In this document: positions 1 to 40,286 of the stretch, piece after piece | Position numbering within the stretch: the stretch's first letter is position 1 | Layout: each line of letters starts with the position of its first letter | Program-made: the position numbers and the translations under genes | Source: Bacillota bacterium | Lineage (GTDB): Bacteria; Bacillota; Limnochordia; JAAZLZ01 | Length of the DNA: 40,286 nucleotides | Assembly: GCA_012522085.1 (NCBI GenBank) | Contig: JAAYLE010000148.1 | Location: 1 to 40,286, forward strand | Direction of reading: 5' to 3' | Notes under the pieces: model-generated | What the model was told of the DNA's origin: nothing | Databases searched by the model: none | What the model saw: only the letters and a program-made list of their open reading frames with translations

Positions 1-530
1 CGAAACCGGCTTGGTATCCGCGTTGTGACAGCCATGATTCTCTCATTATGATTGAAGATATCCCCTAGAAATTGGATGAGCATTTGATTCTGTGATTGAT
101 GAGCGATGAATTCGTGGAAGTGCCGATCAATGGCAATCTGGGTTTCCAAAGGTATGCTTTCCTGGTTTGCCTCGCGGGCTTGGATATCTATGAATGTCTC
201 TCTAAACTCATCGAGTGCCTCTTCGGGTATGTATTCGATGGCTAGCCTTATTGCTAAACATTCCAGTGCTTCCCGAACCTCAAACAGTTCACGCACATCT
301 TCGATGCGGATTTCACTGACGAAGACTCCTCTTCCAGCCACCCGCCGCACCAACTTCTCCTTGCGCAGCCTTTCGAGGGCTTCCCGAACAGGCGTACGGC
401 TCACACCGAGTTCGTCGGCCAATGCACCTTCGGCCAGGAAATGACCTGGGGCAAATTCTCCACTAAGGATTTTCTTTCTAATCTTAGCGTAAGCTACGTC
501 CCTTAAGGTAATTGGCCGCATATCATCCAT
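1..530 (-). CDS. GntR-family (FadR/FCD subfamily) transcriptional regulator, truncated at the window edge
   Basis: Reverse translation from 530 (or ATG at 521): MDDMRPITLRDVAYAKIRKKILSGEFAPGHFLAEGALADELGVSRTPVREALERLRKEKLVRRVAGRGVFVSEI..., a classic GntR winged HTH followed by an FCD-like helical region; runs off the left edge. Confidence 0.9.
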   Translation of the reverse strand, partial: MDDMRPITLRDVAYAKIRKKILSGEFAPGHFLAEGALADELGVSRTPVREALERLRKEKLVRRVAGRGVFVSEIRIEDVRELFEVREALECLAIRLAIEYIPEEALDEFRETFIDIQAREANQESIPLETQIAIDRHFHEFIAHQSQNQMLIQFLGDIFNHNERIMAVTTRIPSRF

Positions 531-557
531 CCTCTTCCATTGCTGGAAAATTCGCTT

Positions 558-576
558 TGTATACAATCAGTATACA
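558..576. promoter_or_regulatory. Perfect palindrome TGTATAC-N5-GTATACA upstream of the gntR start; probable autoregulatory operator
   Basis: TGTATACaatcaGTATACA, 7-bp arms, about 30 bp upstream of the GntR start. Confidence 0.6.
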
Positions 577-757
577 TATTGCATACTGGGATGTAAAGGG
601 TTCACTGCCCTATTGCGGTTCACCAGCAAGAAGACATGTCCACAAGCACAAGAATCCTCCCCGATTCGTCCTCAGCCGAGCACCGTGTCGCGCGCCCCTC
701 CACCGCATAGCTATTCATCTTCCCCCATCTGTATCACCCGGCGAGCGACCATAGACG

Positions 758-781
758 AGGAAAGGCGCCCCGAAGGGCGCC
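758..781 (-). terminator. Rho-independent terminator downstream of dapA
   Basis: Minus strand GGCGCCC-TTCG-GGGCGCC followed by TTTCCTC, 14 nt after the dapA stop. Confidence 0.8.
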
Positions 782-794
782 AGGTGAACTTTCG

Positions 795-1679
795 TTAGTC
801 CAACAATCCCAACTGCCTTAAACAGTCGCTAATCGCGTCACGTTGTTCACTTGTCGGTTCGACCAATGGCAGGCGAAAGCCTCCAGCGTTGAAGCCGCTC
901 AGATTGAGGGCGGTCTTAACGGGAATCGGATTGGTGGTGATGAACATCACCTTGAACAACGGCAACAGCTCAAGGTGAATCCGCGTCGCTTCCCGTACGT
1001 CCCCATCCAAGAAGGACCTGATCATTTCTTTCATGCGGCGGCCAACCAGATGGCTGGCTACGCTGACAACTCCAATTCCGCCAACAGCCATGATGGGCAG
1101 AGTCATGCTGTCGTCTCCGCTGTAGATGGCGAAACTCGCGGGAGTCTTGCGGCGGATCTCCGCCACTTGCTCCATATTGCCACTGGCTTCCTTCACGGCA
1201 ACGACGTTATCCAATTCTGTCAAGCGAGCGATGGTGTCGGGCAACAGATTCTGACTGGTGCGTCCCGGCACGTTATAGAGCATAACCGGCAGCTCGGTAC
1301 TTGCCGCAATCTCTTTGAAATGCTGATACAGGCCCTCTTGGGGTGGCTTATTGTAATAGGGGACCACCAACATGATCCCGTCCACACCCACCTTCTCCGC
1401 GGCCTGGGTCAGCTTGATGCTGCTTACAGTGTCGTAGGAGCCCGTCCCGGCGATGACAGCCGCCTTCCCCCCGATTGCTTCGGTAACCGCCTGGTACAGC
1501 CCCACCTTCTCCTCAAAACTAAGTGTTGGCGACTCTCCCGTCGTGCCGCAGACGACCACCCCGTCGGAACCCGATTCCACCAGCCGCACCGCCAACTGAG
1601 CCGCCTGATCATAATCGACGGACAAGTCATCCTTGAAAGGGGTAACCATGGCCGTAATCAGGTTACCGAACTTTCTCAC
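795..1679 (-). CDS. dapA: 4-hydroxy-tetrahydrodipicolinate synthase
   Basis: 294 aa; [48 protein letters not shown] motifs. Confidence 0.97.
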
Positions 1680-1697
1680 GCCAACCCACCCCCTAAG

Positions 1698-2885
1698 TCA
1701 TTTTGCTCTGGCATTAAACTCATCGTGCAGTGCACGTACAGCTTTCTCAGCATCTGATTCCTCGACCAAGCAGGAAATGTTGGTATGGGAGTCGGCCGTT
1801 TGATGGATCTTGACCCCGACCCTGTTGAGCGCGGCTACCACACGAGCCATGACCCCCGGCACACCACGCATGCCGCCTCCCACCGCTGAGACTTTGGCAA
1901 ACCCCGATCTTACTTCGACTTCCATGGGAAGATCTCCTAGGACATTGCGGGCCTTCTCAGCAGCTGACTCCAAAACGGTGAAAGCAATCAGACCAGGATT
2001 GACCTGAATAAGATCTATGCTTATCTGTGCATTGCCCAACCGCTGAAAGACTACTAGGTTTAGATCCTCGTCATTAAAGCGAAGGATGAATTGAGCAAGG
2101 CCCTTGAGGTGGGTAATGCCGGTGACGACGCGGTCGGCAGTGACGGTATGATAGTTTCCTATCAATGTCCCATTGCCTTGACCATCCAATCCCTTCACAG
2201 CTAAGGGAACCTGGCCCTCCATAGCTATTTCCACAGCCCGAGGATGGATAACCTTCGCTCCTAGATGGGCCATTTCCATAATCTCCTGGTAACTTAATCG
2301 GGTGAGAACCTGAGCCTCAGGCACCACTCGCGGATCAGCAGTCATCACGCCGTCCACATCGGTGTAGATTTCGGCCAATTCGGCCTTCAGGGCGGCGGCC
2401 AGAGCGGTAGCCGTCGTGTCGCTACCGCCCCTGCCCAGAGTGGTAATCTCCCCCTCAGCGGTCATTCCCTGAAAACCAGCGACCACCACGATCTTCCCGT
2501 CAGCCAGTTCTTTGTTCAGGCGGTCAGGAACGATTTTTAAGATGCGTGCATTTGTGTAGGAACTATCCGTGATGATCCCCGCTTGCCCCCCCGTCAAAGC
2601 AACGCAAGGATAGCCTTTCTCCCGCAGCACCCGACAGAAGACCACTGCGGAGATGATCTCGCCACAGGACATGAGCAGGTCCAACTCTCGCTCTCCCACA
2701 ATGCCGCCTGCTAAGTCAATCAAGGTATCGGTCGCGTAGGGTTGGCCCTTCCGTCCCATGGCCGATACTACCACCACAGGCCGATAACCTCGTTCGATGG
2801 ACTCCATCACCCGCCGCCGACACTTCTCCCGTCCCTCGGAGGTGGCCACCGATGTTCCGCCGAACTTCTGAACGATGACTCTCAT
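1698..2885 (-). CDS. dapG: Aspartate kinase (DapG-type, C-terminal ACT domains)
   Basis: 395 aa; VQKFGGTSVAT, GRGGSDTTATALAAAL, YTDVDGVMTADPR motifs; adjacent to asd and dapA. Confidence 0.93.
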   Translation of the reverse strand: MRVIVQKFGGTSVATSEGREKCRRRVMESIERGYRPVVVVSAMGRKGQPYATDTLIDLAGGIVGERELDLLMSCGEIISAVVFCRVLREKGYPCVALTGGQAGIITDSSYTNARILKIVPDRLNKELADGKIVVVAGFQGMTAEGEITTLGRGGSDTTATALAAALKAELAEIYTDVDGVMTADPRVVPEAQVLTRLSYQEIMEMAHLGAKVIHPRAVEIAMEGQVPLAVKGLDGQGNGTLIGNYHTVTADRVVTGITHLKGLAQFILRFNDEDLNLVVFQRLGNAQISIDLIQVNPGLIAFTVLESAAEKARNVLGDLPMEVEVRSGFAKVSAVGGGMRGVPGVMARVVAALNRVGVKIHQTADSHTNISCLVEESDAEKAVRALHDEFNARAK

Positions 2886-2897
2886 CGCTCTCCCACC

Positions 2898-3932
2898 TTA
2901 CAATAAACCATTAGCCACCATGTATTCAGCAATCTGAACAGAGTTTAGGGCCGCTCCTTTGCGAATCTGGTCTCCCACTACCCACAGATTCAAACCATGG
3001 GGCACAGTCCTATCCACCCTGATGCGTCCCACATAGACAGGGTCTTGGTCGGCAACATCTAGAGGCATCGGATATTCCATCGCCTCTGGATCGTCTTGGA
3101 GCACAACGCCCGGCGCGTCTGCCAACAAAGCCTTGGCCTCCTCAGGGCTGATAGGTTTGGTGAACTCGACGTTGATGCTCTCCGAATGACTCCGCAGAAC
3201 GGGCACCCGCACCGTCGTAGCCGTAACCCGAATGGTCTTATCCCCGAATATTTTCTGGGTTTCGTTGACCATCTTCCATTCTTCCTTAGTGTAGCCGTCC
3301 TCGGCGAAAGAATCGATGTGGGGAAGCAGGTTGAAAGCGATCTGATAGTGCTTTGGCGCACTCTTATAGGGCAGGGCCTTGGCTTCCAAGGGACGTCCCG
3401 CAGCGTAGGACTTAACCTGTTCCACCAACTCATCCATCGCGGCAGCCCCCGCTCCCGAAACCGCTTGGTAAGTTGATACCACGATCCGCTTGATCTGCGC
3501 TCGATCGTGGAGGGGCTTCAGCGGAACGACCATGATGATGGTTGAACAATTTGGATTGGCGATGACACCCTGATGCTGGTGGATGTCCTTGGCATTAACC
3601 TCGGGCACCACGAGGGGAACTGCCGGGTCCATGCGAAAAGCGCTAGTATTGTCGATGACCACCGTCCCGGCTTTCCGCGCAGCATCCACAAACTCTCTGC
3701 TCACACTTGCACCCGCGGTGAAAAAGGCCAGGTCGACCCCGTTAAAGGCCTGGGGGGTGACCTCTTCGATGACCATCTTCTCGCCGTCCACGGTCAACTC
3801 CCGCCCTGCGGAACGGGCAGAAGCCAACAGCCGCAGCTTGGCGACGGGAAAACGTCTTTCCATGAGAATCTGTACTAATTCTTGACCTACAACTCCGGTT
3901 GCACCTAAGATAGCCACGTTGTAGCTGCTCAC
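2898..3932 (-). CDS. asd: Aspartate-semialdehyde dehydrogenase
   Basis: 344 aa; VAILGATGVVGQEL, NPNCSTI, TYQAVSGAG motifs. Confidence 0.96.
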   Translation of the reverse strand: MSSYNVAILGATGVVGQELVQILMERRFPVAKLRLLASARSAGRELTVDGEKMVIEEVTPQAFNGVDLAFFTAGASVSREFVDAARKAGTVVIDNTSAFRMDPAVPLVVPEVNAKDIHQHQGVIANPNCSTIIMVVPLKPLHDRAQIKRIVVSTYQAVSGAGAAAMDELVEQVKSYAAGRPLEAKALPYKSAPKHYQIAFNLLPHIDSFAEDGYTKEEWKMVNETQKIFGDKTIRVTATTVRVPVLRSHSESINVEFTKPISPEEAKALLADAPGVVLQDDPEAMEYPMPLDVADQDPVYVGRIRVDRTVPHGLNLWVVGDQIRKGAALNSVQIAEYMVANGLL

Positions 3933-3966
3933 TGGGATATCTCCTCTTTTGACAGATTTCTTGTGC

Positions 3967-4560
3967 TCAAGACTTGTTGTACTGGATAAGGAGCGGTTGA
4001 ATTTGTTTCCCTTGCAGAGCTCCCATTATGGTAGGGATGATCAAGCTCATGTCCGCAACTAGCGAACAAGCCTTGTCCATAGGGTTATCCTGCCCAAAGG
4101 GAACCATGTAGATATTCCGAGCGTTCAACAAGACGCCCAAATTTTTGGCATTGGCCCCAAGTCCGTCGTTGGTGGAAATGGCCACTACCACCGGCCGGTT
4201 ATTGCGCAGATGGGCCTTCGCCGCCATCAGCACCGGGGAATCGGTAATGGCATTGGCCAACTTGCTTAACGTGTTGCCGGTGCAAGGAGCTATGACCAAC
4301 ACATCAAGCAGCCCTTGCGGTCCGATAGGTTCCGAGTCAACAATAGTATCGAGGGGTTCTTTCCCGGTCAACTGTTTGAGTAATCCTCGCCAATGTTCCG
4401 CTGTACCAAATCGCGTGTCTACCTGGGCCACTTCAGTGGAAATGATGGGAATCACGTCTGCGCCCGCTGCCACTAAGGCCTCGACTTGGGGTATGACTTC
4501 AGCGAACGTGCAATAGGAGCCTGTCATCGCGAATCCAACCCTTACATTCGTCAGATCCAC
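3967..4560 (-). CDS. spoVFB: Dipicolinate synthase subunit B (flavoprotein-like)
   Basis: 197 aa; GFAMTGSYCTFAEV, APCTGNTLSKLANAITDSPVLMAAKAHLRN; next to spoVFA and asd. Confidence 0.95.
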   Translation of the reverse strand: MDLTNVRVGFAMTGSYCTFAEVIPQVEALVAAGADVIPIISTEVAQVDTRFGTAEHWRGLLKQLTGKEPLDTIVDSEPIGPQGLLDVLVIAPCTGNTLSKLANAITDSPVLMAAKAHLRNNRPVVVAISTNDGLGANAKNLGVLLNARNIYMVPFGQDNPMDKACSLVADMSLIIPTIMGALQGKQIQPLLIQYNKS

Positions 4561-4573
4561 ACTGAATCCCCCC

Positions 4574-5485
4574 TTAACGTTCGCCAGTCTTGTCGCCCAG
4601 CAAGCGGAGGATTAAATCGGGATACGTCTCAGCCAGTATCCTTCCAGCCGATAAGGGTGCAACCTTTCCCGGGAGACCCAAAGCCAACTCTGCCTCGATG
4701 CCAAGGCGGCGGGCAGCGGCGAAGTCGGTCCCTCCAGGGTGGGAGGCCAAATCAATCACCAACGCCCCTTCGGGGAGTGCTTCCAAGACCTTTTCCGTGA
4801 TCACTAGGTGGGGAACGGTATTGAAGATTACTTGAGCCTTCGCGGCTACTTCGGACAGTTCAGTCAAATGGCGGGATTCCAAGCACATCTCCCGGGCCCG
4901 GGCCAACTGGACAGGATTGCGGGCAACGATCACCACTTCGGCCCCCATGGCGGCTAACAACCGTCCCAAGGTTGCCCCGCAACGACCGAAGCCGACCACC
5001 ACACAGGTACTGCCATGGATGGTCACCGGCAAACGCTCCATGGCCAATTGGACGGCGCCTTCCGCGGTAGGGATGGAGTTTAGGATGGCTATTACGTCAT
5101 CCTCGGCCGTCTCCACCAGCCGAAGCTCATACCGACGGGCCAGCTCCTTAACGATGGGCTTAGCCATGCCGATCAAGAGCGGTGTGCCCGGCGCCAGCCG
5201 ACTGCACAATTCATCGTTCAAGCAAATACGCGCTCCAGGTAGGGGGCAGGACTTAATCCAGCCATCTTGGTCGGTATTGCTCATGGGGGCAATGACAACG
5301 TCCACCCCGTCCACCCCATCAAGGGGATCGGTCACTGCTTCCACATCCCCCGGGGGTAGGGACTCTTGGGGATAGGCAACCGCCTTGATCGTTGCCCCCT
5401 CAGCCGCTAGACCTCGCAGCAGTTCGATCTCCCTACCATCGCCACCTAAAAGGGCGATGCGGATTCCCATGAGTCGCCCAGACAT
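4574..5485 (-). CDS. spoVFA: Dipicolinate synthase subunit A
   Basis: Start refined to the ATG at 5485 behind GGAGGAGGAG; IALLGGDGREIELLRGLA, Rossmann VVVGFGRCGATLGRLLAAMGAEV. Confidence 0.94.
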   Translation of the reverse strand: MSGRLMGIRIALLGGDGREIELLRGLAAEGATIKAVAYPQESLPPGDVEAVTDPLDGVDGVDVVIAPMSNTDQDGWIKSCPLPGARICLNDELCSRLAPGTPLLIGMAKPIVKELARRYELRLVETAEDDVIAILNSIPTAEGAVQLAMERLPVTIHGSTCVVVGFGRCGATLGRLLAAMGAEVVIVARNPVQLARAREMCLESRHLTELSEVAAKAQVIFNTVPHLVITEKVLEALPEGALVIDLASHPGGTDFAAARRLGIEAELALGLPGKVAPLSAGRILAETYPDLILRLLGDKTGER

Positions 5486-5566
5486 TGCTTCTCCTCCTCC
5501 TGCCAAACGACGAGACTAGCTCGATTTCAGTATATGTCACCGGGCAGGAGGGAGTGCTTGTCCCGG

Positions 5567-6376
5567 CTAATCCGCAAACAGCAGCCCTTCTAGACCATAC
5601 ATCACCCCCTTGATCTCACCAACCCGCCGAATGCCAAGCAACACGCCGGGCATGAAGGAATCACGGCTGAAGGAATCATGGCGGATGGTGACAGTCTGTC
5701 CCTCCAAGCCGAAAATAACTTCTTGATGGGCAACAAGTCCGGGGAGACGAACGCTATGAATCTGAACGCCGCCAAAGTTCCCTCCCCGCACACCTTTCAC
5801 TTTCTCCACAAAATCTTGGTCTTGACTGCTTGTGCCGCCGCCGGATCGATTGCCGAGAATCATCTCCGCGGTCTTGATGGCGGTGCCGGAGGGCGCGTCA
5901 ACTTTTTGGTCATGATGGAGCTCGATGATTTCCACCTGAGGAAAATAGGGAGCCGCTATCTTGCACAGATGCATCATCACCACGGCTCCCAGGGCAAAAT
6001 TCGGGGCAATTAAGCAACCTAGGCCGCGCGCACTGCATAGCTCTCCGATCCGATCCAGCTCCTCCTGGCCCATCCCCGTCGTGCCAACTACTGGCCGGAC
6101 CCCGCATTCGATGGCCGTAACGACATTATCAAAGGCTGTCATGGGTGTGGTGAAATCAACCATGACATCAGCCTTGCTCGCCCTTAAGGTGGTAGCAAGA
6201 TCCTTCTGGACAGATATCCCCAAAGGGCTCAATCCAGCGAGGATGCCGAGGTCTTCCCCCAGGTGGGCAGGATCGACTGCCCCCACCAATTCCAAGTCCG
6301 CCGCATTGATTACTTCCCGCAAAACATGTCGACCCATCCGTCCCCCGGCGCCGCTGACAACCACCCTAATTGCCAC
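5567..6376 (-). CDS. dapB: 4-hydroxy-tetrahydrodipicolinate reductase
   Basis: 269 aa; VVSGAGGRMGRHVL, ELHHDQKVDAPSGTA motif. Confidence 0.97.
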   Translation of the reverse strand: MAIRVVVSGAGGRMGRHVLREVINAADLELVGAVDPAHLGEDLGILAGLSPLGISVQKDLATTLRASKADVMVDFTTPMTAFDNVVTAIECGVRPVVGTTGMGQEELDRIGELCSARGLGCLIAPNFALGAVVMMHLCKIAAPYFPQVEIIELHHDQKVDAPSGTAIKTAEMILGNRSGGGTSSQDQDFVEKVKGVRGGNFGGVQIHSVRLPGLVAHQEVIFGLEGQTVTIRHDSFSRDSFMPGVLLGIRRVGEIKGVMYGLEGLLFAD

Positions 6377-6475
6377 TGGCCATCCTCCCCTTAGGCAAGA
6401 ACATGCCGACTACCTGTATGTTTCCTTCATTTTCCTACAAAAGGCTCTGCCTGTCAAGCAAGGGTCCGAACGCGC

Positions 6476-6498
6476 AAAAAGACCGTCAAGCGGCCTTT
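6476..6498 (-). terminator. Rho-independent terminator
   Basis: Minus strand AAAGGCCG-CTTGA-CGGTCTTTTT, downstream of the 6521 stop. Confidence 0.7.
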
Positions 6499-6520
6499 CT
6501 GCATCTATTGACAGGTATTT

Positions 6521-7009
6521 CTAATGGGTCTCTACGTCGTTTGCTCCATACTCCTCTAGGACATCCACGGCATCTTCCAGCTTGCCCTCATCATCGGACT
6601 CGATCACCGCCAAGATCTTGCCCTTCTTCACCTCTCCCTCATAGTAACGGCCCCGGTCTTCAGGAATGCCAAGGTCGATGAGACCTCCGGCCACCCCGCC
6701 AGCCACCGCCCCTGACAAGGTCGCCGCCAAAGGCCCGGCGGCCACAATAGGACCGATGCCAGGTATAGCCAGAGCGCCTGCACCGGCCAGGAGGCCGGTC
6801 AATCCACCGAGGGCTCCTCCCCATGCGGTTCCCTCGGATACGTCCATGGCTCCCATTTCTCCTCCAGCTTCCATCTCGCCGCGGCCTTTCTTGCCCATGT
6901 TCTTCGCCACAATGGAGATCTCTTCTGGGTTAAGACCTTTGTCCCGCATGGCGCTAACGGCTTCCTCCGCCTGGTTGCGAGAATTAAAGGTCGCGATTAC
7001 TTTTCCCAT
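6521..7009 (-). CDS. General-stress-protein-17M-like protein with a glycine-rich central segment
   Basis: Start refined to ATG 7009 behind GGAAGGGGGA; MGKVIATFNSRNQAEEAVSAMRDKGLNPEEISIVAKN... then GGALGGLTGLLAGAGALAIPGIGPIVAAGPLAATLSGAVAGGVAGGL. Confidence 0.75.
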   Translation of the reverse strand: MGKVIATFNSRNQAEEAVSAMRDKGLNPEEISIVAKNMGKKGRGEMEAGGEMGAMDVSEGTAWGGALGGLTGLLAGAGALAIPGIGPIVAAGPLAATLSGAVAGGVAGGLIDLGIPEDRGRYYEGEVKKGKILAVIESDDEGKLEDAVDVLEEYGANDVETH

Positions 7010-7080
7010 AAACGAGCAAGTCCCCCTTCCTAGTAGTAACTCCACGCCACTATTTTGCCCAGCAAAGGGGTGGCTATTCA

Positions 7081-7335
7081 TCAGGGCTTGCCCGCATCCC
7101 GAGCCTGGGACATGTCAACGATCAACAAGTCCAAGCCAATCTTCTTGATCCCATGCCACGGCAGCATCATCCATCTTTTCCGTTCAAAACGACCCCTGCC
7201 GGGAACGGGAAGGATCAGTGCCGTAAGTCGTCCCGTTTCCGTATCGATGACCGCATCCGCCTTATCGACCAGCCCCAAGCGGACTCCCTCGTTGATGCTG
7301 ATAATCTCCTTCCCGGCCAACTCCGAATAAAGCAT
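7081..7335 (-). CDS. ymxH: YlmC/YmxH-family (PRC-barrel) sporulation protein
   Basis: Start refined to ATG 7335 behind GGGGGTGA; MLYSELAGKEIISINEGVRLGLVDKADAVIDTETGRL; neighbours dpaA/dpaB and M16 as in the Bacillus ymxG-ymxH-spoVFAB order. Confidence 0.88.
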   Translation of the reverse strand: MLYSELAGKEIISINEGVRLGLVDKADAVIDTETGRLTALILPVPGRGRFERKRWMMLPWHGIKKIGLDLLIVDMSQARDAGKP

Positions 7336-7367
7336 TCCCGTCACCCCCTTCAAGTGTATGCAATCCC

Positions 7368-8636
7368 TCAGAAGGAAATCTCCCACCCTAGGTTGAGGTT
7401 TTTTTCGGGAACCCAATAAGCATCGAGCCGACCCCGGTCGTAACGTCCAAGCTCAAAAAACACCTTGTTGCGTCCCAACTCCCGCTCGGCACGTAAGTAG
7501 TAGTAACGGTTCTTGTCTTCCCGCTGCCTGATCTTGCCGATCCCCCGCAAGGTCCACCCCTTCACTCGGGCATCGAGCTGGAGTCGCCAGCGCCTTTCCA
7601 ATTCTTGAAACCCGACTGTCGCCGACAACCAAGAAAGGATCTTCCCCCGCAACCGGAAGCGCCGATCCCATCCATCTGACTGCTCCACCGCAACGAGGGC
7701 ACTGCTCCAGGGACCACGGTATGCTTCCGTCTCTAACCGGCGTCGACCATTTCGGTCTTCAAGGCGCACCCGCCAACGCCAGTCCAGGATCTTCCGCCCC
7801 AAGAAATCAAGGGACATTTCTTCATCCCTTTGCACACCGGCAAGGTCCGTGAGCCGCTTTACTTCAACTAGCAGCCGGCCCCAGCGATCATTATGCCAGC
7901 GGATCCCCACAGTCGACCCCCGCCGGTCTCGTCGATAGGGATCTTCCCAATTGGCCCAGGATCGCCACCCTTCCCCGATGTGTTGATAAGTCCACGAAAT
8001 ATGGCCCCAAGAAGTGGGATAGCGGAGGGTTGCTACACCTGCCCCATCTTCGCCGTCCCTGTTGACCCTGCCTAAAGCTCCCCCTAGTTCTAACTTGCCC
8101 AGAAGGGCTCGAGCATAGGCATTATACATCCACGCGTACCAATCCGACTCGAGGTGTTGGGCGATGCCGGCACAGCCCAAATGGAGCCTATCTCCCCACC
8201 ACTCCCACTGGGTGCCGGCCAAATGTCCCAAGCGGCGGGGATAGGGAAAATCGCGCACGTAAAGACCGACCAACCGCCCCCGACCCATGTTGCCCACCAG
8301 CACTCCCCCGTAGCTGTCCTCCCTGCGGACGCCTTTAGTGACCATCCGGAAAGGATCGGTGAAGCTGATGTGTTCATGATTGTACATGAGCCGTAGACTC
8401 CAATCGCCAGGCGCCACTCCCCATCGCCCGGACAGCAGCCCCCATTCCTCCTCGGACTTGCGCCCGAGCTCGGCTTCAATCAGCGTCAACGGTCCCCCAC
8501 GGCCGTAGTGGATAATCGGACGGAGCAGGCCTTCCGCCCATTCCATGCGCACACCAAAGTTGACCTTTCCTGTACTCGTCAGCAACAACAAGATAATGCC
8601 GGTATACAGACACAATCGGACCCGCTGATACCGCAT
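7368..8636 (-). CDS. Predicted signal-peptide-bearing beta-barrel (outer-membrane-like) protein
   Basis: 422 aa; hydrophobic N-terminus LCLYTGIILLLLTSTG, many alternating amphipathic strands (GRGRLVGLYVRDF, RWRVRLEDRNGRRRLETEAYRG, RWRLQLDARVKGWTLRGIGKIRQ), C-terminus NLNLGWEISF ending in Phe. Confidence 0.6.
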   Translation of the reverse strand: MRYQRVRLCLYTGIILLLLTSTGKVNFGVRMEWAEGLLRPIIHYGRGGPLTLIEAELGRKSEEEWGLLSGRWGVAPGDWSLRLMYNHEHISFTDPFRMVTKGVRREDSYGGVLVGNMGRGRLVGLYVRDFPYPRRLGHLAGTQWEWWGDRLHLGCAGIAQHLESDWYAWMYNAYARALLGKLELGGALGRVNRDGEDGAGVATLRYPTSWGHISWTYQHIGEGWRSWANWEDPYRRDRRGSTVGIRWHNDRWGRLLVEVKRLTDLAGVQRDEEMSLDFLGRKILDWRWRVRLEDRNGRRRLETEAYRGPWSSALVAVEQSDGWDRRFRLRGKILSWLSATVGFQELERRWRLQLDARVKGWTLRGIGKIRQREDKNRYYYLRAERELGRNKVFFELGRYDRGRLDAYWVPEKNLNLGWEISF

Positions 8637-8657
8637 GCTAAATCCTCCTTTAGCATG
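8634..8657 (-). promoter_or_regulatory. Perfect hairpin with Shine-Dalgarno in the loop and start codon in the 3' arm
   Basis: Minus strand CATGCTAAA-GGAGGA-TTTAGCATG; the final ATG is the start codon at 8636. Confidence 0.7.
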
Positions 8658-8705
8658 GGCCGGCGGGTCCGGTTAAATTTAGCTTAACAAATTGATCTTA
8701 GCCAG

Positions 8706-9071
8706 TCAATCGCGTGCAGGGGCCTCATATCCCCTGCGCAGGGAGGTGCCGTGCTGACGCCGGAAGTTCTCTTGGTTCTTGGTCAAATAACCCTGGTAAA
8801 GCTCCTCCGGCGAAATGTCGCACTTCAGGCACATGCTAACGAAGAAGTGAAGAATATCCACCAGCTCTTCCTTTACCCTCTCCCGATCGACAGGCTGGGG
8901 ATTCTTCCACCACTTGAAATTCACTTCATTAAGGAGTTCGGCAAGTTCGGCAACGATCGCCAGGGTTTCCTTTTGCAGCCAGGTGGACAAATCGTAGTCT
9001 AACCCTCTATTGTGAATGAGCTCGTCGTCAAACTTGCGCTGCAGCTGAAAAATATGTTCAAGTCGATCCAA
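8706..9071 (-). CDS. Dimeric dUTPase / all-alpha NTP pyrophosphohydrolase family
   Basis: LDRLEHIFQLQRKFDDEL...WLQKETLAIVAELAELLNEVNFKWWK...EELVDILHFFVSMCL (ExxE, EExxD); likely TTG start behind AGGAGG. Confidence 0.85.
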   Translation of the reverse strand: MDRLEHIFQLQRKFDDELIHNRGLDYDLSTWLQKETLAIVAELAELLNEVNFKWWKNPQPVDRERVKEELVDILHFFVSMCLKCDISPEELYQGYLTKNQENFRRQHGTSLRRGYEAPARD

Positions 9072-9082
9072 AGGGCAACCTC

Positions 9083-10342
9083 CTATCCAGCTTGCCAAAG
9101 AACTTCTTCTGTGGGGCCAATAGCCGCGGCGGTCAGCGGCCCCGATAGTAAACGCTGGGCAACCCGCTGAACCATGTCCACAGTGACGGCATCGATCTTC
9201 GCCGCAAGTTCATCGGGAGTCAAAATGGCTTCATAAAACAACTCCGACTTAGCGATCCTCCCCATCCGGGCCGCGGTGCTTTCCAGGCCCAGCATCAAGC
9301 TTCCCTTCAACTGCTCCTGCCCCCGATGCAATTCCTCCGCCGTTACCCCCTCTTCCATCAGCCGGTCGAATTCATCCTGGATGATTTGGGTGACCTGGCC
9401 GACGTTTTCCGGTCCCGTCCCGACATAAACGCCGAAAACCCCCGCATCCTGGAAACATGAATGGTAGGAGTAGGTGGAATAAACCAGGCCCCGTTCCTCC
9501 CGCAGCCGCTGAAACAATCGGGAGCTCATGCCTCCCCCGAGGATTACATCAAGGACGTAAACAGCAAACTTGTCTTCGTCATGGCGAGGAACTCCCAACC
9601 CGCCGATGCAAAGATGCACTTGCTCAATATCTTTGTATCTCAAGGCAGCCTCACCGGGCTTGTCCACCGGCATCACGTTAGTTATCAACGGACGGGAAGG
9701 CAGGGAAGAAAAATACTGCTTGACTTGGTCAACTACCTGTTGATGGGTGACATTGCCTGCCGCGGCCACCACCAAATTGCCGGGTACGTAATAATCGGCG
9801 ATGAATTCCATTACGTCCTCTCGCTTCATCTCACGGATGTTGTCCTCGGAGCCGAGGACAGACAACCCTAAGGGATGACTACCGAGGACGGCGCTGGCAA
9901 ACAGATCGTGGACCAGCTCATCCGGCGAGTCTTCACACATGCGGATTTCTTCAATAACAACGTTTTTTTCCTTCTCCATCTCTTCCAGGTCGAAGACCGA
10001 GTTTAAGAACATATCCGCTAACAACTCCGCGGCAACAGGCAGCTGTTCATCAAGGATCCGGGCATAATAACAGGTCCGCTCCTTGCCGGTAAAGGCGTTG
10101 AGCTGACCCCCCGCAGCATCAATAACTTCAGCTATTTCCCGGGCAGAGCGGTTTGTTGTTCCTTTGAACATCAAGTGCTCGATTAGATGAGAAATGCCGT
10201 TGTTTTCCACCGTTTCGTTTCGAGAGCCAGTGCGGAACCAAAACCCTAAGGACACCGTTCTTACGTATGGGATCGACTCCGTCACGACTCTGATTCCGTT
10301 TGGCAAGATCGTTTTCTGGTACAAGCAGCCTACCTCCCTCAC
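9083..10342 (-). CDS. ymxG: M16 family insulinase-like zinc peptidase (YmxG/MlpA type)
   Basis: 419 aa; inverted zinc motif HLIEH in GISHLIEHLMFKGT, FTGKERTCYYARIL, GGGMSSRLFQRLREERGLVYS. Confidence 0.93.
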   Translation of the reverse strand: MREVGCLYQKTILPNGIRVVTESIPYVRTVSLGFWFRTGSRNETVENNGISHLIEHLMFKGTTNRSAREIAEVIDAAGGQLNAFTGKERTCYYARILDEQLPVAAELLADMFLNSVFDLEEMEKEKNVVIEEIRMCEDSPDELVHDLFASAVLGSHPLGLSVLGSEDNIREMKREDVMEFIADYYVPGNLVVAAAGNVTHQQVVDQVKQYFSSLPSRPLITNVMPVDKPGEAALRYKDIEQVHLCIGGLGVPRHDEDKFAVYVLDVILGGGMSSRLFQRLREERGLVYSTYSYHSCFQDAGVFGVYVGTGPENVGQVTQIIQDEFDRLMEEGVTAEELHRGQEQLKGSLMLGLESTAARMGRIAKSELFYEAILTPDELAAKIDAVTVDMVQRVAQRLLSGPLTAAAIGPTEEVLWQAG

Positions 10343-10354
10343 CGCATCCTCTAT

Positions 10355-10383
10355 ATTATAAATTCGATCCTGCGGGATGTAAA
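10355..10383 (-). promoter_or_regulatory. Sigma-A-like promoter for the M16 peptidase transcript
   Basis: Minus strand TTTACA - 17 nt - TATAAT. Confidence 0.7.
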
Positions 10384-10476
10384 CGAAATACCCAAGAATG
10401 CCTGTCCTGCCCGAACTTACCGGAAGGTCTGGGGTCTCCGGCGGGGAAAAAATCAGCGACTAGCCAACTATAAAGG

Positions 10477-11760
10477 GTGAAGCCTGTGCAGGCCATATTG
10501 ATCTATCTACTCACCATCTTCCTTTCGTTAACCGGCTTTTTCGGGAGCAGACAATCCACCACTGAACCACTCCCCTCCGTGGAGGTAGGCCAAGGAGCCC
10601 TGGTGGGAGGGGAACAAGTCGTCTTGCGGGAAGGCCCTGGGGGCGCCTACGCCCCAGTGAAGACCCTTGCCAAAGGCGAAGAGGTCCAGGTAATAGGTGA
10701 GCAGAACGGCTGGTACCAAGTTCAAACCAGGACCCATGAGAGTGGGTGGGTGGCAGGTTGGCTGCTGACCGGCACTCTGATGGGGAGCTCCGTTTCCCAC
10801 CGGCCCCGTGAAGTTCTGGGCTACTATGTAGACGATCTGCGCCAAACAGGCTATGATTCCCTGGCGGCCAATGACCAGTGGACAGCCGTTGCTCCCTGGG
10901 CCTACATGCTTGATGGGGAAGGCAATCTTCAAGGGAAAACACCGGCCAAAGTGCTGGATCTGGCAGGCAGCCGCGGGAAACAAACCCTAGCCCTCATCCA
11001 CAACTACCAAGACACCAAGTTCGACGGAGCCATGGCGACGACATTGCTGTCAAACCCTGAAGCCCGGGGGCAGGCGGTGGAGAATATCTATCAGATGCTC
11101 CTGCGTTGGGGATACAGTGGCGTCAACATCGACTTCGAAAACGTCCCCCACCAGCAAAAGGACAACTTAAACGCCTTCATGCAAGAATTGGCTGACCGCC
11201 TCCAACCTGAAGGATTGCTGGTGACCATGTCCATCCCGGCCAAGACGGATAAGACAGCGAACGCCAACTGGATAGGGGCCTATGACTACAGAACCTTGGG
11301 GAGAATAGTAGACGGGCTTCAGCTGATGACCTATGATGAGCACTACCGGGATGGCTCGCCAGGTCCCATCGCGTCCATCGGCTGGGTCGAAGAAGTCATC
11401 ACCTATGCCCTCAAACATGTTCCCAGGAACAAGCTCTATTTGGGAATCGCCCTGTATGGTTATGACTGGGAGGAGGTTGCCCCCGGCGAGTGGACAGGTC
11501 AGGCCATAACTCAACGACAAGCCAAGACACTGGCTGAAACGAAAAACGTGCCCGTGAACTGGGATGCTGTCCATAAAGTGCCCCATTTCAGCTATACGGA
11601 TCTAGGCAACCGCCACGTAGTTTACTTCGAAGATCGCTACAGCCTCTCCCACAAATTGTACCTGGTTAACAAGTACGACTTGGCCGGCATCGCCCTCTGG
11701 CGGCTTGGCTTCGAAGACCCCGCGGTTTGGAGCATCATCGGGCGCAGTCTGCGGCCCTAG
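10477..11760 (+). CDS. Secreted SH3-domain plus glycoside hydrolase family 18 protein (YaaH/SleL-like)
   Basis: 427 aa, GTG start; signal peptide; SH3b LREGPGGAYAPVKTLAKGEEVQVIGEQNGWYQVQT; GH18 catalytic motif SGVNIDFENV. Confidence 0.9.
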   Translation: MKPVQAILIYLLTIFLSLTGFFGSRQSTTEPLPSVEVGQGALVGGEQVVLREGPGGAYAPVKTLAKGEEVQVIGEQNGWYQVQTRTHESGWVAGWLLTGTLMGSSVSHRPREVLGYYVDDLRQTGYDSLAANDQWTAVAPWAYMLDGEGNLQGKTPAKVLDLAGSRGKQTLALIHNYQDTKFDGAMATTLLSNPEARGQAVENIYQMLLRWGYSGVNIDFENVPHQQKDNLNAFMQELADRLQPEGLLVTMSIPAKTDKTANANWIGAYDYRTLGRIVDGLQLMTYDEHYRDGSPGPIASIGWVEEVITYALKHVPRNKLYLGIALYGYDWEEVAPGEWTGQAITQRQAKTLAETKNVPVNWDAVHKVPHFSYTDLGNRHVVYFEDRYSLSHKLYLVNKYDLAGIALWRLGFEDPAVWSIIGRSLRP

Positions 11761-12737
11761 TCATGCCAAAGGAGCTCCCCGACGGGGACCAAGCGGAGAT
11801 TCTTTTCCCGCAGCCCCTTGATCAATTGGGGCAGAGCTTGAACAGTATTGGCCTTCGGGTGCATAAGAATAATGCTGCCATTTTCCGCCTTGGGCACGAT
11901 GCGGTTGACGATCTCTTGGGGTGAGGGGTCCTGCCAGTCGCGGGTATCGAGGGACCAGAGAATAGTCCTATAGCCAAGGGAAGCCGCGGTAGCTAAGACC
12001 CGCTCATTGAATTCGCCGTAGGGCGGGGCAAAGAGCTTGTTGGATTGGCCCGTCAATTCATCGAGGAGGTTTTCGTTGTCCACGATGAGCTTTTCTAGGT
12101 CCTTGGCCGACAGACTGTTAGGGTGGGCATGCCAGTAGCCATGATTGCCGATCTCATGTCCCCGGCTAGCAATCATCTTAGCTAGGGCTGGGTTCGCCTG
12201 TGCCCAGCGACCCGTCAAGAAAAAGGTTGCTGCCACTTGGTGTTGGTCGAGCACATCGAGCATCTTCGGCAAGATCTCTTGCCCCCAGTCCACGTTGATG
12301 GCCAAGCTGACGTAGGGGCGCTCGGGATTACCGCGGTAGACAGGTTCGAACAGGCTGCGTCTGATGGTCGGGAGGACATCCAGGACGACCAGCTGAACCC
12401 GCTCCCCCGGGGCGGCGGCCAAGATGTTGGCAACGGTGGCCGCCACATCGACCCAGGTTCCCACCACTTCTCCATGAAGCTCCCCCGTAGCTTCGTCATA
12501 GTAGGCATCTTGGGGAACAGTAACATACTCCTCAGCGATCATCGCCACCTCGCGGTACAGCTCATGTTCAAGCAGCCCTCCGATGGGCCGGCCCTCGAGG
12601 GTGACACCGGGTCGAACACCGCACACGTAGCGGTAGCCCAGCTGCCAAAGCCCGGGCCCCCAAGCCCAAAGAAGCATCAGGCCGACGACGAGCACACCCC
12701 AACGGATCATCCGTCGGGTGACGACAAGGGCAAACAT
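11757..12737 (-). CDS. YlxY-like polysaccharide deacetylase family protein
   Basis: VSLAINVDWGQEILPKMLDVLDQHQVAATFFLTGRWA...HEIGNHGYWHAHPN...FAPPYGEFN; start refined to ATG 12737 behind GGGAGGTGAGG. Confidence 0.85.
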   Translation of the reverse strand: MFALVVTRRMIRWGVLVVGLMLLWAWGPGLWQLGYRYVCGVRPGVTLEGRPIGGLLEHELYREVAMIAEEYVTVPQDAYYDEATGELHGEVVGTWVDVAATVANILAAAPGERVQLVVLDVLPTIRRSLFEPVYRGNPERPYVSLAINVDWGQEILPKMLDVLDQHQVAATFFLTGRWAQANPALAKMIASRGHEIGNHGYWHAHPNSLSAKDLEKLIVDNENLLDELTGQSNKLFAPPYGEFNERVLATAASLGYRTILWSLDTRDWQDPSPQEIVNRIVPKAENGSIILMHPKANTVQALPQLIKGLREKNLRLVPVGELLWHD

Positions 12738-12754
12738 CCCCTCACCTCCCAAGT

Positions 12755-13540
12755 CTACTGCCGCGGGCGCCCGGACTTGCTGCGCCGCTGCGTGCCCGAG
12801 TGTTTTTCAATATAGTATCCCTCTTTATAGATCAGCTGTGAGACGGGCACCACCTGATACCCTTGGCTAAGAAGCCGGGTGAGGATCTCATCGACTGCAG
12901 CCGCCGTATGGAGGCCATCATTGTGGAAGAGGATGATGTCCCCTGGTTTGACCCTTTCCATGATCCGACGAACGATATCGTTTTTGCTCACGTTTTTCCA
13001 GTCCAGGGAATCGAGGGACCATTGGATGGTGTAATACCCAAGTTCCGCCGCCACTTCGATCACCCGGTCGTTGTATTCGCCGAATGGGGGGCGAAACAAG
13101 AAGCTATCCTGATTCGTTAACTGCTTAATTAGAGCATGGGTCTTTTCTAGTTCTTCGCGGATTTGACTTGCGTTGAGGTTAGCCATATGGGGATGGGTGA
13201 AGCTGTGATTGCCTATCTCATGGCCTTCGGCCGCGATTTTCCGCACATAGTCGGGGTTCTTCTGCAACCAGTGACCGGCGAGGAAAAAAGTAGTCTTTAC
13301 ACCATGGCGACGGAGCACTTCCAGCAGTCGGTCAGTTCGCTCCGTCCCCCACATCGCGTCGAAAGAGATGGCGACTTTTTTGTCGGGCACATCCACCTGG
13401 TAGATGGGTACTTGACGGGCGAGGAGTCCACTGACTGTCTTCACCGCCTGACCGCCGACGAACTGCAGCAGGCTGACCATGGCAGCCAGAGTCAGGAAGA
13501 CAGCCAACAGCTGCAATCGGGTCTTGATGATGATGACCAT
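12755..13540 (-). CDS. Polysaccharide deacetylase family protein (PdaB-like)
   Basis: 261 aa; VAISFDAMWGTERTDRLLEVLRRHGVKTTFFLAGHWL...HEIGNHSFTHPHM...FRPPFGEYN. Confidence 0.88.
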   Translation of the reverse strand: MVIIIKTRLQLLAVFLTLAAMVSLLQFVGGQAVKTVSGLLARQVPIYQVDVPDKKVAISFDAMWGTERTDRLLEVLRRHGVKTTFFLAGHWLQKNPDYVRKIAAEGHEIGNHSFTHPHMANLNASQIREELEKTHALIKQLTNQDSFLFRPPFGEYNDRVIEVAAELGYYTIQWSLDSLDWKNVSKNDIVRRIMERVKPGDIILFHNDGLHTAAAVDEILTRLLSQGYQVVPVSQLIYKEGYYIEKHSGTQRRSKSGRPRQ

Positions 13541-13599
13541 GAAAACACCCCCTGCACAGGGCTTCTCCTCATTCCTATGCTAGGAGGTATGATGGTATG

Positions 13600-14190
13600 C
13601 TAGCGGGCAAACACGTGATTGCCGATTTTGACCAGCTTGGTCCTGGTGGCCCAAAAGTCGGGCCGCGTGGTCTTGTCGGGGTTATAGAAAAACACGGCGC
13701 CAAAGGTTGGATCTTCTTCGGCAAAGGCCCTCTTGGCCAGTTCCACGAATCTCGCCGGGACTGTCTCGGGCAGGCCTGATTCGACCGGAAGGAATTGGCC
13801 TGGCTGGTAGATCACCTCAGTGATTGTGTCCGGAAAACCAGGGTCGCGCACCCGGTTAACGATGACCCTCGCCACCGCTAATTGACCCAACTCCGGTTCG
13901 CCCCGGGCCTCAGCGTAAATCACCTTGGCCATCAACTCCAACTCCTCGGGGGTTGCCTCCCTTTGACGGCGCTCCGGCGCTGGACGAGGCACCTTCAGTT
14001 GCATGCCGACACCGATTAGATCAGGATCATCGAGGCTGTTTAACGCTATTATTTCCCTGGGATGGACCTTCAGCTCTCTGGCCACCGCGTAGATTGTATC
14101 GCCCGGCTTGACGGTGTACACCTCAACGCCAGCCGCTGCCGGCAAGGCAAAGAGCCCTATGAACAGCAACCATGCGACCAACCGGTGCAA
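13600..14190 (-). CDS. LysM-domain cell wall hydrolase, SleB-like catalytic domain
   Basis: 196 aa; signal peptide; LysM YTVKPGDTIYAVARELKVHPREIIALN; LELMAKVIYAEARGEPELGQLAVARVIVNRV. Confidence 0.92.
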   Translation of the reverse strand: MHRLVAWLLFIGLFALPAAAGVEVYTVKPGDTIYAVARELKVHPREIIALNSLDDPDLIGVGMQLKVPRPAPERRQREATPEELELMAKVIYAEARGEPELGQLAVARVIVNRVRDPGFPDTITEVIYQPGQFLPVESGLPETVPARFVELAKRAFAEEDPTFGAVFFYNPDKTTRPDFWATRTKLVKIGNHVFAR

Positions 14191-14240
14191 GGCTTTTCAC
14201 CCCCTTACGAGGGTGTTCGCCCTTTGGCGGTTTTTTCCTC

Positions 14241-15041
14241 CTAATCGCACCCCAACTTGTCCAGGAAACGTAATACGGGATTGTCTTCGATCAAGCGGGA
14301 GAGAGAATACTTCTCGCTATAAAGGTGAATCCCGATCAACAGCAGCAGGCTGAAGATTCGCACCGACCCCTCAAGACTGATGATGCCGATGCCAAGCAGA
14401 GCCCCAAGGGGATTAGCCCCAGCATCGCCCATCATCACAACTCGCCGCAAGTCCCATGGAAGATATGCGAGCACCCCTCCGACGACGGGCAGAAGCAGTC
14501 TCAAGGCCCTCGCCTCACCAATAGTAAAAAGGAGAAAGGAGCCTAGCAAGAACGACTTGCCGCAACGGCCCGGTCTAAGATCTAGGAGATTGAGGGCATT
14601 GGTCGCTAGAGCAATGATCAAGGTGTTCATCAACAGACCCTCTTTGCCCCTGACGCTTAGCGCGACGACTAAGGCTAACAGACCGCCATAGAAGGCTTTA
14701 AGGAAGCCTGTGCTGATCCTTCCCTGCAAGGCGACGCGAAGGTGTCCCCGAAGGCCGCGGTGGGCATCGTCTCCCCATAGATCGTCGATTAGACCTAAGA
14801 AACCAAAGCCAAACAGGACAGCAATTAACAACACTACGTCCCGGATCTGATACAGACCCATCCAAAGGCCGGCCAACAGACCCAGACACGAACCAAGCAA
14901 GAATGACACCCCCATCCCGGTCGGGATGAGTTCACCGCGAAAGTTGGTCCGGCTCAAATGTCCCTCCTGGGCCAGGTCCGCAAGCCCCATCAGGGACCAA
15001 ACCGTCCCAAGCGCCCCGAGCAACATGGTCGCGAGGATCAC
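14241..15041 (-). CDS. MraY/WecA-like polyprenyl-phosphate sugar-phosphate transferase (GT4)
   Basis: 266 aa multi-pass; FLGLIDDLWGDD, NALNLLDLRPGR, VVMMGDAGANPLGALLG motifs. Confidence 0.85.
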   Translation of the reverse strand: MILATMLLGALGTVWSLMGLADLAQEGHLSRTNFRGELIPTGMGVSFLLGSCLGLLAGLWMGLYQIRDVVLLIAVLFGFGFLGLIDDLWGDDAHRGLRGHLRVALQGRISTGFLKAFYGGLLALVVALSVRGKEGLLMNTLIIALATNALNLLDLRPGRCGKSFLLGSFLLFTIGEARALRLLLPVVGGVLAYLPWDLRRVVMMGDAGANPLGALLGIGIISLEGSVRIFSLLLLIGIHLYSEKYSLSRLIEDNPVLRFLDKLGCD

Positions 15042-15706
15042 ATCCTACCACCAACGCGGGCGGCCAAAGCCAGGCAGATATGCCAAAACTGACGTCCCCG
15101 GTGGCGAAAGCCGGCCAGATTCCGACCAGTTCGAGCATGGTCCATGTCCACTTCCACCTCCAAGATCCGGTATCCCAACCGCAGGGCATCGATGGTCAGT
15201 CCCACTTCCGCGCCAAACCCCTCGGCGAAGCCATTGCACCGTACCAGTATCTCCCGCAGTAGGCACCGTTGGCCCGATAAGGGCTCCCGCAGCTGCTGAC
15301 CGGTCAAAAGCAAAATCCCCTGTCTCGCCAGGCCCTTGGCGAGCCCAAAGCCGCCTCCTTTCCCCCGGCGCGGAAATACCCCGACGGTCATATGGGCCTC
15401 GCCCTCAAGGACTGGTCCAAGGAGCTTAACCCCTTCTAAGGCGCTTGCGCCCAAGTCGGCATCCAAGGTCAAGATAACATCTCCCCTTGCCTTCGTCAGC
15501 CCGACGTTCAGGGCCCCTCCCTTGCCCGCATTCTTGGTGAGACGAATGACTACGGCTCCTGCCTTGGCGGCCAAGTCCCCTGTTTGGTCTGCTGAGCCGT
15601 CATCGATCACGACCACCTCGTCGACCCCGGGGATGGCCAGGGCCGCCGACACCGAAGCCTCGATTCTACTCGCTTCATTAAAAGCCGGCATCAGCACCGA
15701 AACCAA
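15038..15706 (-). CDS. Family 2 glycosyltransferase
   Basis: 222 aa; VSVLMPAFNEASRIEASV, DEVVVIDDGSADQTGDLA, GGALNVGLTKARGDVILTLDADLG; overlaps the GT4 gene by 4 nt. Confidence 0.92.
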   Translation of the reverse strand: MVSVLMPAFNEASRIEASVSAALAIPGVDEVVVIDDGSADQTGDLAAKAGAVVIRLTKNAGKGGALNVGLTKARGDVILTLDADLGASALEGVKLLGPVLEGEAHMTVGVFPRRGKGGGFGLAKGLARQGILLLTGQQLREPLSGQRCLLREILVRCNGFAEGFGAEVGLTIDALRLGYRILEVEVDMDHARTGRNLAGFRHRGRQFWHICLALAARVGGRM

Positions 15707-15708
15707 CC

Positions 15709-16452
15709 TCAGCGCACCTCCGTCCCGGCCGACGCCTGCTGACCGTTTCCCGCCGCCAAGAGGAACACGAGGCTAATGAGACCTACCGGGGTGTCGATGT
15801 TCTCCACCATCGGAATGGACATCCGCCGGTATTCCTGCGCATAGGAGACGGGAACACCGACAGGCTCAGCGCCAACTACGAATATCTGCCGCCGCAGGAG
15901 GCCTTCGATGATAGGCCGATCGATCTTCTGAAAGGCCGCCTCCCCCTCCAGGGCCCCGCCGATTAAGACTACCCCATCGATCGGCCTTTGGTCAGCTTCC
16001 CCCCCAGCTTGCGGCTCATCGAGGGCCGAAGCCACGATGGCCTTTGCTTCTTCCCCTTGCGGGGGGTGGATGACCCCGGCGATCCTGGCCCCCGCGTCGC
16101 TGAGGCCAGCCGTTACCTCGGTGATGCAGTCTTCCTCCACTGCTGTTCCCGTCACCACCAGGAGTATGTCTTTCCCCGACAACCGCTCCCCGATGAGGAG
16201 GGGCTGGATAGAACGGATCAGATTTCGATCTTGTTCTAGTTCCTGGGCCAGCCTTGCTAGGTTGGCCTCAAGCTGTTCCCGTTCGTCCTTTAGCCGCATG
16301 AAGCGGACCTCCAACTCGTCCACAAGCTGTTGCTGCTGCTTTTCCAGTAGACCTTCCTTGCCAAAAAGACTATAGCCGATCAAGATTCCAATGCCTAAGG
16401 CCAAAAAGACCGCCACTAGTGATCCCAGATGGTATCGCAAATCGATCAGCAA
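15709..16452 (-). CDS. MctB/SteB-like protein (copper transporter superfamily, coiled-coil)
   Basis: 247 aa; MLIDLRYHLGSLVAVFLALGIGILIGYSL then a coiled coil; adjacent to the SteA-like gene. Confidence 0.85.
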   Translation of the reverse strand: MLIDLRYHLGSLVAVFLALGIGILIGYSLFGKEGLLEKQQQQLVDELEVRFMRLKDEREQLEANLARLAQELEQDRNLIRSIQPLLIGERLSGKDILLVVTGTAVEEDCITEVTAGLSDAGARIAGVIHPPQGEEAKAIVASALDEPQAGGEADQRPIDGVVLIGGALEGEAAFQKIDRPIIEGLLRRQIFVVGAEPVGVPVSYAQEYRRMSIPMVENIDTPVGLISLVFLLAAGNGQQASAGTEVR

Positions 16453-16464
16453 GGTTCCCCTCCT

Positions 16465-17586
16465 CTACCGGGCAAGCATTACCCTCAGCACTAGCAGCAG
16501 GAAGCGGCCAACTTGGCGCAGGGAATCAGAGAGCAGCAGAAGTATCATCACGGGGACGCAGGCTGCCAAGCCAAGGGAGAGGACATATCCGACCCGGGGA
16601 CGTCCCCTGTAAAGCTTGCTGACTCCTTTGGCATCCACCAAGATTTCTCCCACCTTTAGTCTTACTAAGAGAGTGCTGGCCATTCCCCGCCGCCCCTTCT
16701 CGAGGAAGTCAATCATGTTCGAATGGCTCCCCACAGTTACGATCAAAGCAGCCCCCTTTTCGTAAGCAAGGAGCATCGCCACATCCTCGCTAGTGCCAGG
16801 AAGGGGCAGTACATGGGCCTTAAGTCCCTGTTCCTGTATCCGTCGTAGTCCAGGCGCCCGACCATCGGGATATGCGTGAACCACCAGCTCCGCTCCTTTT
16901 CTCAGGGTCGTATCACTAACGCTGTCCATGTCGCCGACGATCAAATCGGGTCGATACCCTAGCTCCACCAGGATGTCGGAGCCGCCATCAACTCCGATGA
17001 GGACGGGCTCAACCTCGTCGATATAAGAACGGATAGCCATCAGATCCTCTTTGACTTTCGCCCCTCTGACGACAACAAGAGCATGTTTACCCCGCAAAGG
17101 CGTCTTGATGGGCGGCAGCGGAATCCGCCCGAGAAGGGCATCTTTTTCCTTCCAAGCATAAACCAAGGTGTTCGCAGTGAATCGCCGCAGCTCCTCTTGC
17201 AAATTCTTGCGGCCCATGGCCATCCTCTCAGTTATCATGTCCAGGGAGAGCATCTGCCCACACCCGACCATCTGGCCGTTCACCCACAGCCTATTGTCCC
17301 GGATCTCGATGCTGTCGCCATCCTTAATGGCCTCGAGGGCACAACTGCCAACCTTATCGAGAACCGGGATACCTGCGCGCACCAGTTGCAGAGGACCGGG
17401 GTTTGGGTAGCGGCCCGTGATCGACTCATCTCCATTGACGACTGCCCTGACTCCACAGCGGATTAGACTTTCCGCGGCCACTTCATCGATGTCCCGATGG
17501 GCGATCACCGCGATCTCCCCCGGCTGGAGACGTTTAACCAGGCCCTTAGTCTTCTTGTCCACCCTGGCAATGCCCCGGATGGCCAT
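16465..17586 (-). CDS. SteA-like protein (putative cytokinetic ring protein, thiamin-pyrophosphokinase-like domain)
   Basis: MAIRGIARVDKKTKGLVKRLQPGEIAVIAHRDIDEVAAESLIRCGVRAVVNGDESITGRYPNPGPLQLVRAGIPVLD...PDLIVGDMDSVSD; start refined to ATG 17586 behind GGAGG; C-terminal hydrophobic segment. Confidence 0.87.
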   Translation of the reverse strand: MAIRGIARVDKKTKGLVKRLQPGEIAVIAHRDIDEVAAESLIRCGVRAVVNGDESITGRYPNPGPLQLVRAGIPVLDKVGSCALEAIKDGDSIEIRDNRLWVNGQMVGCGQMLSLDMITERMAMGRKNLQEELRRFTANTLVYAWKEKDALLGRIPLPPIKTPLRGKHALVVVRGAKVKEDLMAIRSYIDEVEPVLIGVDGGSDILVELGYRPDLIVGDMDSVSDTTLRKGAELVVHAYPDGRAPGLRRIQEQGLKAHVLPLPGTSEDVAMLLAYEKGAALIVTVGSHSNMIDFLEKGRRGMASTLLVRLKVGEILVDAKGVSKLYRGRPRVGYVLSLGLAACVPVMILLLLSDSLRQVGRFLLLVLRVMLAR

Positions 17587-17604
17587 GGAAGCACCTCCAT
17601 AACG

Positions 17605-17636
17605 CGCTAAAGGGGCCATGTCGGCCCCTTCTAGCG
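17605..17636 (-). terminator. Strong hairpin between spo0A and steA without a clear U-tract
   Basis: Minus strand CGCTAgaAGGGGCC-gacat-GGCCCCTtTAGCG. Confidence 0.4.
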
Positions 17637-17661
17637 GTAGTATGCCGCGATGCTTCGCCAG

Positions 17662-18423
17662 TCATTCGGCAACTTTGATTCCCAGTCGAATTCTGTCGGC
17701 CAGAGTGGCAATAAATGAAGAATTGGTCGGTTTACCCTTTTGGGAGTCAACTGTGTAGGCAAAGACTTCGTTGAGAAACTCGATATTTCCCCGGACATAT
17801 GCCGTCTCGATCGCGTGGCGAATGGCCCTTTCCACCTTTTCAGCAGTCGTATTGAACTCCCGTGCGATAGCCGGATAAAGCTCCTTGGTCACTCGGTTGA
17901 TTAGGCTCCCGTCTTGAATCACCCGTATGATTCCTTCCTTAAGATAAGCATAGCCCTTGTAGTGGGCTGGTACACCGCATTGGATCAGCTGTCTGACGAT
18001 CTCCGCCTCCAAATGATTGCTCTTACGGTGATAAGCTTGGTCATTATACAATCTGGACCCTTGCGCCAACTCTTTGGCTCGCTGCAACAACAGCTTGACA
18101 TCAAAGGGCTTGACGATGAAGTAGTCAGCTCCAAGGGAAAGTACCCGGCTCAGGATCTCTTCTTGGCCAAACACGGACATGACTAATATCCTCAATTCGC
18201 CTCGGTCCTTTTGAATCTCCTCCAGGACACCGATTCCATCCAGCTCAGGCATAACCAAGTCTAGTAGCAAGACATCCGGCGTTTCCCTTTGGAGCACTTC
18301 CAAGACGCTCTTGCCATCGTGGACAATATGTAGTAGCTCCAGTGTAGGATCGGAGGCGACTGCCTCTGCTACTTGCTCACAAAATCCCCGATCATCGTCG
18401 GCTACCAGCAGTCTTGTCGACAT
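17662..18423 (-). CDS. spo0A: Sporulation transcription factor Spo0A
   Basis: 253 aa; receiver domain LLVADDDRGFCEQ..DVLLLDLVMPELDGIGVLEE; C-terminal GVPAHYKGYAYLKEGI, VERAIRHAIETAYVRGN. Confidence 0.98.
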   Translation of the reverse strand: MSTRLLVADDDRGFCEQVAEAVASDPTLELLHIVHDGKSVLEVLQRETPDVLLLDLVMPELDGIGVLEEIQKDRGELRILVMSVFGQEEILSRVLSLGADYFIVKPFDVKLLLQRAKELAQGSRLYNDQAYHRKSNHLEAEIVRQLIQCGVPAHYKGYAYLKEGIIRVIQDGSLINRVTKELYPAIAREFNTTAEKVERAIRHAIETAYVRGNIEFLNEVFAYTVDSQKGKPTNSSFIATLADRIRLGIKVAE

Positions 18424-18600
18424 TTGATCACCTTCTGGGTAAAATTCTCTCCCATGGGCCCGCCGCGATTATATTCGGCACTTTTCAGCACAATTCCTTC
18501 CAATGGTGTCGGTGTGTTGTGGATAAGCTAATCAATTATGGCAACTTGTATCAAGAGTGTTCTTATCGGTTCCCTCTCTATTGTCAAGTTTCAACACACG

Positions 18601-18634
18601 AAAATGGCGGGAAAGCTGTCTGAGCCTCCCCGCC
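18601..18634 (-). terminator. Rho-independent terminator downstream of the 18677 gene
   Basis: Minus strand GGCGGGGAGGC-TCAGACA-GCTTTCCCGCC-ATTTT. Confidence 0.75.
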
Positions 18635-18676
18635 CAACCACGGAGATATGTTTTTCCAGAAAAGGACACACAGGTG

Positions 18677-19333
18677 TTAGAAAGAAAGGGCTCCTCCCGC
18701 CGTGAAGACATTGGCCTGGATCTTCTTCAGCTCACCTTGATAATCATCTCTCGGTTCAAGGCAGCTGCCTTTGTATCCAACGACGATCTCAAGGGGCCAA
18801 ACGACGGGATAGCGCAAACTGGCTCCGTATCGGGCCAAAGGAGCACTGCCCTCCAGCTCTCCGGCATCGTTTGTCTCCACCCACGAAAAGGTGGGCGACT
18901 GCTGGTAATAGCCTTCTAGAACGACGCCATCGAGATCGACCGCGGCCCTTGCACCGACGAAGGGTCCCTTCCCTTCAATCTTGGTCGACCCAACCGACAG
19001 GTCTTCACCAGTGTATCCGCCGCCCACATAGGCCGCCAACGGTAAGGGCCCCAAGGGGAGGCGCAATTCAACACTGCCGGTGTACGTGGTGTAGTCGACC
19101 TGGGCGTCCTCTTTCTCATCCATCAGCATCAGATAGCTGCCGCCAAGCCTAAGCAGGCCCAAATTGAGGCCTCCATCGAAGACCCAAGCCCGTTCTTCCA
19201 AGCTTGACTCGCCCGCATGCTCCACTGTAGCCTTTGTCCAACCTACGCCCCCGTTGAAGGTGCTGGCTCCAGCTACTCCCGCAAAGACTAGCACTCCTAC
19301 CAAGGCTCCGATCAAGGACTTTTTCAACTCCAA
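18677..19333 (-). CDS. Small outer-membrane-like beta-barrel protein with signal peptide
   Basis: 218 aa, TTG start; signal MELKKSLIGALVGVLVFAGVAGAS; repeated strands (LNLGLLRLGGSYLML, LPLAAYVGGGYTGED, GPFVGARAAVDLDGVVLEGYY), C-terminus NVFTAGGALSF ending in Phe. Confidence 0.72.
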   Translation of the reverse strand: MELKKSLIGALVGVLVFAGVAGASTFNGGVGWTKATVEHAGESSLEERAWVFDGGLNLGLLRLGGSYLMLMDEKEDAQVDYTTYTGSVELRLPLGPLPLAAYVGGGYTGEDLSVGSTKIEGKGPFVGARAAVDLDGVVLEGYYQQSPTFSWVETNDAGELEGSAPLARYGASLRYPVVWPLEIVVGYKGSCLEPRDDYQGELKKIQANVFTAGGALSF

Positions 19334-19535
19334 GTCACCTCGTTCCCATCCTTCATGTCCAAAATTAGGTTACTGGCGTTCATTTTGGGGCATTACTTCC
19401 TTCGTGGCCCCAATTCCCATTCCTGCTGTTAAGAAATGGGCAGTGCCGACGATGCTGACCTACCGGGGGGGAGGGATGTCCCTTCCGAAAGGAGAATATA
19501 TAGGTGTCCCCGAGGAAGCGAGAAGGAGGAAAGTG

Positions 19536-20240
19536 ATGGGATTCTTAGAGCAGCTAAAGCCATTGTGGGGAACAGCCAAGACTGTTCTTCCAATTACGCT
19601 TTTCATGATCGGCTTCAAGACATTCTTTCTCAAGCATAGTCCCCAGAACCCAAAGACCTTCGTCGGCGGTATTATCCTGAGCATCTTGGGGCTGCACTTT
19701 TTCATCAAGGGAGTGTCAATGAGCTTGTTGCCCCTGAGCGACTCCCTTGGCCGAGAACTAGTGGTCCTCGATAATAAACTGGCGATCGTCTTGTTCGCAT
19801 TCGTCCTGGGCTACTTTGCCACTTTAGTGGAGCCGGCGCTAAGAGTCCTAGCTTTAGAAGTCGAAGAGATTTCAGTGGGTGCCATTCCCAACAACATACT
19901 GCTCCACGCGGTAGCCTTTGGTTTCGGTTTGGGGATGGCTCTGGGGATCTTGAAGATATTGAACAATATTCCAATCAGAACCATCATCATGCCGATCTTG
20001 ATCGTATTACTGGTATTGATTCGCCTCGCGCCGGAAGAGTTCGTCGGCATAGCCATGGATTGTGCCAGCGCCACCACCGGGCCGGTCAATATCCCAATTA
20101 ACATGGCCCTCGCGATAGGACTGGCAAATGTACTTGAGGTTACCGACCCGTTGCTCGCCGGATTCGGCATCGTTGGCTTGACATCCATGGGGACGATCGT
20201 GTCCGTGTTGTCTCTTGGGATGTTGAGCAAGCTTCTGTAG
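19536..20240 (+). CDS. DUF1538-family integral membrane protein
   Basis: Start refined to ATG 19536 behind AAGGAGG; LPITLFMIGFKTFFLKH, GYFATLVEPALRVLALEVEEISVGAIPNNILLHAVAFGFGLGMALG, ASATTGPVNIPINMALAIGLA. Confidence 0.8.
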   Translation: MGFLEQLKPLWGTAKTVLPITLFMIGFKTFFLKHSPQNPKTFVGGIILSILGLHFFIKGVSMSLLPLSDSLGRELVVLDNKLAIVLFAFVLGYFATLVEPALRVLALEVEEISVGAIPNNILLHAVAFGFGLGMALGILKILNNIPIRTIIMPILIVLLVLIRLAPEEFVGIAMDCASATTGPVNIPINMALAIGLANVLEVTDPLLAGFGIVGLTSMGTIVSVLSLGMLSKLL

Positions 20241-20299
20241 ATGTGGAGGCAGTCTGATGGAGCCCGCCGCTAACGAAACGCCAACGCGGCCGCTTGACT

Positions 20300-20338
20300 T
20301 TGGGAAGGGTCATCACACAAAGGTCGGCCCCTTCCCAA
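20300..20338 (+). promoter_or_regulatory. Perfect 10-bp stem hairpin between DUF1538 and P-II genes
   Basis: TTGGGAAGGG - 19 nt - CCCTTCCCAA; no U-tract after it. Confidence 0.5.
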
Positions 20339-20383
20339 CCCATATGCTAACGGCTGCGTGAGCAATGATTAGGAGGACTAGCG

Positions 20384-20713
20384 ATGGATTACTTAGCAAT
20401 TATCGCCATCGTCGAGCGAGGCAAAGCCCAGGCACTAGTGGATAAGGCCAAGGAAGTCGGTTTGCTTGGGGGGACTATCTTGTATGGACGGGGGACAGGT
20501 GTCTTTGAAGCCCCGAAATTTCTCAACCTACATATTGAATCCTCAAAGGAAGTCATCCTAATTGTGTCACACCGAGATGCTTATCGTCCCATTTACGATG
20601 TATTGGTCGAAGCCGGCCAGCTCAACGAACCAGGGAAAGGAATTATCTTTACTTTGACCGCGGATAACGTCCTTGGCCTCAGCCAGCCCGTCGGCAAGGA
20701 AAAAAAGAAATAG
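20384..20713 (+). CDS. P-II family (GlnB-like) signalling protein
   Basis: 109 aa; MDYLAIIAIVERGKAQALVDKAKEVGLLGGTILYGRGTG...GKGIIFTLTADNVLGL; RBS AGGAGG. Confidence 0.85.
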   Translation: MDYLAIIAIVERGKAQALVDKAKEVGLLGGTILYGRGTGVFEAPKFLNLHIESSKEVILIVSHRDAYRPIYDVLVEAGQLNEPGKGIIFTLTADNVLGLSQPVGKEKKK

Positions 20714-22015
20714 CTAAGCGGCCATGGGAGGATCGCCCGCCTGCGCCTCGCCAATACCGGATTCATAGAGCATCCATTCGGCTAAAATGCCAAATCCTCT
20801 GGTTGGATCGCTGATGAAGACATGGGTCACGGCCCCGACCAAGCGGCCATCTTGAATGATGGGACTGCCGCTCATCCCTTGAATGATGCCGCCCGTCCGC
20901 TCCAAGAGACGACCGTCGGTTATCTGGATGACCAGCCCCTTGTCATCAGGGCGCCTTTGCCTGTTGACCTTGATGATCTCCACGTCGAAGCGCTCCACCC
21001 TTTCACCTTCCAACACTGTCAGGATCTCTGCCGGTCCTTTCTTGACTTGGTGGGCCAAAGCCACCGGTATGGGCTCTGTATAGTAGGGATTGCCGGGCAG
21101 AACCTTGAGCTGGCCAAATATGCCGAAGCGGGTGTTTTTGTCAATTGTGCCCACCACATCTCGCTCGTCTTGGAAGATCCCAATTTTCTCCCCCGGCCGC
21201 CCGCGCAGGCCCGTTTGCACCCCCGAAATCTGGGCTTGCACTATATGACCCCGGTCAACCTGAATCCGGCGATTAGCCGCGTCGGTGATCATGTGGCCTA
21301 AAGCCCCATATCGACCTGTCCGCTCATCATAGAAGGTCAAGGTCCCCACGCCCGCCGCCGGATCCTCCAACCACAGCCCTAGGAGGAAGGTTGGACTGCC
21401 CCCTCCGCCCCTTCCACCACCTTCGACCTCAACAGGCCGAATACGGGTTCGAACCACCTGCCCCCGGCGAAGGAGTTCAACATCTAGTTCCTGGCCCAAG
21501 ACGCCGAATCGCTCCACCATGAACCTCAACTGATCTGGATTGTAAATGGTCGTATTATTTACTTTGAGCAAAATGTCGCCTGGCTCAATCCCTGCTTCCC
21601 GGGCGGGATAATACTCCTTGCCATCCCTGCCGAAAAGAGGTATGTGATCGACGACAATTAAGCCGGCGGGGGCCAACAAGACGCCGATTGCCTGCCCGCC
21701 AGGCATGACCTTCAGCTCCGGGACGACCTCGACCACCATCTCCCGAATCGTCATCCCCCAAAGGCTGATCATTAGACTCGCCTGGTCGGGGCTAGTCGGA
21801 CCGATTTCTACGTTCCCTTCCGAAATCTGAATGAAGTCCTTCTCCAAGGGAGAAACAAGGGTGTAAGGCGGGAATAGACCGAGACTGAGGCTGTCTCCAG
21901 GAAGAACACGCAAATGTCTGGGAAGGGCATTGAGCAAATGCACCTGGATCCCGACGAGGAGAAAACAAATAAAAAACCCCCACCACAGATAACCAAGAAA
22001 TCTGTTTCGCTGCAC
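20714..22015 (-). CDS. spoIVB: SpoIVB peptidase (PDZ + S55 serine protease)
   Basis: 433 aa; PDZ AREAGIEPGDILLKVNNTTI; ALGHMITD, GIIQGMSGSPIIQDGRLVGAVTHVF; adjacent to recN. Confidence 0.96.
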   Translation of the reverse strand: MQRNRFLGYLWWGFFICFLLVGIQVHLLNALPRHLRVLPGDSLSLGLFPPYTLVSPLEKDFIQISEGNVEIGPTSPDQASLMISLWGMTIREMVVEVVPELKVMPGGQAIGVLLAPAGLIVVDHIPLFGRDGKEYYPAREAGIEPGDILLKVNNTTIYNPDQLRFMVERFGVLGQELDVELLRRGQVVRTRIRPVEVEGGGRGGGGSPTFLLGLWLEDPAAGVGTLTFYDERTGRYGALGHMITDAANRRIQVDRGHIVQAQISGVQTGLRGRPGEKIGIFQDERDVVGTIDKNTRFGIFGQLKVLPGNPYYTEPIPVALAHQVKKGPAEILTVLEGERVERFDVEIIKVNRQRRPDDKGLVIQITDGRLLERTGGIIQGMSGSPIIQDGRLVGAVTHVFISDPTRGFGILAEWMLYESGIGEAQAGDPPMAA

Positions 22016-22046
22016 CGTTTATCTACTCCCCATAGCCCATGACATA

Positions 22047-22066
22047 AAAAAAGGCGAATTCGCCTA
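22047..22066 (-). terminator. Rho-independent terminator of recN
   Basis: Minus strand AGGCG-AATT-CGCCTTTTTTT. Confidence 0.85.
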
Positions 22067-22125
22067 GGGCTATCATGCCCATGGGGAGTAGGTTTTATGT
22101 CAGGAGGCATCTTACAGCTGCCCTG

Positions 22126-23838
22126 CTACCCTGCCAGTTGTTTGACCCGGCCTGCCCGATTCAAGAGCTCCTGCGCGTGCTGTCGGGCGGTGACCTCATT
22201 GCCCCCCAACATCCGAGCTATCTCTTCCAGCGATTCCTCCTTCTGGAGTCTGGTCAAGTTCACTTTGGTGGTCCCATTAAACTCTTCCTTCTGCACCCGA
22301 TAATGGCTGTCGGCCATGCTGGCTACCTGGGCTAGATGGGTGACCACTAGGACCTGTCGGCTCCTAGCCAATCTGGCCAGCCTAATGGCGACCTTGTCCG
22401 CCGTCTGACCACCGATGCCCGTATCAACTTCATCAAAGATCAAAGTAGCGATATTATCCCCTTTAGCGAGAATCGTCTTTAGCGCCAACATGATGCGGGA
22501 CATCTCACCGCCGGAAGCGATCCGATTCAGGGGCTTAGGTTCTTCCCCCGGATTGGGACCAATGAGAAATTCAATGCGTTCAGCTCCTCGCGGCGTGATT
22601 CGCAGTCCATCTCCCAGGGAAGTGCCGCCCTCATGGGGCAAGAATCCCACCTGAAACCTGGCCCGCGGCATATTAAGATCCTCAAGCTCCCGCCCTACCG
22701 CCCCTTCCAGGCGCGCGGCATGGGACCTCCTAAGCTGAGACAGCTTCGCGGCCAGCTCCTGGAGTTCCCTTTGTAGAATCTCACAACGCTGTTGGAGTTC
22801 TTTGTGCTCTTCGGTCTGCTTTTCTACCAACTCCAGGGCCGCGGCCATCTCTTCCCCCTTGGCGATGATCTCCTCGATGGTGCGACCGTACTTCCGCTTC
22901 AAATGGTTGATAAGCTCCAGTCGCTCCTCGATCTCCTGCAGCCTCCCCGGCCGCGCTTCGATGCCTTCCCCATAGGTTCTAAGCTCCCTGGCAATTTCCT
23001 GGACGAGGATTTGGGTCGACTGGAGGTTCTCCCACAGTGGGGCCAAAGACTTGTCCAGCCGGACCAAGCTTCCCAGTGTTGCCGCTCCCCTGCCGAGCAG
23101 ACTGGCAGCGGACAGCTGGTTTCCATAAAGGAGCTCGTAAGTGCCCATCACCCCTTCATAAAGGGCGCTGGCATTTTGCAAGACGCGCCTTTCTTGTTCC
23201 AGTTCTTCATCCTCGCCAGGCCGCAGACGGGCTTGCTCGATCTCCTCCACCTGATGGAGGAGAAGCTCCCGATCGCTGGCCCGGCGAGCTAGCGTGTCCT
23301 TCCACTTGGTCAGTCGCTCGAGGACTTGCCGGTACTCTCCCAGCTTCGCCTCAAGCTGCCTGCGAAGAGACAAGGCCTCCTCGCCGATGAAGGCATCGAG
23401 AAAGTCGCCATGGGTTTCCGAACGCAACAAGGATTGATGATCATGTTGGCCATGGATGTCGACCAGAGCTTGTCCCACATCAGCCAGGATATGCAAGGGA
23501 ACCACCCGGCCATTCAGCCGACATCGGTGTCGGCCACTGCGATTGACTTCCCGGGTGAGGATGACCAGGCCATCCTCCGGTGGATAACCCAGATCGGTAC
23601 ACAGCTTGCCAACGGGCGAGTCCGGTTCGACGTCAAAGCAAGCTTCCACCAATGCGCTGTCTGCCCCGCCCTTGATGCTGTCAACGGTTGCCCGCCCGCC
23701 GAGGACGGTACACACTGCATCGATGATGATCGATTTGCCGGCTCCAGTTTCCCCCGTCAGGATGTTCAATCCTGGCATGAACTGGCACTCTAGACGCTCG
23801 ATAAGGGCGTAGTTGCGTATGTGGAGCTCCCTCAGCAT
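22126..23838 (-). CDS. recN: DNA repair protein RecN
   Basis: 570 aa; MLRELHIRNYALIERLE, TGETGAGKSIIIDA, IASGGEMSRIMLALKTI, FDEVDTGIGG. Confidence 0.98.
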   Translation of the reverse strand: MLRELHIRNYALIERLECQFMPGLNILTGETGAGKSIIIDAVCTVLGGRATVDSIKGGADSALVEACFDVEPDSPVGKLCTDLGYPPEDGLVILTREVNRSGRHRCRLNGRVVPLHILADVGQALVDIHGQHDHQSLLRSETHGDFLDAFIGEEALSLRRQLEAKLGEYRQVLERLTKWKDTLARRASDRELLLHQVEEIEQARLRPGEDEELEQERRVLQNASALYEGVMGTYELLYGNQLSAASLLGRGAATLGSLVRLDKSLAPLWENLQSTQILVQEIARELRTYGEGIEARPGRLQEIEERLELINHLKRKYGRTIEEIIAKGEEMAAALELVEKQTEEHKELQQRCEILQRELQELAAKLSQLRRSHAARLEGAVGRELEDLNMPRARFQVGFLPHEGGTSLGDGLRITPRGAERIEFLIGPNPGEEPKPLNRIASGGEMSRIMLALKTILAKGDNIATLIFDEVDTGIGGQTADKVAIRLARLARSRQVLVVTHLAQVASMADSHYRVQKEEFNGTTKVNLTRLQKEESLEEIARMLGGNEVTARQHAQELLNRAGRVKQLAG

Positions 23839-23853
23839 CCCTTGTCCCTCCGA

Positions 23854-24324
23854 CTATTTGCGCAGCTCTCCCAAACGAGCGAGAACTTCCTTCACCGAAC
23901 CATCGAGGGGGGCTGCTTCCTCCTGCCGAACGATGACCAAGATGGCATCATCTCCACCGATGGTACCGACAATTTCCGGCCAAGCCAGGTCGTCTAGCGC
24001 GGCGGCAACTGCCTGGGCTGTACCGGGCAGGGTCTTGACGACAATCAAGTTCCCCGCATAATCAACATCAATCACATAATCGATAAACGCCCGCTGGGCC
24101 CGGCGCAAGACATCGGATGCTCCCAGCCTCTGGGGCCGCACATAACGATAGGTGCCCCCTTCATCCGCTACTTTGATCAGTCCCAGCTCCTTGATGTCGC
24201 GAGAAATGGTGGCCTGGGTCACAGAAATGCCCCGCTTGCGCAATTCTTCCGCTAATTCCGTCTGGGTAGCGATGGCCTTCGATCGGATGATGTTCAGCAT
24301 GGCTGCTTGACGAACGTTCTTCAT
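23854..24324 (-). CDS. argR: Arginine repressor
   Basis: 156 aa; TELAEELRKRGISVTQATISRDIKELGLIKV; C-terminal GTIGGDDAILVIV. Confidence 0.97.
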   Translation of the reverse strand: MKNVRQAAMLNIIRSKAIATQTELAEELRKRGISVTQATISRDIKELGLIKVADEGGTYRYVRPQRLGASDVLRRAQRAFIDYVIDVDYAGNLIVVKTLPGTAQAVAAALDDLAWPEIVGTIGGDDAILVIVRQEEAAPLDGSVKEVLARLGELRK

Positions 24325-24334
24325 AAATCAGCCT

Positions 24335-25192
24335 CTACACTTCGGGATGGGCTAAACGATTGCGCAACACCTCATAAAAGCCCCGTCCCATCATTTTTAT
24401 TACCCGCGTAGTCTCCTCCGCCCGACAAACCCAGATTTCATCATCAGGCTCCAAGGTTGCTTCACAACGTCCATCGACGGTCAGGACAATATCGGTGTGC
24501 ATTGCCTTAACCTTTACCCTCACCCGCTCTTGCGGCAAGGCAAGGACGGAACGAGTGGCGGTCAAGGTGTGGGGACAAATGGGAGTGATGATCAGGGCAG
24601 CCAGCTTTGAGTTGACCACCGGCCCGCCGGCCGACAGATTGTAAGCCGATGAACCGGTAGGGGTGGCAATAATCATCCCGTCCGCCGCAAAATTGCCGAC
24701 CAACTGATCATCAACAGTCGTCTCCAAGGTGATGATGCGAGCAACCGGCCCCCTGGTGATAACGGCATCGTTCAAGGCCAGGAACACCCCTTGACAACGG
24801 TTCTGCCGCCGCAGCTCAACCCGGAGCATCATCCGCTCTTCCACCTGGTACTTGCCCTGGAGAAGCAGCTGCAGACCTTCCTCCAGCTCACCAATCTCCA
24901 GTTCCGTCAAGAAACCTAAATGCCCAAGATTGACTCCCAGAATTGGCACGCCTGTCCCCGCGGTCAATCTAGCGGCCCGCAAAAAGGTGCCATCCCCGCC
25001 AAGGACGATCATCACATCCAGGTCCCGGGTTAGGTCCTCCGATAATGGCCCGTCCACCCCAGACAAGGAGGAAATGGCCTCTTGGGGCGCGTAGACCTCA
25101 ATTCCCCGTTCCTTGAGGGTCTCTATGACCTTGTTCGAGGCTTTTACAGCTTCCGCCTTGTCAAGATGGGCAAGCACGCCAACCCGCTGCAC
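24335..25192 (-). CDS. nadK: NAD kinase
   Basis: 285 aa; GGDGTFLRAAR, NLGHLGFLTE, ATPTGSSAYNLSAGGPVV. Confidence 0.97.
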   Translation of the reverse strand: MQRVGVLAHLDKAEAVKASNKVIETLKERGIEVYAPQEAISSLSGVDGPLSEDLTRDLDVMIVLGGDGTFLRAARLTAGTGVPILGVNLGHLGFLTELEIGELEEGLQLLLQGKYQVEERMMLRVELRRQNRCQGVFLALNDAVITRGPVARIITLETTVDDQLVGNFAADGMIIATPTGSSAYNLSAGGPVVNSKLAALIITPICPHTLTATRSVLALPQERVRVKVKAMHTDIVLTVDGRCEATLEPDDEIWVCRAEETTRVIKMMGRGFYEVLRNRLAHPEV

Positions 25193-25252
25193 CCCTCATC
25201 GCCACCTCCCATGTCGTATTATTTCTTCGCCAAACCAATAATTTCCCCTTCC

Positions 25253-26059
25253 CTATCCGCGCAACCATCGATGGGCGTCGGCAACCACTCGCCCTACTTC
25301 GTCCTCCAGCAAAACCGTCTCGGCCGTTTGCTTTCGCCAGTAGATCAAAAACTCGATGTTCCCTTCCGGACCGGTGATGGGCGAATACGTAAGGCCAACG
25401 GTCTTCCAGCCCCAGCTTAAGGCCGCCTGGGCGATTTCCAGCAAGACATGTCGATGAACCTCCGGATCCCGAACGACCCCCTTCTTCCCCACTTGTTCCC
25501 GACCAGCTTCAAACTGGGGCTTCACCAGGGCGATAACTTCACCGGCGGGAGTCAACAGGTTCCAGAGCACTTCGAGGAATTTTCGGATCGAAATGAATGA
25601 GACATCCACAGTTGCCAAATCCGGGGGTTCTTCAAGATCCCCCGGATTCATATGGCGGATATTAGTCCTCTCCATCACGACAACCCGCGGATCGGTCCGC
25701 AGCGACCAAGCAAGCTGTCCGTATCCCACATCAACGGCGTAGACTTTGCGCGCACCGTGTTGCAGTAAACAGTCGGTGAACCCCCCGGTAGAGGCGCCAA
25801 CATCGATAACGACCTTGTCCGTCACATCGACCTGCCACAAGTCTAGGGCCTTCTTCAGTTTCAATCCGCCCCTGCTGACGTAGGGAAGAACCTGACCCTT
25901 CACCTCTATCTCCACCTCGGGGGGAAACTTGCTGCCGGGTTTGATGACCTGTTGACCATTCACGTAGACGATGCCCGCCATGATCATTCCTTGCGCCCGT
26001 TGCCGACTAGGGGCCAAGGAGCGTTGGGTGAGCAGCTGATCGAGCCGAACCCTAGCCAA
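25253..26059 (-). CDS. tlyA: TlyA-family S4-domain rRNA methyltransferase
   Basis: 268 aa; S4 RLDQLLTQRSLAPSRQRAQGMIMAGIVYVNGQ; DVGASTGGFTDCLLQHGARKVYAVDVGYGQL. Confidence 0.96.
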   Translation of the reverse strand: MARVRLDQLLTQRSLAPSRQRAQGMIMAGIVYVNGQQVIKPGSKFPPEVEIEVKGQVLPYVSRGGLKLKKALDLWQVDVTDKVVIDVGASTGGFTDCLLQHGARKVYAVDVGYGQLAWSLRTDPRVVVMERTNIRHMNPGDLEEPPDLATVDVSFISIRKFLEVLWNLLTPAGEVIALVKPQFEAGREQVGKKGVVRDPEVHRHVLLEIAQAALSWGWKTVGLTYSPITGPEGNIEFLIYWRKQTAETVLLEDEVGRVVADAHRWLRG

Positions 26060-27896
26060 GGGATTTCCTCCCTTCCCTCCTCAGGGCCTCTTGGGCATAG
26101 GCGCTGATAGCCTCCGGCGTCAAACCATACTTTTCATGGAGCACCGAAACAGGGCCATGCTCAATAAAGACGTCGGGCAGGCCAATCCGACCTATGAGCC
26201 TGCCATTGGGACAAGCTTCGAGGACGGCGCTGCCAAATCCCCCCATCAATACGTTTTCTTCAACGGTAATCAGGTAGCCCGGTGTGCTTCGAATCAATTC
26301 CACATCCAACGGCTTGACGAAACGAGCATTAACCACCCCGGCATCGATGCCCTGGCGGGCCAGAAGCTTGGCTGCCTCCTGGCAAGTCCCTACCATGGAG
26401 CCAAGGGTAATGAAATTCAGGTCCTGGCCCGTCGATAGCCTCTGCCCCCGCCCCAGAGCGATTGGTTCTTCAGATCCGAGGGGCGTCAGACTGCCGCGTG
26501 GGTAGCAAAGGGCAACTGGACCTTCATAGTTGAGAGCCCAAGCTAACATATCTTCTAATTCCTTGCCATCCTTCGGCGCCAAGATGACCAGACCAGGGAT
26601 AATCCGTAAGAAGGACAGGTCGAAGGCTCCGTGGTGGGTTGGGCCATCTTCCCCGACCAAACCGCTGCGGTCGATCGCCAAGACCACCGGCAGCCCCTGC
26701 AGACAGATGTCATGGATGAGTTGATCGTATCCCCGCTGCAGGAAGGTTGAGTACATAGCTACTACCGGCCGCTTTCCCCCGACGGCCAGTCCCGCGGCCA
26801 AGACCAGGGCATGCTGCTCGGCAATGCCCACATCGAAGAATCGATCGGGAAACTGCTGCTGGAATACACTGAGGCCCGTCCCTTCGGCCATCGCCGCGGT
26901 GACGGCCACAATTCGGTCATCCTCCTTGGCCATCCGGCAGAGCGTCTCGCCGAAGAGTCGACTATTAGACGGTCCATTTTCGCCGGATGATGCGGCCGCA
27001 ATGCCATGGTACTGTCTCGGATTGCGCTCGGCCAGAGGATGTCCCTTGCCCTTGGTAGTCACCACATGTAGGAGCACCGGGCCCTTCATGGCCAGGGCAT
27101 CCCGCAAGCCCCACCTCAAAAGCCCGATGTTATGTCCGTTCAAGGGTCCGTAATAAGAAAACCCGAGCTCTTCAAAAAACATCCCCGGTACGAGCACCTG
27201 CTTCAGGCCATCTTTGAGCTTGTCGACGACCCGGTGGACGATCCCGCCAAAAGCAGGGATTTGTTTCAGCAAGTTTTCCAACTCGGTCCTTGCTTTATAT
27301 AAAGTGGGGTCCATCCGCAGCTGGGTAAGATAGCGGGCGAGGGCCCCAACGTTTTTGTCAATGGACATTTCATTGTCATTCAGGATCACCAGCAGGTCAG
27401 TTCCCCGGTGCCCGGCGTGATTGAGGGCTTCAAAGGCAAGTCCTGCCCCCAAGGCGCCATCGCCGATGACAGCCACCACATGGTAATCCTCCCCGGCCAG
27501 ATCCCGCGCCTCAGCTAAGCCTAAAGCCGCCGAGATGGAAGTACTGCTGTGGCCGGCACCAAAAATGTCATGGGGACTTTCGGAGCGGCGGGGAAACCCG
27601 CTAAGGCCCCCATATTGTCGCAGTGAGGCAAACTGGTCCCGCCGTCCCGTAAGGAGCTTGTGGGCATAAGTCTGATGCCCCACATCCCAGATGATCTTGT
27701 CCCGGGGACTGTCTAAAATGCTGTGGAGGGCAATGGTCAATTCCACCACACCCAGGTTGGCCGCCAAATGTCCCCCGCAATTAGAGACAGTCGAGATGAT
27801 CTCCTCCCGGATTTCTTCCGCCAGCTTGCTTAGCTCGCTAGAGGTTAGACCTTTCAAGTCGGCGGGCGAGTTAACCGCGTCTAATACTCGAGTCAT
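26052..27896 (-). CDS. dxs: 1-deoxy-D-xylulose-5-phosphate synthase
   Basis: Start refined to ATG 27896 behind GAGGAG; GHLAANLGVVELTIALH, GDGALGAGLAFEALNHAG, VAVTAAMAEGTGLSVF. Confidence 0.97.
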   Translation of the reverse strand: MTRVLDAVNSPADLKGLTSSELSKLAEEIREEIISTVSNCGGHLAANLGVVELTIALHSILDSPRDKIIWDVGHQTYAHKLLTGRRDQFASLRQYGGLSGFPRRSESPHDIFGAGHSSTSISAALGLAEARDLAGEDYHVVAVIGDGALGAGLAFEALNHAGHRGTDLLVILNDNEMSIDKNVGALARYLTQLRMDPTLYKARTELENLLKQIPAFGGIVHRVVDKLKDGLKQVLVPGMFFEELGFSYYGPLNGHNIGLLRWGLRDALAMKGPVLLHVVTTKGKGHPLAERNPRQYHGIAAASSGENGPSNSRLFGETLCRMAKEDDRIVAVTAAMAEGTGLSVFQQQFPDRFFDVGIAEQHALVLAAGLAVGGKRPVVAMYSTFLQRGYDQLIHDICLQGLPVVLAIDRSGLVGEDGPTHHGAFDLSFLRIIPGLVILAPKDGKELEDMLAWALNYEGPVALCYPRGSLTPLGSEEPIALGRGQRLSTGQDLNFITLGSMVGTCQEAAKLLARQGIDAGVVNARFVKPLDVELIRSTPGYLITVEENVLMGGFGSAVLEACPNGRLIGRIGLPDVFIEHGPVSVLHEKYGLTPEAISAYAQEALRREGRKSLG

Positions 27897-27897
27897 G

Positions 27898-28623
27898 TTA
27901 CTCTCCTCGTTTCCCTTTCCGCTTCCGTCCCTTCTTGGACTGCCGATTAGCCTTTCCGAAGATGGCAATCCCGGTGCCCTTCTCAAGCCAGTAAAACAGC
28001 CGGCCCACGGCGAGGACGATATCATCGGCGTATTTTAACGCAATCACTTTCCCACAAGCTTTGCCCGCAACGGTCAAGGCGGCAATCACCGCCACCATCA
28101 GGGTCGTCACTACCGGTTCTTTGAATCCCGGCCGCAACAGGAGCACGCGCATCACAACCGCCGTGGCCACGGCGCCGCTCAGCGTTCCGGCCACATCACC
28201 GACCATATCGTTGGCAAAGTTGGCTACTCTGTCGGCATGGCGAATGAGGCGGACAGCTTGCTGTGCGCCGGCAACCCGGTCGACAGCCATCGCATGGAAG
28301 GGCTCTTCCCGAGCGGCGGTGACAGCAACCCCGACGATGTCAAAAATGATGCCTAGTCCCACGATGACCAGGAGCAAGACCAAAGCAGGTAAGAGGGTGA
28401 AGAAGGTGAGAAGGGTTTGACTCCCCAGCGAAATGAACACTGATAAAAAAAAGGTCGCTACCCCGACGGCCACAAACCGCCGTATCTGAGAGCGAAAATT
28501 CGGCTCGCCCAAGGAAAGGAACACCGCCTCCTTAGGGTATGTATGGGCCGGCAGCACGCTGAGTAAAGATTGTGGCTTCAGGTCCAGCAGGTTTTCCCAC
28601 AGGCCTTCCGAAGATGTTGCCAT
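27898..28623 (-). CDS. oapA: DUF21-like integral membrane protein; probable OLE-associated protein A (OapA)
   Basis: Start refined to ATG 28623; VGLGIIFDIVGVAVTAAREEPFHAMAVDRVAGAQQAVRLIRHADRVANFANDMVGDVAGTLSGA; between dxs and the non-coding ispA-proximal region; Lys/Arg-rich C-terminal tail. Confidence 0.8.
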   Translation of the reverse strand: MATSSEGLWENLLDLKPQSLLSVLPAHTYPKEAVFLSLGEPNFRSQIRRFVAVGVATFFLSVFISLGSQTLLTFFTLLPALVLLLVIVGLGIIFDIVGVAVTAAREEPFHAMAVDRVAGAQQAVRLIRHADRVANFANDMVGDVAGTLSGAVATAVVMRVLLLRPGFKEPVVTTLMVAVIAALTVAGKACGKVIALKYADDIVLAVGRLFYWLEKGTGIAIFGKANRQSKKGRKRKGKRGE

Positions 28624-28639
28624 CTTGGCGGTTTCCCCT

Positions 28640-29159
28640 TTACGGCCTGCCTGTTCTGTCGCCAAGAACAGAGCTAGATCGCCACTTAGCCCACATCGCA
28701 ATCCCCAACGTGCCATCCACCGGAAACAGTCTAGGAGTTTTCCTCAACGACGCTAATTGCCTTCTAGCCCCTTTTGCAGAATGGGTTTCAAGCAGTCCAA
28801 ACCAAGAATAGGTTCCACGGCCGCTGAACCATTCTTGTACCATGCTATCCCACCACCCCACTCAGGGCAGGCTACACTGCACCCAACACTAAGTACTGCG
28901 AAAGCAGCTTCTGCATCGCGTGCAGGTTCAGCCCAAGCCGTAACCGATGGCCACGAACTTGGGTCTCCGCGGAAAGGGGGTCAACGCCTACATGCCTTTG
29001 TAGATCGCCCCCGCTTCCTTAACCCCCAGCAGCAGCCCCCGACTGGGCGTCGGCGGCCACCACCAGGGACTTCATCGATGTGCCCTCGACGGATTTTTAG
29101 GCCCGTCTTCAAAGGCAACCGCGCCGACTAGAATACTGCGCCGGCCCACTGTTTGGTGT
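28640..29159 (-). ncRNA. ole: Probable OLE RNA (ornate, large, extremophilic)
   Basis: ~590-nt ispA-oapA gap with no conserved ORF; TATAAT at 29166-29171 upstream; tandem hairpins at 29039-29053, 28988-29003, 28911-28925, 28896-28907 and a final CTGTTCT-N7-AGAACAG at 28651-28671; ispA-[RNA]-oapA-dxs order is the established OLE context. Confidence 0.82.
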
Positions 29160-29165
29160 AGCTGT

Positions 29166-29194
29166 ATTATAACACACCGCCCCAAACCCCGCAA
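29166..29194 (-). promoter_or_regulatory. Candidate promoter for OLE RNA
   Basis: Minus strand TTGCGG - 17 nt - TATAAT; good -10, weak -35. Confidence 0.5.
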
Positions 29195-29212
29195 GCAACA
29201 GCATTCACAGGC

Positions 29213-30103
29213 TCATCTATCCCTATGTAAGATGTAGCCGACAAGCTCTCTGAGGGGCCATGCTTCCTCACCCAAGCCCGCCAGGGCCGCCAAAGCATTC
29301 GCGGCCGCACCGTGAGCAGCCTCTTTCGCCTTTTCCAGGCCGAATAGTGCCGGGTAAGTCGCTTTCCCATGACTCGCATCACTGCCCACTGGCTTGCCCA
29401 GCTTGTCCACATCCCCTTCCACATCGAGGATGTCATCGGTGATCTGGAACAACAAACCAAGCTCCCGGCCATAGGTGGTTAACGAGGCCAGCAGTTCCTC
29501 CCCTGCGCCCCCCACCATAGCACCCGTTCGCAAAGCGACGGTAATCAGATCCCCTGTCTTATGGCAGTGAATGTACTCTAAAGTGGCCCTGTCGACCTTC
29601 TTGCCCTCAGATTGCAGGTCGACCACCTGGCCGCCGATCAAGCCTTCGCTGCCGACGGCCTGGGCCACCTCGGCAATGATGTTTACCACCGCGGCATCAT
29701 CCGCCAGGGAAAGACGAGTAAGCAAATAAAAGGCCCTGGTGAGCAAAGCATCGCCGGCCAGGAGGGCGATGGCTTCACCGAACATTTTATGATTCGAAGG
29801 CTTGCCCCGTCGCCAATCATCATCATCCATACATGGCAAATCATCGTGGATTAAAGAAAAAGAATGGATCATCTCCAAGGCTGCCGCTAAGGGCAGGGCC
29901 GCATCGCTCGAACCCTGGGCAATCTCGGCCGCGGTAAGGGCCAAAATGCCCCGCAGACGTTTGCCCCCTCCCAAGGTGGAATAGCGCATCGACCGGTGCA
30001 GAATCTCCGGCACAACATCATCGCCAGGCAAATACTCTTCCAAGGCCCTTTCGATCAATTGCGCCCGGCTGCGTACATATTGCTGCAGATCTTTCACCTT
30101 CAT
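29213..30103 (-). CDS. ispA: Polyprenyl (farnesyl) diphosphate synthase
   Basis: 296 aa; LIHDDLPCMDDDDWRRGKPSNH; second Asp-rich motif QITDDILDVEGD. Confidence 0.97.
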   Translation of the reverse strand: MKVKDLQQYVRSRAQLIERALEEYLPGDDVVPEILHRSMRYSTLGGGKRLRGILALTAAEIAQGSSDAALPLAAALEMIHSFSLIHDDLPCMDDDDWRRGKPSNHKMFGEAIALLAGDALLTRAFYLLTRLSLADDAAVVNIIAEVAQAVGSEGLIGGQVVDLQSEGKKVDRATLEYIHCHKTGDLITVALRTGAMVGGAGEELLASLTTYGRELGLLFQITDDILDVEGDVDKLGKPVGSDASHGKATYPALFGLEKAKEAAHGAAANALAALAGLGEEAWPLRELVGYILHRDR

Positions 30104-30369
30104 CCGACTCCTCCTTGGGCCAGGTCCCGCAATTCCGGGCCAAAGCCTTCGTCCACCAGCACCCTAATCCTTCCTTCGGCCTTGTCCAGACATTCGTTAC
30201 AAAAACGCACCAATTTGATCCCTTGCTCAAACAAGGCCAGGGATTCTTCGAGGGTCGTTTCACCGCCTTCGAGCAGCCGAACGACCTCTTCGAGCAGCCT
30301 GCAAGCTTCTTCAAAATCTAGTTCTTCCCAGTTGATTTCCTTCACGAGCCTCCACTTCCCTCCCCGCAA
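30100..30369 (-). CDS. xseB: Exodeoxyribonuclease VII small subunit
   Basis: FEEACRLLEEVVRLLEGGETTLEESLALFEQGIKLVRFCNECLDKAEGRI. Confidence 0.95.
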   Translation of the reverse strand: MRGGKWRLVKEINWEELDFEEACRLLEEVVRLLEGGETTLEESLALFEQGIKLVRFCNECLDKAEGRIRVLVDEGFGPELRDLAQGGVG

Positions 30370-31571
30370 ATCTTCTGGATCTTGGCCTGCAAGTCTCCTT
30401 CCCCAAGGATGATATGCACCATGTCGCCGACGCGGCCATCCTGTGCCCGGCGGAGAATCCGCCCATCGGACAGTTGACAGATGCTGTAGCCCCTGGCCAA
30501 AGTCCCTAGGGGGCTGAGAAGCTCCAGTCGTCCAGCAAGACCAATCAGTCTATCTTTATTCAACCTATACCCATTACGCACCGCCAGCAGCAAAGAACGC
30601 TCCCTCTCATCCAACGTGAGCCGAAGGCGATTCAACCGCTCTTCAGGTCGTTGGAGAACGCTTCGCTCGGCCAGGCTCGAAACCTGCCGGCGCCCTTGGT
30701 CAACGCGCCTTTGCGCCATCCGGCGGAGACGTTCATAAAGACTAATCAACTGTGCCGCGATCGCACTAACGTCAGGAACGGCCATTTCCGCCGCCGCCGA
30801 AGGGGTAGGCGCCCGGTGATCGGCGACCAAATCCGTAATGGTCACATCGGTTTCATGGCCCACCGCCGAGATCACGGGAATGGAGGAGGAATAGACGGCC
30901 CGGGCGACTCCTTCATCGTTAAAAGACCAAAGGTCCTCAAGGGAGCCCCCGCCTCTGCCCAGGATGATGATATCAAGATCGCCGTAGCGATTGCATAGTT
31001 CCAAAGCCTTAATGATGCTAGCCGGGCCTTCGCTTCCCTGGACGATGGCCGGAGCGACGATAATATCGATCTTGGGATTGCGGCGGCGAGCGACGGTGAC
31101 AATGTCTCGCAGAGCAGCCCCTTGCAAAGAAGTGACCACTCCCAGACGATGGGGAAAAGCCGGCAAGGGACGTTTCCGCCCCGGATCGAACAGGCCTTCC
31201 GCAGCCAGCTTCTCCTTCAGCTGCTGAAAAGCATAATGAAGAAGTCCCTCTCCCGCCGGGAAGACCTGCTCCACATACAGTTGATAGTCTCCGTTCGGCG
31301 GATAAACTCCTATCCTGCCTGCCGCCACCACCTCAAGCCCATCGCCGAGAGCAAAGGAGAGGGCTTGTCCATAGCGGCGAAAGAGGACGCACCGCAGGCG
31401 GGCCTTGGCATCCTTGAGGGTAAAATACGTGTGGCCCGAGGTGTGGCGCTTGTAGTTGGAGATCTCGCCCCGGATTAGGATGCTTTGCAAAACGGGGTCG
31501 GCAGTCAACGTATCTTCGATGCGCCGCGTTGCCTCGGCCACCGTCCAAATCTTTGGTTCAGCTGGCCACAT
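30342..31571 (-). CDS. xseA: Exodeoxyribonuclease VII large subunit
   Basis: 409 aa; WTVAEATRRIEDTL, GEISNYKRHTSGHTYFTLKD, ILGRGGGSLEDLWSFND. Confidence 0.97.
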   Translation of the reverse strand: MWPAEPKIWTVAEATRRIEDTLTADPVLQSILIRGEISNYKRHTSGHTYFTLKDAKARLRCVLFRRYGQALSFALGDGLEVVAAGRIGVYPPNGDYQLYVEQVFPAGEGLLHYAFQQLKEKLAAEGLFDPGRKRPLPAFPHRLGVVTSLQGAALRDIVTVARRRNPKIDIIVAPAIVQGSEGPASIIKALELCNRYGDLDIIILGRGGGSLEDLWSFNDEGVARAVYSSSIPVISAVGHETDVTITDLVADHRAPTPSAAAEMAVPDVSAIAAQLISLYERLRRMAQRRVDQGRRQVSSLAERSVLQRPEERLNRLRLTLDERERSLLLAVRNGYRLNKDRLIGLAGRLELLSPLGTLARGYSICQLSDGRILRRAQDGRVGDMVHIILGEGDLQAKIQKICGEGSGGS

Positions 31572-31984
31572 CAGTGCTTCTCTCCGACCTCGGACCGGGC
31601 AATGGCACCCAAGACCCCGTTGACAAACTTGCTCGATTCCTCATCGCCGTAAACCTTGGCCAGCTCCACTGCCTCGTTAATAGCCACCCCAACAGGGACA
31701 AGGTGCTGGTAGATGCTCTCAAAGACAGCAATACGCAGGATATTTCTATCCACATTAGCCATCCGGTCCAATGTCCAGTCAATGGCATAGGAGCTGATTA
31801 GCTCGTCAATAGCCTTGCGATTCGCCAGGACCCCTCGCACGAGCTCACGACAATAAGCAGCATCCGCGGACGACAAACCGTCGGCAACAACGGTGTTTTC
31901 CACACTAAGGTCCCAATCGCACTTGCCGACGTCAATCTGGAAAAGCGCCTTCAGAGCCGATTCTCGGCCCGCCCTTCTACTCAA
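31571..31984 (-). CDS. nusB: Transcription antitermination factor NusB
   Basis: 137 aa; AGRESALKALFQIDVG, LDRMANVDRNILRIAVFE, AINEAVELAKVYGDEESSKFVNGVLGAI. Confidence 0.97.
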   Translation of the reverse strand: MSRRAGRESALKALFQIDVGKCDWDLSVENTVVADGLSSADAAYCRELVRGVLANRKAIDELISSYAIDWTLDRMANVDRNILRIAVFESIYQHLVPVGVAINEAVELAKVYGDEESSKFVNGVLGAIARSEVGEKH

Positions 31985-31999
31985 CTGATGATCCCCCCA

Positions 32000-32218
32000 T
32001 CAACGCGGCCACAGACGCCTTAGCAGTTCCGGCAGCTCCTCCCTTTCCACCAGGCTGCCGATAAAATATCCGACCAGCAGACAAAAACAAATGAAGAGCG
32101 CTCGCCAAAACCCAAACCGCAGGACGAGTAGTGCCACAACCAGCCCGATGACGCTCCCCCAGAAGCGGCCTTTATGGCGATGGATAGCCCTCCGTATCTG
32201 ATCCCACAGCTCCTGCAT
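32000..32218 (-). CDS. DUF2273 family small membrane protein
   Basis: 72 aa, two hydrophobic segments, HKGRFWGSVIGLVVALLVLRFGFWRALFICFCLLVGYFIG; next to AmaP and Asp23. Confidence 0.85.
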   Translation of the reverse strand: MQELWDQIRRAIHRHKGRFWGSVIGLVVALLVLRFGFWRALFICFCLLVGYFIGSLVEREELPELLRRLWPR

Positions 32219-32238
32219 CCTCGGAGCACCTCGCTTCC

Positions 32239-32781
32239 CTACTCTACCCTTGGCTTCCTGTCCCGGACCAGGCTCCTTACTTTTACCTGAACATCCGCGA
32301 TCTCCAGTCCCGTTGTCTGTTTCAGATAGTCCTTTACCCCTGCCTGAACCGCCTCGACTACTGCGGGAATATTCACATCGGGCAGCACCTTTAAACTTAA
32401 AAGGATGCCCACTCCTTCCGAGCGGGCCCGAACTCTAGCCTCCACATCCTGTACGCCAACCACGTCCTGGGCTGATCGCCGAATCAGGCTTTCCAGGACC
32501 GACATACTGATGTGTACTTGGCCGAGCTGACTCTCCCAAGCCAAAGGAGGAGCGGTCCCCATATCACGAACAGCTAGTCGCAATATGTAAAGGCTGAGCA
32601 ACAACAGAATAATGCCGGCTGCCAATGGTCTTGCGCCGTCAAACCGGGCGATGTAATCCAACCAGTGGAAGACTTGCTCGGCCGGATTCCACCCCCAAGC
32701 TAAGGCGAAGGCCAGCAAGGACAACGTCAGGAAAACCAGGGAGAGAACCACCAGGATCACGCGGTCATATGCCCGCACCAA
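32239..32781 (-). CDS. amaP: Alkaline shock response membrane anchor protein AmaP
   Basis: 180 aa; two N-terminal TM helices and an Asp23-like C-terminal region. Confidence 0.87.
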   Translation of the reverse strand: MVRAYDRVILVVLSLVFLTLSLLAFALAWGWNPAEQVFHWLDYIARFDGARPLAAGIILLLLSLYILRLAVRDMGTAPPLAWESQLGQVHISMSVLESLIRRSAQDVVGVQDVEARVRARSEGVGILLSLKVLPDVNIPAVVEAVQAGVKDYLKQTTGLEIADVQVKVRSLVRDRKPRVE

Positions 32782-32805
32782 TATCTCCTCCTCTTATTGT
32801 GCGGG

Positions 32806-33192
32806 TTACCTAACCCGAACCTCCTCATGCTTTTCCTCCTGGGGGAAGTGGACGCCCTGGATATTGACATTGACCTCAACCACCTGCAGTCCCGTCATCC
32901 CTTCGATGGCCCGCTTCACATTTTCCTGAATTTTCGTGGCCACATCCGGGATCCGGACTCCGTAGTTGACGATGATGAACAGGTCTACCGCAGCCTGCTC
33001 CTCCCCTACTTCCACTTTAACCCCCTTGGACAGATTCTTGCGGCCAAGCATCTCAGCGATGCCGCCAGCGATGCCGCCGCTCATCCCGGCAACACCTTCA
33101 ATCTCGGTAGCGGCAAGTCCAGCGATGATGCCCACCACTTCATTAGCAATTCTCAGCTCGCCCAGTTCGGTCTTATCCTTCGTATCAGCCAC
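32806..33192 (-). CDS. Asp23/Gls24 family envelope stress protein
   Basis: 128 aa; LGELRIANEVVGIIAGLAATEIEGVAGMSGG, VKVEVGEEQAAVDLFIIVNYGVRIPDVATKIQENVKRAIEGMTGLQV. Confidence 0.95.
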   Translation of the reverse strand: MADTKDKTELGELRIANEVVGIIAGLAATEIEGVAGMSGGIAGGIAEMLGRKNLSKGVKVEVGEEQAAVDLFIIVNYGVRIPDVATKIQENVKRAIEGMTGLQVVEVNVNIQGVHFPQEEKHEEVRVR

Positions 33193-33254
33193 CTCTGTCC
33201 ACCTCCATTTGCTGGATGCACCCCTAGTATATCAAAGGATGGGGCCAAGAACAA

Positions 33255-34610
33255 TCAGAGAGCATTCTTAGCGAGAAACCGGGTCTCGATGAAGTCCGTT
33301 GACAATTCTCCCCGGCGAAAGAAGGGATCGTCGAGGATCTCTAGATGGAAGGGGATCGTATGGGCAATGCCGTCGATGGTAAACTCCCGCAAAGCAACCT
33401 TCATGCGGTCAATGGCCCGGTCTCGAGTAGGCGCCCACGCGATCACCTTGGCAAACATGGAGTCGTAATAGGAGGGCACATTCCACCCTTCATAGGCCGC
33501 GCTATCGATGCGGATCCCCGGTCCTCCCGGCGGACGATAGGTCTTAATTCTCCCGGGAGACGGCAGGAAGTTGCGATAGGGATCTTCAGCGGCAATGCGA
33601 CACTCGATGGCATGTCCCCTAATGGTGATGTCGTCCTGGTTGTAGCTCAGAGGCTCGCCCGCGGCAACGAGCAGCTGTTCCCGGACAAGGTCAACGCCGG
33701 TGACCATCTCCGTTACCGGGTGCTCCACCTGGATGCGGGTATTCATCTCCATGAAATAATAGCGGCCTTCACTGTCAAGGAGAAATTCCACTGTCCCCGC
33801 ATTAACGTAATCGACCGCCAAGGCCCCTTTGAGGGCAGCTTCACCCATGGCCTGCCGGAGCTCATCGGTCATGATGGGGCAGGGAGCTTCTTCCAGGAGT
33901 TTTTGATGGCGGCGCTGCAACGAACACTCCCGTTCGCCCAGATGGATGGCCTTGCCATGAGAATCAACGAGAATCTGGATTTCAACATGACGCGGTTTGG
34001 TGACGAACTTTTCTAGATAGACGACGCCGCTGCCGAAGGCAGCTTCCGACTCCGCCCGCGCTGGGGCTAGAACACGAAGCAGCTCCTTCTCATCATACGC
34101 CACCCGCATCCCTTTGCCACCGCCTCCGGCGGCAGCCTTGACGATAACCGGATAACCAATTTCCCGCGCGATCCCGGCTGCCTCCCGGTCGCTTTCCACA
34201 CCGCCCGGGCTTCCAGGAATAACCGGCACGCCCGCCTCCTCCATGGTTCTCTTCGCGGCCGCCTTATCCCCCATCCGCTCGATCGTCTCCGGGGAAGGGC
34301 CAATGAAGGCCAGTCCATTAGCCCGGCAGATTTCGGCGAAATGGGCCCGTTCGGCGAGATATCCATAGCCTGGATGGATGGCATCGGCGCCGGAGATAAG
34401 GGCAGCGCTGATGATGTTGGGAATGTTGAGGTAGCTTTGAGATGATGGGGCCGGACCTACACAATAGGCTTCGTCGGCATAGGCGACATGAAGGGAATCG
34501 GCATCGGCCTCTGAATAGATGGCAACCGTCCTGATGTCCAGTTCTTGACAAGCACGGATAATCCGGAGGGCGATCTCCCCCCTGTTAGCGATTAATACCT
34601 TTCGGAACAA
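33255..34610 (-). CDS. accC: Acetyl-CoA carboxylase biotin carboxylase subunit
   Basis: 451 aa; [49 protein letters not shown]. Confidence 0.98.
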
Positions 34611-34621
34611 CTCTTCTCCCC

Positions 34622-35074
34622 CTAGCCAAGTTTCTCAACGACAAACAAAGGTTGGCCGTATTCGACGGGCTGCGCGTTGTCCACCAAGATCTCCTTGATC
34701 ACTCCGGCCACATCAGCCTCAATTTCGTTCATCATCTTCATGGCCTCGATGATGCAAAGAGGCTGCCCCTCTTCGATCCTGTCGCCGACTTCCACATACG
34801 GCGCAGCATCAGGTGCCGGAGCCCTGTAAAAGACCCCGACCATAGGTGCAGCGATGATCACCGTCTCTTCTTTCACCTCAGGTGCCTCCACCGACACGAC
34901 CTGGCCAGTCACCGGCTGCCGGGGAAATGCTTCTTCCGTTCGTTGCTCGTATGGAGCTCCGGAGACGATTGCCTTCTTCAGATACAATCGCACCTTGTCC
35001 GTTTCTAGTTCGAGTTCGGCCACATCGCTTGCGCTCAACGCTTGTATGAGTTCTTTTATCTCATCGAGATTCAT
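34622..35074 (-). CDS. accB: Acetyl-CoA carboxylase biotin carboxyl carrier protein
   Basis: 150 aa; biotinylation motif [13 protein letters not shown]. Confidence 0.97.
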
Positions 35075-35131
35075 CCATATCCCCCTTTAGTCCCAAGGTC
35101 AATCCCAAGCTCAAGCATATCTTTACCAATT

Positions 35132-35231
35132 CTGAGGAAAGCCAGCCCCGGAGGCATTATTCCCCGGGGCCACATGGTTGAGTCATGGGTGTCTTTTTCT
35201 TCTCGGCGCACTAAAATCCTGCTTTCCTCAG
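35132..35231 (-). other. Candidate structured RNA element closed by an 11-bp perfect inverted repeat
   Basis: Minus strand CTGAGGAAAGC ... GCTTTCCTCAG enclosing a second GCCCCGG/CCGGGGC hairpin (35145-35170). Confidence 0.45.
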
Positions 35232-35236
35232 CAAAG

Positions 35237-35827
35237 TCACTGCTCGATTCCGTCAATGATCGTGATTCTCTCCAGGGTTACCCCAGCCAGCCGGTTGACT
35301 ACCTCGCCGATTTGAGCCGCCTGCGCCGCATCCACCTGACCATCCACTACTATATTCGCACTGTCGGCAGTCAACACCACGACCACATCCCGATGTCCCT
35401 TGGCTTTGATTAGGTTTTCCAATTCCGTCTCCTTATGGCTTAATTGGGTTAGGTGCCAAAGCCTTGCCTCCGTCTCCGCCCGGCGAGCAGGTTGAATGGT
35501 GGGGTCCAGCAAAATCTCTTCCAGATAGGAAGCCTGTCGGCTGCGAGAACGCTCCCTTTCCCAGCGATATTCATTGAAAAAGTCCGTCCGCAGGGGTGCA
35601 ACCTCCACCAACTCGGCAACGGTAGTAGTCTCCGATCGTTGGAGGGGAGCCGTTACCGACAGAGCCTCCTCGCTGATCTCCGTCAATTGCCCATCGACCA
35701 AATCCTGATTCTGCGTTTCTGCCTGGGGAAAGACATACAGATAGCAAAGCCCGAGAACAAGCAAAACTAGGGCCAACAAGACTAAGCGGCTGGTGCGTTT
35801 ACTGACCACGTAAAACACTTCCCTCAC
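35237..35827 (-). CDS. spoIIIAH: Stage III sporulation protein AH
   Basis: 196 aa; single N-terminal TM, C-terminal VVVLTADSANIVVDGQVDAAQAAQIGEVVNRLAGV; position in spoIIIA operon. Confidence 0.93.
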   Translation of the reverse strand: MREVFYVVSKRTSRLVLLALVLLVLGLCYLYVFPQAETQNQDLVDGQLTEISEEALSVTAPLQRSETTTVAELVEVAPLRTDFFNEYRWERERSRSRQASYLEEILLDPTIQPARRAETEARLWHLTQLSHKETELENLIKAKGHRDVVVVLTADSANIVVDGQVDAAQAAQIGEVVNRLAGVTLERITIIDGIEQ

Positions 35828-36451
35828 CTACTTTCTCGGCATAACTTCTATCCTGTGGGCCGGCACCCCGAGGACCGTCTCCACTGCCCGCAAGATGTCG
35901 AGCCGCACCCGCGGGTCCCGGGCCCCATCGGCGATTACCAGTACTCCGCGAATAGGAGGCCGACCTTCCTGGACAACGATGGGCTGCTCTCCCTTACGGT
36001 CATCAGCGGCCACGAGAACGTACTGGGTCGTTGTCCGCTCCTCGGTGATTTGTCGCTCAACGCCGGCCCGGTCACTTTCAACGGTAGTTCTCACCTCCTT
36101 TGTCTGATTGGCCAAATACTCCCTTCGGGGGCCGTCCATCGTTAGCAGGACCCTTACCTCCCCCACCCCGGCGATCTGCGTCAAGGTGCCGGCCAGGGAC
36201 CGTTCCAGGCGGGTTTGAAAATCAGACCAATCTTCTTCCGAAGTTGAGCGCATAACTGGTTCGGCCAGGCTCTGGACCGTTGGTTTTCGTTCCGGAGCGG
36301 TACTCACCAGGAGCACTAAGCCGACTAAGAGGAGGATCACTGTCAGCTTAGCCCGACGCGCCTGGGCGGGGTTAAGGTTGAGGAGGCCCTCATCATCCCC
36401 CTGTTCGTGCCCTTGCCGCCACCATTTATGCCAATTATCGAGCAGCCCCAT
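35828..36451 (-). CDS. spoIIIAG: Stage III sporulation protein AG
   Basis: Start refined to the ATG at 36451 behind GGGAGG; LERSLAGTLTQIAGVGEVRVLLTMDG; VIADGARDPRVRLDILRAVETVLGVPAHRIEVM. Confidence 0.93.
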   Translation of the reverse strand: MGLLDNWHKWWRQGHEQGDDEGLLNLNPAQARRAKLTVILLLVGLVLLVSTAPERKPTVQSLAEPVMRSTSEEDWSDFQTRLERSLAGTLTQIAGVGEVRVLLTMDGPRREYLANQTKEVRTTVESDRAGVERQITEERTTTQYVLVAADDRKGEQPIVVQEGRPPIRGVLVIADGARDPRVRLDILRAVETVLGVPAHRIEVMPRK

Positions 36452-36956
36452 TGCTCCCACCCTCCCTGTATTGGACATCGACTGCCCCGTGACTGAGACC
36501 GTAGAATTGGGCAATAAAGGGGACTACTTTCTCAGTCCACGCCTCCTGCCTTTCCCCCGGCATTAGCTGCAGCCAGACGATGACCCTATCGATGCGACCT
36601 TCCGATAGCTCCGCCTGCACTGTTGCATCCTCCACCCCGGGGGTCATGGCGAGGAAGGCCGCGGCTTGGTCGTTCAAGCGAGAGACGTAGTCCCCCCTCA
36701 ACCGGGCAAGGGCCCTTTGGCGCAGGCTTAGACCTGCTTCCAAAGATACGCTCTCCAGCCGGCCACTAGCCGGCAGCTCCCAATTGATGCTCAGCCCCGT
36801 TAAGGCCAACATGGGCTCAAGAATGGCGGCAATCAGGACGAGACCAATGACGAGTTGGACGAAACCGCGAATACTGCTCTTCGGCAGCATGGTTTCCAAA
36901 AACACGACCACAAAGACTAGGATGACCAGGTTTTGCAGCCATTGTCGCAAAGGCAT
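36435..36956 (-). CDS. spoIIIAF: Stage III sporulation protein AF
   Basis: 173 aa; MPLRQWLQNLVILVFVVVFLETMLPKSSIRGFVQLVIGLVLIAAILEPML. Confidence 0.94.
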   Translation of the reverse strand: MPLRQWLQNLVILVFVVVFLETMLPKSSIRGFVQLVIGLVLIAAILEPMLALTGLSINWELPASGRLESVSLEAGLSLRQRALARLRGDYVSRLNDQAAAFLAMTPGVEDATVQAELSEGRIDRVIVWLQLMPGERQEAWTEKVVPFIAQFYGLSHGAVDVQYREGGSNGAAR

Positions 36957-38114
36957 TCACCTCGCAAAAGCCGCCAAATTACCGATGCCAATGATCATGG
37001 TGATGGCCACGAAAAACATCAGAGCTACCGTTCCCACCGCAACGAACAACAAAGTCAGGGAGTCGGCCATTGAACCTAGAGCTTGGGTCAGCCTCGGTTC
37101 ACTGATGGGCTGCACCATCGCCGCAACGAGCCGGTAGAGGATAATGGCCGAGGCGATCTTCATCATCGGGAAAGCGGCAGTCAAGCCTACGGCCGCCAGG
37201 CCCAAGGCCCCAATGGTATTCTTGATCAGTAGGGAACCACCAACGACTACCTCCACAGCATCGGCGAACATGCCGCCGATGACCGGGACAAAGGTGCCAG
37301 TCAAAAACTTAGCCGTCCGCAAGGCAGCACCGTCGGCTACTGGGGCAATGGCTCCCCTGACGACCATGACGCCAAGAAACAGACTGAAGACAACGCCCAA
37401 CAGGGCAATGCACCCTGTCCGAACAAGGCCCGCTAAGCGAGACAAGGGAAACTCGGCCGAGAAGTTGCCGGCTACCCCTAGGACGGCGGCGACGAAAATC
37501 AAGGGAAAGATTATGCCCTCAACCAAAGTGCCGACGGTAGTTGTCACTGCGAGAAGCAGGGGACTGAAAATGGCGGCGGAACTAACCGCGCCTACGGCCA
37601 CGAGCAAGGTGGCCATTGTCGGCAGCAGCGCCTGCATGAAGGATACCATCGAGTCGATTGTCCGACTGCCAACTTGAGCGGCACTATGGAAGCTCTGCAA
37701 TGCCAGGACCGTCAACACAGCCATGCAGACGGCGAAAGCAAGCTCACTAGCTCCGGCTGGAAGGCCGCGCTGGAGATTCTGCAGCAAGGAGCAAAGGACG
37801 ACGAGCACTATCAATTGACCCATCAGTCGTGTTTGCAGGAAGACTTCTCCCCATAGGTAACGGAGCAATGCCAACATGATCTCCCCCAAGTCGGCGAAAC
37901 CTTCTCCTCGGACGATGCGGCGCACGTCAAAAGGAGGCAATAGCTCCCTCACCTCTGGCTCCAAATCGGCCAAAAAAGCTCGAATCCCCGCTAGATCTAG
38001 TTCCGACAGCTGCTCCTCAATAACGAGGTGTAAGGGATCCTCCTGAGCTTTCATGGGCCAAGGCAGGAGCAAGACCATGCCTATACTTAAGCAAATCGCC
38101 AGTCGGCAAAACAC
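36957..38114 (-). CDS. spoIIIAE: Stage III sporulation protein AE
   Basis: 385 aa polytopic protein in the canonical spoIIIA position. Confidence 0.95.
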   Translation of the reverse strand: MFCRLAICLSIGMVLLLPWPMKAQEDPLHLVIEEQLSELDLAGIRAFLADLEPEVRELLPPFDVRRIVRGEGFADLGEIMLALLRYLWGEVFLQTRLMGQLIVLVVLCSLLQNLQRGLPAGASELAFAVCMAVLTVLALQSFHSAAQVGSRTIDSMVSFMQALLPTMATLLVAVGAVSSAAIFSPLLLAVTTTVGTLVEGIIFPLIFVAAVLGVAGNFSAEFPLSRLAGLVRTGCIALLGVVFSLFLGVMVVRGAIAPVADGAALRTAKFLTGTFVPVIGGMFADAVEVVVGGSLLIKNTIGALGLAAVGLTAAFPMMKIASAIILYRLVAAMVQPISEPRLTQALGSMADSLTLLFVAVGTVALMFFVAITMIIGIGNLAAFAR

Positions 38115-38125
38115 CCCATCTCCCC

Positions 38126-38515
38126 CTACGGCAGCAGACCAACCAAGGTATCTAAAATGGCGACAACTACCGGGATGGAAATCGCAAGGATCATGATCTT
38201 GCCTGCAATTTCAATGACCAAGGCCACCGCCTCCTCGCCCGCGTCCTTGCTGACTTGGGCTCCTAGGGCCGTCAAGTAGGCAATGCCAATGCTGCGCAAG
38301 ATCACACCCAAATAGAACCCACTAAGGTCGGCCCGTTGACCAAGCTCGTAAAAAACTTGGAGAACCCGGTCTAGGGGACCGATAAGAAGGAGAAACACGC
38401 CAACCACGAAGGCGAGGCTCAGCTGCGGCGCCAATTCGGGGTAGCGCTCCCGCAAATGGGCAAGTATGACCGTGATGATGATCCCTAGCCCTGCGATGCG
38501 GGCGATATCCGACAC
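38126..38515 (-). CDS. spoIIIAD: Stage III sporulation protein AD
   Basis: 129 aa; IARIAGLGIIITVILAHLRERYPELAPQLSLAFVVGVFLLL. Confidence 0.95.
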   Translation of the reverse strand: MSDIARIAGLGIIITVILAHLRERYPELAPQLSLAFVVGVFLLLIGPLDRVLQVFYELGQRADLSGFYLGVILRSIGIAYLTALGAQVSKDAGEEAVALVIEIAGKIMILAISIPVVVAILDTLVGLLP

Positions 38516-38529
38516 AGCTTTCTACCCCC

Positions 38530-38727
38530 TCACCAGAGGCGAAAGGTGGATTCCACCCGCTCCAGTAGCTGGGATACCCAGGGAAACAGCCATAACAGAG
38601 CTAGAATGATGCCAGCAAGTCCCAGGGCATAGGCCAATTCATCCCGCTTGGCTTGGACCAGGACGATGTTCAAGATGGCTACTAACAGACCTAAACCAGC
38701 TATGCGTATGATTAACGATGTGTCCAT
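38530..38727 (-). CDS. spoIIIAC: Stage III sporulation protein AC
   Basis: Start refined to ATG 38727: MDTSLIIRIAGLGLLVAILNIVLVQAKRDELAYALGLAGIILALLW (65 aa). Confidence 0.95.
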   Translation of the reverse strand: MDTSLIIRIAGLGLLVAILNIVLVQAKRDELAYALGLAGIILALLWLFPWVSQLLERVESTFRLW

Positions 38728-38744
38728 ACTCGCTGCCCCCCTGC

Positions 38745-39272
38745 TTAGTAGAACAAGAGGACCAGGGCGGCCCCGCCTGCTAGCCCTAAGTAGTTCCAGA
38801 GGCGAACGTTGCGCTCCCGTTCCTCGATGGCAACCTGTTCTTCCAACTGCAATTGATGGCGGGCCAAGGCCAGGTGTTTTCCTTGGTCTTCTTTGCTTGA
38901 CAGCCCTATGACCTGGCCTAGTCCCCGCAGCACTTCCAGATCCCTTCTTTGGAGGGCCAGAAGTGGCGCCTGTTTCCTCAAGGCAAAGTTCCAAGCATCG
39001 TTAAAGGAACAACCCTCACCGGCAAGGAAGCTGCGGGCCGCCTCCTGGAAAATCCCACTTACGGGCGGGTCCACTCGACGGGCAACCGTCTCAAGAGCTT
39101 CCGGCAAGGAGGCATTGGCGTAGCTGACTTCCGTTTCTAAGATTTGGAGTCCCAGCTGCAAGAGCCGCAGCTGCCTAGGCCGTTCGATGAAATTGCCGGC
39201 GACCATGGTGGAAATACGCCAACAGCTGCCAAGGATCACCAAGACTCCGACGACCCGGAGCAATCTGCCCAC
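38745..39272 (-). CDS. spoIIIAB: Stage III sporulation protein AB
   Basis: 175 aa, GTG start; RQLRLLQLGLQILETEVSYANASLPEALETVARR. Confidence 0.94.
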   Translation of the reverse strand: MGRLLRVVGVLVILGSCWRISTMVAGNFIERPRQLRLLQLGLQILETEVSYANASLPEALETVARRVDPPVSGIFQEAARSFLAGEGCSFNDAWNFALRKQAPLLALQRRDLEVLRGLGQVIGLSSKEDQGKHLALARHQLQLEEQVAIEERERNVRLWNYLGLAGGAALVLLFY

Positions 39273-39336
39273 CTCACTTCCTAGTCCATATGTATAGACA
39301 AACTAAGTAGGATATGCCCTGACTGACAAGATTTCC

Positions 39337-40275
39337 TCACAACGAGATGATCTGCTCAACGGTGCCAACGCCTTGTCTTCGACTGAGGACAACTACCCGG
39401 CGAAAGTGCCCTTCTGCCAATAGGGCGGCCATTAACGGACGACGATGAAGTTCTTCTAGGTTTCGTCCATGGGCCGTGGCGATAACGGTGACGCCGCAAT
39501 TGGCAGCTTCAGCAAGGGCAGCTCCATCCTCTGGTCGACCGATTTCATCGGTGATCAGAACCTGCGGCGACATGGACCGCAACAAAATCATCATCCCCTC
39601 AGCCTTGGGGCACCCATCCAAAACGTCTGTCCGGGGTCCCACATCCAGTTGGGGGATTCCGCGGTAACAGCCGGCAATCTCGGACCGCTCATCGGCGATG
39701 GCCACTTGCCGCCCTGGCAGCCCCAGGCTAGGCACCCCCCAGCTCAACTGCCGCGCCAAGTCACGCAGCAGCGTAGTCTTCCCGCAGACTGGGGGCGAGA
39801 TGATCAAGGTCTGGCAGACCTCCTTTTCCTCAATGAGGAAAGGCAGCACTCGGTCGGCCGCTCCTATGACCTGACGACTTAGGCGCAAATTAATGCCCGC
39901 AATGTGTTTGATGGTTCTCAGCCGACCGTTCTCCATCACCGCTTGACCAACTAGTCCCACCCGATGACCACCAGGCAGGGTGATATATCCATTGCGAAGC
40001 TCTTCCTCAAGGGCATATAAAGACCCCTTGGTCAACAGCTGCACCACCCGGTCCAACTCTTCTTTCGTTAGACGATAAACCTTGTGGGGGGAGCAGCTGA
40101 GACCCTCCGGCCCAAGGAAGGCATCTTCTCCGCCGACAACGATCATGACCGGCCTTTCAACCCGCAGCCTTATCTCTTCGAGCCGATGGAGAATCGCATC
40201 GTCTAGGACAATGAGCAAATCTCGCAAGGAACGAGGCAGCACAGGGAAAATGTCCCGCTCCAAGAGTTGCCTCAC
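39337..40275 (-). CDS. spoIIIAA: Stage III sporulation protein AA (ATPase)
   Basis: 312 aa; LEEIRLRVERPVMIV, ISPPVCGKTTLLRDLARQL Walker A, VLITDEIGRPEDGAAL. Confidence 0.96.
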   Translation of the reverse strand: MRQLLERDIFPVLPRSLRDLLIVLDDAILHRLEEIRLRVERPVMIVVGGEDAFLGPEGLSCSPHKVYRLTKEELDRVVQLLTKGSLYALEEELRNGYITLPGGHRVGLVGQAVMENGRLRTIKHIAGINLRLSRQVIGAADRVLPFLIEEKEVCQTLIISPPVCGKTTLLRDLARQLSWGVPSLGLPGRQVAIADERSEIAGCYRGIPQLDVGPRTDVLDGCPKAEGMMILLRSMSPQVLITDEIGRPEDGAALAEAANCGVTVIATAHGRNLEELHRRPLMAALLAEGHFRRVVVLSRRQGVGTVEQIISL

Positions 40276-40286
40276 CGATGGCCGAG

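Follow-up and report, generated by a model that had tools for sequence, protein, structure and literature searches.

Does the minus-strand gap between ispA and a CNNM/DUF21-like membrane gene encode the OLE RNA together with its partner OapA, and what role might such a complex have in a cell bounded by an outer membrane? Few structured bacterial RNAs of unsolved biochemical function are as large as OLE. It is found in most classes of Bacillota and, among the major ones, is absent only from the Gram-negative-staining Negativicutes, which has been read as a hint of a role at the Gram-positive cell wall (Fernando and Breaker, PMC11332333). The 2025 model of Lyon and Breaker has P3 span the membrane and domain 2 possibly in contact with the wall, in passages that mention no diderm host (PMC12265935). 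This transmembrane-RNA model remains an unproven proposal wherever it is applied. The locus examined here lies in a stretch of 40,286 nucleotides (the window) from a bacterium whose class we infer to be Limnochordia, and it almost certainly encodes an OLE ribonucleoprotein. The features of the locus are collected in Table 1.

Table 1. Features of the ole locus, in window coordinates
Feature	Position	Strand	Basis
dxs, next gene downstream, probable start ATG 27896	26052..27896	-	PF13292, 398 bits
oapA, OLE-associated membrane protein A, ~204-208 aa, start GTG 28524 or TTG 28512	27898..28524	-	OapA profile
Shine-Dalgarno AAGGAGG of oapA, abutting the OLE 3' end	28527..28533	-	direct reading; identical in both sister genomes (L057, L058)
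ole, complete OLE RNA of 629 nt	28532..29160	-	RF01071 match
Closing helix P1, 3' strand GCCGGCCCA	28544..28552	-	pairs with 29140-29148
P3/P3.1-position stem, 3' strand	28749..28764	-	pairs with 29111-29125
P3/P3.1-position stem, 5' strand, 15 positions	29111..29125	-	pairs with 28749-28764
Closing helix P1, 5' strand UGGGCCGGC	29140..29148	-	pairs with 28544-28552
Extended -10 element TGTTATAAT, promoter of ole without a good -35	29166..29174	-	direct reading; also in L057 and L058
ispA (polyprenyl synthetase), upstream neighbour	29213..30103	-	PF00348, 200 bits

The host and its envelope

The host genome carries BamA with POTRA domains and two OmpH genes, all in one cluster on one contig. 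In the window, spo0A, spoIVB, spoIIIAA, and spoIIIAE scored above their NCBIfam cut-offs, and a spoIIIAC/AD gene was also present. Judged by these genes, the host is genetically diderm and equipped for sporulation; the original prediction had allowed for a diderm spore-former, and this holds at the genome level. It is very improbable that the host is functionally monoderm, with outer-membrane genes that are contamination or relics and an ordinary envelope context. The assembly is indeed fragmented, and LpxC was not found in the three genomes of the host genus (31 of the 73 class genomes do have it). Against this reading, BamA and OmpH stand together on one contig, Omp85 was detected in 71 of the 73 class genomes, and cultured Limnochordia have two membranes by electron microscopy (PMC11456536). 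Because the host assembly is 93% complete and split into 223 contigs, not finding MpfA or LpxC counts for less than finding a gene. Omp85 without a detected LpxC was also the pattern of G000 and of class families f1 and f8-f12, which may possess outer membranes without lipid A.

The OLE RNA and its fold

The Rfam OLE covariance model (RF01071) matched the gap over its whole length (model positions 1-616 of 616) at 460.5 bits and an E value of 3.4e-132, far above the gathering score of 50. No other match was found in a genome-wide search, and ole is, thus, a single-copy gene. The gap is real and holds an OLE RNA, as had been predicted, but the extent given for it, 28623-29194, was not correct, since the RNA reaches about 90 nt further, to the ribosome-binding site of oapA. 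Likewise, the ATG at 28623 that had been taken for the start of the membrane gene is in frame but lies inside the RNA, whose 3' end and closing P1 strand fall in the supposed gene start; homologues of the protein begin about 100 nt downstream. The hairpins that had been named are OLE helices, and one of them, a "terminal CTGTTCT hairpin" placed before the gene, lies within the RNA as its helix 19. We also considered the gap as coding and rejected this, as the plus-strand open reading frame at 28757-29131 has no Pfam match and lies opposite the RNA.

The gap's own TATAAT had also been noted correctly. It is found at 29171-29166 (-), with the OLE match beginning five bases downstream, and the extended -10 element and the OLE/oapA junction are the same in two sister genomes. 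A TATAAT-like box precedes most OLEs in the class. The ole promoter was not reported by a sigma-70 scanner because there is no -35 element at 16-18 nt. No terminator was found between OLE and oapA in the window; several relatives of family f5 have a hairpin and T-run at this place.

The fold was examined in an alignment of 32 OLE sequences, made up of the one in the window, 30 more from its class, and a single second copy. We scored 164 pairs, namely the Rfam pairs transferred from the window plus the closing helix P1, which is unpaired in the Rfam model. Standard pairs were formed in 89% of cells, and this fell to 39-47% when the partner was shifted by 1-3 columns. Two-sided changes were seen in 93 of the 164 pairs compared to 62 +/- 4 in shuffles. 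P1 was 96.9% paired, with two-sided changes in eight of its nine pairs. A further stem, which we name P3/P3.1 by inference from its position, is not among the Rfam pairs; 14 of its 15 positions pair in the window, with one G-A, and it covaries (125 cells with two-sided change compared to 45 in shuffles). By duplex prediction, this stem usually measures 12-15 bp, both within the class and in OLEs from other genera. The 32-sequence and model alignments also placed highly conserved blocks in the window, such as the A-rich P4 loop CCUAAAAAUCCG, J4a/5 ACAUCGAUGAAGU, and the P9 GGCC loop.

There is hardly any chance that OLE here is a decayed relic that has kept its sequence fortuitously. A few genomes of the class lack OLE and OapA together, so loss does happen. 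However, the match is full-length, 155 of the 164 pairs form in the window sequence itself, P1 and P3 carry many compensatory changes, oapA is intact and well conserved, and the promoter and junction are conserved in the genus.

One known element of the RNA was missing. In Halalkalibacterium halodurans, bS21 binding has been linked to a CCUCC anti-Shine-Dalgarno mimic in P6. The window lacks this mimic, its P6 reading CCCCCUUUCC, as do 29 of the 32 aligned sequences overall; the other 3 have it. With the mimic missing, the alignment suggests that the bS21 contact as described for H. halodurans may fail in Limnochordia.

OapA and the other protein partners

By Pfam, the gene order is nusB, xseA, xseB, ispA, [OLE], oapA, dxs, tlyA, nadK, argR, recN. 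This agrees with the original prediction in being the OLE neighbourhood, although nadK had been omitted between tlyA and argR. An M16 peptidase of MlpA/YmxG type is encoded about 18 kb from ole, at window positions 9083-10342 (-); such proteins have been reported to correlate with OLE. Two further window genes, at 18677-19333 (-) and 7368-8636 (-), have signal-like N-termini, barrel-like composition, and no Pfam match, and they may encode outer-membrane proteins.

The membrane protein was compared with a profile of eight OapAs that adjoin OLE in other lineages (identified by record title), from which the window and its genus were excluded. It scored 225 bits, compared to -0.7 for an MpfA-type protein of the class (L149, 447 aa). 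The protein has four hydrophobic segments and no CBS or CorC domain by Pfam. Its AlphaFold2 model (pLDDT 81, pTM 0.68) shows helices, and its best PDB matches were CNNM transmembrane structures (for MtCorB, probability 1.00, E 0.03, and TM ~0.5). The predicted structure therefore resembles the CNNM transmembrane domain, in line with the distant CNNM kinship of OapA that has already been published (PMC11332333). That the protein is instead a conventional DUF21/CNNM ion transporter belonging to the MpfA family is extremely unlikely, since its likeness to CorB/CorC transmembrane domains in the model and its weak Pfam CNNM match (25.8 bits, under the 28.4 cut-off) are a published property of OapA, while the OapA-only profile matches it strongly and MpfA scores below zero, and CBS and CorC domains are missing. 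The profile groups the protein with OapA, as had been predicted, and an MpfA identity was rejected. Neither of the two outcomes that had been named as refuting the prediction, a missing covariance-model match or a failure to group with OapA, was observed.

OapA was next to OLE in 14 of the 15 tested loci of relatives and named genera. Homologues of OapB and OapC, for which a genome search had been proposed, were both found away from ole. The OapB candidate (L056, 1715-1993, minus strand) lies between map and infA, its usual locus, and its sole PDB match was the solved OapB structure 7k9b (E 4e-10). The OapC (YbxF) candidate (L049, 5988-6275) is likewise at its usual locus, between rpoC and rpsL, and matched YbxF 4lck at E 1.9e-12; another L7Ae protein is encoded elsewhere in the host genome. 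Neither OapA nor OapB has a family in NCBIfam, and OapA has none in PHROGs either. No CorC_HlyC domain was found in the host genome or its two genus mates, and MpfA was undetected. Together with these partners, the OLE of this locus is a secure addition to an already known RNA class.

Distribution, proposed mechanism and comparison with known systems

OLE was detected in 64 of the 73 class genomes, Omp85 in 71 of them, and OapB in 67. OLE and OapA agree in 72 of them. The exception, the 99%-complete G005 (L016), has OLE followed by a hairpin and dxs, with no oapA found there or elsewhere. In a phylum sample of 399 genomes, OLE occurred in 72 of 103 genomes with Omp85 and in 212 of 296 without it (Fisher p=0.80). 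This count takes no account of phylogeny; it therefore shows that the two often coexist and are not strongly associated, without establishing strict independence. Since OLE is equally frequent with and without Omp85, it is not tied to a monoderm wall and cannot depend on a Gram-positive one, in contrast to the published hint. Throughout the class, OLE and its partners OapA, OapB, and OapC occur alongside an outer membrane, which weakens the reading that links OLE to an envelope type. The terms "rare" and "unusual envelope context" used in the original prediction were, thus, overstated, as nearly every genome of this diderm class has OLE and no association with Omp85 was seen in the phylum sample. 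OLE presence in the Limnochordia is not new in itself, because the published survey (PMC11332333) very probably includes the class; our literature search for OLE with Limnochordia found no paper discussing both. For specialists, the useful part is the envelope result, and the cultured diderm species of Limnochorda, Geochorda, and Carboxydochorda are possible test systems for OLE.

Joint absence of OLE and OapA shows that loss occurs in the class. In family f2 (G001-G003), OLE, OapA, and OapB are all missing and each genome has two or three CorC_HlyC proteins, making this family a candidate for replacement of the OLE complex by MpfA. Across the class, CorC_HlyC was found in 7 of 9 genomes without OLE and 28 of 64 with it; an anticorrelation of MpfA and OLE has the right direction, but was not accepted (p=0.08).

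Several loci depart from the usual arrangement. oapA lies upstream of OLE rather than downstream in three genomes of family f10 (G032 [L023], G033, and G041), and the oapA matches of G069 and G071 are convergent to OLE. One genome, G024, has a second full-length OLE (L054, 3355-3993, minus strand; G024:C52:8354-8992) that scored 472 bits, is 90.5% identical to the genome's normal OLE, and differs from it in P1 by compensatory changes. This copy has no OapA; it is collinear with a YbhN-like gene and an MpfA gene and adjoins a divergent CDF cation exporter. The MpfA gene encodes CNNM and then CBS-CorC in another frame, with residues apparently missing between them. The second copy is possibly an assembly error or contamination. 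Assemblies also break in or near OLE (L053, G009, G010, G028, G069, and G072), and fragmentary OLE matches in metagenome-assembled genomes may be artefacts. A 295-nt OLE in G050 was rejected as a variant, as it is at a contig end.

A mechanism can be proposed from published work on H. halodurans and clostridial OLE structures. By this analogy, ole would be transcribed as part of the operon around it as well as from its own extended -10 promoter, and the OLE 3' end would be processed from a transcript shared with oapA, given that no terminator separates the two here. OLE would dimerise through its loops, be anchored in the inner membrane by OapA, and be bound by OapB and OapC. The complex would help the cell to withstand Mg2+, cold, alcohol, and related stress, and it would be the host's only CNNM-type device because no MpfA is detectable. 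With an outer membrane around the host cell, any segment of OLE passing through the inner membrane would end up in a periplasm rather than in a thick Gram-positive wall. We put forward, as a doubtful but plausible proposal, that in diderm Bacillota the OLE ribonucleoprotein spans the inner membrane, with about one-third of the RNA in a periplasm closed by the outer membrane (one that seems to lack lipid A in this genus), and that its conserved job would be inner-membrane ion or stress control, not Gram-positive wall sensing.

Compared to the Rfam OLE consensus, the window RNA has a 21-nt extension in one hairpin loop, and the neighbouring hairpin is shortened. It shares its RNA class with OLE variants 1 and 2 of the gut bacteria TANB77 and RF39. 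In those variants, P7-P9 are shortened or P7 and P8 are lacking, and OapB and OapC are largely lacking (PMC11332333). In contrast, the window OLE aligns to the complete model, and the host genome encodes both proteins. The predicted OapA fold is like the transmembrane domain of MpfA, CorC, and CorB, the CNNM-CBS-CorC Mg2+ transporters, but OapA has no CBS or CorC domains and the sequence profile separates the two. The OLE system of H. halodurans differs in that the host here is a diderm member of the Limnochordia and its P6 is without the CCUCC mimic. MpfA is undetected here and reported absent from H. halodurans (PMC11332333), and the two systems are alike in the full-length RNA, its fold, the position of oapA directly downstream, the gene neighbourhood, and the possession of OapB and OapC.
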